Shown here: piece after piece, positions 1 to 64,000 of the stretch
How positions within the stretch are numbered: the stretch's first letter is position 1
Layout: the number at the start of each line of letters is the position of its first letter
From: Acidobacteriota bacterium
GTDB taxonomy: Bacteria; Acidobacteriota; Thermoanaerobaculia; Gp7-AA8
Direction of reading: 5' to 3'
DNA: 64,000 nucleotides
Assembly (NCBI GenBank): GCA_003223645.1
Contig: QHVT01000005.1
Coordinates: forward strand, 310,001-374,000
The notes under the pieces: generated by a model
Databases searched by the model: none
What the model was told of the DNA's origin: nothing
The model's input: only the letters and a program-made list of their open reading frames with translations
Made by a program: the position numbers and the translations under genes

Positions 1-1
1 C

Positions 2-1501
2 TGGCCCGCCCGCTGGCGGGTTTACGAGCTATGGCTGCTGGTGCGCCTCCTCGGAGTCCTGAAGGGCATCGGCGGTCGTCTCCAGCTCTTCGGAGTGGAC
101 AAAGGAATCTGGCGCGTCCGGTATGGACATGCTGAGGAGCCGGTAGCCAGAGCGACGTTTTCCGCGGGCGAGGTCGACTTCTATTACCAGTACTGGCGAG
201 ACAGCGCCGAAGGTGCCGACATGCCGGACCTGGTTGCGGCCATGCGCGGCGGACGGCCCATCGCGGTGATCGATCCGAAGCACGGCCGTAGCTATTCGCG
301 CAGCCGGGTGCAGGCGGTGCTGACGCGTTACGCGACGCAGCTCGACGCGGACCTGACCGCCATCGTCAACTACTTCCCGATGCGCAGCTATCCCTTCGAG
401 AATGTTCGCACGCCGATGCGATCGTGGATCCTCGCGTCGGATGTCGCGCCGGGCACGAATGCCAGCCGTCGTCTCGAGCTTCTGTTTGAGGAAACCCTTC
501 GCGGACGCGGATTCCACGAAGCCGAGGAGCCGTACATTTCTTCGCCGACGGCGAGCCAGCCGCGCGCGGTGCGGCCGGCGGATCTCATCTACTGGGCGAC
601 GGAAGAGAGGGAGGTCGACGAACCCGCCGGCTTCTGGCGCTCATCCGCGGACGCTACGACGCTGCCGGTGAAGGGCTTGGCAGGCCGGGACAACGTGCAG
701 CTCGACGCCTCACCCGACGGCATGGGCCTTCTCATACTGCGAGAGCCCGACGTCACGCTGCTGCGTGTCGGCCAGGCCCCGAAGCGGATCGCTGACTGGA
801 CAAGCAAATATTTCATTTCATCGGTTGGCTGGTCACCCGATGGCGAATACTTCGTCCTTCCGTTGGACAAAGGCATTGTCCTTTTTGATCGGAGCGGCGA
901 TCGCGTCGATGGCTGGCCGGATGGAGCGGGATTCATGGGATGGCACCCTGAGGGACACTCCCTCTATTGCCTGTCCGGCAGCGGCGAAACATCTCGCACG
1001 CTCACGTTCTTCGCGCCTGACCGCGGCGTGATCTGGGAACGGCGTCTCACGTTCACAGGGAACGTGCGCACGTCGCTTCTCAAAGGGCGGGTGGAGCGGG
1101 GGCCCACGGATGACAGCGTGCTGCTCCACATCGATTATGTCGGCAAATACCGCATCGACGGTGGAGCAGTGGAACCGTCGGACGAGGGCATGCCGCTGAG
1201 CGTCTCGCCGAGCGGTCGTCATGTCATTGAGGAAGGACCTCATAGCCGGCACGACCGTACGCTGCTGCGCATCACCGACCGGCGCGGCCAGCAACTCCCG
1301 CTGGTGCGCTACACGGGGCCACTTCCGCCGTTTGTGCGCTGGAGCCCTGACGAAGCGAGATTTGCATTCATCGCGCAGGACAGGGACCTTCCGGCGCGGC
1401 TCTTCACCGTACGCGTCGGTGAGCGCCATGCCCGCGCGACCTCGCTCCCCGGTCAGGAGCCTGCGACCTTTGCCTGGGTCTCACCGAAACTGCGGACGTA
1501 G
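2..1501 (+). CDS. McrC/DUF2357-like nuclease fused to a beta-propeller (5' end outside window)
   Basis: The frame is open to the left edge, so the N-terminus is missing; the GTG at 41 is only the first internal start. The opening residues YELWLLVRLLGVLKGIG resemble the helix before the nuclease core of McrC/DUF2357 proteins. A PD-(D/E)xK pattern follows: PD at codons 62-63 (counted from the GTG) and IAVIDPKHG with D78 and K80. From about codon 215 to the end there are repeated beta-strand blades with WSPDG, WHPEG and WSPDE turns, as in WD40/PD40 propellers. The likely role is a DNA-cutting effector whose propeller senses or scaffolds. It precedes the NACHT gene by 74 bp on the same strand, so the two probably form one operon. 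The nuclease assignment is by motif only. The alternative is an inactive, propeller-bearing sensor. Confidence 0.6.
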   Translation, partial: WPARWRVYELWLLVRLLGVLKGIGGRLQLFGVDKGIWRVRYGHAEEPVARATFSAGEVDFYYQYWRDSAEGADMPDLVAAMRGGRPIAVIDPKHGRSYSRSRVQAVLTRYATQLDADLTAIVNYFPMRSYPFENVRTPMRSWILASDVAPGTNASRRLELLFEETLRGRGFHEAEEPYISSPTASQPRAVRPADLIYWATEEREVDEPAGFWRSSADATTLPVKGLAGRDNVQLDASPDGMGLLILREPDVTLLRVGQAPKRIADWTSKYFISSVGWSPDGEYFVLPLDKGIVLFDRSGDRVDGWPDGAGFMGWHPEGHSLYCLSGSGETSRTLTFFAPDRGVIWERRLTFTGNVRTSLLKGRVERGPTDDSVLLHIDYVGKYRIDGGAVEPSDEGMPLSVSPSGRHVIEEGPHSRHDRTLLRITDRRGQQLPLVRYTGPLPPFVRWSPDEARFAFIAQDRDLPARLFTVRVGERHARATSLPGQEPATFAWVSPKLRT

Positions 1502-1575
1502 TTTGCTTTGCGCGACTCTCGGCGTGACAGGCCCCGACGCTCGCGTCGAAGTCACGCATCGCCCACAATGATGCC

Positions 1576-4338
1576 ATGCCGTCTATGCGCGACATGGTCT
1601 CCGGCCGCGACTTTCAACTTCGCTATGCGCTGCACCGCCTGACGCTGCTCGCAATCGGGGCCGATCCGCTGCACGCCCGCGTTGCTCGCCTCCGTCTTGA
1701 ATGGCCGCTGGGAAGCGTATGGGCAGACGTGGTGCTCCAGGAAGAGGACGGCCGCATCGTCGAGATCGTGGAGTGCAAGGAGCATCAGAACCACATCGCA
1801 ATCAAATCGCTGCGCACGTTTTTCGCCGACGTCAGGAAGACCGCCGTGCTCGTACCAGATGCGCGGTTCCGCTTCGCGACGAACGCGCGGCACCTGCCAA
1901 ATGGAAAGGCGCCGTCGGCATGGAGGGCGCCGCCGATCGATCCAAGTCGCATTACGTGGGAGGTTGACGTCCCGAACAAGGACTCGCTTGCTGCCGAATG
2001 CATAGCGTATTTCGCGCGCGGCTCGCGTGACCCGTTCGTGGTCTACGCCAAACTGTACGCGCGTCTTGCGGCACAGGCGGCGGCGCGGCTGCAGCGCGAT
2101 GGCACGGTCTTCGTCAATGCCGTGAAGGATCTGCACGCCTGGCTCTTCTCGGACATCGACCCGAACCGTCTCAGCGCGGACCTTTCGATCGCGGGCGAGG
2201 AGAGCTTCGCGATCGACGAGTTGCGCTCCATCCTTCGCCAAGGCCGGCCGCGCCAGCGTGCACTCGATACAGCGCGCATCGTGGCCATGCGCTCGGTCGC
2301 CACCGGAATACTTTCCGACAGCATGGTCACGCTCGAGCAGGTCTTCATCGACCCGTCAGCCAACACGGTCGTGCATCACTCTGAGGTGGATCGCACACGG
2401 TCGGTCGAGTCCACGTTGTCGCTGCTTTTCGAATGGCTCGCCACCAAGCGTGCGCACGGTGCCGGGCGCCTCGCCGGCGTCCACGGCGCCGACGTCCCGC
2501 TCCTCCTCCTCGGCGACTTCGGGTTCGGCAAGACGTCGGTGCTCGCGACGTTCGCCTATCGTCTGCTCGACCACGATCCGACCATATGGCCGATCTTCGT
2601 CCGGTTGCGAAACCTGAAAGCGGCCGGCACGTCGATCCCGTTGCTCGAGGCGCTGCGCAAACACGTGCGCGGCTCCCATGGAATCGACATCGACGAAACC
2701 GAGGACGAGATCTGTCTTCTCTGCGATGGCTTCGACGAACTCAATCTCTTCTACACGCAGAGCGATCAGCACCAGTGGGTCGAGGAGGGGTACCGCCAGC
2801 TCTCGTCGCTCGCGCAACGGGCGAACGTCACGGTGATCATCTCGAGCCGGCCGATTCTCTTCGTCTCGTCCGAGGCGGCGCTGAGGGATGGAGCGACGCG
2901 GATTCATCTGCGCGAGTTCGACGACGCCCGCATCCGCCGCTGGTGCGAGCGCTATCGGGAGAGCGCGAGTCTGGCGCCGGAGTTCTCGTTCGAGTTTCTC
3001 GATGAGCGCGATCTCGTCGAAGTCGCGCGTACGCCGATCGTGCTCTACATGATCGCGCGCATCTTCGAGACGCAGCGCGATCTGCTCGAGGCGAAGCGCT
3101 ACACCCGTGCTGAGATCTATCGCCTCTTCATCACGTGGACGGAGCGCGGGCGCTATCACACTGACGAGGAGAAGCACGCGCTGCCCGCGAATTACCGTGA
3201 GATTTTGCAGGAGATCGCGTGGCTACTGTTCCAGAGCGGCAAGGGCGCGGTGGCGGCAGGCGAGTTGCTCGAAGGTCTGCGGGCGACGTTCGGCGCAACT
3301 GTCGACCGCATTCCCATCGATCGCAACATCCTCGTGGCTCACATGCTGCGCACCTCGGGCGACGTGAGCGACGCGGGAGACGTGATCGAATTCACGCATC
3401 AGTCATTTCGCGAATACCTGGTGGCCGAGCGCATCTGGCGATTGCTCGGCCCGATCCGCGCAGGCGAACCGCTTCAGGCCGCGACGTGGATCGCGCTCGC
3501 AGGCCGCGTGCTCACCGATGCGAAGGTGTCGCTGCTGAGGGAGATGGTAGCGACGCTGCCGGAGGCGGAGGCGAAGGCGTTGTACGAAGGCCTCGACGGC
3601 GCGGACAACATCCACAACTATTGGGCGAAGTGGTCGCAGCCGATGTGGGCACGACTTGAGGGCGAAGAGCTCCGCGGGTGGTTCGCGACGCTCCCTTCGC
3701 GCGCCGCGGGGATGGCTGTGCTGGCGTTCGTGCTTCGCGTGGCCGCGTACCAGCGATGCGGTGAGGCGATGGAGCTCGCGCCGCCGCGTAGCGAGACGTT
3801 GCGGCGATTGATTTTGTTTCTGCAGGCGTTCCCGGAGGCGGGCGTCGCCGCCGAAGCGGAGACCCTGCTGCTGCAGAACCTCCAAGGCCTTCGTCTCGAA
3901 GAGGGATCATCGCTCCGAGGAGTCGAGCTGAGCGGGACCGACATCTCCGAATGCCGGTTGCGCGGCATCGGCTTCGAGGGCGCGTTACTCGCCGGGCTGG
4001 TCGCGACGGACGGAACGTTCATCGACTGCAGCTTCAGCCGCACGATGTTCGACCTGACCGCCTATGGAGCGACGTTCGACGACTGCGACTTCACCTCCGC
4101 GCGTCTCATCCTCGGCTGGCCGGAGGAACCGTCTGATCTGCGTTTCACGAACTGCCGCTTCGACGACGCCGTGTTCGAAACGCTCACTCTCCGCGGCCCG
4201 TCGTTCACGGGTTGCACGTTCGAAGGCGCGCGCGTTGCGATCGTAGGAAATCCGGCGGTGCTCATCGAGGCCACGCTCGACGCTGCGGCACGCAGGTACT
4301 TTCAGGAGGCCGGAGTTCGGCTCGTCCGCTCGCGCTAA
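1576..4338 (+). CDS. Nuclease-like / NACHT STAND ATPase / pentapeptide-repeat protein
   Basis: A 920-residue three-part protein. Residues 1-110 look like a PD-(D/E)xK nuclease domain (D51, then VEIVECKEH with E66 and K68), reminiscent of Cap4/DUF4297-type nucleases. Residues about 280-640 are a NACHT-type STAND ATPase: Walker A GDFGFGKTS at 313-321, Walker B ICLLCDGFDELN with D384, a sensor-like VTVIISSRP, and the family-typical FTHQSFREYL near 606. Residues about 775-895 carry pentapeptide-like repeats such as FIDCSF, FDDCDF, FTNCRF and FTGCTF, a likely sensing solenoid. The order effector, NTPase, sensor matches bacterial NLR-like (bNACHT/Avs) antiphage proteins, in which ligand binding drives oligomerisation and nuclease activation. 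The start is the ATG at 1576; an ATG at 1585 is also possible. Function in defence is inferred from architecture. Confidence 0.75.
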   Translation: MPSMRDMVSGRDFQLRYALHRLTLLAIGADPLHARVARLRLEWPLGSVWADVVLQEEDGRIVEIVECKEHQNHIAIKSLRTFFADVRKTAVLVPDARFRFATNARHLPNGKAPSAWRAPPIDPSRITWEVDVPNKDSLAAECIAYFARGSRDPFVVYAKLYARLAAQAAARLQRDGTVFVNAVKDLHAWLFSDIDPNRLSADLSIAGEESFAIDELRSILRQGRPRQRALDTARIVAMRSVATGILSDSMVTLEQVFIDPSANTVVHHSEVDRTRSVESTLSLLFEWLATKRAHGAGRLAGVHGADVPLLLLGDFGFGKTSVLATFAYRLLDHDPTIWPIFVRLRNLKAAGTSIPLLEALRKHVRGSHGIDIDETEDEICLLCDGFDELNLFYTQSDQHQWVEEGYRQLSSLAQRANVTVIISSRPILFVSSEAALRDGATRIHLREFDDARIRRWCERYRESASLAPEFSFEFLDERDLVEVARTPIVLYMIARIFETQRDLLEAKRYTRAEIYRLFITWTERGRYHTDEEKHALPANYREILQEIAWLLFQSGKGAVAAGELLEGLRATFGATVDRIPIDRNILVAHMLRTSGDVSDAGDVIEFTHQSFREYLVAERIWRLLGPIRAGEPLQAATWIALAGRVLTDAKVSLLREMVATLPEAEAKALYEGLDGADNIHNYWAKWSQPMWARLEGEELRGWFATLPSRAAGMAVLAFVLRVAAYQRCGEAMELAPPRSETLRRLILFLQAFPEAGVAAEAETLLLQNLQGLRLEEGSSLRGVELSGTDISECRLRGIGFEGALLAGLVATDGTFIDCSFSRTMFDLTAYGATFDDCDFTSARLILGWPEEPSDLRFTNCRFDDAVFETLTLRGPSFTGCTFEGARVAIVGNPAVLIEATLDAAARRYFQEAGVRLVRSR

Positions 4339-4431
4339 TTCAGGCGACGTGCCGCTGCTTCATCACGCGAGCGCACTGACCGAACCGTTGACGCCGGCCG
4401 CGGTCCCCCATGGGGGCGCCCTGTATCACTC

Positions 4432-4575
4432 CTCGCGCCGAACGGGCGTCCCGTGCAGATCACGCGCGACCTGCGCAGCTTCTGGAATGGCGGATGTCAG
4501 CAAGTGCGGAAGGAGTTGCGCGGACGCTATCCGAAGCATCCGTGGCCCGAAGATCCGTGGACGGCACCAGGAAAC
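4432..4575 (+). pseudogene. hrpB: Remnant of ATP-dependent helicase HrpB C-terminus
   Basis: A short frame reads LAPNGRPVQITRDLRSFW and then GRYPKHPWPEDPW. This is the conserved C-terminal signature of HrpB helicases, which are normally about 800 residues. Nothing upstream in this frame continues the protein. A possible scrap of preceding HrpB sequence at about 4385-4425 lies in another frame, and the DNA before it belongs to the NACHT gene. The fragment is therefore a decayed 3' end, consistent with insertion or deletion at this accessory locus having destroyed hrpB. Confidence 0.65.
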
Positions 4576-4601
4576 GCATCGAAAAACGATCATCATGAGG
4601 A

Positions 4602-4778
4602 ATGCGTAAATCCGTTCGTTCTCTCGTCGGCCGCGAGACCCGGCCGGCACGCGTCGAATTCCGCCTTGCCGGTGGGATGGAGAAGGGGTTCGCGCTGAAG
4701 GGGCTGACGCAGCCGATCGGCCTCGCCGCCGGCGACAACGACGTCTCCCTGTCCATTGAGACCGACCGGACCACATAG
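4602..4778 (+). CDS. Small hypothetical ORF, 58 aa
   Basis: ATG to TAG, 58 codons, beginning MRKSVRSLVGRETRPARVEF and ending SIETDRTT. A GAGG lies directly before the ATG, closer than usual for a ribosome site. I recognise no family. It lies in decayed sequence after the hrpB remnant and may be a chance frame or the tail of another broken gene. It is recorded only because the stretch would otherwise be blank. Confidence 0.2.
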   Translation: MRKSVRSLVGRETRPARVEFRLAGGMEKGFALKGLTQPIGLAAGDNDVSLSIETDRTT

Positions 4779-4806
4779 CCGGGGATTCACGACGGGCATT
4801 CTCGAA

Positions 4807-5232
4807 GTGCGAGGCGCGGAAGGGGACGCCGGGCAGGACGGGGTCGCACCTTTGCTCGGCTTCCAGGTCCGGATCATTACGTCGCGATTCTGGTTTTCAC
4901 CGGTTTGCCTTTGGAGCGCGTGCGCCGTGCTGGCTCTCGTCAGTTTGATCTTCCTCACCATTGCACGGGGGGCCGAACGTCCGGCGCAGGACCACGTCGA
5001 GCGGCCGGACGACAAACCCGCGCCTGCGGTCGCGCCGGTGTCCCGCGAGCGGGAGAAGGATGATCGGCGACCCGCGTTGCTCGCGGAGAGGAATGAACTG
5101 CAAGCCTCACTGCGCCGATTGAGGAAAGAGGCGGCCGAACTCGAACGCCGCTGCGCCCAGCTCGAGCGTGAGATTTTGCGGATCTCGAGCGGAGCTGAGG
5201 AGCTACCGACGGTGTTTGATGCCATCGGGTAG
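4807..5232 (+). CDS. Small membrane-anchored coiled-coil protein (hypothetical)
   Basis: The frame is open from a TTG at 4756; I prefer the in-frame GTG at 4807, which gives about 141 residues. One clear membrane helix (VCLWSACAVLALVSLIFLTI) is followed by a charged Pro-rich linker. A C-terminal segment rich in L, E and R (NELQASLRRLRKEAAELERR) then has coiled-coil spacing. Topology would place the coiled coil in the cytoplasm or periplasm depending on orientation. No family is recognised and no strong ribosome site is visible. It lies in accessory DNA between the NACHT gene and the tRNA. The antisense frame is long but less protein-like. Confidence 0.35.
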   Translation: MRGAEGDAGQDGVAPLLGFQVRIITSRFWFSPVCLWSACAVLALVSLIFLTIARGAERPAQDHVERPDDKPAPAVAPVSREREKDDRRPALLAERNELQASLRRLRKEAAELERRCAQLEREILRISSGAEELPTVFDAIG

Positions 5233-5506
5233 AAGAACGCCTCGCCTCTTCGGGTCACATCGAAACCATTGTCGATAGCGAGGGCGGCGGTGAGCTTCGC
5301 CAGATGCGAGGATGCCGCTGATGGACGCTGTTGTCCAACCGATTGCCGCCACTCGCGTGGTCTTGAGGCAGTCTTTCCGTGGAACACTCGCTCCGATTTG
5401 TGAAACATCGCGCCCTTTCGCGGCGGTTTCTGCGCAGGTTTTCGTGTCCGAGAATCGCGACCTTGCGAGTCAGCTTGCGAGTTACAACTTTCTAAGCGAA
5501 CCCGCT
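5233..5506. other. No supported gene
   Basis: Nothing coding is supported between the coiled-coil ORF and the tRNA terminator. Frames on both strands are short and show no recognisable motif. The stretch is probably decayed accessory DNA. Confidence 0.4.
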
Positions 5507-5536
5507 GAAAACACGAAACGCCGCGAAGTCGCGGCG
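5507..5536 (-). terminator. Rho-independent terminator downstream of the tRNA
   Basis: Read on the minus strand, a perfect CGCCGC/GCGGCG stem (5519-5536) with a short GACTTC loop is followed by TTTCGTGTTTT. It sits 17 bp beyond the 3' end of the tRNA and points the same way, which suggests that a functional tRNA transcript once ended here or still does. Confidence 0.7.
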
Positions 5537-5552
5537 CATGAGTGCTTTAGAT

Positions 5553-5631
5553 TGGCGGGCCTGACCGGGCTCGAACCCGCGACCTCCGGCGTGACAGACC
5601 GGAGGTCTAAACAACTGATCATTTGCGTCCC
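5553..5631 (-). tRNA. tRNA-Asp (GTC), degenerate 5' half
   Basis: On the minus strand the 3' two-thirds matches a normal tRNA-Asp: anticodon loop CTGTCAC with anticodon GTC (5593-5595), stem CCGGT/GCCGG, variable AGGTC, a T arm with TTCGAGC and a CCA end. The 5' part is poor. Its acceptor strand GGGACGC pairs with only four of seven bases of CAGGCCC. The D-stem GATC/GACC has one mismatch, the T stem has a mismatch, and the gene is about two bases long. This is either a decayed gene or a copy whose 5' half was replaced, as happens where elements recombine into tRNA 3' ends. The accessory DNA lies on its 3' side. Confidence 0.6.
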
Positions 5632-5663
5632 GCGATATCCACTATCAGGCCTATCGACCTCGC

Positions 5664-7394
<1,731 letters not shown>

Positions 7395-7423
7395 AAGGGG
7401 CGGGATTGTAACAGTTGGAAGAA

Positions 7424-7501
7424 CGGAGAACGCAGAGCGCAGAACGTAGAATTGAGAAGCTTCTCATTCTGAATTCTTCGTTCTGCGTTCTGCGTTCTCC
7501 G
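7424..7501. repeat. Intergenic palindrome, GCAGAAG-word family
   Basis: An imperfect inverted repeat whose left arm is made of AGAACGCAG-type words and whose right arm is their reverse complement, centred on GAGAAGCTTCTC at 7454-7465. It fills the gap between the divergent starts of proS and the PH-domain gene, where both promoters would be expected. Confidence 0.85.
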
Positions 7502-7511
7502 TGGAGACTCG

Positions 7512-7967
7512 ATGAACGAAAACAAGCTCCTCGTTTTTGATCGCTCCCCCGTCACGCGCATCATTTCCTGCGCATCCACCTTCGCGTCCGCTTCGATTTT
7601 CTTCATGTATTTGGCCGCGCACCCGGAGGACTACGAGGCGCTGCCGATGATCGGCCTCATCCTTCTCTTCCTCGGCACCGTCGTCGCCGCGGTCCTGCAG
7701 TACGGCGATCACATCTACTTTTCCGACTTCGGCGTGAAGTACGAGAACCGCTTGTTCAAGCTTTTCGGCAAGCGCGGGCAGTGGATGCGGTGGGAAGACA
7801 TCATCGAAGTGCGCGAGGTGAAGCAGAAGATCCTGATCCTCTTTTCGCACGACGGGCGGCGGATGCTCGTCGACGCGATCCTTGGCTATGCGATTGCACG
7901 AGCGGAGATTCTCAGGCGAGCTCCACAGGCCATCCTGTCAGGGACACTCGCCCATGAGGATTCTTGA
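7512..7967 (+). CDS. PH-like membrane protein, unknown function
   Basis: A 151-residue protein. Two membrane helices (IISCASTFASASIFFMYLAA and MIGLILLFLGTVVAAVLQYG) are followed by a small beta-rich domain (DHIYFSDFGVKYENRLF, WEDIIEVREV). This resembles the bacterial PH (bPH/YdbT-like) fold, which packs on the membrane surface. A GGAG lies before the ATG. The stop overlaps the TTG start of the transglycosylase, so the two are probably translationally coupled. The exact role is unknown; the neighbour suggests an envelope function. Confidence 0.6.
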   Translation: MNENKLLVFDRSPVTRIISCASTFASASIFFMYLAAHPEDYEALPMIGLILLFLGTVVAAVLQYGDHIYFSDFGVKYENRLFKLFGKRGQWMRWEDIIEVREVKQKILILFSHDGRRMLVDAILGYAIARAEILRRAPQAILSGTLAHEDS

Positions 7968-10153
7968 CTCGCAAACGCGCCCTCATCGCTCTCGCCGTCG
8001 TTGTCGTTCTCACGCTCGCGATCGTGTTCGCGATGCGCAGACGCGTGCGCCGCGCGCGTGTCACGCATCCTGCGGCTGCCGAGGCGAAGCGCGAAGTTCC
8101 GGTTGGAATCCCACCGGTCGAACAGTGGACGTCGTACTTTGCGCGACTCGAAGGCGATGACCTCGCAGCGCTGCTAACACAAATCGAACAGAAACATCCC
8201 GATCTCTACAAACAGTGGTCGCTCGGCTATCTGCACGCGCGCGCGCTGATCGACGCGAACGAAGACGCGGACGCGCAGAAAAAGCTCGCGCCGTTTCTCG
8301 CGAAGGGAAATCCATTCCGCGAGCTCGCGCTCTATCACCGCTCGCAGATTCTCGAAGGCGAAGCCGCGAGCCGCGACCGTCTCGCGCTGATCGAAGAGTT
8401 CCCGCAGTCGCAGTATCGCGACGAGGCGATCGAAGACGAGGTCGAGTATCTCGACAACGCGCAGCGGCTCGCCGATTTCGCCGCGAAGGTCGCGCCTTCG
8501 GCTCCGACCGATCTGCGCCGCGAGATGAGTGCGCGCCTTGTCGAACTTACGGTCGAGGTGAATCCTGCCGCCGGCTCCGCGCGCGGACTCGCGCTCTTGC
8601 AGGGAGGTACGACCGACGACGCCTCCGACCGCGTCGCGCGCGCGCTCGATAAGCCGGAGCTGCTACGCAGGATGAACGTGCAGCAGTGGGCGATCCTCGG
8701 CGAGACGCTGCAGAACCACCGGCACTTCGACCGCGCAGCAGCGATTCTCACGATGGCGCTTCACTCGGCGTACTCGGACGATCTGCAGTTCGCGCTCGGC
8801 CGCAGCTTCTACGGCGGCGAAAAATACGCGGAGGCGCAAGCCGCCTATCTGCGCGGCGCGAACGCGACGAAGAACCTCGAACAGAAAACGCAGTTCTACT
8901 GGCACGCCGCCCGTTCGGCGCAGCTGCGCGGCGACGATGCGACCGCGGAACGATTGATGACGATGGCCATCGCCGTGAAAGGAAAATACCCCGCGACGCC
9001 GCCGGCGATCACGCAGCGAATGCGCACGCGTTTGCACCAGCGCCGCTACGCGGAGGCAGCGGGCGATCTCGCGCTGCTGCGCAAACTCGCGCCGAACGAG
9101 CACGCGATCGTCGAAGGATCGCTCGCCTACGCGCTGGCGATGCTCGCCACCGGAAAACGCGCGGCCGCGCTGTCGACGCTCAACTCCGTTCCGCCGAAAG
9201 TGCTGACCGACGCGGATGAAGAAGAGCTCGCGTACTGGCGACACAAAGGAGAACCGCAACGCCTGACGCTGCTCGATCAGCAAGTACAGCGCTGGCTCGC
9301 GCAGAAGCAATTCGAGTTGGCGAAGCGGATTCAAACCGAGCGCGTAAATCTGTCGGCGACCGATCGCGAAGCGCAGCTGAAAAAGCTGGCGGCGATTTAT
9401 CGCGAGCTTCCCGCATATCGAGCCGTGCTCGAATTGCAGCCGGAGGCGCTGCCGAGTTTTCCGTTGAAGGAAACGAACCGCGACACGCTGCTCATGGCGA
9501 TGGGTCTCGACGGCGAAGCCGTCGACACGATCGAAAAACGCTGGCCGCTGCGTCCGGCGCGCTCTGCGCTCACACGCGCGCTCGCGCTCAACCGCGGCGG
9601 CGCCGCGCACGAGTCGATCTACGCCGTCGAGGTGATGATGAAGTCGGTGCCGCGCGACTTTCATCCCGACCTCTTGCCGCCGGTCGTGCAGCAGCTTCTT
9701 TATCCGCGCTACTTCTACAACTTCGTGCTCGAAGACGCGAAAAAGTACAACGCCGATCCCGCGCTCGTCCTCGCCATCATGCGCGAGGAGTCGCGCTTCA
9801 ACCCGCGCGCGAAGTCGCAGGCCGCCGCACGCGGCCTGCTGCAGTTCATCATCACGACCGCTCGCGACATCGGCCGCGACGTCGGCCTCGTAGAAGTCGA
9901 TCCCGCCGATCTCTACGACCCCCGCATCATCATCCGCCTCGGCGCGAAATACATCAGCGAGCTCTCCGGACAATTCGGAGGCAACCGCTATCGCGCCACC
10001 GCCGCCTACAACGCCGGCCCGAAGCAGGTCGCGCTCTGGACGCGCCTCCAGCCCGCGCCTGGCGACGACTACTTCGTCAGCGCGATCAACTTCGATGAGA
10101 CGAAGGCGTACGTGAAAAAGGTGATGCGGTCGTACGAGCGTTATCGGCGCTGA
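7964..10153 (+). CDS. Soluble lytic murein transglycosylase, Slt type
   Basis: A 729-residue periplasmic enzyme that cleaves the MurNAc-GlcNAc bond of peptidoglycan with 1,6-anhydro product formation. The start is TTG at 7964, overlapping the previous stop, with GAGGA just upstream. A single N-terminal membrane helix or signal anchor (ALIALAVVVVLTLAIVFAM) is followed by a long helical superhelix of TPR-like repeats (about 40-560), as in Slt70. A C-terminal SLT domain contains LVLAIMREESRFNPRAKS, whose glutamate in EES is the catalytic acid, then ARGLLQF and AAYNAGPKQV. Tandem hairpins end the transcript. Confidence 0.9.
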   Translation: MTRKRALIALAVVVVLTLAIVFAMRRRVRRARVTHPAAAEAKREVPVGIPPVEQWTSYFARLEGDDLAALLTQIEQKHPDLYKQWSLGYLHARALIDANEDADAQKKLAPFLAKGNPFRELALYHRSQILEGEAASRDRLALIEEFPQSQYRDEAIEDEVEYLDNAQRLADFAAKVAPSAPTDLRREMSARLVELTVEVNPAAGSARGLALLQGGTTDDASDRVARALDKPELLRRMNVQQWAILGETLQNHRHFDRAAAILTMALHSAYSDDLQFALGRSFYGGEKYAEAQAAYLRGANATKNLEQKTQFYWHAARSAQLRGDDATAERLMTMAIAVKGKYPATPPAITQRMRTRLHQRRYAEAAGDLALLRKLAPNEHAIVEGSLAYALAMLATGKRAAALSTLNSVPPKVLTDADEEELAYWRHKGEPQRLTLLDQQVQRWLAQKQFELAKRIQTERVNLSATDREAQLKKLAAIYRELPAYRAVLELQPEALPSFPLKETNRDTLLMAMGLDGEAVDTIEKRWPLRPARSALTRALALNRGGAAHESIYAVEVMMKSVPRDFHPDLLPPVVQQLLYPRYFYNFVLEDAKKYNADPALVLAIMREESRFNPRAKSQAAARGLLQFIITTARDIGRDVGLVEVDPADLYDPRIIIRLGAKYISELSGQFGGNRYRATAAYNAGPKQVALWTRLQPAPGDDYFVSAINFDETKAYVKKVMRSYERYRR

Positions 10154-10161
10154 CGCTTGTG

Positions 10162-10208
10162 GCGACCGCTGCCCTCAGCGGTCGCGGTGCCGCTGAGGCA
10201 GCGGCACC
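10162..10208. terminator. Two tandem hairpins between convergent genes
   Basis: Two back-to-back perfect hairpins, GCGACCGCTG/CAGCGGTCGC (10162-10185, loop CCCT) and GGTGCCGCTG/CAGCGGCACC (10186-10208, loop AGG), share the core CCGCTG. They lie between the converging transglycosylase and bshA genes and could stop transcripts from both sides. No long T-tract is present, so they may instead be REP-like elements. Confidence 0.6.
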
Positions 10209-10212
10209 CACA

Positions 10213-11331
10213 TCACGCGCGAATGACCCGTTCGTACATTTCGCGATAGCGCGGCACGATCTTCTCTTCGTCGAATCTCTCGAGCGCGACTTCGCGGGCG
10301 CGTTTGCCCATGCGCTTGCGCACGGCGGGGTCGCGCAGGATCTCGATCGCGCGCTCGGCCATCGCGTTCACGTCGCCGACCTTCACGAGGTAGCCGCTCT
10401 CGCCGTCGCTCACGACTTCGGGTAGGCCGCCGGCGTTCGATGCGATGACCGGAACTTCGGACGCCATCGCTTCGAGCGCGGCCATGCCGAAGGATTCGGT
10501 CTCGGACGGGAGCAGGAACAGATCGCACGCGCCGAGAACTTCTTCGAGGTTCGGGACGTTGCCGAGGAAGAAGACGCGGTCGTGGAAGCGATGCTGGCGG
10601 CAGTAGGCCTCGGCCTTCGAGCGATCGGGGCCGTCGCCGATCATGATGAGCCGCGCGGGAACGGAGGCGAGCGTTTTCTCGAAGACGCGCAGCACGTCCA
10701 TGATCCGCTTCACCGGGCGGAAGTTCGACACGTGGCAGACGAGCTTCTCGTCCGGCGCGCCGAACATGTGGCAGAACTGGCTGGAGTCGCGTTTGAAGCG
10801 CATGCCGTCGACGAAGTTCGGGATCACGTCGATCGCTTTCTCGGTGTGAAAATTCTTCGCCGTCTCTTCCTTCAGCCACGTCGAGACCGCGGTCACGCCG
10901 TCCGACACTTCGATGCCGAACTTCGTGATCGGGAGGTAGCTCTCGTCGCGTCCGACCAGCGTGATGTCCGTGCCGTGCAGCGTCGTGATCACTTTCAGCT
11001 TCGAGCGCAGGATCTGCTTCGCGAGATGCGCACTGATCGCGTGCGGAATCGCGTAGTGCACATGCAGCACTTCGAGTTTCTCGTACGCCGCGACCTCGGC
11101 CATCTTCGTCGCCAAGGCCAGCGTGTACGGCGGATACGGATCGAACAGCGGATACGACGTGACGGTGACTTCGTGAAAATGCACGCGCTCGTGCAGGAGA
11201 TTCAGCCGCGACGGCATCGCGTAGCTGATGAAGTGCACGTCGTCGCCGCGCTTCGCGAGCGCGAGCCCGAGCTCGGTCGCGACGACGCCGGAACCGCCGA
11301 AGGTCGGATAGCAGGTGATGCCGATTTTCAT
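10213..11331 (-). CDS. bshA: N-acetylglucosaminyl-L-malate synthase, bacillithiol step 1
   Basis: A GT4-family glycosyltransferase of about 372 residues that joins GlcNAc from UDP-GlcNAc to L-malate. The N-terminus MKIGITCYPTFGGSGVVATE is diagnostic for BshA. Later motifs are HVHYAIPHA, LHGTDITLVG, SNFRPVKR and the nucleotide-sugar site SETESFGMAALEAMA. The frame extends 27 codons further into a palindromic repeat, but the ATG at 11331 is the family start. It is the last gene of the minus-strand bacillithiol operon; bshB and bshC lie upstream, each separated from its neighbour by a palindrome. Confidence 0.93.
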   Translation of the reverse strand: MKIGITCYPTFGGSGVVATELGLALAKRGDDVHFISYAMPSRLNLLHERVHFHEVTVTSYPLFDPYPPYTLALATKMAEVAAYEKLEVLHVHYAIPHAISAHLAKQILRSKLKVITTLHGTDITLVGRDESYLPITKFGIEVSDGVTAVSTWLKEETAKNFHTEKAIDVIPNFVDGMRFKRDSSQFCHMFGAPDEKLVCHVSNFRPVKRIMDVLRVFEKTLASVPARLIMIGDGPDRSKAEAYCRQHRFHDRVFFLGNVPNLEEVLGACDLFLLPSETESFGMAALEAMASEVPVIASNAGGLPEVVSDGESGYLVKVGDVNAMAERAIEILRDPAVRKRMGKRAREVALERFDEEKIVPRYREMYERVIRA

Positions 11332-11342
11332 GAGCGGATGAC

Positions 11343-11414
11343 AGATGGCAGATGGCGGATGGCAGAAGAACCCACGGGCGGGTGGGGCCATCTGCCTTCT
11401 GCCATCTGCCATCT
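11343..11414. repeat. Intergenic palindrome, GATGGCA-word family
   Basis: The left arm is made of tandem GATGGCA/GATGGCG words and the right arm of TGCCATC words, around a centre CCCACGGGCGGGTGGGG. It fills the gap between bshB and bshA. Confidence 0.85.
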
Positions 11415-11419
11415 CGTGT

Positions 11420-12139
11420 TCATGTCACTTCCCGCCCAGCATATGCCGACACCATGTCGTCGACACGCGGCGGTTGCTTCGAGATGAACGCCTCGCCGTA
11501 CGCGGCGCCGATAAGCGCGCCGAAGTGTTTGCCGCGCGCCTCGATCATGTCGAGGAACTTCGGATCGGAGATGAACGTGTTCGGCTCGTTCGATTTCGGA
11601 TCGAAGAACTGCGACTTGTAGGCGGCAATCGCATCCGTCTTCGTCTTCCAGGTCTCGCTGACGTCGACGATGAACGTCGGAGGGAACATGTAGTTTTGCA
11701 GGTAGTAAAGCACCGCCTGAGGCCGATGTGCTGGAAGGTCGGTCTTCAGCGACTTGAGTCCCGCGTAGAACGACGCGTCGGTGACGACGCGCCCGGTGCG
11801 CGCATGATCGGGATGGCGTTCGTCGGGATACGGAGTGATGACCAGCTTCGGCCGGTGCCGGCGGACGACATCGATGATCTGCAATTCCTCCTCGCGGCCG
11901 GCCCGGAGATTTCCGTCACCGAAGTCGAGAGTCAGACGGAACGCCGCGCCGAGGGTGTTCGCTGCCGCCTGCGACTCGCCCTGTCGCGTCTCGGGCGTAC
12001 CGCGCGTTCCCATCTCGCCGCGCGTGAGATCGACCAAGCCGACGCGGAGTCCGTCCTTGACGAGCTTCGCCGCGGTTCCGCCGCACGAGAGCTCGGTGTC
12101 GTCGGCATGCGCGCTGATGAAGAGAACGTCGACTGTCAT
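11420..12139 (-). CDS. bshB1: GlcNAc-malate deacetylase, bacillithiol step 2
   Basis: A 239-residue LmbE/PIG-L family zinc deacetylase. It contains the metal-binding motif SAHADDTE near the N-terminus (the family AHPDD pattern), then GEMGTRGTPETRQGES, and YPDERHPDH carrying the third metal ligand. The C-terminal AYKSQF and RGKHFGALIGAAYGEAF match the BshB1 branch. It removes acetyl from GlcNAc-malate to give GlcN-malate, the substrate of BshC. It is encoded between bshC and bshA on the same strand, with palindromes at both junctions. Confidence 0.93.
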   Translation of the reverse strand: MTVDVLFISAHADDTELSCGGTAAKLVKDGLRVGLVDLTRGEMGTRGTPETRQGESQAAANTLGAAFRLTLDFGDGNLRAGREEELQIIDVVRRHRPKLVITPYPDERHPDHARTGRVVTDASFYAGLKSLKTDLPAHRPQAVLYYLQNYMFPPTFIVDVSETWKTKTDAIAAYKSQFFDPKSNEPNTFISDPKFLDMIEARGKHFGALIGAAYGEAFISKQPPRVDDMVSAYAGREVT

Positions 12140-12147
12140 AAATTTTC

Positions 12148-12231
12148 GGTTGCTCGGTTACGCGGTCGCTCGGTTGCTCGGACCCGCCCAACCACCGCCG
12201 CGTAACCGCGCGACCGCGTAACTGCGCAACC
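12148..12231. repeat. Intergenic palindrome, CGGTTACG-word family
   Basis: The left arm reads GGTTGCTCGGTTACGCGGTC and onward. The right arm (12198-12231) is built of CCGCGTAACCGCGCGACCGC words, its reverse-complement vocabulary. It separates bshC from bshB. The same word family recurs at 26295 and 60119. Confidence 0.85.
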
Positions 12232-12237
12232 TCTCCT

Positions 12238-13692
12238 TCATAGATCCACGATCTTGAACGCGTCCGCGTCCGGCTCGATCTCTTCGATCAGCCGGTCGAC
12301 GAGCGTCTGTCCGTACTTCGTCCAATACGCGAACCAGCTCACCACGCGGTCCTGCACGTGGCGGTCTGGGTAGAGCGTCGCCACGAGCTCGCGCGCCGCG
12401 ATGTAGCGCTCGCGGTCCTTGCGCGCGAGCCCTTGGATCGCGCGCGCCGAGAGTTTGTTGAAGTGATATTCGAGATGGCCGATCGAGCGCCGGATCGAGC
12501 CGGCGAGCGAATGGTCGGCGGGCAGCGCGAGCTCGTTGATCTCGGCGATGCGTTTCATCAAATCGCGCTGCGCTTCTTCGGTGATGTTGCGAACCTTCGT
12601 GACGCCGTCCGGCTCGCGTTCGGCGAGGATGTCGTCCGGCGACCTGAAGACAGAACACGGGTTGATGCCGAAACGTTCGAACGCGCGCACGACGCGGCGC
12701 GGCGCGACGAGGGCGTGGCCGCGGAGCGCGAGGCGCGGCTTCGGGATGCCGAGGAGATGGTGAAGCGGAGCGATTTGCGCGTAGTACGCGATCTCCGACG
12801 GGCCGCCGATGAAGATGTCGGGCTGGAAGATGAAGTCCTGCAGCAGCGGACGCGTGAGCGCGGACGTCGACGTGCGCTCGGGCTCGACCGGCTCGTTCGT
12901 CGCGTGGCGCGTGCCGTCGTCGTCGACGCGGAAGAGCAATGTGTACGCGTCGCCGTCGCGCGCGACGACCTGTTCCTGATAGCCCTGCGCGACGAGCTCC
13001 TGCGAGCGGTCGTGCAGTGCTTTCTGGACCTCGGATTCGCGCGCGCGGATTTGCTCGAACAGCGGCGCGCCGGCGCGGCGCAGTTCGGGGAGGAGCGCGT
13101 CGACGAGGATGATCTCGTTGCCGGTGATGCTCGCGATGAGCTCCGCAAACGAGTCGCGGAAGGTGATGCCCTCGCGGAGCCACTGCGGACGTTCGATTGG
13201 AAAGAGCGCGAGCAGCTGTTCGATCAGCGTCTCGGGAACGGGAAGCGATCCGACGACGGTCCGCGGACCGGCCGCGCGGATCGCGCGAATACAGACGAGA
13301 TCGAGCTGCTGCTTCGCGTCGACGAGCGACGCGGGAACATAGATGCGCGCGATCTCCTCGAAGTCGTGATCCTCCGTTGCGAGCCAGAAGAACGCGTTGA
13401 CCGGAATGTTCTGCTTCTCGAGATCGCGCTTGATGCGAATCAGCGACGCGATCTTCGCGAGCGTGTACAACGGACCGCCGGCGAAGCCGACCTGCTGGCC
13501 GGCGATGATCGTGAGGGCGTTGTCCTGGATGGTGGGGAAGATGCCCCAGTGTTGGTTGGATTCCAAGAGCTGATGGCGGATGGCAGATGGCAGATGGCCT
13601 TTCGAACTTCTGCCATCCGCCATCCGCCATCCGCCATCGAGGGCAAAGCGATTCATGCCTGGGTAACAGGCCAGCGGCACCCTCACGCTCAT
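12238..13692 (-). CDS. bshC: Putative cysteine ligase BshC, N-terminus altered by a repeat
   Basis: A 484-residue protein of the BshC family, proposed to add cysteine to GlcN-malate and complete bacillithiol. Clear signatures are AGQQVGFAGGPLYTLAKI, FFWLATEDHDFEEI and, C-terminally, DRHVQDRVVSWFAYW. The family normally has about 85 residues before the GQQ motif. Here there are fewer, and the segment after YPGMNRFALD is encoded by a GATGGCA-word palindrome (13571-13639) that stays in frame. The start ATG at 13692 overlaps the methyltransferase stop (ATGA). Whether the altered N-terminus is tolerated is unknown; the rest is intact. Confidence 0.88.
   Translation of the reverse strand: MSVRVPLACYPGMNRFALDGGWRMADGRSSKGHLPSAIRHQLLESNQHWGIFPTIQDNALTIIAGQQVGFAGGPLYTLAKIASLIRIKRDLEKQNIPVNAFFWLATEDHDFEEIARIYVPASLVDAKQQLDLVCIRAIRAAGPRTVVGSLPVPETLIEQLLALFPIERPQWLREGITFRDSFAELIASITGNEIILVDALLPELRRAGAPLFEQIRARESEVQKALHDRSQELVAQGYQEQVVARDGDAYTLLFRVDDDGTRHATNEPVEPERTSTSALTRPLLQDFIFQPDIFIGGPSEIAYYAQIAPLHHLLGIPKPRLALRGHALVAPRRVVRAFERFGINPCSVFRSPDDILAEREPDGVTKVRNITEEAQRDLMKRIAEINELALPADHSLAGSIRRSIGHLEYHFNKLSARAIQGLARKDRERYIAARELVATLYPDRHVQDRVVSWFAYWTKYGQTLVDRLIEEIEPDADAFKIVDL
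13571..13639. repeat. Palindrome inside the bshC coding region
   Basis: Tandem GATGGCG/GATGGCA words are followed by their reverse complement around TTTCGAA. It belongs to the same family as the repeat at 11343-11414, but lies in frame within bshC and encodes residues such as GGWRMADGRSSKGHLPSA. Confidence 0.85.
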
Positions 13693-14402
13693 CGCCTGCG
13701 GCTCCCCATCAGGATCAGTCGCGGCGAGGCTTCCGTGAACGGCTCGCCTTCGAAGTTGCCAAAGGCGGTTTGGATGGTCAGGCCGGAATCGCAGAACATG
13801 GCGGAGATCTCGTCGAGATCGTATCCGCGGACGCGCTCCAGATAGCGGCGTTCACCGATCGTAATCCGTTTGTTGAACGACCTGTCAGATCCGTCGAACC
13901 AGCGCTCGAGCTGCACGGCCCCGAGGGGCGTGTCGCGCGTCTCACGCTGCACGAGCTTCTCCAGCTCGCGATGCACGTTGAGGTAGTCGAAGAGAAACGG
14001 CGCGCCCGTCTCCAGCACGCGCGCCATCTCGCGCACGACCTGCACGTTCTCCTCTTCCGTCGCGAAGTAGCCGAAGCTCGTAAAGAAGTTGACCAAGCCG
14101 CCGAACACCGCGTCGCAGAACGGCAGGTGGCGCATGTCCGCGCGCGCGACCGGCATCGCGCCGTACTCGCGCATTCCGGTGCGCAGCATCACGTACGAGA
14201 GATCGCAGCCGATTGCGTGATATCCGTGAGCGTGCAGCTCCTGAACGTGACGTCCCATGCCGCAGGCGAGATCGAGAACGGGATGCGCGATCGGTCCGCA
14301 CTCGCGCGCGAAGAATGCGACCTGGCGGCGCGCCTCGTGCTCGTCACGGTGCGAATAGAGCTCGAGATACTCCTCGCCGAACCATTCCTGGTACCACGTC
14401 AC
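13689..14402 (-). CDS. SAM-dependent methyltransferase in the bacillithiol operon
   Basis: A 237-residue class I methyltransferase with GTG start at 14402. Motif I is HPVLDLACGMGRHVQEL, followed by AIGCDLSYVML and ARADMRHLPF, then GLVNFFTSFGYF. It probably methylates a small molecule. The stop overlaps the bshC start by four bases, and bshB and bshA follow, so co-production with bacillithiol enzymes is very likely. In Chlorobi a SAM methyltransferase (NmbA) makes N-methyl-bacillithiol; this gene is a positional candidate for the same step. That link is inference, because the fold is shared by many unrelated methyltransferases. Confidence 0.8.
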   Translation of the reverse strand: MTWYQEWFGEEYLELYSHRDEHEARRQVAFFARECGPIAHPVLDLACGMGRHVQELHAHGYHAIGCDLSYVMLRTGMREYGAMPVARADMRHLPFCDAVFGGLVNFFTSFGYFATEEENVQVVREMARVLETGAPFLFDYLNVHRELEKLVQRETRDTPLGAVQLERWFDGSDRSFNKRITIGERRYLERVRGYDLDEISAMFCDSGLTIQTAFGNFEGEPFTEASPRLILMGSRRR

Positions 14403-14412
14403 CGCGCGGAGT

Positions 14413-15423
14413 CTACCGCGCGAGTCGCGCGGCGATCACGCGCACGTTTTCGCGCGCGCGCTCCAGCGCCGCTTCAAGCGAGGCCTCGAGCGCCTGCGCG
14501 TTCGCCAGCAGCTCTTCCATCTGCGCGTCCTCGGCGTCGACGTCGTGTATCTGCGCGGACGGCTCCGCGAATGGATTGTCGTATCCCGCGATCGGCTCCG
14601 GCTCCGCGACCGCAACCGCCGCGCCGAACGGATCTTCTTCGACGACCGCATCGACCGCGATGTCGATGGCGGAGTCGAACGGGTCGAGCTCCATGACGGG
14701 AGGTGGGGGTGGAGGCGGCGGGGGCGAGGGGGAGGCAGTCATCGACAACTTCGGCGTGCCCGCTGACGACGGCGTCACGCCGGCCCGCTGCTTCATGTCG
14801 GGCGGGCCGAGGGGCGGCTCGTCGTGCAGCATCGTGTCGACGTTCTTCTTCAGGTTGTCGAGGATCCGCGCGATCGCCGCGCGCAGCGTCGCCGTCACGC
14901 CGGTGCCGCCGATCGCCGACGCCTCGACGATCGGCGCGTCGCCGGCATGCAGATACGCGCTCATGTCGTCGACGCTGTCGACGTTCGGAAGATCGCGCTT
15001 GTTGTATTGAAAGATGAGCGCGATCTTGTCGGGATCGATGCGATTGACGCGGAGGTTCGTCCGCAGGTTCTCGAGGCTGTCGATGTTCGACTCGCGCATC
15101 GATTGCTGCGAGTCGGCGACGAACACCACGCCGTCCGCGCCGCGCAGCACGAGCTTGCGCGTCGCGTCGTAAAACACCTGGCCCGGCACCGTGTAGAGCT
15201 GCACGCGCACCTTCTGTCCCGCGATCGTGCCGAGCTCCATCGGCATGAAGTCGAAGAAGAGCGTGCGGTCCGTCTCCGTCGACATCGAGATCATCTTCCC
15301 TTTGTTCTCGAGCTTCGGGTTGCCGTAGATCTTCTCGAGGTTCGTCGTTTTTCCGCACAAACCCGGCCCGTAGTACACGAGCTTGACCGTGACTTCATTG
15401 ATCGCCTTGTTGATGAGGACCAT
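14413..15423 (-). CDS. MglA-like Ras-type GTPase with acidic C-terminal extension
   Basis: A 336-residue protein. Residues 1-200 form a small GTPase: P-loop YYGPGLCGKTTNLEKIY, switch region with TVPGQVFYDATRKLVL (VPGQ in place of DxxGQ) and guanine motif NKRD. It is closest in pattern to MglA polarity/motility GTPases. The remainder is a Pro-rich stretch followed by acidic, Ala-rich sequence ending in a likely helix (EELLANAQALEASLEAALER). The start ATG at 15423 is chosen because the frame upstream runs into a palindrome. Ten bases separate it from the methyltransferase, making it the possible first gene of the bacillithiol operon. Function is unknown; no MglB partner is seen. Confidence 0.8.
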   Translation of the reverse strand: MVLINKAINEVTVKLVYYGPGLCGKTTNLEKIYGNPKLENKGKMISMSTETDRTLFFDFMPMELGTIAGQKVRVQLYTVPGQVFYDATRKLVLRGADGVVFVADSQQSMRESNIDSLENLRTNLRVNRIDPDKIALIFQYNKRDLPNVDSVDDMSAYLHAGDAPIVEASAIGGTGVTATLRAAIARILDNLKKNVDTMLHDEPPLGPPDMKQRAGVTPSSAGTPKLSMTASPSPPPPPPPPPVMELDPFDSAIDIAVDAVVEEDPFGAAVAVAEPEPIAGYDNPFAEPSAQIHDVDAEDAQMEELLANAQALEASLEAALERARENVRVIAARLAR

Positions 15424-15452
15424 GTGAGGGGAAAAGCTTAGCGCATGAACGT

Positions 15453-15561
15453 ATGAAGGCAGAAGGCAGAAAGCAGAAAGCAGAAGGAAGAAAGTAAGGA
15501 ACGAGCCGCGCATTTTGCGATTTCTTACTTCTGCCTTCTGCCTTCTGCCCTCTGCCTTCAT
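15453..15561. repeat. Intergenic palindrome, GCAGAAG-word family
   Basis: Runs of GAAGGCA and GAAAGCA words lead into a centre near CGCGCATTTTGCG and return as TTCTGCC words. It fills the gap between the divergent starts of the MglA-like GTPase and the kinase. Confidence 0.9.
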
Positions 15562-15575
15562 ACAATGTCTCCCAC

Positions 15576-17861
15576 GTGCTCTCCGCAGGTTCGCGAATCG
15601 GTCCCTACGAAGTCCTCTCTCTCCTCGGCGAGGGCGGCATGGGCGAGGTGTATCGCGGACGTGATCCGCGCCTCGGCCGCGACATCGCGATCAAGGTGCT
15701 GGCGAAAGATGCGTCGCAGGATGTCGAAGCAACGGGCCGGCTCGAGCGCGAGGCGCGCGCGATTGCTGCGCTGTCGCACCCGAACATCGTCGCCGTGCAC
15801 GACGTCGGTCAGGAGAACGGCACGTTCTACGTCGTCACGGAGCTGCTCGAGGGAAAAACGCTGCGCGATTCGATTCGACAGTCGGCGCTCAACTGGCGGC
15901 GCGCGGTGGAGATCGGCGCGGAAGTGTGCGACGGACTCGCGGCCGCGCACGCGAAGTCGATCGTGCATCGCGACCTCAAGCCGGAGAATATTTTCCTCAC
16001 CGCCGAAGGACGCGTGAAGATCCTCGACTTCGGACTCGCGCAGACCGATCCGGTGCTCACGCAGCGCGACGAAGCGTCGATCCCGACGAGGAAGTGGTTC
16101 CAGACCGATCCCGGCACGGTCATCGGCACACTCGGCTACATGTCGCCTGAGCAACTCCGCGGCGAGCCGGTCGATCCTTCCGCCGATCTCTTCTCCCTCG
16201 GCTGCATCCTCTTCGAGATGGTGACGGCGAAGCGTCCGTTCCATCGCGAGTCCGGCGCCGCAACGATCGCCGCGATTCTGAAAGACGACCTGCCGTCGAG
16301 CGATCTCGAAGCCGCGGTGCCGATGGAGTTCCAGCGCATCATCGAAGGCTGCGTCGAGAAGACTCCGTCGGCGCGTTTTCAATCGGCGCGCGATCTCGCG
16401 CTCACGCTGCGCGCGATCGGCAGCAGCGCGTCGATGCCGAAGGACAACCTCCTCGCGAATCTCACGAAGCGCCGCACGACGCGCTCGAAGACGATCGACT
16501 CGATCGCCGTTCTGCCGCTCGCAAACGAAACGAACGACGCGAACACCGAGTACCTCAGCGACGGAATCACCGAGGGCATCATCAATCAGCTGTCGCGACT
16601 GCCGAAGCTGAAGGTGATGGCGCGCAGCACGGTGTTTCGTTACAAGAATCGCGATGTCGACGCGCAAAGCATCGGCCGCGAGCTGCGCGTGCGCGCGGTG
16701 CTGACGGGACGGCTCAAACAGGCGGGCGACGGACTGCGCATCAACGTCGAGCTGGTCGACACGGTCGACGGATCGCAGTTGTGGGGCGAAACGTACAACC
16801 GCCCGCTCGCCGACCTCGTCGCGCTGCAGGACGACATGTCGCGCGAGATCACGGAGAAGCTGCGCCTCAAGCTCACCGGCGCGGAGAAAAAGAAACTGCG
16901 CAAGCAGTCGACGAAGAGCAGCGACGCGTACCAGCTCTATCTCAAAGGGCGCTATCACTGGAACAAACGCACCGAGGAGAGTCTGCGGCGGGGCATCAGC
17001 TTCTTCCGCGAGGCGATCGAGAACGACCCGTCATTCGCCGGCGCGTACGCGGGACTCGCGGACTGCTTCGTCACGATGACCACGAACATTCCGCTGCCGC
17101 CGCACGAGAACATGCCGAAGGCGAAAGCGGCGGCCATGCGCGCGATGGAGCTCGACGAAGGATTGGCCGAGGCGTGGGCGTCGCTGGGAGCAGTGCGGTG
17201 GTGGTTCGATTGGGATTGGGTCGGAGCGGAGGAGGCATATCGCCGCGCGATCGAGTTGAATCCGAACTACGCGACCGCACACGACGGCTACGCGATGCTC
17301 CTCGCCGCGCGCGCCCGCTATGACGATGCGCTCGAACAAGTCCGCAAAGCGGCCGACCTCGATCCGCTGTCGCTGATCATCGCCACGCACGCGGGATGGC
17401 CGCACTACTTCTCGCGCAACTACGACGCGGCGATTCGCTGCTTCCGCAAAGCGCTCGAGCTCGACGAGCGATTCATTCCCGCGGACGGATGGCTGGGAAT
17501 GGCGCTGGGACAGCAAGGACGATACGGCGAAGCGATCGACGCGTTCACGCGTGCGCTCGAAGTCGATCGCGTGCCGATTCTCTTGACGATGCTCGCGCAC
17601 ACGCACGCGATCGCCGGCGACCGCGCAAAGGCGCTGTTCTATCTCGACGCGCTGCAGGTCGAGGCGAAGGATCGCTACGTCTCGCCCTACGACATCGCCG
17701 TCATTTACGCCGGACTCGGCGACAAAGAACGCGCACTCGAACAGCTGAAAGCGGCGCTCGACGACCGCTCGTCGTGGATGGTTTTTCTGAATGTGGATCC
17801 AAGATTGGACGGTTTGCGCGGAGAAGAGGAGTTTCGCGAAATCGCGAAGAGGTTAAACTAG
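15576..17861 (+). CDS. Ser/Thr protein kinase with TolB-like and TPR regions
   Basis: A 761-residue protein, GTG start at 15576. Residues 1-270 are a Hanks-type kinase: glycine loop LGEGGMGEVYRG, lysine in IAIKVL, catalytic loop IVHRDLKPENIF, DFGLAQ, and GTLGYMSPEQLRG. About 305-440 resembles the TolB/FlgO-type N-terminal domain (IAVLPLANE, EYLSDGITEGIINQLSRL, ALTGRLKQ-like). About 450-755 are TPR repeats (AYAGLADCF, AEAWASLGAVRWW, PADGWLGMALGQQGRYGEAI). No membrane helix is evident, so it is probably cytoplasmic. This architecture is typical of Acidobacteriota and likely scaffolds signalling; substrates are not predictable. Confidence 0.9.
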   Translation: MLSAGSRIGPYEVLSLLGEGGMGEVYRGRDPRLGRDIAIKVLAKDASQDVEATGRLEREARAIAALSHPNIVAVHDVGQENGTFYVVTELLEGKTLRDSIRQSALNWRRAVEIGAEVCDGLAAAHAKSIVHRDLKPENIFLTAEGRVKILDFGLAQTDPVLTQRDEASIPTRKWFQTDPGTVIGTLGYMSPEQLRGEPVDPSADLFSLGCILFEMVTAKRPFHRESGAATIAAILKDDLPSSDLEAAVPMEFQRIIEGCVEKTPSARFQSARDLALTLRAIGSSASMPKDNLLANLTKRRTTRSKTIDSIAVLPLANETNDANTEYLSDGITEGIINQLSRLPKLKVMARSTVFRYKNRDVDAQSIGRELRVRAVLTGRLKQAGDGLRINVELVDTVDGSQLWGETYNRPLADLVALQDDMSREITEKLRLKLTGAEKKKLRKQSTKSSDAYQLYLKGRYHWNKRTEESLRRGISFFREAIENDPSFAGAYAGLADCFVTMTTNIPLPPHENMPKAKAAAMRAMELDEGLAEAWASLGAVRWWFDWDWVGAEEAYRRAIELNPNYATAHDGYAMLLAARARYDDALEQVRKAADLDPLSLIIATHAGWPHYFSRNYDAAIRCFRKALELDERFIPADGWLGMALGQQGRYGEAIDAFTRALEVDRVPILLTMLAHTHAIAGDRAKALFYLDALQVEAKDRYVSPYDIAVIYAGLGDKERALEQLKAALDDRSSWMVFLNVDPRLDGLRGEEEFREIAKRLN

Positions 17862-17957
17862 GTGTCATCCTGAGTCGCGAAGATGACGAAGGATCTCCCG
17901 CGACGGCGCGTACAACGTTCTACCGCCGGGGATCCCTCGCTCCGCTCGGGATGACAC
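17862..17957. repeat. Intergenic palindrome, GTCATCCTGAG family
   Basis: It begins GTGTCATCCTGAG and ends CGGGATGACAC, with GGATCTCCC and GGGGATCCC inside. It follows the kinase stop immediately and precedes the aldolase gene. Related copies are at 34432, 38731 and 48833. Confidence 0.9.
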
Positions 17958-17965
17958 GGAGAACT

Positions 17966-18646
17966 ATGTCTCGCAAAGAACTCCTCGCGCGCGTCCTTCA
18001 TGAACAGATCGTCGGTGTCGTCCGGGAAAATGATCCGATCGCCGCGGAAGCGGTCGCCGATGCGTTTGCATTGCACGGCATCCACGTCGTCGAGATCACG
18101 ATGACGACTCCCGATGCGCTCGAATTGATCGCCACGATCGCGCAGCGCTACGCCAAAGACGACGTCGTTCTTGCCGCGGGCAGCGTGCGCAGCGCGAACG
18201 ATGCTGCCGCCGCGCGTCGCGCGGGCGCGCAGATCATCGTCTCGCCGCACACCGATCCGCACGTCATCGAGTACGCGGCCGAGAACGATCTTCTCTGCGT
18301 CGCCGGCGCGGCCACCGCGACCGAGATCGTACGCGCGTGGGACGCCGGCTGCGATCTCGTGAAGATTTTCCCCGCGCACTACCTCGGCGGTCCCGACTTC
18401 ATCCGCACGATTCGCGGCCCGATTCGCGACATCCCGCTCGTCGCCGGCGGCCCCGTGCCGCTGGACATGATCGAGAACTATCTCGACGCCGGCTGCGTCG
18501 CCGTCAACCTCGGCGCGTCGCTGGCCGTGCCCGATCTCGTAAAGACGCAGCAGTGGGAAGAGATCGGCCGCCGCGTGATGCTCGCGGCGTCGATCATCGC
18601 GTCGCGCAAGGCGATCGAGATCGCCGAATCCGAATACGTCCACTGA
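17966..18646 (+). CDS. KDPG/KHG aldolase-like protein
   Basis: A 226-residue class I aldolase of the KDPG/KHG family, which splits 2-keto-3-deoxy-6-phosphogluconate to pyruvate and glyceraldehyde-3-phosphate (Entner-Doudoroff) or related substrates. Visible signatures are GIHVVEITMTTPDAL with the family glutamate, VLAAGSV, and DLVKIFPAHYLGGPDF with the Schiff-base lysine. The C-terminal VAGGPVPLDMIENYLDAGC binds phosphate. No edd or other Entner-Doudoroff gene is nearby, so the exact substrate is open. The ATG at 17966 follows the palindrome. Confidence 0.85.
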   Translation: MSRKELLARVLHEQIVGVVRENDPIAAEAVADAFALHGIHVVEITMTTPDALELIATIAQRYAKDDVVLAAGSVRSANDAAAARRAGAQIIVSPHTDPHVIEYAAENDLLCVAGAATATEIVRAWDAGCDLVKIFPAHYLGGPDFIRTIRGPIRDIPLVAGGPVPLDMIENYLDAGCVAVNLGASLAVPDLVKTQQWEEIGRRVMLAASIIASRKAIEIAESEYVH

Positions 18647-19101
18647 TGGCTCTCGTTCTCGCCCTTCTGTTGTCAGCGTTCCCGTCGAACAGCCGCGTCT
18701 CGTGGATGCGGCTGGAGTCGTTTCACCTGATCATCGGCATGACGCGCGACGAGATGGTGAACGTCATCGCGCCGTGGAACCCGAAGTTCGGCAAGGACAA
18801 GAACGAGATCGTCATCGACTACAACGGCGACAAAGCGCTGACGCTGGAGTTGAAGAACGATCGCCTGCGCTCGGTGCGCTTCGAATTTTTCGCGCTGCTT
18901 CCCGAAATTCGAAAGGCATTCGACGAGGAGAAAACGTATCTCCGCGGCGCGCGCGGAACGCCGCGCAAGTCGACGTCGTCGATCCTGATTTACGACGACG
19001 CGCTGCCGAACGTGATGGCCGTCGTCAAGGATGATCCGAGCTCGGAGCAAGCGCGGAAGGGATTGGGAGTGCTGGCGGTGCGTTATTACGACCCACGGTG
19101 A
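18646..19101 (+). CDS. Small secreted protein, unknown function
   Basis: A 151-residue protein whose ATG overlaps the aldolase stop (TGATG), suggesting coupling. A short hydrophobic N-terminus (MALVLALLLSAFP) looks like a signal peptide. The mature part has MTRDEMVNVIAPWNPKF and ends GVLAVRYYDPR; it is compact and charged with no known motif. Its 3' end overlaps the convergent Asp-box gene by 77 bases, which is unusual but leaves both frames intact. Confidence 0.6.
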   Translation: MALVLALLLSAFPSNSRVSWMRLESFHLIIGMTRDEMVNVIAPWNPKFGKDKNEIVIDYNGDKALTLELKNDRLRSVRFEFFALLPEIRKAFDEEKTYLRGARGTPRKSTSSILIYDDALPNVMAVVKDDPSSEQARKGLGVLAVRYYDPR

Positions 19102-20956
19102 CGGACGCGCGGCGCATCTTTCCTTCGTACACGAAAATCCCTTCGCCGAGCGTGCCGACGTAATAGCGGTCGGCCGCCGTCGGATCGGTCGTGACCGACG
19201 TGACCTCGGTGTTGCGCGACGGCAGCGTCAATTCGTTCCACGCTGCGGTCGCTGAATCGCCGACCAGGATCTCGCGCTGCTGGCGCGACGTGAGGAAGAG
19301 CGACTTGCCGCCGCCGTACACGGACGCGTACTGCGCGTCGGGCGCGTCGACCGGCTGCCAGTGCAGCGAAGCGTCGATGCTGCCCGCCTTCACACCCTGC
19401 GAGCCGGCGATGAAGACCATGTCGCCGCGCATCGCCAGCGTGCGGCCGCGCGGCGCGTCGGCGATGGCGTTCCACTTCCCGCCGTCGAACACCGCGACAC
19501 CGTTCGCGGTCAGGGCGTACAGAACGCGCTTGTCCCCGAGCATGCCGACGGCGAGGTCACTCGCGCGGTCTTTCGCACCCGCGAGGCGATACCAATTCTT
19601 TCCGCCGTCGCGCGACGTGAAGACGCCTTCGATCGTCGCCGCGAATGCGCGCGAGCGATTGAAGCGCAGCACCTTGTCGACGCGAATCGGAAAGGTCGCC
19701 GGCTCCGCCTGCGTCCACTCTTCCGCGTCGTTGCTCCAGAAAAATCCCTTCTCCGTTCCGGCGATGAACTTCGCATCCGCATCGGCCTCGGTCGAGATGT
19801 CGATCGACAGCACTTCCGGCAACGCCGTTTTGCTCGCACGCGTCCACGTTTTTCCCGCGTCGTCGGAGCGATAGATGCCGGACGCAGCGCCGCCGAATGC
19901 GACGGCCGCGTACACACGATTCTTTTCGAACGGATCGGGCGCGATCGTGGTGATGCGGAGGTTGTGCAGCCCGTCCGACGAGCGCTGGAACGTCTTGCCG
20001 CGATCCTGTGAAACGTACACTCCGTCGCCTTCGACCGCGAGGACGATGCGCTCGGGCCGCTGCGAATGGAGCACGACCGAGTTCACGACGAGGTTTTCTT
20101 CGGAGACGACGTACCAGCTCTTGCCGTTGTCATCGGAGCGATAGAGACCGGCGACCGATCCCGCGTAAACCGTGTTTTTGTCGCACGGATCGACTTCGAC
20201 GTCGTGAATGCGGCGGTTGTTGAAGCCGTCGCGATAGCGCGTCCAGAGATCGCCGGCGTTCGTCGTGTTGTAGACCCAGCCGCACGTCGCGACCCAGACA
20301 TTGTTCGGCGTCTCGGGATCGATGGTGATCGAGAACATGTCGGTGTCGAGCACCATCCCGTTGTCGATGCGCTTCCACGTCTTCGCGCCGTCGTCGGTGC
20401 GCCACCCCTGGCGCCACGTGCCGATGTAGATGCGATCGCGATTCTTCGGATCGATCGCCAGCGACTCGACGTTCTCCTGATCGGAGATCTTCGTCCACGA
20501 CGCGCCGCCGTCGGTCGTGCGGAACACGCCCGTGAGTCCGCCGGCGACGACGAAGTTCGCATCGTTCGGATCGATCGCGATCGCGCGCACGGACAAGTCT
20601 TCGAGACCCTTGTCGCGCCGCTCCCAGGTCTTCCCGCCATCCGGCGAGACGGCGATCACACCGCCGCCCCACAACCCCCACGACGCCGCCCACAACCGCC
20701 CCTCGCGATCGAGCAGCAGGTTGTCGACGACGTAGCTCGGAAACGGAGCGCCGTTGCGCGGAGTCGTCCACGACCGCGCGCCGTCATGCGAGACATAGAC
20801 CTCACCGCCGCTCGTGCCGAGGAAGAGGAGATCGGGGTTGGAGGGATCGGCGATCAGCGCGCGCACGTCCGCGCCGAAGAGTCCCGCCCTTCGCCACTGT
20901 GCGCTCAACGATGTCGTGAGGAGAAGAACCGTGAGAAAAATCAGGAGTTTGCGCAT
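19025..20956 (-). CDS. Secreted Asp-box (BNR/sortilin-like) propeller protein
   Basis: A 643-residue protein with signal peptide (MRKLLIFLTVLLLTTSLSAQ). It carries at least eight Asp-box turns (SHDGARSW, SPDGGKTW, TTDGGASW, TDDGAKTW, SDDNGKSW, SQDRGKTF, SDDAGKTW, SRDGGKNW), each ending a four-stranded blade. This predicts a many-bladed beta-propeller like the sortilin/VPS10 or YCF48 families. It is exported, possibly to the periplasm or cell surface. The proteins are usually called glycosyl hydrolases, but catalytic residues of sialidases are not evident, so a binding or scaffold role is as likely. Confidence 0.8.
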   Translation of the reverse strand: MRKLLIFLTVLLLTTSLSAQWRRAGLFGADVRALIADPSNPDLLFLGTSGGEVYVSHDGARSWTTPRNGAPFPSYVVDNLLLDREGRLWAASWGLWGGGVIAVSPDGGKTWERRDKGLEDLSVRAIAIDPNDANFVVAGGLTGVFRTTDGGASWTKISDQENVESLAIDPKNRDRIYIGTWRQGWRTDDGAKTWKRIDNGMVLDTDMFSITIDPETPNNVWVATCGWVYNTTNAGDLWTRYRDGFNNRRIHDVEVDPCDKNTVYAGSVAGLYRSDDNGKSWYVVSEENLVVNSVVLHSQRPERIVLAVEGDGVYVSQDRGKTFQRSSDGLHNLRITTIAPDPFEKNRVYAAVAFGGAASGIYRSDDAGKTWTRASKTALPEVLSIDISTEADADAKFIAGTEKGFFWSNDAEEWTQAEPATFPIRVDKVLRFNRSRAFAATIEGVFTSRDGGKNWYRLAGAKDRASDLAVGMLGDKRVLYALTANGVAVFDGGKWNAIADAPRGRTLAMRGDMVFIAGSQGVKAGSIDASLHWQPVDAPDAQYASVYGGGKSLFLTSRQQREILVGDSATAAWNELTLPSRNTEVTSVTTDPTAADRYYVGTLGEGIFVYEGKMRRASVTVGRNNAPPALPIPSALAPSSDHP

Positions 20957-21049
20957 GCCCGCCCGTTGATGGATCTTTTTACCACAACGGGCAGAAGCAA
21001 ACGGGCGGCCATGAGGGAGGGCGGGGGACGAGCACGGTCTTCGGCTCGT

Positions 21050-21275
21050 CGCGCGTTGCGCTTGTGAGTTGGTCTTCTCGCACGGCCCAGGAATGCAGAA
21101 GGCAGAATGCAGAAGGCAGAATTGAGAAGCACCTCCCCGCGGGCGGTCTTCTTACTTCTGCCTTCTGCCTTCTGCCTTCTGCCTTCTGCCTCCTGCCTCT
21201 TGCCTTCTGCATTCCTGTCCCGTGCGCGCAGATCAATCACAAGAACGCGAAACGCAACGAGCCCACCAACGCCCG
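21050..21275. repeat. Long palindrome upstream of galU (GCAGAAG core plus outer arms)
   Basis: The core at 21088-21217 has GGAATGCAGAAGGCAGAA words leading into TTCTGCCTTCTGCC words. Outside it, imperfect complementary arms continue (left CTTGTGAGTTGGTC and CGCACGGCCC; right GTGCGCGCAGATCAATCACA). Together with the element at 22665 it defines a larger subfamily with shared outer arms. Nothing coding is seen between 20957 and 21311. Confidence 0.8.
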
Positions 21276-21311
21276 AGCCCCCGTCACCACCTGCGATATC
21301 CTTCCTCTCGA

Positions 21312-22193
21312 ATGACCTCGCCTCTCCGCACCTGCGTCTTCCCCTGTGCCGGGTTCGGCACGCGGTTTTTTCCGGCCACGAAAGTCATCCCGAAGGAAAT
21401 GCTGCCGCTCGTCGATAAGCCGATCCTGCAGTACGGGATCGAGGAGGCGCGCGACTCGGGGCTCAACAAGCTCGTCATCGTCACGTCGAAGGGAAAAGAC
21501 ACGATCCTCGATCACTTCGACCGCACCTCCGAGCTGGAGCGCTCGCTGCGCGAGCGCGGGAAAAACGATCTCCTCGCGGAAGTCGACGTCGTCAGCCGCA
21601 TGGTCGATCTGATCTCCGTCCGCCAGAAAGAAGCGCTCGGACTCGGACACGCCGTGCTCACCGCGAAGGACGCAGTCGGCCGCGAGCCGTTCGCGGTGCT
21701 GCTGCCCGACGACGTGATCCTCGCGGAGGAAGCGTGCCTGCTGCAGATGCGGCGCGTGTTCGAGGAGACGGGACGGCCGGTCATCGCGCTGATGGAAGTC
21801 GCGCCGGAAGAGACCTCGCGCTACGGAATCGTCGCCGGTGAGATGGTGGGGAATCGCAAGTTCAAAATCAGCGACATGGTCGAGAAGCCGAAGGCGAAAG
21901 CCCCGTCGCGCTACGCGATCATCGGCCGCTACATCCTGCCGCCGGAGGTCTTCGCGATCCTCGAGCGCACCGAGCGCGGCGCGGGCGGCGAGATTCAGCT
22001 GACCGACGCGTTGCGCGAGCTGGTGAAGCAGGGCGACTTCTACGGCTACGTCTTCGACGGCCGCCGCTACGACGCCGGCGAGAAGCTCGGCTATCTCAAG
22101 GCGACGGTCGACTACGCGCTGCGCCATCCGCAACTCGGCGCCGAGTTCCGCGCCTATCTCGAGAGCGTGCTCGAAACCGCGGCAGTGTCGTGA
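21312..22193 (+). CDS. galU: UTP-glucose-1-phosphate uridylyltransferase
   Basis: A 293-residue nucleotidyltransferase making UDP-glucose for envelope polysaccharides. The N-terminus CVFPCAGFGTRFFPATKVIP holds the nucleotide-binding GxGTRxxPxTK pattern, followed by KEMLPLVDKPILQYGIEEA. Later motifs are LGLGHAVLTAK, FAVLLPDDV with the catalytic-site aspartates, SRYAIIGRYILPPEVF and FDGRRYDAGEKLGYLKA. The start is the ATG at 21312, the family position; the frame runs further upstream into repeat DNA. The fused toxin-antitoxin gene overlaps its stop. Confidence 0.95.
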   Translation: MTSPLRTCVFPCAGFGTRFFPATKVIPKEMLPLVDKPILQYGIEEARDSGLNKLVIVTSKGKDTILDHFDRTSELERSLRERGKNDLLAEVDVVSRMVDLISVRQKEALGLGHAVLTAKDAVGREPFAVLLPDDVILAEEACLLQMRRVFEETGRPVIALMEVAPEETSRYGIVAGEMVGNRKFKISDMVEKPKAKAPSRYAIIGRYILPPEVFAILERTERGAGGEIQLTDALRELVKQGDFYGYVFDGRRYDAGEKLGYLKATVDYALRHPQLGAEFRAYLESVLETAAVS

Positions 22194-22651
22194 ACACCAT
22201 CGAAGTTCTCGATCTCCCCGACGACGCGCGAGAACTGGTTCGCGAATGCGAAGTGCGCGGCACGCGCACGCTCCTGCAGCGCAACGGACGTCCCGTGGCA
22301 ATGCTCGTCTCGTACGACGAATACCTCGCGCTCCGCGAGACCGTCGACATTGCCAACGATCCCGACCTCACCGCCGCGATCAACGCCGCATCCGAAGAAG
22401 AACCGCAACGCCACTCGGAACGAATCTGGCTTGTGCCATCGGTCGATCAGGTGAACCTCGCCGAGCATGAACGCGTATTGGTGGATGGTGCGTTTGAGAA
22501 AATCGACGACGACCCGATCGCAGGCGCGCCGTTGTTCGAGCCGCTCAAAGGATTGTGGGTGTATCGCGCGGAACATTTGCGGATTCTTTATCGCGTAGCG
22601 CCCGAGATTGGAGGCGTTGTGGTTCTAAGCTTGACCAGGAGTGTGGCATGA
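22190..22651 (+). CDS. Single-ORF Phd-like antitoxin / RelE-like toxin fusion
   Basis: A 153-residue protein, GTG start overlapping the galU stop (GTGA). Residues 1-60 look like a Phd/YefM antitoxin: LPDDARELVRECEVRGTRTL, then RNGRPVAMLVSYDEYLALRE. Residues about 85-153 look like a RelE/ParE toxin: AFEKIDDDPIAGAPLFEPLKG and YRAEHLRILYRVAPEIGGVV ending VVLSLTRS. These two domains are normally separate genes. Here no stop or start separates them. It may be a self-neutralised or regulatory protein. The toxin part lacks an obvious catalytic C-terminal extension and may be inactive. Confidence 0.7.
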   Translation: MNTIEVLDLPDDARELVRECEVRGTRTLLQRNGRPVAMLVSYDEYLALRETVDIANDPDLTAAINAASEEEPQRHSERIWLVPSVDQVNLAEHERVLVDGAFEKIDDDPIAGAPLFEPLKGLWVYRAEHLRILYRVAPEIGGVVVLSLTRSVA

Positions 22652-22664
22652 GTAGGGGCGCGGC

Positions 22665-22865
22665 GCGTGTGTCGTCCATGGCGCATTCGTTCGCGCACGG
22701 CACCGGAATGCAGAAGGCAGAACGCAGAAGGCAGAATTTAGAAGCCCGCCCAACCGCGCGACGGGTAACTCGGGTGGTTTTCTCAATTTTGCATTCTGCG
22801 TTCTGCGTTCTGCGTTCCTGTGCGGTGCGCGCCGATCACACGACAGGCAAAACTCGCCCTAACAC
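22665..22865. repeat. Long palindrome upstream of maf (GCAGAAG core plus outer arms)
   Basis: The core runs from CGGAATGCAGAAGGCAGAAC to TTCTGCGTTCTGCGTTCCTG. The outer arms GCGCACGGCACC and GTGCGGTGCGCGCCGATCAC resemble those at 21050-21275. Nothing coding is supported between the toxin-antitoxin fusion and maf. Confidence 0.8.
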
Positions 22866-22889
22866 GCTGAACGCGACGGGCCTGGGCCG

Positions 22890-23465
22890 ATGAACTTCAT
22901 TCTCGCTTCTGCTTCCCCCCGCCGCCGCGAGCTCCTCACATCCATCGGTCTCGACTTCGATGTCTTCCCGAGTCACGTCCCCGAAATCCATCAGGAGGGC
23001 GAAGCGCCCGAGGAGTACGTCGCGCGCCTCTCGCGTGATAAAGCGCATGCGCTGTCCGCGCAATATCCTGCGCATTGGGTGATTGCGGCGGATACGACGG
23101 TGCTTCTCGGCGATCAGCTGCTGGAGAAGCCGGTCGACGCGAAAGACGCGGAGCGAATGCTCGCGACGATCGCGGGGAAGACGCACATCGTGTATACCGG
23201 CGTGACGCTGGAGTGCGCGCAGCGGGAGTATCGCGACACGCGCGTGGCGGAGTCGGAAGTGCGTATGCTTCCGCTGTCGCAGCGCGAGATCGAGTGGTAT
23301 GTCGCCACCGGCGAGCCGCTCGACAAAGCGGGCGCGTATGCCGTGCAAGGGATCGGCGCGATGTTCATCGATTCCATCCACGGGAGCTATACGAACGTAG
23401 TCGGTTTGCCACTTGCTACGCTGTTTCAAATGATGCGGAAAGCGGGAGTCGATCCACTGAGGTAA
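22890..23465 (+). CDS. maf: Maf-family nucleotide pyrophosphatase
   Basis: A 191-residue house-cleaning NTP pyrophosphatase, likely acting on dTTP/UTP or modified nucleotides. It has the N-terminal signature FILASASPRRRELLTSIGLDF, the metal/substrate region WVIAADTTVLLG, then LEKPVDAKDAERML and the C-terminal GAYAVQGIGAMFIDSIHGSY. The length is normal. The ATG at 22890 follows a long palindrome. The MCE gene starts four bases after its stop. Confidence 0.95.
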   Translation: MNFILASASPRRRELLTSIGLDFDVFPSHVPEIHQEGEAPEEYVARLSRDKAHALSAQYPAHWVIAADTTVLLGDQLLEKPVDAKDAERMLATIAGKTHIVYTGVTLECAQREYRDTRVAESEVRMLPLSQREIEWYVATGEPLDKAGAYAVQGIGAMFIDSIHGSYTNVVGLPLATLFQMMRKAGVDPLR

Positions 23466-23468
23466 ATC

Positions 23469-25007
23469 ATGTCCAACGCAGCAAAAGTCGGCGTCGTAAT
23501 GATCATCGCCCTGGCCGTGATCGGCTATTTCATTTTGAAGATCGAGGACGTGAACCTGAGCCGCTCGCGCAGCATGCGCGAGATCACGGCGACGTTCGAC
23601 GACGTCGCGGGCCTCGACAAGGAATCGGCGGTGCGCATCGCCGGCGTCCGCAAGGGCCACGTGACGCGCATCAAGGTCCTGCCCGACGGACGCGCGCAGG
23701 TGACGATGAAGGTCGACGACGACGTGCCGCTGCACGCGAACGCCGCCGCCCGCGTCGCCAACCTCGGCCTCCTCGGCGAGAAGTACATCAATCTCGATCC
23801 CGGCACGCCGACGGCGCCGATTTTGCCGGAAGGAAAGATCGTGCTGCAGGGAACCGCGCCCGCGTCCTTCGACGACGTGACGAATCAGCTCTCCTCGATC
23901 GCGGCCGACGTGAAGGCGATCACGACGTCGCTGCGCGATGTGTTAGGCGGCCCGCAGGGCGAGCAGCGGCTGAATGCGATCGTCGGCAACGTGCAATCCA
24001 TCACCGAAGAGATGCGCGCGCTGATCGCCGCGAACCGCTCGAACATCGACGCGACGCTCGCCAACACGCGCGCGATTACCGAGCATCTGCGCAGCGAGAT
24101 TCCGCGCCTCGCAAACTCGATCGACTCGGTGGCGAACCAGATCAGCGGCACGGTCGGTGAGAATCGCACCGAGTTGCGCGAGGTGATCACGAACCTGCGC
24201 GGGCTCTCGTCCGATCTCCGCACCACCGCGGAGAACCTCAACGACATCACCGGCAAAGTGAAGAGCGGCGAGGGAACGGTCGGAAAGCTCTTCTACAGCG
24301 ATGAAGCGCACGACAAACTGACCAGCGCGCTGAACGCGGTCGAAGGCGGCGTTACGGAGCTGAAGAACACGCTCGGCCGCGTGGGCCGCATGCAGCTCGA
24401 CCTCGGCATCAGGGCCGATTACCTCGCCGGTTTGAGCCAGACGAAGGAAGTCGGCGGCGTGCGCAATGACCTCGACGGCAACGCGCGATCGACCGTCACG
24501 CTGCGCCTCGTTCCAAATCCCGACATCAACCGCTTCTATAACATCGAGCTCGCCCAGGATCCGCGCGGCAGCCGCCGCGACAAGCTGACGGTCGAGACGC
24601 GCACCGACGAAGCGACCGGCGCATCGACCACGACGTCGATCAAGCAGACGCGCTTCGATCACGACTTCCTCGTCTCCGCGCAGGCGGGATGGACGCTCGA
24701 CAACGTCGCCGTGCGCGTCGGCCTCTTCGATTCGACCGGCGGCGTCGGCGCGGACTATCGACTCAATGACCGCGTCACCGTCACCGGCGAGGCGTTCGAC
24801 TTCGGCAAACGCCGCGACGACAACCCGCACGTCCGCCTCTTCGGCGAATACACGCTGCGCAAAGAACAGAAACTCTCCCCGCGCATCTTCCTCACCACCG
24901 GCGTGGACAACGCGCTCAATGACACCGCGTTCATCGTCGGCGGAGGCATTCGTTGGAGGGATGAGGACCTGAAGTATTTGTTGGGGAGTCTGCCGATCGG
25001 GAAGTGA
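23469..25007 (+). CDS. MCE (MlaD-like) protein with possible C-terminal outer-membrane barrel
   Basis: A 512-residue protein with one N-terminal membrane helix (VGVVMIIALAVIGYFILKI) and a single MCE domain (about 38-118; DDVAGLDKESAVRIAGVRKG and NLGLLGEKYINLDPG). MCE proteins form hexameric rings that carry lipids across the periplasm. Residues about 130-320 are helical and Ser/Thr/Asn-rich. From about 330 the sequence changes to alternating strands (RFYNIELAQ, FLVSAQAGWTLDNVAVRVGLF, VRLFGEYTL, TAFIVGGGIRW), suggesting beta strands possibly embedded in the outer membrane. No mlaE/mlaF permease genes are adjacent. The MCE call is firm; the barrel is inferred. Confidence 0.85.
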   Translation: MSNAAKVGVVMIIALAVIGYFILKIEDVNLSRSRSMREITATFDDVAGLDKESAVRIAGVRKGHVTRIKVLPDGRAQVTMKVDDDVPLHANAAARVANLGLLGEKYINLDPGTPTAPILPEGKIVLQGTAPASFDDVTNQLSSIAADVKAITTSLRDVLGGPQGEQRLNAIVGNVQSITEEMRALIAANRSNIDATLANTRAITEHLRSEIPRLANSIDSVANQISGTVGENRTELREVITNLRGLSSDLRTTAENLNDITGKVKSGEGTVGKLFYSDEAHDKLTSALNAVEGGVTELKNTLGRVGRMQLDLGIRADYLAGLSQTKEVGGVRNDLDGNARSTVTLRLVPNPDINRFYNIELAQDPRGSRRDKLTVETRTDEATGASTTTSIKQTRFDHDFLVSAQAGWTLDNVAVRVGLFDSTGGVGADYRLNDRVTVTGEAFDFGKRRDDNPHVRLFGEYTLRKEQKLSPRIFLTTGVDNALNDTAFIVGGGIRWRDEDLKYLLGSLPIGK

Positions 25008-25014
25008 GATCGGG

Positions 25015-25187
25015 GAAAGCAGAACGCAGAATGAAGAATAAAGAACAGATGAAGGCAGAAGGCAGAAGGCAGAAGGTAGAACTGAGAAGTGCACGCGGCA
25101 CGCGCTCGTTCTTCCTTCTGCTCTCTGCCTTCTGCCTTCTGCCTTCATTGTTTCTGCGTTCTGCGTTCTGCGTTCTCCGTTCTCCGT
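25015..25187. repeat. Nested palindrome before ddl, GCAGAAG-word family
   Basis: An outer AGAACGCAGAATGAAG arm pairs with the terminal TCTGCGTTCTGCGTTCTCCG. An inner run of GAAGGCA words pairs with TTCTGCC words around CACGCGGCACGCG. Two word types are nested in one element. Confidence 0.85.
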
Positions 25188-25197
25188 TCACCGCCCC

Positions 25198-26292
25198 ATG
25201 ATTCACTCCGTCATCCGAACCGTTCTCCTCTTCGGCGGCCGCTCGGCGGAGCATGAAGTGTCGATTCTTTCGGCGCGCTCGGTTGCGAACGCGGCGTCGA
25301 AGGATCGCATCGAGGTCATCCCGATCTGCATCGCACGCGACGGCCGCTTCGTCGATCCGGAGAAGAGCGCGAAGATCCTCGCCGGCGAGGAGAAAAGCGA
25401 CAGCGGACATCCCGGCTTTTCGTTCGAGATCTGGTCGCGCTCGCACACGATCGACATCGTCTTTCCGCTGATCCACGGCACGGGCGGCGAGGACGGCACG
25501 CTGCAGGGCTATCTCGAGATGCTCGGCCTTCCGTACGTCGGCAGCGGCGTGACGGCGTCGGCGATCGGGATGGACAAAGTGCACATGAAGCAGGCGTTCG
25601 CCGCGTCGAAGCTGCCGATGATCGAGCACGTCGCGGTGCACGAGCGCGAATGGAAGCACGAGCGCGACCGCGTCACGCGCGCGATCACGAACGCGCTGCG
25701 CCTGCCGTACTTCATCAAGCCGGCGAACAGCGGATCGTCGGTCGGCGTGACGAAGGTGAAGAACGACCGCGATCTCGAAGCCGCGGTCGCGCATGCGCTG
25801 CGATTCGACGAGAAAGTGCTGGTCGAGCGCGGCGTCGACGCGCGAGAGGTCGAGGTCTCGGTCCTCGGCAACGACACGCCCGAAGCATCGGTGCCGGGCG
25901 AGATCGTCACGGGAAGAGAGTTCTACGACTACACGGACAAATACATCGAAGACAAATCGCAGCTCGTGATTCCGGCGAAGCTGCCGAAAGAGCGCAGCGA
26001 CGAACTGCGCCGGCTTGCGATCACCGCCTTCAAAGCGATCGGCGCATCGGGATTCGCGCGCGTCGACTTTTTTCTCGAGCGCGGCACGAACCGATTGTTC
26101 GTGAACGAGATCAACACGATCCCGGGCTTCACGAACATCTCGATGTATCCGAAGCTGTGGGAAGCGACGGAGCTGAAGTACCCGCGCCTCATCGAGAAGC
26201 TGCTGCTCCTCGGCATCGAGCGCGCGAAGTCGCGCGCCGCGCGCGTGGAATCGACGATGAAGTGGTTCGAGGAGGTCAAGCCGCTGGCTTGA
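25198..26292 (+). CDS. ddl: D-alanine--D-alanine ligase
   Basis: A 364-residue ATP-grasp enzyme that makes D-Ala-D-Ala for peptidoglycan. Signatures include VLLFGGRSAEHEVSILSARS, LPYVGSGVTASAIGMDK, FIKPANSGSSVGVTKV, the omega-loop region YDYTDKYIEDKSQL and the catalytic/metal segment VNEINTIPGFTNISMYPKLW. The tyrosine near YDYTDKY is consistent with the D-Ala rather than D-lactate type. Start ATG 25198 directly follows a palindrome; another palindrome follows the stop. Confidence 0.95.
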   Translation: MIHSVIRTVLLFGGRSAEHEVSILSARSVANAASKDRIEVIPICIARDGRFVDPEKSAKILAGEEKSDSGHPGFSFEIWSRSHTIDIVFPLIHGTGGEDGTLQGYLEMLGLPYVGSGVTASAIGMDKVHMKQAFAASKLPMIEHVAVHEREWKHERDRVTRAITNALRLPYFIKPANSGSSVGVTKVKNDRDLEAAVAHALRFDEKVLVERGVDAREVEVSVLGNDTPEASVPGEIVTGREFYDYTDKYIEDKSQLVIPAKLPKERSDELRRLAITAFKAIGASGFARVDFFLERGTNRLFVNEINTIPGFTNISMYPKLWEATELKYPRLIEKLLLLGIERAKSRAARVESTMKWFEEVKPLA

Positions 26293-26294
26293 CC

Positions 26295-26365
26295 CGGTTA
26301 CGCGGTTGCGCAGTCACGCGGTTTCACAGGCCGCGTAACTGCGTGACCGCGTGACCGCGCAACCG
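26295..26365. repeat. Intergenic palindrome, CGGTTACG-word family
   Basis: CGGTTACGCGGTTGCGCAGT is answered by CCGCGTAACTGCGTGACCGC and more of the same words. It fills the gap between ddl and the exporter-like gene up to two bases before its ATG, displacing any normal ribosome-binding site. Confidence 0.85.
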
Positions 26366-26367
26366 AT

Positions 26368-28014
26368 ATGTGGCCGCTCCGAATCACGCTCGCCCGCCTC
26401 CGCCCGCACAATGCGGCGAATACGATGCGCGTCATCGTCGTCGCCGTCGCATTCGCGGCGTTCCTCATCGGCGACTTCGTGCTGTTCATGCGCCTCTTCG
26501 CGGCGGTCGCGAACGTCGAGAAGGAAACGCCGCTCTTCGCGCTCGGCCTGCTGCGCAATCTGCTCGGCCTCGTGTTCCTCGTCGCCAGCGTCGTCCTCTT
26601 CTCCTCCGGCATGACCACCGCGATCGGCTCGTTCTTCACCGACCTCGATCTCGACATCTATCACGCCGGTCCGCGCTCGAAGCTGCGCATCGCGATCTCG
26701 CGCTGGCTGAAAACGCTCGCACAAAGCGCAGCCATCATCTTTCTCTTTCTGCTGCCGCTCTTCGTCGCGTTCGCGCGGCAGTATCACAAGCCGCTCGCGT
26801 TTTATCCGATGGTGCTGATCAACCTCGTGCTGATGCTGGCCATCCCGATCACGCTGGCGTCGCTCGTCATCCTCCTGCTCGTGCGCTGGTTTCCGGTGCG
26901 GCGCGTCCACCAGATCGTCGCGTCGATCGCGGTGCTGATCATGACGATCGTCGTGATCGCGTTCCGCATGAGCCGGCCCGAGCGCCTCTTCGCGCAGATC
27001 TCCACCGACGACGTTGCGCGCGTGCTCAAGGCGATCGAGCTGCCGTCGATGACGATTTATCCGAGCACCGCACTGGCGTCGCTGATGACGCATGACATTG
27101 CCTTCGCGATCTCGCCGCGCATCGCGATCACCGCGCTCGTGTTGTTCGCGCTCTTCATGCTCGTCGCGCGCTCGTCGTACTTCACCGCGTTCGTCCGAGC
27201 GCGCGAGAGCATGGCGCCGGTGGCGATGGGCGCGAAGTCGGCGACGCGCATCCTCGACCGCCTCGTCGCGCGCGCCGATCCGCCATTACGGGCAATGGTC
27301 GGAAAGGAAGTGCGCACCATCGGACGCGACGTCGCGCAGTGGTCGCAGGTGTTCCTGATGGCGGCGCTGTTGTTCATCTACCTCTACAACATCCGCATGC
27401 TGCCGCTGGGCGGCGACGCGCGCGCCACGATCGTCGCCTACGGCAACCTCGGCATGGCCGGCTTCGTGATCGCGGCAATCTGTCTCCGTTTCGCGTATCC
27501 GTCCGTCTCCGCCGAAGGGAAAGCATTCTGGATCGTGCAGACCGCCCCGGTGTCGTATCGCCACTTCATCATCGTCAAAGTGCTCGTCTACTCCGCGCCG
27601 CTGACGCTCCTCGCGCTGCTGCTCACTACGTTCGCCAACGTGATCCTCGGCGCGAACGGCGTCGTGTGGGCGTTCACGCTGACGGGTGCGTCGATGCTGG
27701 CGATCACCCTCGTGAGTCTCGGCGTCGGCATGGGCGCGCTCGCGCCGAATTTCAACGCCGAGAACCCGCTGCAGGTCGGACTCTCCCTCGGCGGCTTCGC
27801 CTACATGATCCTCTCGATGACCTACGTCGCGGCGATGATGGTGCTGATGGCGCGGCCGGTGATGAGCTACTTCCTCTGGCGCGTATTCGGCGAGCGCGAA
27901 GGAGCATCGGCGCTCGCGCCGGTGGCGATCGCGCTCCTCGTCTCGCTCGCCGTCGCCATCGTTCCGCTCGCTGCCGCTGTGCGCCGCCTCACACGCCTCG
28001 GCGAAAGCGATTAG
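26368..28014 (+). CDS. ABC-2-like exporter membrane protein (putative)
   Basis: A 548-residue protein with roughly a dozen membrane helices, for example VIVVAVAFAAFLIGDFVLFM, AAIIFLFLLPLFVAFA, LVLMLAIPITLASLVILLLV and MVLMARPVMSYF. The layout, with paired helices, a central hydrophilic region (PPLRAMVGKEVRTIGRD) and repetition of the pattern, resembles the putative ABC-exporter permease family. No ATP-binding subunit gene is nearby, so a partner elsewhere or a non-ABC role is possible. The cargo is unknown. A palindrome abuts the ATG at 26368, so translation initiation may be unusual. Confidence 0.6.
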   Translation: MWPLRITLARLRPHNAANTMRVIVVAVAFAAFLIGDFVLFMRLFAAVANVEKETPLFALGLLRNLLGLVFLVASVVLFSSGMTTAIGSFFTDLDLDIYHAGPRSKLRIAISRWLKTLAQSAAIIFLFLLPLFVAFARQYHKPLAFYPMVLINLVLMLAIPITLASLVILLLVRWFPVRRVHQIVASIAVLIMTIVVIAFRMSRPERLFAQISTDDVARVLKAIELPSMTIYPSTALASLMTHDIAFAISPRIAITALVLFALFMLVARSSYFTAFVRARESMAPVAMGAKSATRILDRLVARADPPLRAMVGKEVRTIGRDVAQWSQVFLMAALLFIYLYNIRMLPLGGDARATIVAYGNLGMAGFVIAAICLRFAYPSVSAEGKAFWIVQTAPVSYRHFIIVKVLVYSAPLTLLALLLTTFANVILGANGVVWAFTLTGASMLAITLVSLGVGMGALAPNFNAENPLQVGLSLGGFAYMILSMTYVAAMMVLMARPVMSYFLWRVFGEREGASALAPVAIALLVSLAVAIVPLAAAVRRLTRLGESD

Positions 28015-28054
28015 ATTAGAATCCTCGCGTTATGAACTTCGAGAAGGAGAAGAA

Positions 28055-28483
28055 ATGAGCGACGTTCCTCCGCCCTCAGTACCTCCGCCGCCGGGAGGCG
28101 GCTCGTATGTTCCTCCCCCGCCGCCACCACCCGGAGCGGCACCCGCGCCCGGCTCCGATCGCACGCTGATGGTCGTGCTGTCCTACCTCGGACTGCTCGC
28201 CCTCATTCCCTACTTCACCAAGAAGGACGACCCCGAAATCATGTGGCACGCCCGAAACGGCGTGGGCCTGCTGATCGTCGACTTCGTGGTCTGGGTCGGC
28301 CTCTTCATCATCCAGATCGCGCTCAGCCGCGTCTTCGCGGGCCTCGGCTGCGGCATGTCCGTGATCGGCTGCGTCGTCTGGATCGGCATTCTCGTGCTGC
28401 ACATCTATTGCATCGTGCAGGCTGTCGGCGGGAAGCGTCCGACGATTCCGGTCGTCACCGACTTTGCGCAGAAATCGCTGTAA
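28055..28483 (+). CDS. Small Pro-rich DUF4870/Tic20-like membrane protein
   Basis: A 142-residue protein preceded by a strong GAGAAGGAGAAG ribosome site. An N-terminal Pro/Gly-rich tail (about 1-35) is followed by three or four helices: MVVLSYLGLLALIPYFTKKD, a helix after MWHARNGVGLLIVDFVVWVG, and IGCVVWIGILVLHIYCIVQA. The pattern with HARNG matches DUF4870 proteins. Function is unknown. It is followed nine bases later by a second small Pro-rich membrane protein and is probably co-transcribed with it. Confidence 0.75.
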   Translation: MSDVPPPSVPPPPGGGSYVPPPPPPPGAAPAPGSDRTLMVVLSYLGLLALIPYFTKKDDPEIMWHARNGVGLLIVDFVVWVGLFIIQIALSRVFAGLGCGMSVIGCVVWIGILVLHIYCIVQAVGGKRPTIPVVTDFAQKSL

Positions 28484-28492
28484 GGAGAATCG

Positions 28493-28822
28493 ATGTCCGA
28501 CATGAATCCCCCGCCGCCACCGCCAGCAGCGCCATCAGGCGCAGGAGGCGGCATCATCTATCCCACGACTCCACCGAAAGACCCGATCCTGGTTCTCGTC
28601 CTGAACCTGCTCGTCTGCGGAGGCGTCGGCTACATCATCATCGGGCAGAAGGTGAAGGGAATCGTCGCGATCGTCGCGTGGATCATCCTGCTGTTCGTCA
28701 CCTGCGGCGCAGGCAGCGGACTCATCTCCATCCTCGGCGCGATCGACGGATACATGCAGGCGCAACAACTCCAGCAGGGACACCCGATCGGCGAGTGGAC
28801 ATTCTTCAACGATCATCGATGA
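28493..28822 (+). CDS. Small Pro-rich TM2-like membrane protein
   Basis: A 109-residue protein with AAGGAG before the ATG. A Pro-rich N-terminus (MSDMNPPPPPPAAPSGAGGG) is followed by two helices (ILVLVLNLLVCGGVGYIIIG and IVAIVAWIILLFVTCGAGS) joined by a short QKVKG turn. This is like the TM2 domain hairpin. The C-terminus is hydrophilic. The repeated theme with the preceding gene suggests related roles at the membrane, but none is known. Confidence 0.65.
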   Translation: MSDMNPPPPPPAAPSGAGGGIIYPTTPPKDPILVLVLNLLVCGGVGYIIIGQKVKGIVAIVAWIILLFVTCGAGSGLISILGAIDGYMQAQQLQQGHPIGEWTFFNDHR

Positions 28823-28823
28823 G

Positions 28824-28889
28824 AGTGGAGCGGTGGGCTCTTAGCCCACCGTTTCTCTTTTCGGCGGGCTAAGAGCCCGCCGCTCCACT
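28824..28889. repeat. Intergenic palindrome, AGTGGAGCGG family
   Basis: AGTGGAGCGGTGGGCTCTTAG is mirrored by CTAAGAGCCCGCCGCTCCACT. It lies between convergent genes and supplies part of the stop of the minus-strand DUF2752 gene. A close copy is at 48418. Confidence 0.9.
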
Positions 28890-29263
28890 TAGAAGATGTT
28901 CCGTCCGATCCACCACGCCATCACCACCGCGAACGCCGTCCACGCGAACCACGTCTTCATGAACAGCGGCGGTGTCTCTCCGCGCAGAAGACTCGGCGCC
29001 GCGTAGACGCTGCCGAGCATCACCGCGAAGAGAAACGGATTCGATTTGAACGCGGGGCCGAACTGCCCGTGCAGCAGCTCGTGCAGCGCGTGCGTCGTGC
29101 CGCAGCCGGGGCAGAGCAGGCCGGTCGTCGCGTGGAAGACGCAGCGCGGATAGAACGAGCCGCGGCCCGGCGGGAACGTGTAGAGAATCCACGCTCCCGC
29201 CGCGCCTACGATCGCGCTAACGGTTAAATTGACCCGAGTGAATGGCGCTAAGGATCGCTGCAC
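28889..29263 (-). CDS. DUF2752 membrane protein
   Basis: About 124 residues from a GTG at 29263. The diagnostic CPGCGTTHA motif (in ATTGLLCPGCGTTHALHELL) of DUF2752 is followed by two helices (FLFAVMLGSVYAAPSLL and FAWTAFAVVMAWWIGRNIF). An N-terminal helix (LTVSAIVGAAGAWILYTF) precedes. Function is unknown; the family is common as a small membrane protein. The chosen start overlaps the end of the upstream dispanin gene by 47 bases; the longer frame beginning at 29335 overlaps it more and looks artificial. Confidence 0.75.
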   Translation of the reverse strand: MQRSLAPFTRVNLTVSAIVGAAGAWILYTFPPGRGSFYPRCVFHATTGLLCPGCGTTHALHELLHGQFGPAFKSNPFLFAVMLGSVYAAPSLLRGETPPLFMKTWFAWTAFAVVMAWWIGRNIF

Positions 29264-29648
29264 TGTACAAGCCCCAGACCACGATCTGCAGGACGATTCC
29301 GACGATGAATGCGACGAGCACCCACGTCTTCGCATTCTTCGACGCGACCATCGCGCCCTGAATGTCGCCCCGTCGAATCTTGTCGTTCACCTGCGCGGCG
29401 AAGATGATTCCGACGATGCCGAACGGCAGACAGCAGCAGATCGTAACGACGATCGACTGCCAGAGATAGTTCGGGATTTGCGCAGGTGCGGCGGTAGCAC
29501 CTCCGAAGCTTCCTCCCGGAGGCGGCGGCGTGTACGACGAAGGAGCAGGAGGAGGAGGCGTGTAGCTCGGCGTCGAGAGCGGACGTCCGCAATTCGCACA
29601 AATGCTGGCGTTGTCGAGGTTCGTGGTTCCACAATTCGGACAGTTCAC
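29217..29648 (-). CDS. Zinc-ribbon plus CD225/dispanin-like membrane protein
   Basis: A 143-residue protein. The N-terminal zinc ribbon MNCPNCGTTNLDNASICANC has two CxxC pairs and is followed by a Pro-rich linker. Two helices come next (SIVVTICCCLPFGIVGIIFA and TWVLVAFIVGIVLQIVVWGL) separated by AAQVNDKIRRGDIQGAMVAS. This loop and the CCCLPFGIVGIIFAAQV helix are typical of CD225/interferon-induced transmembrane-like proteins in bacteria. The start ATG at 29648 has an AGGAGACG upstream. It is co-directional with the pseudopilin-like gene before it. Confidence 0.8.
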   Translation of the reverse strand: MNCPNCGTTNLDNASICANCGRPLSTPSYTPPPPAPSSYTPPPPGGSFGGATAAPAQIPNYLWQSIVVTICCCLPFGIVGIIFAAQVNDKIRRGDIQGAMVASKNAKTWVLVAFIVGIVLQIVVWGLYSAAILSAIHSGQFNR

Positions 29649-29657
29649 ATCGTCTCC

Positions 29658-30257
29658 TTATCGTTGCCGAAGTTCCGGTGCCTGGATGAATGAGCCGGCC
29701 GAGTACACGATGTCGCAATCGAAATGCGTTGTCGATCCCGGCGTGTACTCCTGCAGCGTCTCGTGCTCCCAGATCCCGTCTTTCCCGGCGCTCCCCACCG
29801 CATAACTGTCGTATTGACCCTGGCGCGACCACGCTTCGTAGCGCAGGTCGTGATTCCAGCCGTCCCTGATCGCGAGCGTCTTCGTGTACGTCGGCGTCAG
29901 CACGGTCTGCAACTCTTCCATCGTCGCCGCTTTCGGATAGCGGTTGTTGTCCGTCGCATACGCTTCGATTGCCGTCCCCATCCAGCGAAGGTCGGACATC
30001 GTGCGGCGCTGCATCGCGCGCTCTTTCGCCGTCATGAAATTCGGGATGGCGATCGCGGCGATGATGCCGAGGATGGCGATGCCGAGGAACGCGACGACCA
30101 CGATGATGACGACGATCATCGCCGTGTTCGAGCTCTTCCCCGGCACGGGACGCTGGATCGATCCCGGAGGCGCGCCGTTCGACGGATTGCCGCAACGCGG
30201 ACAAGGCGCGTAGGAAACTTCAGCGAGCTGGTTGCCGCAGTATGCACAGAACGCCAT
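29658..30257 (-). CDS. Zinc-ribbon headed pseudopilin-like protein
   Basis: A 199-residue protein. A zinc ribbon (CAYCGNQL and PCPRCGNPS) is followed by a Pro-rich linker and a membrane helix (MIVVIIVVVAFLGIAILGII). Then AIAIPNFMTAKERAMQRRTM leads into a globular part with YATDNNRYP and YDSYAVGSAGKDGIWE. The last two are features of the GspG-type major pseudopilin fold. The prepilin peptidase site (GFTLIE) is absent. It may therefore be a membrane-anchored pilin-like protein that is not processed. No pilus or secretion genes are nearby. Confidence 0.7.
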   Translation of the reverse strand: MAFCAYCGNQLAEVSYAPCPRCGNPSNGAPPGSIQRPVPGKSSNTAMIVVIIVVVAFLGIAILGIIAAIAIPNFMTAKERAMQRRTMSDLRWMGTAIEAYATDNNRYPKAATMEELQTVLTPTYTKTLAIRDGWNHDLRYEAWSRQGQYDSYAVGSAGKDGIWEHETLQEYTPGSTTHFDCDIVYSAGSFIQAPELRQR

Positions 30258-30278
30258 CGGAATGGCGCCGATTGTACT

Positions 30279-30812
30279 TCACCACATCATGCCGAGTTGC
30301 AAGCGCGCGGCTTCGGACATCATGCTGCGGTCCCACACCGGATCGAACACGACTTCGACCTCGGCGTTGTTCACGCCGGGCAGCTGCTCGAGCTTGTTCT
30401 TCACGTCGCTCGCGAGAACCGGTCCCATGCCGCAGCCGGGCGCGGTGAGCGTCATCTTGATCTTCACGTCGCCTTCGTTCATCTCGCACAGATACACGAG
30501 GCCGAGGTCGACGATGTTGACGGGGATCTCCGGGTCGAAGCAGGTCTTGAGTGCCTCCCACACCATTTCTTCGAGCTTTTCCGGCGTGAGCTCCTCCGCT
30601 TTGACTTCGGAAGTCTCGACCGGAGTCTTGCCGATCGCTTCCACTTCCTTACCCGACACGCGCACCATCAAGCCGCGGTCGGTGATCAGCGTGAACGTGC
30701 CGCCGAGGGATTGCGTGATCGTGGCCTGCGCGCCTTTCGGCACGAGGACTTTCTCACCGCTGGGGATCATGATCGCTTCGGCGTTGCGGCTGAACGTGAC
30801 TTCTTCTCTCAT
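30279..30812 (-). CDS. sufT: Fe-S assembly factor SufT (MIP18/DUF59)
   Basis: A 177-residue protein beginning MREEVTFSRNAEAIMIPSGE. The C-terminal half is a DUF59 domain with DPEIPVNIVDLGLVY, MTLTAPGCGMGPVLASDV (with the conserved cysteine) and VWDRSMMSEAARLQLG. The N-terminal part has the SufT extension with VPKGAQATITQSLGGTFTL. It assists Fe-S cluster maturation or transfer. It is the last gene of the SUF operon, four bases after sufU. The start at 30812 is preferred to the upstream ATG at 30857, which lies inside sufU. Confidence 0.92.
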   Translation of the reverse strand: MREEVTFSRNAEAIMIPSGEKVLVPKGAQATITQSLGGTFTLITDRGLMVRVSGKEVEAIGKTPVETSEVKAEELTPEKLEEMVWEALKTCFDPEIPVNIVDLGLVYLCEMNEGDVKIKMTLTAPGCGMGPVLASDVKNKLEQLPGVNNAEVEVVFDPVWDRSMMSEAARLQLGMMW

Positions 30813-30816
30813 ATCG

Positions 30817-31266
30817 TCATTCCGTCGAAACGCTCTCGGCCTGCCCGTCGAGCGCACTTTTCAATGTATGCCATGCAAGGGTCGCGCATTTTACGCGCGC
30901 CGGAAACTCGCTGACGCCTGAGAACGCCGCCAGCCGTCCGAGGTCGGCCGCGCTGAGGCCGCTCGTATCTCCTGTCACGAGACGATGAAAGGTATGGAAG
31001 AGATTCTCGGCCTCTTCCTTCGACTTTCCTTTCACCGTCGAGCTCATCACCGACGCGGAGGCCTTCGAGATCGCACAGCCGTTGCCGGTGAAGCTCACGT
31101 CGGCAATAGTGTCGCCGTCGGTGCGGACGAAGATCGTGTAGTGATCGCCGCAGAGCGGGTTGTAACCGTCAACGTGCCGCGTGGCGTCGGCCATCTCATG
31201 AAAATTGCGCGGATTTTTGTTGTGGTCGAGGATGACCTGCTGATAGAGCTCTCTCAAATCGGACAT
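30817..31266 (-). CDS. sufU: SUF scaffold / sulfur-transfer protein SufU
   Basis: A 149-residue IscU-like protein. The three conserved cysteines are in NPLCGDH, GNGCAISKASASVM and RVKCATLAWHTL. The insertion between the second and third cysteines is as expected for SufU rather than IscU. It accepts persulfide sulfur from SufS, usually through a zinc site, and passes it to SufBCD. It starts at ATG 31266, four bases after sufS. Confidence 0.95.
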   Translation of the reverse strand: MSDLRELYQQVILDHNKNPRNFHEMADATRHVDGYNPLCGDHYTIFVRTDGDTIADVSFTGNGCAISKASASVMSSTVKGKSKEEAENLFHTFHRLVTGDTSGLSAADLGRLAAFSGVSEFPARVKCATLAWHTLKSALDGQAESVSTE

Positions 31267-31270
31267 CGGA

Positions 31271-32515
31271 TTATCGAAACACCTCGATGACTTTGCGAAG
31301 TCCCGCGACGAGCACGTCCGCTTCTTCTTTCGTGTTGTAGAGACCGAACGACGCGCGTCCGGTCGCTGGGATGTTGTAGCGCAGCATCACCGGCTGCGCG
31401 CAGTGATGACCGGTGCGGACGGCGATCCCTTCCTGGTCGAGGATCGTGCCGATGTCGTGCGGATGGACGCCCTCGAGGACGAACGAGATCACGGCCGCTT
31501 TCTCGCGCGCCGTTCCGATGATGCGCAGCCCTTCGATCTCGCGCAACCGGTTGGTTGCGTAAACGAGCAGCTCGTGTTCGTACGCGGCGATCGCATCGAG
31601 TCCGATCGAGGAGACGTACTCGAGCGCCGCGGCGAGGCCGATGACGCCGGCAATGTTCGGCGTTCCCGCTTCGAACTTGTAGGGCAGCGCGTTGTAGGTC
31701 GTCTTCTCGAACGAGACCGAGAGGATCATGTCGCCGCCGCCCTGCCAGGGCGGCATCGCGTCGAGCAGCGCTTCGCGTCCGTACAGCACGCCGACGCCGG
31801 TCGGTCCGTAGACCTTGTGGCCGGAGAACGCGTAGAAGTCGCTGCCGTGGTCCTGCACGTCGACGCGCATGTGCGGGACGCCCTGCGCGCCGTCGATGAG
31901 GACGAGCGAGCCGTTCGCGTGCGCGGCAGCGATCATTCGCTTGATAGGATTGATCGTGCCCAGCGCGTTCGAGCCGTGGCCGACGGCGACGAGCTTCACG
32001 CGCGGATTGAGCATCCGCTCGTACTCGTCGATGAGCAGCTCGCCGTTGTCCGCGACCGGGACGATGCGCAGCGTGGCGTTCTTTTCCGCGCAGAGCATCT
32101 GCCACGGAACGATGTTCGAGTGATGCTCGATCGCGGAGATGAGGATCTCGTCGCCTGCGCCGACGTTCTTGCGTCCCCAGGTCTGCGCGACGAGGTTGAT
32201 CGACTCGGTGGTGCCGCGAGTGAAGACGATCTCTTTCACGTCGCGCGCGTTGATGAAGCGCTGCACGTATCCCCGCGCGTTCTCGTACTCGACGGTCGCG
32301 AGCTCGCTGAGGTAGTGCACGCCGCGATGGACGTTCGAGTTTTCTTCGGAGTAGTAGCGGACGATGCGATCGATCACCTGCCGCGGCTTCTGCGTCGTCG
32401 CGGCGTTGTCGAGATAGACGAGATGCTTGCCGCGCGCGAGGCGTTTGAGGATCGGGAAGTCCCGGCGAATCGATTCGACGTCGTATTCGACGCGCGGCTC
32501 AATCACGGCGCTCAT
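31271..32515 (-). CDS. sufS: Cysteine desulfurase SufS
   Basis: A 414-residue PLP enzyme that takes sulfur from cysteine for Fe-S clusters. Motifs: LVYLDNAATTQKPRQVID at the start, AIEHHSNIVPW, the PLP lysine in FSGHKVYGPTGVGVLYG, and the active-site cysteine in RTGHHCAQPVM. The C-terminus is typical of group II (SufS) desulfurases. The ATG at 32515 overlaps the sufD stop by four bases (ATGA); a longer frame upstream lies within sufD. Confidence 0.96.
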   Translation of the reverse strand: MSAVIEPRVEYDVESIRRDFPILKRLARGKHLVYLDNAATTQKPRQVIDRIVRYYSEENSNVHRGVHYLSELATVEYENARGYVQRFINARDVKEIVFTRGTTESINLVAQTWGRKNVGAGDEILISAIEHHSNIVPWQMLCAEKNATLRIVPVADNGELLIDEYERMLNPRVKLVAVGHGSNALGTINPIKRMIAAAHANGSLVLIDGAQGVPHMRVDVQDHGSDFYAFSGHKVYGPTGVGVLYGREALLDAMPPWQGGGDMILSVSFEKTTYNALPYKFEAGTPNIAGVIGLAAALEYVSSIGLDAIAAYEHELLVYATNRLREIEGLRIIGTAREKAAVISFVLEGVHPHDIGTILDQEGIAVRTGHHCAQPVMLRYNIPATGRASFGLYNTKEEADVLVAGLRKVIEVFR

Positions 32516-33669
32516 CGCAGCTCTCCTCTCCTCTCCGGCAGTCGTTGCGGCATCGACTGGAACAGCACGCGCCGCACCTGCTCGCGCACCGGCTCGATCT
32601 TCATCCGGTCCACGATCTCGCTCGCGAATGCGTGGACCAGGAGATTGCGCGCCTCCTCTTCGCCGATGCCGCGCGAGCGGAGGTAGAACAGCGACTCCTG
32701 CTCGATCTGTCCGATCGTCGAGCCGTGGTTGCACTTCACGTCGTCGTTGTGGATCTCCAGCGTCGGCTTCGAGTCGACGACCGCCGTTTCGCTGAGCAGC
32801 AGATTGCGGTTCTCCTGTTTCGAGACCGTCTTCTGCGCGTCGGGACGCACGATGATGCGGCCGTCGAAAATGCCGCGCGCGTTCTGATCGAGGATGCCTT
32901 TGTACAGCTCGTGACTCTCGCAGTGCGGCTTCACGTGATCGATGACCGTGCGATTGTCGAGATGCTGCTTCGCCGTGCCGGCGAAGAGTCCGTCGAGGAC
33001 AATGTTCGCGCCTTCACCCGCCAGCGCGACGTTCACTTCCGCGCGCGCGAGCGCCGAGCCGACGGCGATGCTGCGCGATGTCACGTGCGCGCCGCGCTCC
33101 TGGCGGATATAGACGCTGCCGACGTGATACGCATCCATCGACTCGCACTGCAGCCGATAGTGATCGACGACCGAGTTCTCGCCGGCGATGATCTCCGTGA
33201 CTGCATTCGTAAAGTACGCGCCGCGGCCGGTGTACGTCTCGACGATCGCGACCTGCGAGTTCGCGCCGACGACGATCTGATTGTGCGGATGCGACCAGAT
33301 GCCATCCCCTTGTCCGATGAAAAGGAGGTGAATGAATCCGTCGACGACCGTGCCGCTCGGGATCTCGATGCGCGCGCCGTCCTGCCGGTTCGCGAAGTTC
33401 AACGCGACCATCGCGTTGCGTTCCCAGTCGGCGATGGTGGTTTTCATTTCGCGCGCAGGCTCTCCAGCCTGCGCTACGCCGTTGATGAAAATCAGTTCTT
33501 TTGCCGCGCGAGCGGCGAAGGTCAGCGGCGTGTCGACCGCGTGCGTTTCTTCGTCGACGCGCCAGTCGATCTTCGACAGCGGTGCGAGGTTGGTGTACTT
33601 CCACTCCTCGATGCGTGGCGTCGGCCAGCCGAGCTTCGCGAACGTTTCCGCGGCGCGCTCCTGAATCAC
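32512..33669 (-). CDS. sufD: SUF complex subunit SufD
   Basis: A 385-residue beta-helix scaffold subunit that pairs with SufB in the SufBC2D complex. Signatures are [41 protein letters not shown]-like [20 protein letters not shown], and near the end [20 protein letters not shown] followed by [21 protein letters not shown] 22-bp palindrome of the CAGGCTxTCCAGCCTG family (33453-33474) lies in frame in the N-terminal part, coding [10 protein letters not shown]. Start and stop each overlap the neighbouring gene by four bases. Confidence 0.95.
33453..33474. repeat. Short palindrome inside sufD
   Basis: GCGCAGGCTCTCCAGCCTGCGC is a perfect inverted repeat around TC. It is nearly identical to the intergenic copy at 37761-37782. 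It lies in the sufD coding frame. Confidence 0.8.
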
Positions 33670-34418
33670 GCCACCGCCTCCTGTTCGATCCAGTCGTAGC
33701 CCTTCTGCTCGAGCTCTTCGGCGAGTTCTTTCCCGCCCGACTTCACGATCCGGCCGTTCGACAGCACGTGCACGAAGTCCGGGACGAGATAGCGCAGCAG
33801 GCGTTGGTAGTGCGTGATGACGAGCACCGAGTGCGCTTCGCTGCGAAGGTTGTTCACGCCGGTGGCGACGATGCGCAGCGCGTCGATGTCGAGGCCGGAA
33901 TCGGTCTCGTCGAGAATCGCCAGCTTCGGATCGAGCACCGCCATCTGGAAAATCTCGTTGCGCTTTTTCTCACCGCCCGAGAATCCCTCGTTGACGCCGC
34001 GGTTCATGAACGACTCGTCGAGCTCGACGACTTTCATCTTCTCGCGCGCCAGCTGCAGGAACTCCATGGCATCCAGCTCTTCCTCGCCGCGATGCTTGCG
34101 GACCGCGTTCAGCGCGGCTTTGAGGAAGTAGATGTTGTTGACGCCCGGAATCTCGACCGGATACTGCATCGCCAGGAACACGCCCTCGCGCGCCCGCTCC
34201 TCGGCCGGCAGCTCGAGCAGGTTTTTTCCTTCGTAGAGCACGTCGCCGGAGATCACTTCGTACTTCGGCCTTCCCGCGAGCACATTCGCGAGCGTCGATT
34301 TGCCGGAGCCGTTCGGCCCCATGATCGCGTGCACTTCACCCGGCTGGATCGAGAGATCCAGCCCTCTCAGAATTTCCTTGCCGTCGATTCCGGCCTTCAG
34401 GTTTTTGATTTCGAGCAT
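33666..34418 (-). CDS. sufC: SUF complex ATPase SufC
   Basis: A 250-residue ABC-type ATPase that powers the SufBCD scaffold. It has Walker [16 protein letters not shown], signature [11 protein letters not shown], Walker [15 protein letters not shown] and the switch histidine in [31 protein letters not shown] and [11 protein letters not shown] are SufC-specific. It overlaps sufD by four bases. Upstream, a palindrome of about 100 bp separates it from sufB. Confidence 0.96.
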
Positions 34419-34431
34419 TGCTTCTTTCCTA

Positions 34432-34534
34432 TGTCATCCCGAGCGTAAGCGAGGGACCTGGGTGGGCGGTGCAGCGAGGCACATGGATCGTGGCCCCACC
34501 CGCCCAGGTTCCTCGCTCACGCTCGGAATGACAC
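34432..34534. repeat. Palindrome between sufB and sufC, GTCATCCCGAG family
   Basis: TGTCATCCCGAGCGTAAGCG at one end and CGCTCACGCTCGGAATGACA at the other, with CCTGGGTGGGCGG and CCCACCCGCCCAGG inside. It interrupts the otherwise tight suf operon. Confidence 0.9.
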
Positions 34535-34536
34535 GA

Positions 34537-35973
34537 CTACCCCACGCTTCCTTCGAGAGAGACTCCCAACAGCTTCTGCGCCTCGACCGCGAACTCCATC
34601 GGCAATTCGCGGAACACTTCGCGGCAGAAGCCGTTGACGATCATCGACACCGCGTCTTCCGCGCTGATGCCGCGTTGCTGGCAATAGAAAAGCTGGTCCT
34701 CGCCGATTTTCGACGTCGACGCCTCGTGCTCCATCGTCGCCGTCGAGTTGCGCACTTCGATGTAGGGGAACGTGTGCGCGCCGCACTTGTCGCCGAGGAG
34801 GAGCGAGTCGCATTGCGAGTAATTGCGGGCGTTCTCGGCATTCTTCAGAATCGTCACGGCGCCGCGATAGGTCTGCTGTCCGTGGCCGGCGGAGATGCCC
34901 TTCGCCACGATCGTCGATGTGGTGTTCTTTCCGATGTGAATCATCTTCGTGCCGGTATCGGCCTGCTGATAGTTGTTCGTCAGCGCCACGGAGTAGAACT
35001 CGCCGACCGAGTTGTCGCCCTGCAGAATGCAGCTCGGATACTTCCACGTGATCGCGGAACCCGTCTCCACCTGCGTCCACGAGAGCTTCGCGTTCTTCAA
35101 CGCTTTCCCGCGCTTCGTAACGAAGTTGTAGATGCCGCCTTTGCCGTTCTTGTCACCGGGATACCAGTTCTGCACGGTCGAGTACTTGATCGTCGCGCCG
35201 TCGAGCGCGACCAGCTCGACGACGGCCGCGTGCAATTGGTTCTCATCGCGCATCGGCGCGGTGCAGCCTTCGAGGTAGCTGACGTGCGAGCCTTCGTCAG
35301 CGACGATCAGCGTGCGCTCGAACTGTCCGGTGTTCGCGGTGTTGATGCGGAAGTAGGTTGACAGCTCCATCGGACAGCGCACACCCTTCGGGATGTAGCA
35401 GAACGAGCCGTCGGAAAATACCGCGCTGTTCAGCGTCGCAAAATAGTTGTCGGTGTACGGAACGACGCTGCCGAGGTATTTCCGCACGAGCTCCGGATGG
35501 TTCTTCACCGCCTCGGAGAACGAACAGAAGATAATCCCGAGCTTCGCCAGCTCCGCCCGAAACGTCGTCGCAACCGACACGCTGTCGAATACCGCGTCGA
35601 CGGCGACGCCGCTGAGACGCTTCTGCTCTTCGAGCGAGATGCCGAGCTTCTCGAACGTCGCGCGCAGCTCGGGATCGACTTCGTTGAGCGAGTTCAGTTT
35701 CTTCTTCTGCTTCGGAGCGGCGTAGTAGCTGATGGCCTGGTAGTCGATCGGCGGGTAATGCACGTTCGCCCACGTCGGCTCTTTCATCGTCAGCCAGTGG
35801 CGCAGCGACTTGAGTCGCCACTCCAGGAGCCACTCCGGCTCTTCTTTCTTCTCGGAGATCAAGCGGACGATGTCTTCGTTCAGTCCCGGCGGCGCCACGT
35901 CGGACTCGATCTTGGTGACGAATCCGTACTTGTATTCGCGTGCCGCGATTTCCTGGATTTCTACGTTGCTCAT
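34537..35973 (-). CDS. sufB: SUF complex subunit SufB
   Basis: A 478-residue core scaffold on which clusters are built. Characteristic segments: [90 protein letters not shown] and [20 protein letters not shown], then [20 protein letters not shown]. The length is normal. It begins at ATG 35973, ten bases after the Rrf2-family regulator gene. Confidence 0.96.
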
Positions 35974-35983
35974 ATGGGATTGC

Positions 35984-36454
35984 TCATATCGTGGCTTCTC
36001 TTGCAGTGAGCCGTTGTTTATCGATCACGGGGACAGGCATCCCTCCGCGGACGAGATCGCCGAGCGTGACCTGCTCAAATGCACCTTTGATTGCGCGGTT
36101 GATGCCGAACATGAAGCGGCGCGACGGACACGCGACGCGAATCGCGCAGGCCGCCTCGCCGTGATCGTCGAACGTCTCGCACTCCGTCAGGTCCCACGGA
36201 CCTTCGAGAATGTCGATCAGATTGCCGAGGGTGACGCTCTCGGCGTCGCCGTCGAACGAGTATCCGCCGCCTACGCCGCGGTGTGAGTCGATCAAGCCGC
36301 CGACGTGCAGCACCTTCAGCACCTTCGTGATCATCGGAACCGGCAGGTGATAGAACTCCGCGATCTCGCGCGCCGCCACGATCTCGCCCTCTTTGCGGGC
36401 GAGATAGACGGAGGCGAGAAGGCCGTAGTCAGTCAATTTGGAGATTTTCAGCAT
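35984..36454 (-). CDS. Rrf2-family regulator of the SUF operon
   Basis: About 156 residues from the ATG at 36454. It has the Rrf2 winged helix: [56 protein letters not shown]. Three cysteines follow (C-x10-C-x5-C in [19 protein letters not shown]), positioned like the Fe-S ligands of IscR though with wider first spacing. It is first in the SUF operon and probably senses cluster status and represses the operon. A near-perfect 19-bp palindrome upstream is a candidate operator. Confidence 0.9.
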
Positions 36455-36511
36455 GTGTATCAACCCCGCTCCGCGCGCCGCAGGCGCGCCGGTAACCCTA
36501 ACGCCGCGAAA

Positions 36512-36530
36512 CCGTACCACGTTGGTCCGG
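36512..36530. promoter_or_regulatory. Candidate Rrf2 operator upstream of the SUF operon
   Basis: CCGTACCACGTTGGTCCGG is an inverted repeat with one mismatch, 58 bp before the regulator start. Directly beside it on the minus strand is GTATAAACC, a possible -10 element. The position between a -10-like box and the first SUF gene suits a repressor site. It is inferred from sequence only. Confidence 0.4.
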
Positions 36531-36574
36531 TTTATACAACTCGATGAGCCGATGAGAGATTTCCGGCGGAAGAA

Positions 36575-36886
36575 TCAGGCTCGCTCGACCGTGAAGATGC
36601 CGCGGATGCGATCCGCGGTGTTGCGGTCGTCGACGCCTTTGGCGATCTCCCACGCCGTCGCTCGCAGCTGAAGCTGGTCGGCCGGCGTCTCGCCGCGGAA
36701 GCGGCGGCGCAGCGTCGTGAGCGCGAGCGAGAATTTCGTGTCGGAGAGTCGCGCGATTTGCGGCAGCTCTTCGAGCAACGTGCACACCGGCCGCTCTTCG
36801 AGCGTTTTGACGAACGCGGCCAGCTCCGTCATCGTCACGGCAGCCCGTCCGCGGCGGATGAGAGTGGAATCGAAATCGACCGGCAT
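36575..36886 (-). CDS. Hypothetical protein, 103 aa
   Basis: A charged, helical protein (MTELAAFVKTLEERPVCTLL, GETPADQLQLRATAWEIAKG) with codon use like its neighbours. No family is recognised, and no signal or membrane segment. It lies on the minus strand upstream of the SUF regulator and ends 44 bases before the candidate operator, so it is probably a separate transcript. Confidence 0.45.
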   Translation of the reverse strand: MPVDFDSTLIRRGRAAVTMTELAAFVKTLEERPVCTLLEELPQIARLSDTKFSLALTTLRRRFRGETPADQLQLRATAWEIAKGVDDRNTADRIRGIFTVERA

Positions 36887-36931
36887 TTGCGAATCGGCCG
36901 CAGCAACGATCGAGCCACCGCCAGGTCGCGC

Positions 36932-37108
36932 TCAGCCGCGTGGCGCTTTATCGGAGCCGTTTCGCCGGCCGAGACCGGGACGCTCGCCATGCACCGACCG
37001 CTGCTGCAACTCACGGCGGCTCTGCGCGTTCACGTGATCGCGGTCATCGGTCGGTTCGTCTTTCGGGCTCCGCGTCGGTCCACCCTGGTTCGTGCGATCT
37101 TTAGCCAT
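36932..37108 (-). CDS. Small hydrophilic protein, 58 aa
   Basis: MAKDRTNQGGPTRSPKDEPT and onward: strongly polar, rich in R, D, G and P, with no hydrophobic core, so probably disordered. An excellent ribosome site (GGAGGAAACG) precedes the ATG at 37108, which favours a real gene. It might bind nucleic acid or act as a stress-related disordered protein. No family is recognised. Confidence 0.5.
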   Translation of the reverse strand: MAKDRTNQGGPTRSPKDEPTDDRDHVNAQSRRELQQRSVHGERPGLGRRNGSDKAPRG

Positions 37109-37200
37109 CGTTTCCTCCGCTGTGAACGATCGCAAGATCAACGCCGGAAATCGCGAACGTGGCAAGCCGCTTGCGACTTAAACCGGTGCAAAGGCTGGGA

Positions 37201-37761
37201 ATGAGTCGAACCAAACTCATCGCTGCATTCACCATCACCGCGGTTCTCGCCGGTTGCGGCGGAAGCACGTCGAAGCGCAAGCAGCAGGAATACGAAGTGG
37301 TGCAGGAAGGCAACGCCAGCGGCGTGACGTCGACGATTCAGGGACCGGGGGAAACGCTGCCGCCGATCACCGGCACGAACGTCGACACGACGACGGCACT
37401 CACGATCAATCCGAACGCGGTAGCAACGACGACCACACCGCAACCGCCGCCCATCGCCGGCACACTCCCGGCACCGCTCCCGCCGCCGATGACTTCGGCC
37501 ACGACGGCGACGCAGCCGCAGCCGCGCGTTCCGATTCCCGTGACCGCGCCGATCCCGAAGGAACCGAAACCGCCGGCGCACACCGAGCCCGCGCAGCCAA
37601 CGCCACCGCCAACCAACACGGACACGGCGACGACAACGAAGACCGACACCGCCACGACGACGGCAGAAGAACCGCCGCCGCCCGAGAACACCGACACGGC
37701 GACGACGACACAGCCGCCGCCGACACAAACGGATACGGTGTCACCACCGCTCTCCGTGTAG
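37201..37761 (+). CDS. Thr/Pro-rich lipoprotein
   Basis: A 186-residue protein from the ATG at 37201. The signal peptide ends in a lipobox, ITAVLAGCGG, so it is likely lipidated at the cysteine. The rest is low-complexity, with runs of TATTT, PPP and TDTATTTKTDT, suggesting an extended disordered stalk. No domain is visible. The stop lies at the edge of a palindromic repeat. Confidence 0.65.
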   Translation: MSRTKLIAAFTITAVLAGCGGSTSKRKQQEYEVVQEGNASGVTSTIQGPGETLPPITGTNVDTTTALTINPNAVATTTTPQPPPIAGTLPAPLPPPMTSATTATQPQPRVPIPVTAPIPKEPKPPAHTEPAQPTPPPTNTDTATTTKTDTATTTAEEPPPPENTDTATTTQPPPTQTDTVSPPLSV

Positions 37762-37813
37762 CGCAGGCTTTCCAGCCTGCGCCCCCGGGGGAAGGCAGAC
37801 TGGAAAGTCTGCC
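37761..37813. repeat. Double palindrome, CAGGCTTTCCAGCCTG family
   Basis: Two hairpins: GCGCAGGCTTTCCAGCCTGC (37761 on) and GGCAGACTGGAAAGTCTGCC (37794-37813). Both keep the TTTCCAG/CTGGAAA core. They lie between the lipoprotein gene and glyQ. Other copies are at 33453 and 57847. Confidence 0.85.
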
Positions 37814-37841
37814 CCATACGTGGCTGTAGAATGCGCGGCCA

Positions 37842-38741
37842 ATGCCGCCGGTGACCTTCCAGTCGCTGATCCTCACGCTCCAGAATTTCTGGGCCGAGCG
37901 CGGCTGCGCGATCGAGATGCCGATGGATATCGAAGTCGGCGCCGGCACGATGCATCCGGCGACGTACCTGCGCGTCCTGGGCCCCGAGCCGTGGAACGTC
38001 GGCTACGTCCAGCCTTCCCGGCGTCCCGCCGACGGCCGATACGGCGACAACCCGTTCCGTCTCGGCAAGCACTATCAGTTTCAGGTCATCCTGAAGCCGT
38101 CGCCGCTCGACGTGCAGGACCTCTATCTCGACTCGCTGCGCGCGATCGGTCTCGATCTGACGAAGCACGACATCCGCTTCGAGGAAGACAACTGGGAGTC
38201 GCCGACCCTCGGCGCGTGGGGCGTCGGCTGGCAGATTCTCCTCGACGGCATGGAGATCACGCAGTTCACGTACTTCCAGCAGGCCGGCGGCATCGACCTC
38301 GCGCCGATCTCCGCGGAGATTACGTACGGACTCGAGCGCCTCACGATGTTTCTCTCGCGCAAGTCGTCGGTGTACGACATCGACTGGGTGGGCGGCGTCT
38401 CGTACGGCGCGATCCGCAAACAGGACGAGTACGAATTCTCGAAGTACTACTTCGAGACCGCCGACATCGATCTGCACTGGAAGCTCTTCGACGCGTATGA
38501 AGGGGAAGCGCGGCGCTGTCTCGACGCGAAGCTCGTGCTGCCCGCGTACGAATGGACGCTCAAGTGCTCGCATCTCTTCAACACCCTCGACGCGCGCGGC
38601 GCGGTGTCCGTGACGGAACGCGTCGGCGTGATCAAGCGCGTGCGCGATCTGGCGGTTCGCTGCGCGCAGCAATACTTAGAATCGCGGCGGGACCTTGGCT
38701 TCCCGCTCATGCAAAGAAATGAAGGTAATTCGTCATCCTGA
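37842..38741 (+). CDS. glyQ: Glycyl-tRNA synthetase alpha subunit
   Basis: A 299-residue catalytic subunit of the bacterial alpha2beta2 enzyme. Signatures: [76 protein letters not shown] and [17 protein letters not shown]. The last residues (NSSS) and stop are encoded by the start of a palindromic repeat, so the natural C-terminus may have been reshaped. glyS follows after that repeat. Confidence 0.96.
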
Positions 38742-38826
38742 GCCGCGTAGACGGCGAAGGATCTCTAAATTGCAGGCTTTTCGTATTTCGAGATCCTTCG
38801 TCGCGCTTCGCCGTCTCAGGATGACG
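38731..38826. repeat. Palindrome between glyQ and glyS, GTCATCCTGAG family
   Basis: CGTCATCCTGAGCCGCGTAG with ACGGCGAAGGATCT and, on return, AGATCCTTCGTCGC and CGTCTCAGGATGACG. It includes the last codons and the stop of glyQ. Confidence 0.9.
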
Positions 38827-38850
38827 GTGTGACACTGAAGCGGATCACCA

Positions 38851-40893
38851 ATGGCTGAATATTTTTTCGAGCTGCTCACCGAGGAGATTCCGGCGTGGAT
38901 GTTTCAGTCCAGCTGGACGACGCCCGTCGACACGGCGCTGGAAAAGCTCTGCGGCGAGTTGGGCGGCGGAAAGTGGAAGACCGACGCGACGTCGCGGCGG
39001 CTGATCATCTTTTTGCGCGACCTTCCGCTGCGTGAAGAAGACCGCGAGATCGAAGTCAAAGGTCCGCCGAAGAAATCACCGGACGCCGCGCTGCAGGGAT
39101 TTCTGAAAAAGCAGAATGCGACGACCGGCGACATCATTGAATCGGCAGATGAGTACATTCGTATCCGCAAGAAAATCGCGGGACGCGACATCAGCGCGCT
39201 CGTGCAGGAGCGCATCCCGCAGCTGATCGAGTCGCTGCGCTGGCCGAAGATGATGCGCTGGGGCGCGGGCGGGCATTCGTACATCCGCCCCGTCCACTCG
39301 ATCGTCTCCATCTTCGAAGGCGAGCATCTGCCGGTCACGATCTTCGGCGTCGCGTCGGACGTGAAGACGGTCGGACATCGCACGCTCGCGCCGCAGCCGT
39401 TCAAAGTCGACTCGTACCACGACTACCTGAAGAAGCTGGAGCTCGCGAGCGTCGACGTCGAAGCCGCGCATCGCAAGAACGTGATGGTGCAGCGCGCGCT
39501 CGTGCTGGCGAAGCAGGCCGGCGGCGTACCGTCCGAGGATGTTTCGATCTGGGCGCAGTGGCAGTATCTGACGGAGTATCCGGGCGTCGTGCGCGCGGAG
39601 TTCCGCCCCGAATATCTCGCGCTGCCCGAAGAAGTGCTGGTCACGGTGATGCGCGTGCATCAGAAACAGCTGCCGATCCGCGACCGCGACGGCAAACTCA
39701 CGAGCTCGTTCCTCGCGGTGCTCGACAACGAAGGCGATCCGGAAGGCAATGCCGCGTACGGAAACTCGTTCGTCACGAACGCGCGCTTCGCCGACGCGCA
39801 GTTCTTCTACGACACCGACCGCAGGAAAAAGCTCGAAGAGCGCATCGAGCAGCTCGCGCATCTGCAGTTCCAGGAAAAGCTCGGCAACTACGCGGAGAAA
39901 ACGGAGCGCGTGAAGCGGATCGCGATCGCGATCGCCTCGCACATCGATGCCGACCTCGGTCACGTCGAGACCGCGGCGAAGCTGTGCAAGGCCGATCTCG
40001 TCACCGAGATGGTGAAAGAGTTCACCGACCTGCAGGGGAAAGTAGGCGGCATCTACGCGCGCGAGGAAGGGCTTCCCGAGCCGGTCTGGCAGGCGATCTA
40101 CGATCACTACCAGCCCGCGAACGTCGACGACGCGCTGCCGCGCAATCTCGTCGGCGTGATCGTCTCCCTCGCCGATCGCCTCGACACGCTGACCGGCTTC
40201 TTCCGCATCGGATTGAAGCCGACCGGATCGAAAGACCCATTCGCGCTGCGCCGCGCCGCGCAAGGCGCCGTGCAGATTCTGCTGAATCGCGATCAGCGCG
40301 AAGTGCGGTTGTCGATCGGCGAACTGCTGGACCTGGTTCCCGAGTCCGCGGCGGCGCGCACCGATCTCGTCGCCTTCTTCGCCGAGCGCATCGCCACGAT
40401 CCTCGAAGCCTCGGCGTGGCAATTCGCGTACGACGAGATCCGCGCGGTGATGGAGTCGGGCTGGCTGAACATCCCGCTCACCGATCTCGTCGACCGCATC
40501 TCCGCGCTCAAAGCCATTCGCGACGAGGCCGATTTCCTCTCGCTTCTCGACTCCGTCAAACGCATCACCAACATCACGCAGGACCACGACTCGACGCGGG
40601 TCGATGCTTCGCTGTTCGACAGCGACATCGAGCGCCGCCTCAACGAGCTCGCCGATCTCGTGTCGTCGCAGATCGCCGACTTCGCCTCGGAGCGCCGCTA
40701 TCGCGAGGCGCTGCAGTCGTTCGCCGCGCTCGCGCCGGAGCTGGAAAAGTTCTTCGACGACGTGATGGTGATGGTCGACGACGAGCGCGTGCGCGCGAAC
40801 CGGAAGTCGCTGCTGATGAAGACGGCACACGCGCTCAAGCCGATCGCCGACGTCCGGCAGATCGTCGTCGACCGCCGCGACTACCGGACCTAG
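38851..40893 (+). CDS. glyS: Glycyl-tRNA synthetase beta subunit
   Basis: A 680-residue tRNA-binding subunit. It begins MAEYFFELLTEEIPAWMFQS, with the GxP-type segment VKGPPKKSPDAALQGFLKK, then RWPKMMRWG, IRPVHSIVSIFEGEHLPVTI, EFRPEYLALPEEVLVTVMRV and HQKQLPIRD. The HD-like motif region ADLVTEMVKEFTDLQGKVGG and YARHEG-like YAREEGLPEPVWQAIYDHY follow. The C-terminal anticodon-binding region ends DDVMVMVDDERVRANRKSLL. Normal length, and presumably paired with glyQ despite the intervening repeat. Confidence 0.96.
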   Translation: MAEYFFELLTEEIPAWMFQSSWTTPVDTALEKLCGELGGGKWKTDATSRRLIIFLRDLPLREEDREIEVKGPPKKSPDAALQGFLKKQNATTGDIIESADEYIRIRKKIAGRDISALVQERIPQLIESLRWPKMMRWGAGGHSYIRPVHSIVSIFEGEHLPVTIFGVASDVKTVGHRTLAPQPFKVDSYHDYLKKLELASVDVEAAHRKNVMVQRALVLAKQAGGVPSEDVSIWAQWQYLTEYPGVVRAEFRPEYLALPEEVLVTVMRVHQKQLPIRDRDGKLTSSFLAVLDNEGDPEGNAAYGNSFVTNARFADAQFFYDTDRRKKLEERIEQLAHLQFQEKLGNYAEKTERVKRIAIAIASHIDADLGHVETAAKLCKADLVTEMVKEFTDLQGKVGGIYAREEGLPEPVWQAIYDHYQPANVDDALPRNLVGVIVSLADRLDTLTGFFRIGLKPTGSKDPFALRRAAQGAVQILLNRDQREVRLSIGELLDLVPESAAARTDLVAFFAERIATILEASAWQFAYDEIRAVMESGWLNIPLTDLVDRISALKAIRDEADFLSLLDSVKRITNITQDHDSTRVDASLFDSDIERRLNELADLVSSQIADFASERRYREALQSFAALAPELEKFFDDVMVMVDDERVRANRKSLLMKTAHALKPIADVRQIVVDRRDYRT

Positions 40894-40895
40894 CG

Positions 40896-42023
40896 ATGCG
40901 GTCTTGGGTGCTGCGTGCTGCGTGCTGCGTGCTGTTCGTCGCAACGTGCAGACGATCGCCGGAGCCGCCGCCCGCGCTGCCGCCGGCGAATACGATTTAC
41001 GACGAGATCGATCTCGATGACGTCGACGGTTCCAACCTGCTGAGTCTCGCGCGCGGAGCTTCGATCGTCTCGCGCACCGCCGAAAACACGCTCGAAAACT
41101 CGGCCGCGCACGCGATCGACGGCGACTGGCTGTCGTACTGGCGCTCGCCGCCGAGCGGTCCGGAACAGACGTTTGTCATCTCACTCCCGGCGCGCGCGCG
41201 CATCGACCGCGTCGGCGCCATCATTCCGCCGGGCGCGGAAGTGCCGCCGCGCGTGCGCTTCGACGCGTCCGACGATGGAGCCTCGTGGCGCGAGATCGCG
41301 ACGCTCGAGCCGAAGCAGCAGCGCGATCCGCAGCTCGCGCGCGTCACGCCGTTCAACGCGCGATATTTGCGCGTTGAAACGATCGGCCGCGTGTCAGCGT
41401 ATGCGGCGATCCGCTCGCTCGTGGCGAAAGGACAATTCATCGAGCCGCCGCGACAGCCGCCGATCGAAGGCTGCTGGCACATCAACGGAATGCCGGCGCG
41501 CTTCTCGCGCCGCGGCACGAGCGTCGCCGGCGTGATCGGCAACGATCCGCCGCTGTACGTCCTCGGCGGCACCGACGGCCGCGCGATTCGCGTGACCTGG
41601 ATGCGCGGAAAGATGTGGGGCCCGGCGATCCTCACGCTCGATCCGCAACGGCGCGCCCTCAGCGGCGAGCGGTGGTACGAGCGCGTGCGCGAACAGAACA
41701 GCGGCGAAGGATGGTTCGGCGTGCCGGCGCAATGCAACGAAGTCGCGTTCAACGAGACGAAGCTCGCCAAGGCGATGCTGCAGCGCGCGGGGAGATGGAT
41801 GGCGTACGGTGCGAGCGCAATCGAAACGCTCGCGGAGATCGTTGCGCAGGAACCGTCGAAACGTTTCGTCGTCACGGTGCACAGCGTGGCGGAGGAGCAG
41901 GCGGTGCGCAATGCGCTGCGCGCAAACCTCGCGCGCGTCGAGATCCAGAACGCCGGCGAAGCGAAAGGCATCACCGCGCCGCAACGCGCGATCGCGGATG
42001 GTGTCGAGTTGCGCGCGCGATGA
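40896..42023 (+). CDS. Putative lipoprotein with discoidin (F5/8C) domain and OmpA-like C-terminus
   Basis: A 375-residue protein, ATG at 40896, three bases after glyS. The N-terminal signal MRSWVLRAACCVLFVATC may be a lipoprotein signal ending at the cysteine. Residues about 50-170 look like a discoidin/F5-8C carbohydrate-binding fold (ENSAAHAIDGDWLSYWRSPP, RVRFDASDDGASWREIATLE, FNARYLRVETIG). The C-terminal part (SAIETLAEIVAQEPSKRFVV, then EEQAVRNALRANLARV) is faintly like OmpA peptidoglycan-binding domains. It is likely an envelope protein tethered to the cell wall or sugars; the OmpA likeness is weak. Confidence 0.6.
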   Translation: MRSWVLRAACCVLFVATCRRSPEPPPALPPANTIYDEIDLDDVDGSNLLSLARGASIVSRTAENTLENSAAHAIDGDWLSYWRSPPSGPEQTFVISLPARARIDRVGAIIPPGAEVPPRVRFDASDDGASWREIATLEPKQQRDPQLARVTPFNARYLRVETIGRVSAYAAIRSLVAKGQFIEPPRQPPIEGCWHINGMPARFSRRGTSVAGVIGNDPPLYVLGGTDGRAIRVTWMRGKMWGPAILTLDPQRRALSGERWYERVREQNSGEGWFGVPAQCNEVAFNETKLAKAMLQRAGRWMAYGASAIETLAEIVAQEPSKRFVVTVHSVAEEQAVRNALRANLARVEIQNAGEAKGITAPQRAIADGVELRAR

Positions 42024-42040
42024 GTACCCTCGCGACGCAC

Positions 42041-42128
42041 TGTGGAGCGCCGCCCGCCCTCGGGCGCCGGAGCCGAACGGCGATTGAATGTGCGCGATTC
42101 GGCGGCCGAGGGCGGCCGCCGCTCCACA
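42041..42128. repeat. Intergenic palindrome, TGTGGAGCG family
   Basis: TGTGGAGCGCCGCCCGCCCTC is answered by GAGGGCGGCCGCCGCTCCACA. A central pair, GCCGAACGGCG and GCGATTCGGC, adds a second stem. It lies between the lipoprotein gene and ppdK. Confidence 0.85.
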
Positions 42129-42170
42129 GAGCATCGCCAGGCAGACAGGAATGTCATAATCCGGCCACGC

Positions 42171-44876
<2,706 letters not shown>

Positions 44877-44887
44877 CTTTGGACGAG

Positions 44888-44926
44888 GCTCCGCGGACCG
44901 CGGAGCGAAGGGCTCATCACCCTTCG
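44888..44926. terminator. Double hairpin between convergent ppdK and YARHG genes
   Basis: GCTCCGCGG/CCGCGGAGC (44888-44906) and GAAGGG/CCCTTC (44907-44925) stand in tandem. The second covers the stop of the minus-strand gene. They are probably transcription ends for both genes. Confidence 0.55.
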
Positions 44927-46038
44927 AAGTTGATGCGACTCGACGCTTCGCTTTCCATCCGGCGAATGAGCTCCGCGTTCGCGTGCTCGACGGGCGTCAG
45001 CGACGCTTCGTTGAACGACGATGCCGGGTGATACCAGTCGAAGCTCGTGAAGTACTCGCGCAGCTCCTGATCCTTGAACGGGCGTCCCCGCCGCGCGTAG
45101 ATCTCGTTGCGCAGCCGGCGCAGATCCTCGGTGAACAGTCCTTCGAGCATCGAAGTCTTCATCTCCTTCGTGCTCAGCGCGTCGTGCAGCTCGCGCTCGC
45201 GCGTGGTGATGATGCGGACGTTGCTCTTCTGCACGGCGGTCAGCATGTCGTCGCGGAACTTCTCGTCCGGCTTGTACCAGGTGTACTGCGAGAACCAGTT
45301 CGCGAGCCACGCCGTTTTGAACTCGCGTCCGCGGCGCGCGTAGATCTCGTTGCGCAGCAATCGCAGCTCGTGCAGGCCGATGTTCTCAAGCGCCAACGGC
45401 GTGATCGGCTTGTCCAACCATCCAGCCAGGTCACCGGGCAGCAGCACGACCTTCCGCTGGCGATGGATCGCCGACTCGATCACATCCAGGTTCTTGCGCT
45501 CGATCGCCGTCAGCACTTTCGGATCGTAGTCACGATCCATCCGATACCAGTAGCGCGCGTCGAAGTAGGCCTGCAGCGTCGGCGAGTCTTCGAGATACTT
45601 TCCGTGAATCGCCTCGATCTCCGCAAGCAGCACGCGCAGCTCCGGGCCGGTGTGCTCGCCGAGGAGCGACTCGGAGAGAGACCGCGCCTTCCACCAGCGC
45701 ATGTCGCCCGGCTCGACGTGCGCATGCAACCGCGCCTCGGCGCCGCGGATGACGTCGAGACTCGCATGCTCCAATTCGCTGAGGTCGATGTTGTCGAAGT
45801 CAGGATTGGCCTTGTACCAGCTCTGCGCGCGGAGGTAGCGGTCGATGTCGCGGTCCACGCCGAAGACGCGCCCGTGGCGGCCGAAGATGATCCCGCGCAC
45901 CAGCCGCAGCTCATCGAGCGTGCGATCCGCGACCGCCGCATCGGTCAGCCGCTCCTTCGCGTAGTCGAACGTCTCCCACGGCTTCGCCGCAAAGAGCGGC
46001 AGGGCGGCGAGGAGCGACAGCAACACGAGTTTTCGCAT
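44917..46038 (-). CDS. Secreted protein with four YARHG-type repeats
   Basis: A 373-residue protein with signal peptide MRKLVLLSLLAALPLFAA. Four repeats of about 55 residues follow. Two are canonical (LRLLRNEIYARRGREFKTAW and LRRLRNEIYARRGRPFKDQE), and two are divergent (LRLVRGIIFGRHGRVFGVDR and LRVLLAEIEAIHGKYLEDS). Each ends in a W-Y motif (WYKPD, WYHPA, WYKAN, YWYRMD) before a conserved helix. YARHG is an extracellular domain of unknown role, sometimes linked with peptidoglycan or envelope proteins. The start is ATG 46038. Confidence 0.8.
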   Translation of the reverse strand: MRKLVLLSLLAALPLFAAKPWETFDYAKERLTDAAVADRTLDELRLVRGIIFGRHGRVFGVDRDIDRYLRAQSWYKANPDFDNIDLSELEHASLDVIRGAEARLHAHVEPGDMRWWKARSLSESLLGEHTGPELRVLLAEIEAIHGKYLEDSPTLQAYFDARYWYRMDRDYDPKVLTAIERKNLDVIESAIHRQRKVVLLPGDLAGWLDKPITPLALENIGLHELRLLRNEIYARRGREFKTAWLANWFSQYTWYKPDEKFRDDMLTAVQKSNVRIITTRERELHDALSTKEMKTSMLEGLFTEDLRRLRNEIYARRGRPFKDQELREYFTSFDWYHPASSFNEASLTPVEHANAELIRRMESEASSRINFEG

Positions 46039-46191
46039 GGGGGAAGCTTAGACCCGGTGCGCCCGCTTGAGAACGAAGGTTCGAAGTTCTTCACCGATGT
46101 GATGCTCCTTCCAGTCAGTGCGAGACGGCGTTGACAGCGACGCGCTGCTCGAATACAAGAGCGAAGTCAAAAACTGGACTAGGAGGTCGCG

Positions 46192-46593
46192 ATGGCACGC
46201 GTGACCGGGATCGGTGGTGTCTTCTTCAAGTCGACGTCGGACCACAAGCAGCTCGCGGCGTGGTACCGGGACAACCTGGGGTTGAAGCTCGAAGACTGGG
46301 GAGGGGCGATCCTGAAGTGGCCCGAGGACCAGGCGGAGGACGGTGGCCTGACCGTCTGGCACGTTGCCGACCGCGAGTCGAAATGGTTCAGCCCCAGCAC
46401 GTCCAGCTTCATGATCAATTATCGCGTCGACGATCTGACAGCGCTCCTCGCGCAGTTGAAGGAGAACGGCGTCGAGGTGGTGAAGGGACCCGACTCCGAC
46501 GAGAACGGCAAGTTCGCGTGGATCATGGATCCCGACGGCAACAAGGTGGAGCTGTGGGAACCAATGGTCCCGGACGAGAAGAACAAGGCTTAA
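46192..46593 (+). CDS. VOC (glyoxalase/bleomycin-resistance) family protein
   Basis: A 133-residue protein with strong TAGGAGG ahead of the ATG. One or two beta-alpha-beta-beta-beta modules: GIGGVFFKSTSDHKQLAAWY, RDNLGLKLEDWGGAIL and the C-terminal FAWIMDPDGNKVELWEPM, with the metal-ligand-type glutamate in VELWE. Members include isomerases, dioxygenases and resistance proteins; the substrate cannot be predicted. It is followed by the 21-bp minisatellite. Confidence 0.8.
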   Translation: MARVTGIGGVFFKSTSDHKQLAAWYRDNLGLKLEDWGGAILKWPEDQAEDGGLTVWHVADRESKWFSPSTSSFMINYRVDDLTALLAQLKENGVEVVKGPDSDENGKFAWIMDPDGNKVELWEPMVPDEKNKA

Positions 46594-46623
46594 GTGCCTT
46601 CGATGAGTCACGGCAGCTGATCG

Positions 46624-47313
46624 ATGAGTTCCGCGACGTCGGCGTTGAGGTCCCGCGAACTCAGCGTTGATTCCGCAACGTCAGCGTTAAGGTTCCGCGA
46701 ACTCAGCGCTGACACCGCGCCAGTTGAGCACGTCAGCGGCCCGGTGTTCGGTCGCATCGATGCCTCGATCGGTGTCATCGATGGGTCGATCGGTGCCATC
46801 GAGGCCTCGATTGGTGCCGTCGATGGGATGATCGGTGTCATCGATGAGACCATCGGTGTCATCGATGAGACGATCGTTGCCATCGATGAGACGGTCGGTG
46901 TCGTCGATGAGACCATCGGTGTCATCGATGAGACGATCGGTGCCGTCGATGGGACGATCGGTGTCATCAATGGGTCGATCGATGCCATCAATACCTTTAT
47001 CGCTCGCGCGGCAGGTGCAGGTGCAGGGACAGGCGACGAGCGCGGCGACAGCCGGCCTCAACGAAGCGCTCTCGTGGTTCGTGCATCAGCAGCAGCAGCC
47101 GGTCACGGCGTTCGGATCCGAAAGTCGACGTCGGCGGCGTCTGCACGCACATACTTCCGCACAATCCGCTCGCGTTCGAGTCGGAGGATCGTGACGTGGC
47201 GGCAGGTAGGCCGCGAGGCGGAGCAATCCACGCAGCCGCCCGTGGCGGCTAGTCGCGCTGACTCTCGCGCCGCTCTTTCCACTGGTGGTACGCCCACATG
47301 CCGACCGCGATGA
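46624..47313 (+). CDS. Possible coiled-coil/heptad-repeat protein over a minisatellite (uncertain)
   Basis: A 229-codon frame from ATG 46624. Residues 1-30 hold two 14-residue repeats (ATSALRSRELSVDS and ATSALRFRELSADT). Residues 49-125 are eleven perfect 7-residue units of the form IGVIDET, with isoleucine at positions 1 and 4, as in a coiled coil. The remainder is R- and S-rich and unlike a folded protein, and its end overlaps the DedA gene by 65 bases. Because 21 is a multiple of three, other frames are also open here. Coding is uncertain. Confidence 0.25.
   Translation: MSSATSALRSRELSVDSATSALRFRELSADTAPVEHVSGPVFGRIDASIGVIDGSIGAIEASIGAVDGMIGVIDETIGVIDETIVAIDETVGVVDETIGVIDETIGAVDGTIGVINGSIDAINTFIARAAGAGAGTGDERGDSRPQRSALVVRASAAAAGHGVRIRKSTSAASARTYFRTIRSRSSRRIVTWRQVGREAEQSTQPPVAASRADSRAALSTGGTPTCRPR
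46756..47001. repeat. 21-bp tandem minisatellite, eleven full units
   Basis: Units of 21 bp such as ATCGGTGTCATCGATGAGAC plus one base, from 46768 to 46998, diverged by a few bases between copies. A related 42-bp direct repeat precedes it (about 46630-46720). Each unit contains the palindrome ATCGAT. It lies between the VOC and DedA genes. Confidence 0.9.
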
Positions 47314-47821
47314 CGACGATTCCGCCGAGGACGTACTTTTCGATGTTCTGCACGCGGCCGAGGGTGGCTTCGATGGCGCGGCCGAAATAGTAGCCGGCAG
47401 CGGTGATCGCCAGCGACCAGACGGCGCAGCTCACTGCTTCGTACACGACGAATTTGATCACGGAGATGCGCGACATCCCGATGATCACCGCCGCGGTGAT
47501 GCGCAGGCCGTACAGCCACTGCGTGATGATGATCGCCGACGCGCCGTAGCGCTCGAACACGCGCACGCCTTTTCCGAAGTGCTTCTTCATCCGCGGAAAG
47601 CGGTCGAGCAATTTCACGCCGTGCTTGCGTCCGAGCCAGAACCAGAACAGATGGCCCGCGTACGCTCCGCTGAACGCGAGCAGTCCGACGAGGAACGGCT
47701 GCAGGTATCCGCGCGACGCGAAGAAGCCGGCCGTGATCAGAATGGCCTCTCCTTCGAGAAACGTCCCGAGGAACACGGCCAGATATCCGAAGTTGTGCAG
47801 CAAGGCATCCGGCGACATCAC
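47249..47821 (-). CDS. DedA-family membrane protein
   Basis: A 190-residue DedA/SNARE-associated membrane protein. It has FGYLAVFLGTFLEGEAILIT, LVGLLAFSGAYAGHLFWFWL, then GRKHG and FGKGVRVFERYGASAIIITQ, ending in helices YYFGRAIEA and KYVLGGIVVIAVGMWAYHQW. DedA proteins take part in undecaprenyl phosphate or lipid flipping and membrane homeostasis. The start is ATG 47821 (an adjacent ATG at 47818 is equally possible). It is divergent from the secreted protein gene that follows. Confidence 0.9.
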   Translation of the reverse strand: MMSPDALLHNFGYLAVFLGTFLEGEAILITAGFFASRGYLQPFLVGLLAFSGAYAGHLFWFWLGRKHGVKLLDRFPRMKKHFGKGVRVFERYGASAIIITQWLYGLRITAAVIIGMSRISVIKFVVYEAVSCAVWSLAITAAGYYFGRAIEATLGRVQNIEKYVLGGIVVIAVGMWAYHQWKERRESQRD

Positions 47822-47889
47822 ACTCTTCCTACTGCAAGATTCGGTACGCCTCGGAAATTGTCACGCCCGAGAGAAGCATTACATTCGCT

Positions 47890-48417
47890 ATGAAGCGCAC
47901 TCTCGTGACGTCTGCAATGCTCGCGCTCGCTCTGCCGATGCTGGCGGATGAGCCGAAGAAAAGCGAGGAGCCGAAGCCGCAGCCCGCGCAAACCACGTCG
48001 GCGCAAACCACATCCGCACAACCCGCGGTCGCGCAATCGGACTCGCCGCTCGTGGCCGCCGCGAAGCGCGCCCATCGCCTCGGCAAAAAATCGGCCTCGA
48101 AGGTGATCACCAACGAGACGCTGAAGACGTCCGGACAGAACGCGCACGTGACGACCACCGAGACGCTGCGCGCGCTCCCGAAGGGCGAGGCCGAGCCGTC
48201 GCAGGAAGTGCTGGAGTTGCAGGAGCGCGAGAAACAGCGCAAAGCCGCTGCGGAAGCGGCGGCGAAGAAAGAGAAAGAAGCGAAGCAGCACGAAAAGAAA
48301 GTCTCTTACGCCGCGGAGAACGCCGAGGAAGAATATCCGGATGACGTCGATCCGGCCATGGCGGAGAAGAAGCTGCAGGACGCGAACAAACCGAAAGAAG
48401 AAAAGCCGCCCGTGTAG
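47890..48417 (+). CDS. Secreted/periplasmic low-complexity helical protein
   Basis: A 175-residue protein with signal peptide MKRTLVTSAMLALALPMLAD. It has Pro/Gln/Thr-rich sequence (PQPAQTTSAQTTSAQPAVAQ), a small central region (KKSASKVITNETLKTSGQNA) and a long charged helix of E, K and A (LELQEREKQRKAAAEAAAKK). It is probably an extended periplasmic protein. No family is recognised. Its stop is at the edge of a palindrome. Confidence 0.6.
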   Translation: MKRTLVTSAMLALALPMLADEPKKSEEPKPQPAQTTSAQTTSAQPAVAQSDSPLVAAAKRAHRLGKKSASKVITNETLKTSGQNAHVTTTETLRALPKGEAEPSQEVLELQEREKQRKAAAEAAAKKEKEAKQHEKKVSYAAENAEEEYPDDVDPAMAEKKLQDANKPKEEKPPV

Positions 48418-48481
48418 AGTGGAGCGGTGGGCTCTTAGCCCACCGGTCCCCCTCGGCAGGCTGAGAGCCCGCCGCTCCACA
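48418..48481. repeat. Intergenic palindrome, AGTGGAGCGG family
   Basis: AGTGGAGCGGTGGGCTCTTAG is mirrored by CTGAGAGCCCGCCGCTCCAC. It is a close copy of 28824-28889 and again lies between convergent genes. Confidence 0.9.
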
Positions 48482-48482
48482 T

Positions 48483-48638
48483 TTATGCGTGTGCGTGGCG
48501 ATGGCGCCGCATCGTGCGCCAGCCGCCGATCAGAGCGAGAATCAGGCTCAGGCGTCGGAAACCCAACAGCCGCGCCGCGCGATTCGTCGTTTTCTGTCCC
48601 AGCTTGAACCACAGTAACTTCTTCAGAAAGCGCCACAT
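48483..48638 (-). CDS. Small basic membrane-associated peptide, 51 aa
   Basis: MWRFLKKLLWFKLGQKTTNR and then RRLSLILALIGGWRTMRRHR: basic at both ends with a short hydrophobic stretch, ending HAHA. A perfect AGGAGG lies six bases before the ATG at 48638. It follows the GT2 gene by 15 bases on the same strand, so it is probably the last gene of that operon. It could be a membrane-surface peptide modulating the glycosyltransferase. No family is recognised. Confidence 0.55.
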   Translation of the reverse strand: MWRFLKKLLWFKLGQKTTNRAARLLGFRRLSLILALIGGWRTMRRHRHAHA

Positions 48639-48653
48639 AAACGGCCTCCTTCC

Positions 48654-50165
48654 TCATCGGAAGAAGTGCAAGAATCGTTCATGAAACGCCATGGCCGCGA
48701 CGTATCCGTACCCGCTCGCGAAGATCATCAGAAACGGCACTGACAGCCACTGCCGTGTCCCGCCGAACGCGACGATCACGCAGGCGAAGAACAGCGCGAG
48801 CACGCTCTCGCCCCACGGAATGCGCGGAACGATGTCATCCCGAGCGTGAGTCGAGGGATCCGGGCGGGCGGGGCTACGTTGCCCGAGTTTCGTGCCGCCA
48901 CCCGAGCCCCTGCTCCCTCGCTCCCGCTCGGGATGACACTGCTCTCCGGTTTTCGGCGTCCTGCGGAAGTGCCCGCCATTTTCGAACAGTCCCTCCAGCA
49001 CCGCCGACGCGTTGCGGATTGACATGCCGACGCCAACCGGCAACACAGCGAGCAACTCGCGCAGCGGCGGACGCCCGCGTCCCGCACGTCGCTGTCCTTC
49101 GATGTAAAACAGCAGCACCGACCACGTCGACGCCGCGTACAGCACGAGATCAATGACGAAGCTCCACAGCAACTCGTGCCGATGACGAATGACCATCGCC
49201 GGAACGATGAGCAGCGCCAGCAGAACGCTCAACAAATACGCGCAGTTGTTCGTCAGATGAAATGCCGCCTCGGTTTTGATCGCGCGTCGCAGCGGCGCGC
49301 GCGCGATCTCCGGCAGCACTTTGCGCGCGGTCTGAATCGATCCCTTCGCCCAGCGATGCTGCTGTTCCTGAAATCCGCTCAGCGCCGCCGGCAGCTCGGC
49401 CGCGACTTCGACGTCCGGCAGAAAGACGAACTGCCATCCCGCCAGTTGCGCGCGATACGACAAATCCAAATCCTCGGTGAGTGTCGACGCCGACCACCCG
49501 CCCGCATCCCCGATCGCCGCGCGTCTCCACACGCCCGCCGTGCCGTTGAAGTTGAAGAAGCGTCCCGCGAAATTGCGCACCGCCGACTCGACCGCGAAGT
49601 GCGCGTCGAGAAACAGCGCCTGCACGCGCGTGAGCAGCGAACGTTCGCGATTCAAGTGCGTCCAGCGCGCCTGCACCATGCCGACGCGCGGATCGGCAAA
49701 GTGCGGGACCATGCGCAGCAGCACGTCCGGCGGCGGAACGAAGTCGGCGTCGAAGACCGCGAACAGCTCGCTCGCGCTGTGCGCCATTCCGTACGCGAGC
49801 GCGCCCGCTTTGTAGCCGTCGCGTGAGCCGCGACGCACGTGAGCAATTCGAACGTTGTGCAGCGACTCGATGCGCTCCGCGATGATGCGCGTCGTCTCAT
49901 CGGTCGAGTCGTCGAGCACCTGAATGTCGAGCGTGCCCGGATATTCGATGCGCGCGACCGCATCGATCAATCGCGCAGCGACGTTCGGCTCGTTGTACAG
50001 CGGGAGTTGAATCGTCAGCGGCGGGAAGTCGTCGCGCGTGACGCGCAGCGGCTCGGGCGTGCGCCGCCGCAATCTGACAAGATAGAACCGATGCAGGCTG
50101 TACACGGTGAGCGCGCTGAGCACGAGGTAGTACAGCGCGAGGATGGCGACTTCGGCCGGCGTCAT
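48654..50165 (-). CDS. Membrane glycosyltransferase family 2 (cellulose-synthase-like)
   Basis: A 503-residue processive-type GT2. An N-terminal helix (VAILALYYLVLSALTVYSLH) is followed by the catalytic domain with LTIQLPLYNEPNVAARLIDA, AVFDADFVPPPDVLLRM (DxD-type), ASTLTEDLDLSYRAQL and the QQHRW motif in FQEQQHRWAKGSIQTAR. Several C-terminal helices follow. It probably transfers a sugar onto a lipid or polymer at the inner membrane. Near the C-terminus a palindromic repeat (48833-48939) adds about 35 polar residues (CHPERERGSRGSGGGTKLGQ and onward) in frame between helices. Confidence 0.88.
   Translation of the reverse strand: MTPAEVAILALYYLVLSALTVYSLHRFYLVRLRRRTPEPLRVTRDDFPPLTIQLPLYNEPNVAARLIDAVARIEYPGTLDIQVLDDSTDETTRIIAERIESLHNVRIAHVRRGSRDGYKAGALAYGMAHSASELFAVFDADFVPPPDVLLRMVPHFADPRVGMVQARWTHLNRERSLLTRVQALFLDAHFAVESAVRNFAGRFFNFNGTAGVWRRAAIGDAGGWSASTLTEDLDLSYRAQLAGWQFVFLPDVEVAAELPAALSGFQEQQHRWAKGSIQTARKVLPEIARAPLRRAIKTEAAFHLTNNCAYLLSVLLALLIVPAMVIRHRHELLWSFVIDLVLYAASTWSVLLFYIEGQRRAGRGRPPLRELLAVLPVGVGMSIRNASAVLEGLFENGGHFRRTPKTGEQCHPERERGSRGSGGGTKLGQRSPARPDPSTHARDDIVPRIPWGESVLALFFACVIVAFGGTRQWLSVPFLMIFASGYGYVAAMAFHERFLHFFR
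48833..48939. repeat. Palindrome inside the GT2 coding region, GTCATCCCGAG family
   Basis: TGTCATCCCGAGCGTGAGTCG at one end and CGCTCGGGATGACA at the other, with an imperfect inverted middle. It is related to 17862, 34432 and 38731, but lies within the GT2 gene and keeps its reading frame. Confidence 0.85.
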
Positions 50166-51293
50166 GGGGCGCAGCTGATTCTACTCGCCGCCGCGGTCGC
50201 GCTCGCGCCTCTCGCCGCAGCCCGCTTCGGATTCGACGGATTCGTTGCAATCTACGCAATCGCGATGCTGGCGTGGCTTCCGCTGCGCACGCGCGCGCTG
50301 CCGCTGCGCTACGTGATCGTAATCGCGCTCGTGTTGCGCGCGTTTCTGCTCTTCGACGAGCCGCGACTCTCGGGCGACGTCTATCGCTATCTCTCCGACG
50401 GGCGCGTCGTCGCAAGCGGTCACAATCCATACACGTACACGCCTACCGATCCGCGCATCAACCATCCCGAGATCCGCTCGATCTATCCGCCGCACGCGCA
50501 GCTGCTGTTCGGTCTCGTGCATCAACTGACCGCGTGGCGGGTGCTCATCGTCGCGTTCGATCTCGTCGCGATCGTGCTGCTGCGACGACACGCATTCGCT
50601 TACGCGACATTCCCTCCGCTGCTCTTCGAAGGAACGTGGAACGGCCACATCGACGCGATTGCCGGCGTCCTCCTCGGCATCGCCCTGCTCCGCGACTCCG
50701 GCGTCGCCGCCGCATTCGCGAGCGGCATGAAGATCATTCCGTTCGCCGGCCTGCCCGCGCTTTTGCGCGAGTCAAAACATCGCCTGCGCTTCCTCGCGAC
50801 GTTCGCGATCGCGCTGATCGTCCCGATCCTGCCGTTCGTCCGCGGACCGATCATGCCCGGCTTCCGCGACTACGCGACGCGCTGGATCTTCAACTCGCCG
50901 CTGTACGACGTGCTCTTCGCGATCCTCGACCGCATCCCGACGAAAACGATCTGGACGCATCACCCGCTGCGCTTCCAGCTCATCTCCGACTTCGTCTACC
51001 GTCACGTCTACACCGACTTCCTCACGCGCGCGGTCATGGCGACGATCGCGCTCGGCCTCATCGCGTGCACGAGAAGAGTGTCGAGCGCGATCGCAGCGCT
51101 GCTCCTCTGCTCGCCGGCGATTCATCCGTGGTATTGGCTGACGCTCGTGCCGGCGTCGCTGATCGAAGGGCGTGCGTGGATTTTCGTCGCGCTCTGTGCG
51201 CCGTTTTCGTATTTGCTATACGCGGGGTCGGAGCGGTTTTTCGTGTATTTGGTGTGCTACGGGATCTTGCTGACCAGTTTATCCCGCGCGTAG
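50091..51293 (+). CDS. GT-C/GT87-like polyprenol-sugar glycosyltransferase
   Basis: About 400 residues with eight or more membrane helices (YVIVIALVLRAFLLF, LIVAFDLVAIVLLRRHAF, FLATFAIALIVPILPFV). The loop GDVYRYLSDGRVVASGHNPY, with its aspartate, and YPPHAQLLFGLVHQL are typical of GT87/mannosyltransferase-like GT-C enzymes that use polyprenyl-phosphate sugars. The protein proper seems to begin near 50175 (LILLAAAVALAP), where there is no standard start. The nearest ATG (50091) lies inside the divergent GT2 gene. The stop lies inside a hairpin. Confidence 0.7.
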   Translation: MQAVHGERAEHEVVQREDGDFGRRHGAQLILLAAAVALAPLAAARFGFDGFVAIYAIAMLAWLPLRTRALPLRYVIVIALVLRAFLLFDEPRLSGDVYRYLSDGRVVASGHNPYTYTPTDPRINHPEIRSIYPPHAQLLFGLVHQLTAWRVLIVAFDLVAIVLLRRHAFAYATFPPLLFEGTWNGHIDAIAGVLLGIALLRDSGVAAAFASGMKIIPFAGLPALLRESKHRLRFLATFAIALIVPILPFVRGPIMPGFRDYATRWIFNSPLYDVLFAILDRIPTKTIWTHHPLRFQLISDFVYRHVYTDFLTRAVMATIALGLIACTRRVSSAIAALLLCSPAIHPWYWLTLVPASLIEGRAWIFVALCAPFSYLLYAGSERFFVYLVCYGILLTSLSRA

Positions 51294-51306
51294 ACGCGGG
51301 ATAAAC
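51277..51306. repeat. Hairpin over the GT-C gene stop
   Basis: GTTTATCCCGCG and CGCGGGATAAAC form a perfect 12-bp stem around CGTAGA, which contains the TAG stop of the plus-strand gene. The response regulator gene converges on it and stops two bases away. It probably acts as a bidirectional terminator. A shorter relative is at 61700. Confidence 0.7.
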
Positions 51307-51307
51307 T

Positions 51308-51928
51308 TCAGGTCAACCCGTTCTCGCGCGCGTAATTCGCGAGTTGTACGCGTCCTCGCAGTCCTAGCTTCTCGTAGATGGTGTGCAGGTGCGTTTTCAC
51401 CGTGCCTTCGCTGATGGAGAGGCGCTCGCCGACTTCGCGGTTGGAGAATCCGCGCGCGACCATGCTTACGATCTCGCGCTCGCGCGGTGTGAGCACCTCG
51501 CGCGCGCGTTTTCTCGCCTGTTCGTTTTCGATCGCGCGGCCCATCTTCTCCAGCCACACGCCGCCCGAAGCAACCGCGCGCACGCACTGCACGAGCAGCG
51601 CGGGCGCCATCTCTTTCAACACGACACCCTTCGCGCCGAGGGCCACTGCCTTCACCACTTCTTCGTCGCTGATGTTGCCGGCGAGCAGCACCGTCGGCGT
51701 CGGATGCGGCGACTCTTTCAATCGCCGCAGTACTTCGAGGCCGTTGACCGCGGGCATGCGCAGGTCCGCGATCAGCACGTCCGGCGACAAACGCGCGGTC
51801 TCGGCGAGCGCGCTCTCGCCGTCCGCGCACTCGGCGACGATCTCCATCTCCGGCTCGTCGGCGAAAAACTGCAACAGCCCGCGCCGCACGACGGGATGGT
51901 CATCCGCGATCACGATTCGAATCGTCAT
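51308..51928 (-). CDS. NarL/LuxR-type response regulator
   Basis: A 206-residue DNA-binding response regulator. The receiver domain begins MTIRIVIADDHPVVRRGLL, has the phospho-acceptor aspartate in DVLIADLRMP and a lysine in GAKGVVLKE. The C-terminal LuxR helix-turn-helix is LTPREREIVSMVARGFSNRE followed by VGERLSISEGTVKTHLHTIY. It is partner of the histidine kinase gene upstream, with start overlapping the kinase stop by four bases. Confidence 0.94.
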   Translation of the reverse strand: MTIRIVIADDHPVVRRGLLQFFADEPEMEIVAECADGESALAETARLSPDVLIADLRMPAVNGLEVLRRLKESPHPTPTVLLAGNISDEEVVKAVALGAKGVVLKEMAPALLVQCVRAVASGGVWLEKMGRAIENEQARKRAREVLTPREREIVSMVARGFSNREVGERLSISEGTVKTHLHTIYEKLGLRGRVQLANYARENGLT

Positions 51929-53409
51929 TGGCTCAGCGGCACGCGGATCTCCAAATGCGCGCCCGTGATGGACGAATCGAGGACCATCGACCCGCCGAGG
52001 GCGCTCACGCGCTCCTTCAGCGTGACGGGACCGCGATTCGTCGCGATCAGCGACTGTAGATCGTACCGCCCATGGAACGGAAATCCACGCCCGTCGTCGG
52101 CGACGTCGACCAGCACCTGCCCGTCTTCGACGTCGATCGCGACGGAAATGCGTCTCGCCTGCGCGTGCTTCGCCGCGTTGGCGACGGCCTCGTTGACGAT
52201 CGCATGGATCTCGTAGCGCGTGTCGAGCGGCAACAGATGCACGACGGGCGAGACTTCGCTGTCGACGTCGATCTCCCACTGCTCGCGGAAGCGCCGCTCG
52301 AGCCGGTCGAAGTCATCGGGCTCCGGCCGCAGGTCGTCGATGAATCCGCGCAGTTCTTTTTGTCCCGCGGCGATGACCTGCTCGACTTCGACGAGCCGCT
52401 TCCGCGCTTCCTCCGGGTTCTCGGTCATCCGCCGCGGCAGCGTGCGCAGTTGCAACGCGACGCCGGTGAGCGACTGCAGCACGAAGTCGTGGAGGTCGCG
52501 CGCCACGCGCACGCGCTCTTCGGCGACCGCGCCGCGCTGCAGTTGCAGCGCCGCGTGGAACTGATCCAGCCGCACCGCGATCACCGTGCCGGCGATCTCC
52601 GCGAGATTCATCTCCTCGAGCAGCGGCGGCGTGCCCTCGAAGAGAAAGAGTTGTCCGCGCACGAACTCCCCCTGGAAGGACGTCGAGACCACCGCGTCGG
52701 CACTGTTCGGCTCGTAGATCTCCGATAGCTTGAATGCGCCGCTGTCCCATTCTCCCTGAAATGCGAAACGCTCGGAGAGATGCTCGTACGCCAGCACCGC
52801 GCGGCGCGCGCCGAAGATCGACGTCGCCTCGCGCAACACGCTGTCGATCAGCTCTTCCTGATCGCGGCGCGGCGAGCGCGGCCAGCGCGCGATGCGCGCG
52901 AGGTCGCGCTGAATGCGCTCGTGATAGTCCGCGAGAAAGATCAGCATCGACGCGAGGACGAGCAGGTAAGCCCCGCGGATGATGAAACGATTGAGCTCGA
53001 ATGTCGCCGCGGGAACGCTCGCCGCGCTCGAGGCGATGAACACGCTCGTCGCCGCGAGTGTGGTCAGCATCGTGCCGCGCCGCCCGAAACGCAGCGTCGC
53101 GCAGATGATGCCGAACACGAAGTAGCTGAAGAACGGGCTGCTCGGGCCGACGTAGTTGACCCAGCCGAAGAACGTCATGTCGAGGACGTGGTTCGCGAGA
53201 ATCCAGCGCTTCGACGTCGTGCGCGAGGCCTCGGTCCAGATCGCGACGAGCAGCGCGTAGATGGCGTACGCGATGAGCATCGCGAACACGAACGCCGGCA
53301 GGTTCGACGCGCGATCGAAGTAAACGGAGCCGAGGGAGCCGACGGCGAGCGCGAACCGGCATGCGGCGATCAGGCGCTCGGCACGGCTTTGCGGAATGCG
53401 GCGGCGCAT
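51925..53409 (-). CDS. NarL-family sensor histidine kinase
   Basis: A 494-residue kinase from the ATG at 53409. N-terminal helices (ACRFALAVGSLGSVYF, AFVFAMLIAYAIYALLVAIW, PFFSYFVFGIICATL, AYLLVLASMLIFLADY) form a membrane sensor. A GAF-like domain follows (EELIDSVLREATSIFGARRA). The HisKA_3 H-box VARDLHDFVLQSLTGVALQL carries the phosphorylated histidine, and the ATPase has NEAVANAAKHAQAR and VADDGRGFPF. The frame upstream of 53409 runs into the divergent YfhO-like gene. The signal is unknown. Confidence 0.9.
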   Translation of the reverse strand: MRRRIPQSRAERLIAACRFALAVGSLGSVYFDRASNLPAFVFAMLIAYAIYALLVAIWTEASRTTSKRWILANHVLDMTFFGWVNYVGPSSPFFSYFVFGIICATLRFGRRGTMLTTLAATSVFIASSAASVPAATFELNRFIIRGAYLLVLASMLIFLADYHERIQRDLARIARWPRSPRRDQEELIDSVLREATSIFGARRAVLAYEHLSERFAFQGEWDSGAFKLSEIYEPNSADAVVSTSFQGEFVRGQLFLFEGTPPLLEEMNLAEIAGTVIAVRLDQFHAALQLQRGAVAEERVRVARDLHDFVLQSLTGVALQLRTLPRRMTENPEEARKRLVEVEQVIAAGQKELRGFIDDLRPEPDDFDRLERRFREQWEIDVDSEVSPVVHLLPLDTRYEIHAIVNEAVANAAKHAQARRISVAIDVEDGQVLVDVADDGRGFPFHGRYDLQSLIATNRGPVTLKERVSALGGSMVLDSSITGAHLEIRVPLSQ

Positions 53410-53430
53410 TTTCCAGGAGAATACGCCACT

Positions 53431-55404
53431 GTGAAACGAGCCGTGCTTTTCTTTCTGGCGGTCGCGCTGGTTTATGTCGCGCCCGCTTTCCTTCCCGGCC
53501 GCACGTTTGCGCCTCTCGACATCCCCTCCGGCCTCGGCGCGTGGAACGCCGACGCCGCGCATCGCGTGCGTCCCGCGAACTCGCTTCTGTCCGACGTCGT
53601 CGTGCAGTTCATTCCGTGGGATCACGAGATTCGACGGACGATCGCGGACGGTGAAATGCCGTGGACGAATCGTTTCGCCGACGACGGTGCGCCGCTCTTC
53701 GCCAATTTGCAGACCGCTCTCTTCTCGCCGTTCACGTGGCCGCGACTTCTCTTCGGACTCGACGGCTGGGCGATCATGGCGCTGCTCAAACTGTTCGCAG
53801 CCGCGCTGTGCGCGTACTGGCTCGCGCGCGAGCTCGACGTCGCACCGGCGCAGGCGATCGTCTCCGCGCTCGTCTACGCGACGTCGGCTTACACGATCGT
53901 GTGGCTGCTCTATCCGATCACGAACGTGTTCGCTGTCTTACCCGGACTCGCTGCAGCTGCTTTGCGTCTGATGAAATGGCCGTCCGGCCGCAACGCGGCA
54001 CTGGTGATTCTCTTCGCCGCGCTTTGCACCGCCGGCGGACATCCCGAGACGTTGTTCGTCGGCGTCCTCGGCATCTGGATTTTTCTTGCCTGGGAAGCGG
54101 AGAAGCGTCCCGGCGTCGGCATCGGCGCGATCGTCCCTTCGACGGTCGGCGCGCTCCTCGGATTTCTGCTGCTCTTCGTCCAGCTCGCGCCGTTTCTCGC
54201 GCTCGTGAAGAACAGCTATGCGAGTGCCATTCGTCCGCTGACGCCGCATCCCTTTCGTCCGTGGGCAATCGTCTCGCAGATTTTTCCCGGCATTCTCGGA
54301 TCGCCGCTTCGCGGCGAGCTCGATCTCACGCAAGTAGTCTCCGCGGACGATTTCAATCATCGCGCCGGCGGATTCGTCGGCGCGTTTCTCATCCTCGCGC
54401 TGATCGTCGCGTGGCGCTCACTGACACCGGCGCTGCGACGCGGACTGATCATCGGCGGCGTCGCGCTGGTGGTGTCGTGGTATCCGCCCGGCGTCTGGCC
54501 GAGTCTGCGTCACGCGCCGCTCGTGCGCGTCGTCGCGCTCGAGTACGGCGTCGTGTTGTTCGTGTTGTTCGCGTCGATGGCCGCAGGACCCGCGCTCGCG
54601 ATTCTCGCGGAACGCCGCCGCAGAAAAATCGGCGCCGCGTTGGTCATCGCCGGCGCACTCACGCTGCTCGCCGGCATTCTCCCCGCACTCCCGTCCACCC
54701 GCCCCTCGCTCACGCGCGTCGCGCGTAACGGAATCGCCACGCTGCGCGCGCGCGGACACCTGCAGCAATCGCCCGAGGTGTACGAACAGCGGCTCGCGTA
54801 CTACCTCGCGGCCGCGGGCGCAACGACCGTGCGGCGCGTCGCGATTCCCGGCGCGCTGTTTCTCCTCGCCGGACTCGTGCTCATCACGAAACCGCGCACC
54901 GCGTTTCTCTCCGCGATCGCGATCGCGGAGTTGATCGCATTCGGCGCCGGCTTCAACCCGACCGTGCGAACGACATCGCTTCCTCCGTCGCCGCATGCAC
55001 TCGCGTCGGTCGATCGCCGCTTCCTCATCGCGTCGAATCTCGAAGTCTTCCCGGCAAACCTCGGCACGCTCTACGGTGTCCGCGACGTCGTCTCGTACGA
55101 CGTCCTCATGCCGCGCGATCGCGTCGAAGAGTTGAAGCGCGCCGGCTACAACCCGCTCGCGCATTCGTTCAACCCGATCCTCAGCGCGGACGAGAAACGC
55201 GCGCTCGCATCCTTCGGCGTGCGCTACTTCATCACGCGCGCGGGAGTCGAAGAGTTGCCGGGTGCCACGCCCGTAGCACCTCCGCTCAACGAGCCGCCGC
55301 CGCGGATCGTCACGGGCCTCGTCATTTCGCTGCTGGCATTGCTCGCCAGCGCGGGATGGCTGCACTTGTACCGGCTGCCGCCGGTTACGCCATCTCCGAC
55401 TTGA
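53431..55404 (+). CDS. YfhO-like multi-pass membrane protein
   Basis: A 657-residue protein with GTG start and CAGGAGA upstream. It has many helices (AVLFFLAVALVYVAPAFLP, IMALLKLFAAALCAYWLA, IVSALVYATSAYTIVW, LFVGVLGIWIFLAWEAE) and YPPGVWPSLRHAP, matching the bacterial YfhO/GT-C glycosyltransferase-like family. VVQFIPWDHEIRRTIADGEMPW, in the first loop, is characteristic. It may glycosylate lipoteichoic-like or other envelope polymers; the family is poorly characterised. The last 20 bases overlap the convergent gpsA. Confidence 0.8.
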   Translation: MKRAVLFFLAVALVYVAPAFLPGRTFAPLDIPSGLGAWNADAAHRVRPANSLLSDVVVQFIPWDHEIRRTIADGEMPWTNRFADDGAPLFANLQTALFSPFTWPRLLFGLDGWAIMALLKLFAAALCAYWLARELDVAPAQAIVSALVYATSAYTIVWLLYPITNVFAVLPGLAAAALRLMKWPSGRNAALVILFAALCTAGGHPETLFVGVLGIWIFLAWEAEKRPGVGIGAIVPSTVGALLGFLLLFVQLAPFLALVKNSYASAIRPLTPHPFRPWAIVSQIFPGILGSPLRGELDLTQVVSADDFNHRAGGFVGAFLILALIVAWRSLTPALRRGLIIGGVALVVSWYPPGVWPSLRHAPLVRVVALEYGVVLFVLFASMAAGPALAILAERRRRKIGAALVIAGALTLLAGILPALPSTRPSLTRVARNGIATLRARGHLQQSPEVYEQRLAYYLAAAGATTVRRVAIPGALFLLAGLVLITKPRTAFLSAIAIAELIAFGAGFNPTVRTTSLPPSPHALASVDRRFLIASNLEVFPANLGTLYGVRDVVSYDVLMPRDRVEELKRAGYNPLAHSFNPILSADEKRALASFGVRYFITRAGVEELPGATPVAPPLNEPPPRIVTGLVISLLALLASAGWLHLYRLPPVTPSPT

Positions 55405-56383
55405 GCGCGCGGGTCATCAGGCGTTGTACGCCGAGGCGCGCGCTTTCGCCTTCGTAGAGCACGCGGAACATCTCGTCGGTGATCGGCATCTCGATCTGGT
55501 GCCGGTCCGCGAGCTGCTTCGCCGACTTCGACGTCTTCACGCCCTCGGCGACGAATTTCGCGTCGCGCAAAATGTCGTCGAGCGTTCGTCCCTGCCCGAG
55601 AAGCACGCCGACCGTGCGATTGCGCGACAGCGCGCCCGTGCACGTCAACACGAGATCGCCCATGCCGGCGAGTCCGGCGAACGTTTCGATGCGACCGCCG
55701 AGCACGAGACCGAGGCGCGTCATCTCGCGCAGGCCGCGCGTGATGAGCGCGGCGTTCGTGTTGTAGCCGAGACCGAGACCGTCGAGCACACCCGCGGCGA
55801 TCGCGATCACATTCTTCAACGAGCCGGAGAGCTCCACGCCGACGACATCCTCAGAGTGATAGAGCCGGAACGCCGGCGACGACAGCGCGTTCTGCACGTC
55901 CTGCGCGAATGCGACGTCGGTCGAAGCGACGACCGCCGCCGTCGGATCGCCGCGCGCGACTTCGAGCGCGAACGTCGGACCGGAGAGGACCGCGAATGCG
56001 CGCAACTTTTCGCCGAGAACGTCGCGCGTGATCTCCGACATCCGCTGCAGCGAATCGTTCTCGATCCCTTTCGTTCCCGAGATCACGTTCAGCGCGCCGC
56101 TCGCGTGCTCGCGAACGCGCGTCAGCACGTCGCGGTAGTAATGGCTCGGCGTCATCATGACGATCGTGTCCGAGAACGCGACCGCCTCGGCGAGATCGCT
56201 CGTCGCTACCACCTTCGCGCCGAGCCCGATGCCCGGGAGGTAGTCGGGATTCTCGCCGGTTTCGCGAATCGCCTGCGCGACGTCCGGATCGTGCGCCCAC
56301 AACACGACGTCGTTCCCGCCGCGCGTGGCCGTGATCGCCATCGCCGTCCCGAATGCGCCCGCGCCGATGATCGCGACCTTCAT
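55385..56383 (-). CDS. gpsA: Glycerol-3-phosphate dehydrogenase (NAD(P)+)
   Basis: A 332-residue enzyme reducing dihydroxyacetone phosphate to sn-glycerol-3-phosphate for phospholipids. It opens with the nucleotide-binding MKVAIIGAGAFGTAMAITAT. Later motifs are FAVLSGPTFALEVARGDPTA, VELSGSLKNVIAIAAGVLDG (catalytic lysine), GYNTNAALITRGLREM, and AGMGDLVLTCTGALSRNRTV. The ATG at 56383 overlaps the plsY stop by four bases, making a two-step glycerophospholipid operon. Confidence 0.96.
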   Translation of the reverse strand: MKVAIIGAGAFGTAMAITATRGGNDVVLWAHDPDVAQAIRETGENPDYLPGIGLGAKVVATSDLAEAVAFSDTIVMMTPSHYYRDVLTRVREHASGALNVISGTKGIENDSLQRMSEITRDVLGEKLRAFAVLSGPTFALEVARGDPTAAVVASTDVAFAQDVQNALSSPAFRLYHSEDVVGVELSGSLKNVIAIAAGVLDGLGLGYNTNAALITRGLREMTRLGLVLGGRIETFAGLAGMGDLVLTCTGALSRNRTVGVLLGQGRTLDDILRDAKFVAEGVKTSKSAKQLADRHQIEMPITDEMFRVLYEGESARLGVQRLMTRALKSEMA

Positions 56384-57033
56384 TGCTTCTTCTGTCCCAT
56401 CCGCCGCTCCGAGCCGTTCGCCATCCGCGAGATGTTCGAGTGATGCTTGAGGATGATCGCGAACGCGATGCAAATCGCCATCACGATCCGCCAGAACGAA
56501 ACGTCCTGTGTGAAGAACCGGAACAACAGCGGCGCAGCCGCGGCCGTGACGATCGACGCCAGCGACACCATGCGGAACACGATGATCACGAGCGCAAACA
56601 CGATCACCGCGGCAAGCACCACGCGAACATCGAGCGCGAGATAAACGCCCGTCGCCGTGGCGACGCCCTTCCCGCCATGAAACCGCAGCCAAACCGGAAA
56701 CATGTGCGCGAGGACCGCGATCAGCCCCGCGAGCGCGATCCACATCTCCCGCGATTCCCACGGCAACGTGCCCGGATGAAACGGCCACTCCGGCCGCGAC
56801 GCAATCCACCGCGCGACCGCCACCGCCCCCCACCCCTTCGCGATGTCCAGCAGCAGCGCCAGAATCCCCGGCAATTTCCCCGCCGTGCGCGCGACATTCG
56901 TCGCGCCGACGTTCCGGCTCCCGTGCTCCCGCACGTCCTTTCCCGAGAAAACTTTGACGACGAGAAAACTGAACGGAATCGAGCCGATGAGATACGCGCC
57001 CGCAACGAGCGCGATCGGGAGGGCGGCGGTCAT
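56380..57033 (-). CDS. plsY: Acyl-phosphate:glycerol-3-phosphate acyltransferase
   Basis: A 217-residue membrane acyltransferase that uses acyl phosphate to acylate the G3P made by GpsA. Motifs: YLIGSIPFSFLVVKVFSGKD, VREHGSRNVGATNVAR, the glycine-rich HMFPVWLRFHGGKGVATATG, and the C-terminal FAIILKHHSNISRM. Five or so helices. It overlaps gpsA and the preceding nucleotidyltransferase gene by four bases each. Confidence 0.95.
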   Translation of the reverse strand: MTAALPIALVAGAYLIGSIPFSFLVVKVFSGKDVREHGSRNVGATNVARTAGKLPGILALLLDIAKGWGAVAVARWIASRPEWPFHPGTLPWESREMWIALAGLIAVLAHMFPVWLRFHGGKGVATATGVYLALDVRVVLAAVIVFALVIIVFRMVSLASIVTAAAAPLLFRFFTQDVSFWRIVMAICIAFAIILKHHSNISRMANGSERRMGQKKQ

Positions 57034-57554
57034 GCGTGGGCTATTGTAGATTCGACTCGGCGGCGGAAACGCTTCGGGTCAATTGCAGAGTAGCGATACA
57101 AATTCGGCTCGATCGCAACGAATAGCTCCATGAGCCGCTGCCGATCGACCAATCCCGACTCGATCATTTGCCGCACATCTTGCCGATCGATCTCATGGCC
57201 TCGTTCGATCTTCGCGAGCGCTTGCGCGTAAAAGTCATAGTGGTGAAACGAGATTTTCCCCTCGCGGGCGATGAACGTGCTGCGGCTTTCCCATCCCGGT
57301 AACGCAGGGATGAAATCATCCGGAGAGGCTTGCTCGACATTCACGTGAAGTCGCTCTTTCAGCTCGGAGATCGCACGCAGGAAACGATCATGTTCCGGCA
57401 CGAACTTCACATCGATATCCAGCGTGGTTTGACGCCATCCCAGCAGCACAGCGCTTGCGCCACCGGTCATGTAAACGCGAGCTTCGATGTTCGTTTCGCG
57501 AGCCAACGCCCGCATGAACAGTTCTAGCCGTTCTTTCGTTAATCGCTCACGCAT
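57030..57554 (-). CDS. DUF6036-like nucleotidyltransferase
   Basis: A 174-residue protein. RVYMTGGASAVLLGWRQTTL followed by DIDVKFVPEHDRFLRAI matches a nucleotidyltransferase core (GG, then a DID-type acidic pair) as in DUF6036/AbiEii-like proteins. The C-terminal FYAQALAKIERGHEIDRQDV is also family-like. The small gene before it overlaps by 16 bases, so the two are likely one module, possibly a toxin-antitoxin or phage-abortive system. It overlaps plsY by four bases, which ties it to the lipid operon. The activity is inferred from motif. Confidence 0.75.
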   Translation of the reverse strand: MRERLTKERLELFMRALARETNIEARVYMTGGASAVLLGWRQTTLDIDVKFVPEHDRFLRAISELKERLHVNVEQASPDDFIPALPGWESRSTFIAREGKISFHHYDFYAQALAKIERGHEIDRQDVRQMIESGLVDRQRLMELFVAIEPNLYRYSAIDPKRFRRRVESTIAHA

Positions 57555-57829
57555 TCAGCGGTCCGCTCGAAGCTCACGAGCCGGCGGATCAATGCGTTAT
57601 AGCTCGAATGCGCACCATCGGCATCATCGGCAGCGAGGCGATCGTAGAGGCGATGCTCAGGGAAATCATCATCGGGGAACGGATCGACGACATCGATTCC
57701 CAACTCACGCAACCGGGGCGCACCAACGAGCACGAGCAACGCCGGTACCGACTCCACTCCGTTCGCGAGGTCATTCAGTCCTTCGCGAATCAGGTCAGCG
57801 CCGGGAAGCGCGTCGTTGATCTCGACCAT
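57539..57829 (-). CDS. Small partner of the DUF6036-like nucleotidyltransferase
   Basis: A 96-residue protein from the ATG at 57829 (MVEINDALPGADLIREGLND). It is acidic (DVVDPFPDDDFPEHRLYDRL), with a C-terminal helix (SSYNALIRRLVSFERTAECV). The frame upstream of the ATG is repeat-derived. No DNA-binding helix-turn-helix is clear. Its 16-base overlap with the nucleotidyltransferase gene suggests a coupled pair. The role of antitoxin or regulator is a guess from layout. Confidence 0.6.
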   Translation of the reverse strand: MVEINDALPGADLIREGLNDLANGVESVPALLVLVGAPRLRELGIDVVDPFPDDDFPEHRLYDRLAADDADGAHSSYNALIRRLVSFERTAECVSD

Positions 57830-57846
57830 CGTGCGGAGTATGCCTC

Positions 57847-57906
57847 GGTGTGGGGCAGGTTTTCCAACCTGCCACCCGGGACAGGCTGGAAAGCCTGTCC
57901 TACACC
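57847..57906. repeat. Double palindrome, CAGGTTTTCC/CAGGCTGGAA family
   Basis: An outer GGTGT/ACACC pair encloses two hairpins, GGCAGGTTTTCCAACCTGCC (57853 on) and GGACAGGCTGGAAAGCCTGT (57879 on). It has the same layout as the double element at 37761. It lies between the small gene and the metB-like gene. Confidence 0.9.
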
Positions 57907-57909
57907 GGA

Positions 57910-59049
57910 TCACACCCCGTCAAATGCGTTCTCGAGATCCGCGATCAAATCCTCAATGTCCTCGATCCCCACCGAGATCCGCACGAGTCCCGGTGTGATG
58001 CCGAGTCGCGTTCGCATTTCGAGCGGGACGGAGCCGTGGGTCATGCTCTCGGGATGGGAGATCAGGGTCTCGACGCCGCCGAGGGATTCGGCGAGGGAGC
58101 AGAGTCTTACGCGGTCGAGGAACTTTTTGGCATTTTCTTTCGAGCCGAGGTCGAAGGAGATCATCGAGCCGAAGCCGTTCATCTGGCGCTTCGCGAGCGC
58201 GTGCTGCGGATGGTCGGGGAGGCCGGGGTAGTAGAGCTTTTTCACCTTCGGCTGATTGGCGAGAAAGCTGGCCATGGCGATGCCGTTTTCTTCGTGGCGC
58301 TTCATGCGCACGGCGAGGGTTTTGATGCCGCGCAACACGAGCCAGGAGTCGAACGGCGAGAGGATCGCGCCGACTGCGTTTTGCAGGAAGCCGATCTGCT
58401 CGGCGATCTCGTCGGAGTTGGAGACCACGACGCCGCCGACTGAGTCGGAGTGGCCGTTGAGAAATTTCGTCGTTGAGTGGAGGACGATGTCGGCGCCGAG
58501 CTCGATCGGACGCTGCAGGAACGGCGAGCAGAAGGTGTTGTCGACGACGACCAGCGCGCCGTGTGCGTGCGCAACTTCCGCGCACGCGGCGAGATCGGTG
58601 ATCGTCATCATCGGATTCGTCGGCGTCTCGAGGTAGACGACTTTCGTGTTGTCGCGGATCGCGTTGCGCACCGCGTCGACGCTCGACGTGTCGACATACG
58701 TGAACTGCAATCCAAATTTCTCGAGCACGCGATTGAAGAGGCGATACGAGCCGCCGTACATGTTCTCGCCGGCGACGACGTGATCGCCCGACTTCAGCAA
58801 ACGGAACACGACGTCGATTGCCGACATCCCGGACGCGAAGCAGTGTCCGTGTTTGCCGCGCTCGATCGCGGCGATGTTCGCTTCCAGCGCCGCGCGCGTC
58901 GGGTTCTGCGTGCGCGCGTACTCGTAGCCCTTGTGCCGCCCGAGCTCGGGCTGCACGTAGGTCGATGTCTGGTAGATCGGAATCGTTACGGCGCCGGTGT
59001 GCGGCTCCGGCTCCTGGCCGGCGTGAATGCAATCGGTGGAAAAGCCCAT
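57910..59049 (-). CDS. metB: Cystathionine gamma-lyase/synthase
   Basis: A 379-residue PLP enzyme of the Cys/Met metabolism family. It begins FSTDCIHAGQEPEPHTGAVT, has PIYQTSTYVQPELGRHKGYE, YARTQNPTRAALEANIAAIE, the catalytic lysine in LHSTTKFLNGHSDSVGGVVV, and SLGGVETLISHPESMTHGSV. Both synthase (O-succinylhomoserine) and lyase activities share this fold; sequence by eye does not decide. A cysK-type gene upstream suggests reverse transsulfuration from homocysteine to cysteine (a mccA/mccB-like pair), which would favour the lyase. It is bounded by palindromes. Confidence 0.88.
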   Translation of the reverse strand: MGFSTDCIHAGQEPEPHTGAVTIPIYQTSTYVQPELGRHKGYEYARTQNPTRAALEANIAAIERGKHGHCFASGMSAIDVVFRLLKSGDHVVAGENMYGGSYRLFNRVLEKFGLQFTYVDTSSVDAVRNAIRDNTKVVYLETPTNPMMTITDLAACAEVAHAHGALVVVDNTFCSPFLQRPIELGADIVLHSTTKFLNGHSDSVGGVVVSNSDEIAEQIGFLQNAVGAILSPFDSWLVLRGIKTLAVRMKRHEENGIAMASFLANQPKVKKLYYPGLPDHPQHALAKRQMNGFGSMISFDLGSKENAKKFLDRVRLCSLAESLGGVETLISHPESMTHGSVPLEMRTRLGITPGLVRISVGIEDIEDLIADLENAFDGV

Positions 59050-59070
59050 GTGCGCTCGCTTTCAGCTCGC

Positions 59071-59155
59071 GAATTGAGAATTGGGAATTGGGGATAGAGA
59101 ATGTCGAAGATCGATCGCTCTCAATCCTCAATTCTCAATTCGCAATTCTCAATTC
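59071..59155. repeat. Intergenic palindrome, GAATTGAGAATT-word family
   Basis: Tandem GAATTGAGAATTG words are followed by CAATTCTCAATTC words around ATCGATCG. It is the only member of this family in the window. It supplies the TGA stop of cysK. Confidence 0.9.
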
Positions 59156-60099
59156 TGCCCTACCCACTTCGAGTAAATCCCCTTCGACATGTAGCGCTCC
59201 GACGCGTCGGGGATGAGAGTAACGACGCGCTTGCCGCGGCCCAATTGCTTTGCAACACGGAGCGCGGCCTCGACGTTCGCGCCGCCGGATCCGCCGGCGA
59301 GGACGCCTTCTTCGCGCGCGAGGCGCGCGACCATCGCGAACGCGGGCGAATCGTCGACGGTGATGACGTCGTTGGCGAGCGACATGTCGAGCACGGGCGG
59401 GATGAACGACGACGCGCCGATGCCTTCCACTTCGTGCGGCCCGGCTTCGCCTCCCTTGAGAATCGATCCCTGCGGCTCGACGATCGCGCAATACACACCG
59501 GGATGCCGCTCGCGCAGATACTGCGCGACGCCGGTGAACGTGCCGCCCGTTCCCGCGCCGGCGATCCACGCATCGACGCGGCCTTCCATCTGATCCCAGA
59601 TCTCCGGTCCCGTCGTCTCGTAGTGCGACTCGGTGTTGAACGGATTCACGAACTGCTGCGGCACATACGCGCCTTCGATCTGACCCGCCAGCTCCTCGGC
59701 TTTCGCGATCGCGGCCTTCATCCCCTGGTCCTTCGGCGTGAGAAAGACCTCGCCGCCGAGGGCTTTCATCAGCTCGCGTTTTTCGAGCGAGAAATTTTCG
59801 GGGACGCAAAGGATGACGCGATAGCCCATCTGCACGCCGGCGAGCGCGAGGCCGATGCCGGTGTTGCCCGCGGTCGGCTCGATGATCGTGCCGCCCGGCT
59901 TCAGCACGCCCGCGCGCTCCGCGCGCTCGATCATGCCGATGCCGATGCGGTCTTTGACGGAGAAGCCGGGATTGAGCAGCTCCATCTTGACGAAGATGTC
60001 AGCGTCCTCGCCTCCGCCGACCGAATGGAGGCGCAACATCGGCGTGTTGCCGACGAGATCGAGAATGCTGTCGTAGGGACGGGGGTGCGGGCTCTGCAA
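59149..60099 (-). CDS. cysK: Cysteine synthase / cystathionine beta-synthase family
   Basis: A 316-residue fold-type II PLP enzyme. Motifs: DLVGNTPMLRLHSV, the PLP lysine in PGFSVKDRIGIGMIERA, IEPTAGNTGIGLALAG and GAGTGGTFTGVAQYL, and the C-terminal GVLAGGSGGANVEAALRVA. These are the CysK/CBS pattern. The length is that of a catalytic domain without the heme and CBS-pair domains. The adjacent metB-like gene could make them a transsulfuration pair. The last codons (Q N stop) lie in the palindrome. Confidence 0.9.
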   Translation of the reverse strand: MQSPHPRPYDSILDLVGNTPMLRLHSVGGGEDADIFVKMELLNPGFSVKDRIGIGMIERAERAGVLKPGGTIIEPTAGNTGIGLALAGVQMGYRVILCVPENFSLEKRELMKALGGEVFLTPKDQGMKAAIAKAEELAGQIEGAYVPQQFVNPFNTESHYETTGPEIWDQMEGRVDAWIAGAGTGGTFTGVAQYLRERHPGVYCAIVEPQGSILKGGEAGPHEVEGIGASSFIPPVLDMSLANDVITVDDSPAFAMVARLAREEGVLAGGSGGANVEAALRVAKQLGRGKRVVTLIPDASERYMSKGIYSKWVGQN

Positions 60100-60118
60100 A
60101 CGGGCGGGATTCTATAAC

Positions 60119-60188
60119 GGTTGCGCGGTCTCGCAGTCGCGCGGTTACGCAGCGAAGAACGGCCGCGCAACTGCGTAACCGCGTAACC
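60119..60188. repeat. Intergenic palindrome, CGGTTACG-word family
   Basis: GGTTGCGCGGTCTCGCAGTC leads into CCGCGCAACTGCGTAACCGC words. It is the third member of the family after 12148 and 26295. It lies between the cysK start and the next terminator. Confidence 0.85.
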
Positions 60189-60195
60189 AGCTTCA

Positions 60196-60228
60196 AAGCA
60201 AAACGGCCGGCACCACTCGCCGGCCGTT
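60196..60228 (-). terminator. Rho-independent terminator of the zinc-ribbon gene
   Basis: On the minus strand AACGGCCGG, a short loop and CCGGCCGTT are followed by TTGCTTTG. It lies about 20 bp downstream of the stop of the zinc-ribbon gene and faces the same way. Confidence 0.7.
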
Positions 60229-60249
60229 ACGTTAGAAACACCGAAGGAT

Positions 60250-60570
60250 TTACGCCCAGCTCGACGAGCGGCTGGAGGTACGGCGCTGGTTGTAGCAATC
60301 GCGGCAATAGACGGGCTTTCCGCTGACCGGTGTGAACGGGACTTCGGTGGGGATTCCGCACGAGTCGCAGGTAACGCTGACCATCTGGCGCGAGCGGCCT
60401 TCGCCGCCGTTGCCTTCACGTGCCGTCTTTCTCTTGTCGCGGCAGTTCTTACAGCGTTTCGGCTCGTTGGTGAATCCGCGCTCCGCATAGAACGCCTGTT
60501 CATTCTTGCTGAACACGAACTCCTGACCACAGTCGGCGCAGTTGAGGGATTTGTCGTTGAACGTATCCAT
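60250..60570 (-). CDS. Double zinc-ribbon protein
   Basis: A 106-residue protein with two CxxC zinc ribbons. The first (LNCADCGQEFVFSKNEQAFY, then EPKRCKNCRDKRK) matches the probable zinc-ribbon family PF13451; the second (VTCDSCGIPTEVPFTPVSG, YCRDCYNQRR) matches the CxxC/CxxC family. The family is often found with cold- or stress-response genes and could bind RNA or DNA. AGGAGATC lies upstream of the ATG at 60570. It ends at a clear terminator. Confidence 0.85.
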   Translation of the reverse strand: MDTFNDKSLNCADCGQEFVFSKNEQAFYAERGFTNEPKRCKNCRDKRKTAREGNGGEGRSRQMVSVTCDSCGIPTEVPFTPVSGKPVYCRDCYNQRRTSSRSSSWA

Positions 60571-60584
60571 GAAACCTTGATCTC

Positions 60585-60671
60585 CTAATGATTGTTACCA
60601 CGAAAGTCTTTGCCGCAGCGCTGGCACGTGCGGGGTGCCGCGACGTTGCCCCCGCTTGTTCCGATTGACAC
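60585..60671 (-). CDS. Possible 28-aa zinc-knuckle peptide
   Basis: In the leader of the zinc-ribbon gene, a minus-strand GTG frame reads VSIGTSGGNVAAPRTCQRCG and then KDFRGNNH, ending 15 bases before the next ATG. The CxxCGKxF motif is like half a zinc finger. It may be a leader peptide, a true tiny protein or a remnant of a longer gene. Nothing else is supported in the 60571-60858 gap. Confidence 0.3.
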   Translation of the reverse strand: MSIGTSGGNVAAPRTCQRCGKDFRGNNH

Positions 60672-60858
60672 AACGAAGCTCGTTACGAATCGACCCCCTT
60701 CCGAACCGTCAGAACCACACGACTCTCCGCGCGAACGATTGTCCGAAAATAGGGAGTTGGTCGCACTGTCTCTGGTAGCCCGCTTTTAGCATACGTTTCC
60801 CGTGAGACGCAACGAATTCGATGCAGCTCAAAATAAACTGTCAAGGTATTGACCATTG

Positions 60859-61692
60859 ATGGAAACTCACGCGATCCGCGTCGGCCCCGCCGGCTGGAGC
60901 TATACCGACTGGGAAGGAACCGTGTATCCGAAGCACGGCTCGAAGTTCGATCATCTCGCCTACCTCTCGTCGTTTTTCGACACGATCGAGATCAACTCGC
61001 CGTTCTATCGCATCCCGCCGCCGAATCACGCGAAGAGCTGGGTGCGCCGCGTCGCGGCGAATCGCGACTTCCGCTTCACGACGAAAGTGTTCAAAGGCTT
61101 CACGCACGAGACGTACACCGAGGATGACGTCACAGCGTTCCGCAACTATCTCGATCCGCTGATGGACGCGAACCGCCTCGGCGCGATCCTGCTTCAGTAT
61201 CCGTGGAGCTTCAAAGACTCCGACGAGTCGCGCGAGAAACTGCTCGCGCTCTTCCGCGCGTTCGACGCGTATCCGAGAGCGCTCGAAGTACGGCACGCGT
61301 CCTTTCAGACCGGGGAGTTCGTGAAGTTTCTCGAGGAGCAGAACGTCTCGTGGGTGAACGTCGATCAGCCGTTGTTTCATGACTCGGTGAAGCCGGCCGA
61401 CATCGCAAGCGGTCCGCTCGCCTACGTGCGGCTGCACGGGCGCAACTACGAGAAATGGTTCGCGCACTCCGAGTCGTGGGAACGCTACAACTATCTCTAC
61501 TCCGAGTCGGAGCTCAAGCCGTGGGTGAAGCGGATCGAGTCGATGTCGCGCGAGAAGGACGCGTACGTGATCACGAACAACCACTTCCGCGGCCAGGCGA
61601 TCGTCAACGCCGGCGAGATCAAAGAAGCGCTGGGACAACCCGCAAAGGTTCCGCCGCAGCTGAAAGAGGTTTACGCGGGGCGGGTGAAGTAG
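60859..61692 (+). CDS. DUF72 family protein
   Basis: A 277-residue TIM-barrel-like protein. It has the start of the family (IRVGPAGWSYTDWEGTVYPK), FFDTIEINSPFYRIP, ALEVRHASFQTGEFVKFLEE, and YVRLHGRNYEKWF. DUF72 proteins are widespread and uncharacterised, proposed hydrolases or nucleic-acid enzymes. I take ATG 60859; the TTG at 60856 is also in frame. Confidence 0.92.
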   Translation: METHAIRVGPAGWSYTDWEGTVYPKHGSKFDHLAYLSSFFDTIEINSPFYRIPPPNHAKSWVRRVAANRDFRFTTKVFKGFTHETYTEDDVTAFRNYLDPLMDANRLGAILLQYPWSFKDSDESREKLLALFRAFDAYPRALEVRHASFQTGEFVKFLEEQNVSWVNVDQPLFHDSVKPADIASGPLAYVRLHGRNYEKWFAHSESWERYNYLYSESELKPWVKRIESMSREKDAYVITNNHFRGQAIVNAGEIKEALGQPAKVPPQLKEVYAGRVK

Positions 61693-61699
61693 CTTTCCC

Positions 61700-61720
61700 A
61701 GTTATCCCGCGGGATGAACT
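61700..61720. repeat. Short palindrome between convergent genes
   Basis: AGTTATCCCGCGGGATGAACT, with core ATCCCGCGGGAT, is a short relative of the hairpin at 51277. It lies between the DUF72 gene and the duplicated unknown gene, both of which point towards it. Confidence 0.6.
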
Positions 61721-61725
61721 GATCA

Positions 61726-62412
61726 TCACACTTCGAAGTTGAACACCTGCTCGCTCGGCGGTCCGAGCGGGGTTTGGTTCGGATCGACTCCCGTCACGTC
61801 GATGACGCGCTGTTTGAACCATGCGGCGAACGGCTCGGCCGTCTCGGCGTACTCCTGCACGCGATGCGGCTCGGCCATCGCGGTGACGCCGATGACGATC
61901 GGTCCCTCGCTCGCTTCCTGCAGGAACCACACTTCGCGCGGGACGCCGAATCCTTCGTAGAACGCGCGGGTCTCGTCGCGGCGCGCGCGCAGCTCGTTCG
62001 CGAACTCGAGCACGGCCTCGCGGCTGCGCGTCGGGTAGACGCGCGCGGAGAGCGTGATGCCGGGCGGCAACTTCGCGCCGGACGAATCGAAGATCAGTTC
62101 CGTCGGAGGGCCGAGGGGCTGTTCGGCGGGATCGATGCCGGAGAGATTGCGCACGCGGTCTTTGAACCACGCGGCGAAATGCTCGGTCGTCTGCGCGTAG
62201 TCGCGCGCGGCCTGCTCGAGCGGCTCGGCGATATCGGTGACGCCGATGAGCAGCGCGCCGTCCGGCCGCTCCTGATAGAACCACGACTCGCGTCGAACGC
62301 CGAAGCCGGTGTAGAAGCGCCGCGCGTCGGCGCCGCGCATCCGCACCTCCTCCGCAAACTCTTCGACTTCACGGCGACCGCACCGGACGGGAAACGCCCG
62401 CACGAGCAGCAT
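61726..62412 (-). CDS. Internally duplicated protein of unknown function
   Basis: A 228-residue protein from ATG 62412. Two tandem copies of about 100 residues are clear. EFAEEVRMRGADARRFYTGF matches EFANELRARRDETRAFYEGF. SWFYQERPDGALLIGVTDIA matches VWFLQEASEGPIVIGVTAMA. FAAWFKDRVRNLSGIDPAEQ matches FAAWFKQRVIDVTGVDPNQT. Each copy ends LGPPTELIFD or LGPPSEQVFN. It is probably a pseudo-dimeric alpha/beta protein, perhaps of the dimeric alpha-beta barrel type. No family name is certain. It is divergent from selB. Confidence 0.7.
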   Translation of the reverse strand: MLLVRAFPVRCGRREVEEFAEEVRMRGADARRFYTGFGVRRESWFYQERPDGALLIGVTDIAEPLEQAARDYAQTTEHFAAWFKDRVRNLSGIDPAEQPLGPPTELIFDSSGAKLPPGITLSARVYPTRSREAVLEFANELRARRDETRAFYEGFGVPREVWFLQEASEGPIVIGVTAMAEPHRVQEYAETAEPFAAWFKQRVIDVTGVDPNQTPLGPPSEQVFNFEV

Positions 62413-62457
62413 CAACGTTCTCCTTTGTGTTTGACGACAACGATACGATTCGCGCGC

Positions 62458-64000
62458 ATGTCGCGCAAGAAACGAGTGGTCGGGACCGCCGGACACATCG
62501 ACCACGGCAAAACGTCGCTGGTGCGGGCGCTGACCGGCGTGGACACCGACCGGCTCCCCGAGGAGAAGCGGCGCGGCATCACGATCGACCTCGGATTCGC
62601 GAGCTGGTTCACCAGCGAATACCAGATCGGATTCATCGACGTCCCCGGCCACGAGCGATTCGTGAAGAACATGCTGGCCGGCGTCGGCGGGATCGACAGC
62701 GCGCTGCTCGTCGTCGCCGCGGACGAGTCCATCAAGCCGCAGACGCGCGAGCATTTCGCCATCTGCCGGCTGTTGGGCATTCCGACGGGACTCGTCGCGA
62801 TCACCAAAAGCGATCTCGTGGACCGGGACATCATCGAATTAGTGAGACTCGAAATCGAAGATCTCGTTTCGGGAAGCTTTTTGGAAGGAAAATCGATCGT
62901 GCCGGTGAGCAGCACGACCGGCGCGGGGCTCGACGAGTTGCGCGAGGCGATTCTGCAGTCGGTGGCCAGCGTCCAGGACCGCGACGCGACGACACGCGTC
63001 TTTCGACTGCCGATCGATCGCGTGTTCACGATGAAGGGCTTCGGCTCGGTGATCACCGGCACGACGTACTCGGGGAGCGTGCGCGTCGAGGACGAAGTCG
63101 AAGTGCTGCCGGTAGGAAGGCGAAGCCGCGCGCGCGGAGTGCAGGTGCACGGTGAGCCGCGCGAGGAAGCGTCGGCGGGCGAGCGGACGTCGATGAATCT
63201 CGCCGACATTGCACTCGAGGATTTGCGTCGCGGGCAGCAGGTGCTGCATCCGAACACGCTGCGACCGTCGCAGATCATCACCGCGCGGCTGGAGCTGCTC
63301 GCCGACGCAAAGCCTTTGAAAGAACAAATCAGAATCCGTTTCCACCATTTGTCCGCCGAGCTCCTGGGCACGATCCGATTCGTCGACGACACGGAAGGCG
63401 AACTGCGCGCGGGACAGGCGTACGTGCAGATTCGATTGGAAGCGCCGGTCATCGCGGTGGTGGGCGACCGGTTCGTGATCCGCCGTTATTCACCGGCGTT
63501 CACGATCGGCGGCGGGGTGATTCTCGACGCGCATCTGCCGAAGCTGAGCCGCGGCACGCGTCCGGAAATTCTGGAGACGCTCGCGAGCGGCTCGCTGCCG
63601 GAGCGCGTCGAGCTGATGTCGAAGCTCGAAGGCTTGCGCGGACTGCCGCTCGACGAGATCCAGTCGCGCACCGGCATCCGTCGCGAGAAGCTCGCGAAGG
63701 ATTTGAAGCGCGTGCCGAACGTCGTCGTCACCGGCAACACGTACCTGCACCACGATGTCCTCGGCATATTTCGCAAGCGCGCGATGGAGCTCCTCGATCG
63801 CTATTTCAAGGACAACAAGATGGCGATGAACGTGCCGAAAGGGGAGTTCATCCAGAAACTGATTCCCGCCGGCGCGCCGGTGAACTTTCTGCTCGCCGAT
63901 CTCGCGAATCAGAAGATCGCCGTCGTGCAGGGCGACGCGCTGGACATCCCCGGCCGATCGAAAACATTGGGCGGAGCCGAAGGCGAGCTCGCGCGCATGA
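62458..64000 (+). CDS. selB: Selenocysteine-specific elongation factor SelB (3' end outside window)
   Basis: 514 codons are visible from ATG 62458; the rest is beyond the window. G1 [19 protein letters not shown], switch [28 protein letters not shown], and TKSD in place of NKxD, all as in SelB. Beta-barrel domains follow ([20 protein letters not shown], then [13 protein letters not shown]). The C-terminal winged helices that bind the SECIS element begin near [20 protein letters not shown]. It delivers Sec-tRNA to UGA codons. No selA, selD or tRNA-Sec is visible here. Confidence 0.93.

Follow-up and report, generated by a model that had tools for sequence, protein, structure and literature searches.

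Intergenic tandem arrays with a common unit length of about 21 bp in four related Thermoanaerobaculia genomes

The 21-bp tandem array in the window (the whole stretch of 64,000 nucleotides that was analysed, C41:310001-374000 of the 6.38-Mb source genome, G000) is a member of an intergenic class that is present in four genomes of its family and whose units measure 21 ± 1 bp or a double or triple of that length. The array also represents a repeat element that is present in G000 in four dispersed copies. The interest of the locus lies in this class, whose arrays are intergenic, mostly unrelated in sequence and alike in unit length. The window repeat is most likely one of many such non-coding arrays and not a gene for a coiled-coil protein.

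The array locus and its dispersed copies

Both repeats of the locus sit in a 655-bp gap (46594-47248) separating two convergent genes, an upstream gene for a glyoxalase-fold protein (PF00903; 46192-46593, forward strand) and a downstream gene for a VTT-domain membrane protein (PF09335; 47249-47821, reverse strand), which we take to be DedA-like. The preliminary description of this DNA had reported a 21-bp minisatellite preceded by a 42-bp repeat, and TRF bore out both repeats and their coordinates. The 21-bp array was detected at 46748-46989 (11.5 copies, 81% matches, 0% indels, score 267), or alternatively at period 63 from 46766 (score 301), and cutting it in register gave 12 units at 46748-46999 in exact register and without indels. 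Its dyad cores, CATCGATG and CGATCG, lie about 10.5 bp apart. The 42-bp tandem repeat (46629-46712; TRF, 2.0 copies, 88%, score 133) is made of two diverged 21/22-bp halves and represents a second array family; it distantly resembles an array at C29:16940-17544 of G000, with a DNA match of 76-77% to C29:17083-17164 and 17425-17508. No Rfam family reached its gathering score in the window. A consensus scan of the window gap detected no promoter- or terminator-like sites, which ruled out an array of terminators or promoters, and a CRISPR array was ruled out by units that are contiguous, alike throughout and without spacers.

Relatives of the array were found on contigs C5, C8 and C29 of G000, with a distant one on C15. 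The conserved left end (46719-46763, forward strand) is common to all four genomic copies, and a pattern search for CAGTTGARCACRTCAGCGGCC from this end, allowing up to three mismatches, returned four places in G000; an exact match was absent from a named genome collection, which may omit G000 itself. Alignments showed that both the left and the right ends correspond across the four copies, the right end (46958-47019, forward strand; about GATCGATGCCGTCAANACCTTCATCGATCGCGTCGATGCGACC) being decayed in the window copy and conserved in the other three. Counted from the first unit through to the one resembling GCCGTCAAnACCTTCA, the window copy has 12 units, C5 18, C8 11 and C29 4, all in register. 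The left-end segment GGTCGCATCGATGC is matched in inverted orientation by GCGTCGATGCGACC, which lies at the right end in the C5, C8 and C29 copies; the pairing was read by eye and is decayed in the window copy.

Among 39 relatives searched, only G005 and G014 had matches, which were weak and of the ATCGAT type, and the congener G001 had no match to the window array. In G001 the sequences on either side of the C29 copy match separate contigs. The block 44917-47250, which holds a YARHG gene, the glyoxalase gene and both arrays, had no DNA match between its neighbouring genes in L120 (G001) or L124, and the genes flanking the block stand much closer to each other there. Because the C29 flanks are split in G001 and the block is unmatched at that locus, no clean empty site was found for the window family. 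With respect to a phage origin, one 28-base array pattern had no exact match in viral contigs; with respect to a plasmid origin, no plasmid match was obtained.

Other features of the window were noted as well. The YARHG gene (44917-46038, reverse strand) encodes a protein of 373 aa in which four stretches match YARHG. At 15455-15559, 21091-21214 and 25015-25193 of the window, 7-bp GAAGGCA arrays are followed close by by CTTCTGC-type arrays, which are approximately their reverse complement, as long hairpins would require. Similar GAAGGCA/CTTCTGC-like arrays flank the C29 copy and match many places in G014.

The open frame across the array

The preliminary description had proposed that the array might encode a variable-length coiled-coil protein. 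IGVIDET heptads with isoleucine at positions 1 and 4 are indeed present in most units in one frame, which is open from 46621 to 47313 with an ATG at 46624, and hydrophobic a/d heptads in an open frame are thus present. All four copies keep the frame open and have similar ends, the left end reading VFGRI[DN]ASI and the right end running from an SI[DV]AV-like segment to RVDAT in three copies, as would suit a protein. Across the window array no stop interrupts three of the six frames and a single stop interrupts a fourth, so the openness of the frame means little.

The codon tests and the gene finder led us to judge that the frame (46624-47313, forward strand) is not a gene. Substitutions spread equally over codon positions had been named in advance as evidence against a protein, and within units the changes proved even over the codon positions: heterozygosity at positions 1, 2 and 3 of the IGVIDET frame was 0.228, 0.256 and 0.155 in the 12 window units and 0.266, 0.258 and 0.242 in 48 units from the four copies. 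The synonymous share in this frame was low in the window, with 16 of 130 single-step codon differences (mean of the column-permuted null 0.29); it was 98 of 345 in the C5 copy (null 0.27) and 25 of 49 in the C8 copy (null 0.25, 95th percentile 0.61). The best of six frames in the window was no better than in permuted units (p = 0.85), and the codon-bias test for the best of six frames, combined over 25 arrays, gave a Fisher p of 0.07. No gene was called in the gap 46594-47248 by our own codon-usage gene finder, a crude tool that called 86-89% of bases coding in the survey sets. The C8 copy has no ATG, GTG or TTG ahead of its array, so a start codon is not kept in all copies, and the upstream frame is shifted from one copy to another by a difference of 1 bp. 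The periods of 22, 41 and 43 in sister arrays also speak against a heptad-repeat protein. The conserved ends of the four copies lean toward the third codon position, with changes of 5:3:9 by position when the decayed last 21 bases of the window copy are omitted (p = 0.075 for a third-position excess) and 6:7:13 when they are included (p = 0.058), and because of this lean we keep the protein as a very improbable alternative. The other reading offered at the outset, a plain minisatellite, holds as to the minisatellite; the array is not a plain one, since it is part of a dispersed four-copy element within a class of arrays of the same period.

A common period among intergenic arrays

The class was delineated by running TRF on 864 kb of G000, 398 kb of G001, 400 kb of G005, 303 kb of G014, 300 kb of G018 and 100 kb of G011. 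The surveyed stretches are not random: the window was chosen for its array and the G000 contigs C5, C8, C15 and C29 for its relatives (the piece C29:1-20000 contains an already seen array), the contigs of G001, G005, G018 and G011 are those with protein hits, and G014 is represented by contigs C1-C20. A strong intergenic array was defined by a score of at least 140 and less than 30% called coding. A loose rule assigned arrays to the class when their strongest lag was 20-22, 41-44 or 62-65, and a strict rule added a lag identity of at least 0.5.

By the loose rule, 46 of the 69 strong intergenic arrays in G000, G001, G005 and G014 have a period of about 21 bp or two to three multiples of it (17/27, 2/4, 16/17 and 11/21, respectively), and the corresponding counts were 0/4 in G018 and 0/2 in G011. 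The strict rule gave 44/58 for the first four genomes and 0/4 for G018 and G011 together. Among the 46, L154 and L130 are weak members (lag identity below 0.5) and L040, with a period of 65, is doubtful. The binomial p of 8e-19 for the period excess assumes that lags are uniform from 10 to 70. G018 has one period-21 array just under the threshold (score 139), whose unit consists of three heptamers by sequence. Matches within the strong TRF arrays of period 21 or 22 amount to 81% in the window array and 71-95% in the others. At least four arrays of G014 reach a contig end or stop just short of it.

The sharpness of the period was also evident from the intergenic positions that open a 30-base stretch with 70% identity or more at a given lag. 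Such positions made up 5.66% at lag 21 in G005, as against 0.34% at lag 20 and 0.18% at lag 22, and 2.16%, 0.12% and 0.14%, respectively, in G000. The distribution was broader in G014 (1.57% at lag 21, 0.69% at 22 and 1.49% at 43), and in G018 the value at lag 21 (0.41%) was exceeded at lag 14 (0.77%), as 7-bp repeats would give. Among arrays lying at least 30% within called genes in the six genomes, 14 of 77 fell in the class by the loose rule and 6 of 77 with a lag identity of at least 0.5. The clearest three of these with scores of at least 200 are L148, L136 and L135, the last of which continues an intergenic array; it is likely that some in-gene members are spurious gene calls over arrays. 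The five best arrays in 50 kb of Escherichia coli K-12, which were not sorted by coding status, scored 58 to 91, below the threshold, and two of them have a period of 21. A search of the open-access literature by title or abstract opening returned no such arrays.

The unit consensuses have little in common beyond their length. When 31 of them were compared in 465 pairs at the best rotation and strand, a single pair matched at 15 or more of 21 positions; this pair, with 19/21 matches, comes from two loci of one G005 family. A mild excess of pairs with 11-14 matches was observed. The periods of 14 of the 46 arrays are not divisible by three (mostly 22, 41, 43 and 64, or 21 ± 1 per unit), and a 7-bp sub-period is absent, the lag-7 identity in 30 units being 0.232 against a null of 0.241. 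Since the periods include non-multiples of three, a 7-bp sub-period is lacking and the sequences are mostly unrelated, the rule of unit length looks like two helical turns rather than seven codons.

Several arrays recur as families within one genome, namely L030/L158 in G000, L143/L139/L138 and L127/L135 in G005, and L170/L177 in G014. In G005 the L143 array has 19 matches, spread over 15 contigs and including the array itself and weak matches; eight other genomes, two of them congeners, gave none. The orientation of the flanking genes (tandem 21, convergent 9, divergent 7, edge 9) is near background, and Pfam matches in 17 of 20 neighbouring proteins were mixed and mostly to housekeeping families; a link to gene function was ruled out, as the neighbours have no common function. 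The gap between carbonic anhydrase and CoA-ligase genes that holds the L035 array is occupied in G014 by other DNA and has no tandem array there; opposite the 21-bp array at L035:843-1155 of G000, the G014 segment L168:4527-5440 has two small genes that appear toxin-antitoxin-like by eye.

Origin of the arrays and relation to known repeats

We consider it reasonably probable that these findings reflect a non-coding class of dispersed 21-bp arrays that grew in steps of two helical turns and were then dispersed between genes. Short quasi-palindromic seeds would give rise to arrays, which would lengthen through duplications in steps set by two turns of B-DNA. In a likely form of this mechanism, a protein or an extruded cruciform would bring nicks or strand switches to the same face of the helix at a distance of 21 bp, and the fill-in that follows could give a copy in exact register. 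Once complete, arrays, in some cases together with their ends, would be copied into other intergenic gaps and tolerated there. In this account it is the growth steps, the dispersal steps and the helical reason for 21 bp that we infer.

Ordinary neutral minisatellites, produced by slippage and unequal exchange, with a 21-bp period that goes back to an early array whose dispersed copies then diverged beyond recognition, provide a second and somewhat unlikely explanation. Dispersed families in three genomes, the mixed and mostly housekeeping neighbours and the lack of a strong bias in flanking-gene orientation are consistent with neutrality, as is the finding that units most resemble their neighbours in L131, L132, L139 and L143, where autocorrelation falls with lag; it is flat with lag in L044, L164, L151 and L137. 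The mild excess of consensus pairs with 11-14 matches would fit an accident of ancestral period followed by sequence turnover, but the 31 consensuses retain little residual similarity. Slippage alone, moreover, fixes no length, and the strong arrays of G018 and G011 have other periods. The period is also much rarer in called genes (6/77), though an in-frame duplication of 21 bp should be tolerated there.

Units across the class are often quasi-palindromic, a property that bears both on the proposed seeds and on a third possibility, phased binding arrays. Dyad arms in 30 units averaged 4.70, compared with 3.50 in shuffles, and none of 300 shuffles was as high. In the window family, for which 41 units from the four copies were pooled, the CATCGATG axis combined the best pairing with the strongest covariation (rank 1 of 21 axes, z 3.35). 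Across 25 families dyad covariation was not significant (Fisher p 0.13), so that it was rejected as a rule of the class and the dyads may not be maintained. Folding was below column-permuted controls (z < -1.65, better strand) in 26 of the 46 arrays and not in the rest. The first 150 bases of the window array folded as single-stranded DNA with a z of -4.2, and 46600-47020 folded as RNA with a z of -6.5, both relative to shuffles that do not keep the repeats.

Binding arrays would be sites for a nucleoid or transposase protein, or repeated RNA hairpins, whose two-turn spacing is kept by selection. The sharp period, with ± 1 bp and little else tolerated, would be expected of them, and so would the enrichment of dyads and the covariation in the window family; a natural parallel exists in the ends of IS21 transposons, which carry direct repeats 23 bp apart (PMC10122671). 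Three arrays, of which two are weak, have an IS-like end, GGTAGTGGTCTAG, no more than 35 bp away. With one mismatch allowed, this end had six hits in the surveyed DNA, of which two (L139:1120 and L154:18361) are within 35 bp of survey arrays and a third (L138:16681) touches a short array below the survey threshold. The three adjacent arrays, 21-bp or weak, come from two genomes, and TTTG-N8-TTGTAACA stands behind GGTAGTGGTCTAG in L138 and L139. The L154 array is weak (lag identity 0.38), and the putative transposase remnant next to it was identified by inspection alone. Against binding arrays, the arrays of the class share no sequence for a single protein to read, the window gap has no promoter- or terminator-like site and the gene context is inconsistent. 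The G005 family is missing from two congeners, so the array is not suggested to be a needed site. We therefore regard binding arrays as improbable.

In a more specific and speculative form of the proposed growth and dispersal, which we think unlikely as a whole, a lineage-specific process in Thermoanaerobaculia would write quantised 21-bp arrays from many quasi-palindromic intergenic seeds and spread species-specific families of them, and a Uma2-family enzyme could do the nicking. Uma2 proteins (PF05685, presumably the same as COG4636) are of the PD-(D/E)XK type, related to resolvases and from a proliferating family, and such an enzyme could make the paired nicks. Uma2 matches numbered 12 in G000 (one of them below the cut-off of the family), 3 in G001, 20 in G005, 14 in G014, 2 in G011 and 1 in G018. 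Their number followed array density with a Spearman correlation of 0.99 among these six related genomes, and genome size also correlated with array density (0.84). Uma2 was examined post hoc, after one array had been seen beside a Uma2 gene, and was the one of two families tried that correlated; for this reason it serves as a lead only. The counts in G000, G005 and G014 exceed those in seven other relatives searched (0-4).

Comparison with known systems showed partial likenesses. Mu and Tn7 transposon ends carry spaced direct repeats. The ends of IS21, Tn7 and Mu resemble the arrays in having natural direct repeats, in their case read by a transposase and, for IS21, at the 23-bp spacing given above, but IS21 ends usually have two repeats and one sequence per element, and the arrays have 10-26 repeats. 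Bacterial minisatellites or VNTRs resemble the arrays in their head-to-tail, imperfect units of more than 10 bases and in a unit number that varies between copies (4 to 18 here). The arrays differ from them in that many arrays of one genome, unrelated in sequence, share a unit length and in that some are dispersed families, the window family with fixed ends.

A preferred repeat length and genome-wide arrays are each already known, the former from heptamers (PMC4679880) and the latter from Borgs (PMC9879509). Heptanucleotide repeats are described as the most abundant class of long repeats in most bacterial genomes, with polymerase slippage proposed as their origin (PMC4679880); they share with the arrays a preferred unit length, and G000 has 7-bp arrays as well. 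The units described here instead measure 21 bp without a 7-bp sub-period and are imperfect, often quasi-palindromic and in part dispersed as families. Borg repeats likewise form arrays throughout the genome in a particular lineage, where they are described as independently arisen and fast-changing (PMC9879509). Borg units are perfect, A-rich and of varied length, about half of them (43-65%) in ORFs (PMC9879509), whereas the arrays have imperfect units, a predominant unit length and a largely intergenic location.

REP, BIME and REPIN elements and MITEs are, like the arrays, dispersed intergenic palindromic DNA (compare PMC3733652 and PMC2759123), and a further likeness may lie in putative inverted ends around the array of the window family. 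In REP sequences associated with RAYT, one end of the palindrome carries a GTAG or CGTC tag (PMC3733652). All of these elements share one high-copy sequence, unlike the arrays. Matches to Y1 transposases (PF01797), the RAYT type, numbered 1 in G000, 0 in G001, 15 in G005, 9 in G014, 7 in G011 and 8 in G018 and did not follow array density over the six genomes (Spearman 0.52, p 0.29), which ruled out a REP/RAYT system.

Unit lengths of non-coding repeats in bacteria are usually viewed as accidents of slippage. That most strong arrays in these genomes have one unit length and mostly no common sequence points to a step that sets the length, and the birth of minisatellites thereby becomes a testable question. 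There are practical consequences as well: arrays of about 21 bp may break assemblies, as suggested by the G014 arrays at contig ends, and exact 21-bp units, when read as heptads, can be mistaken for coiled-coil genes in annotation.
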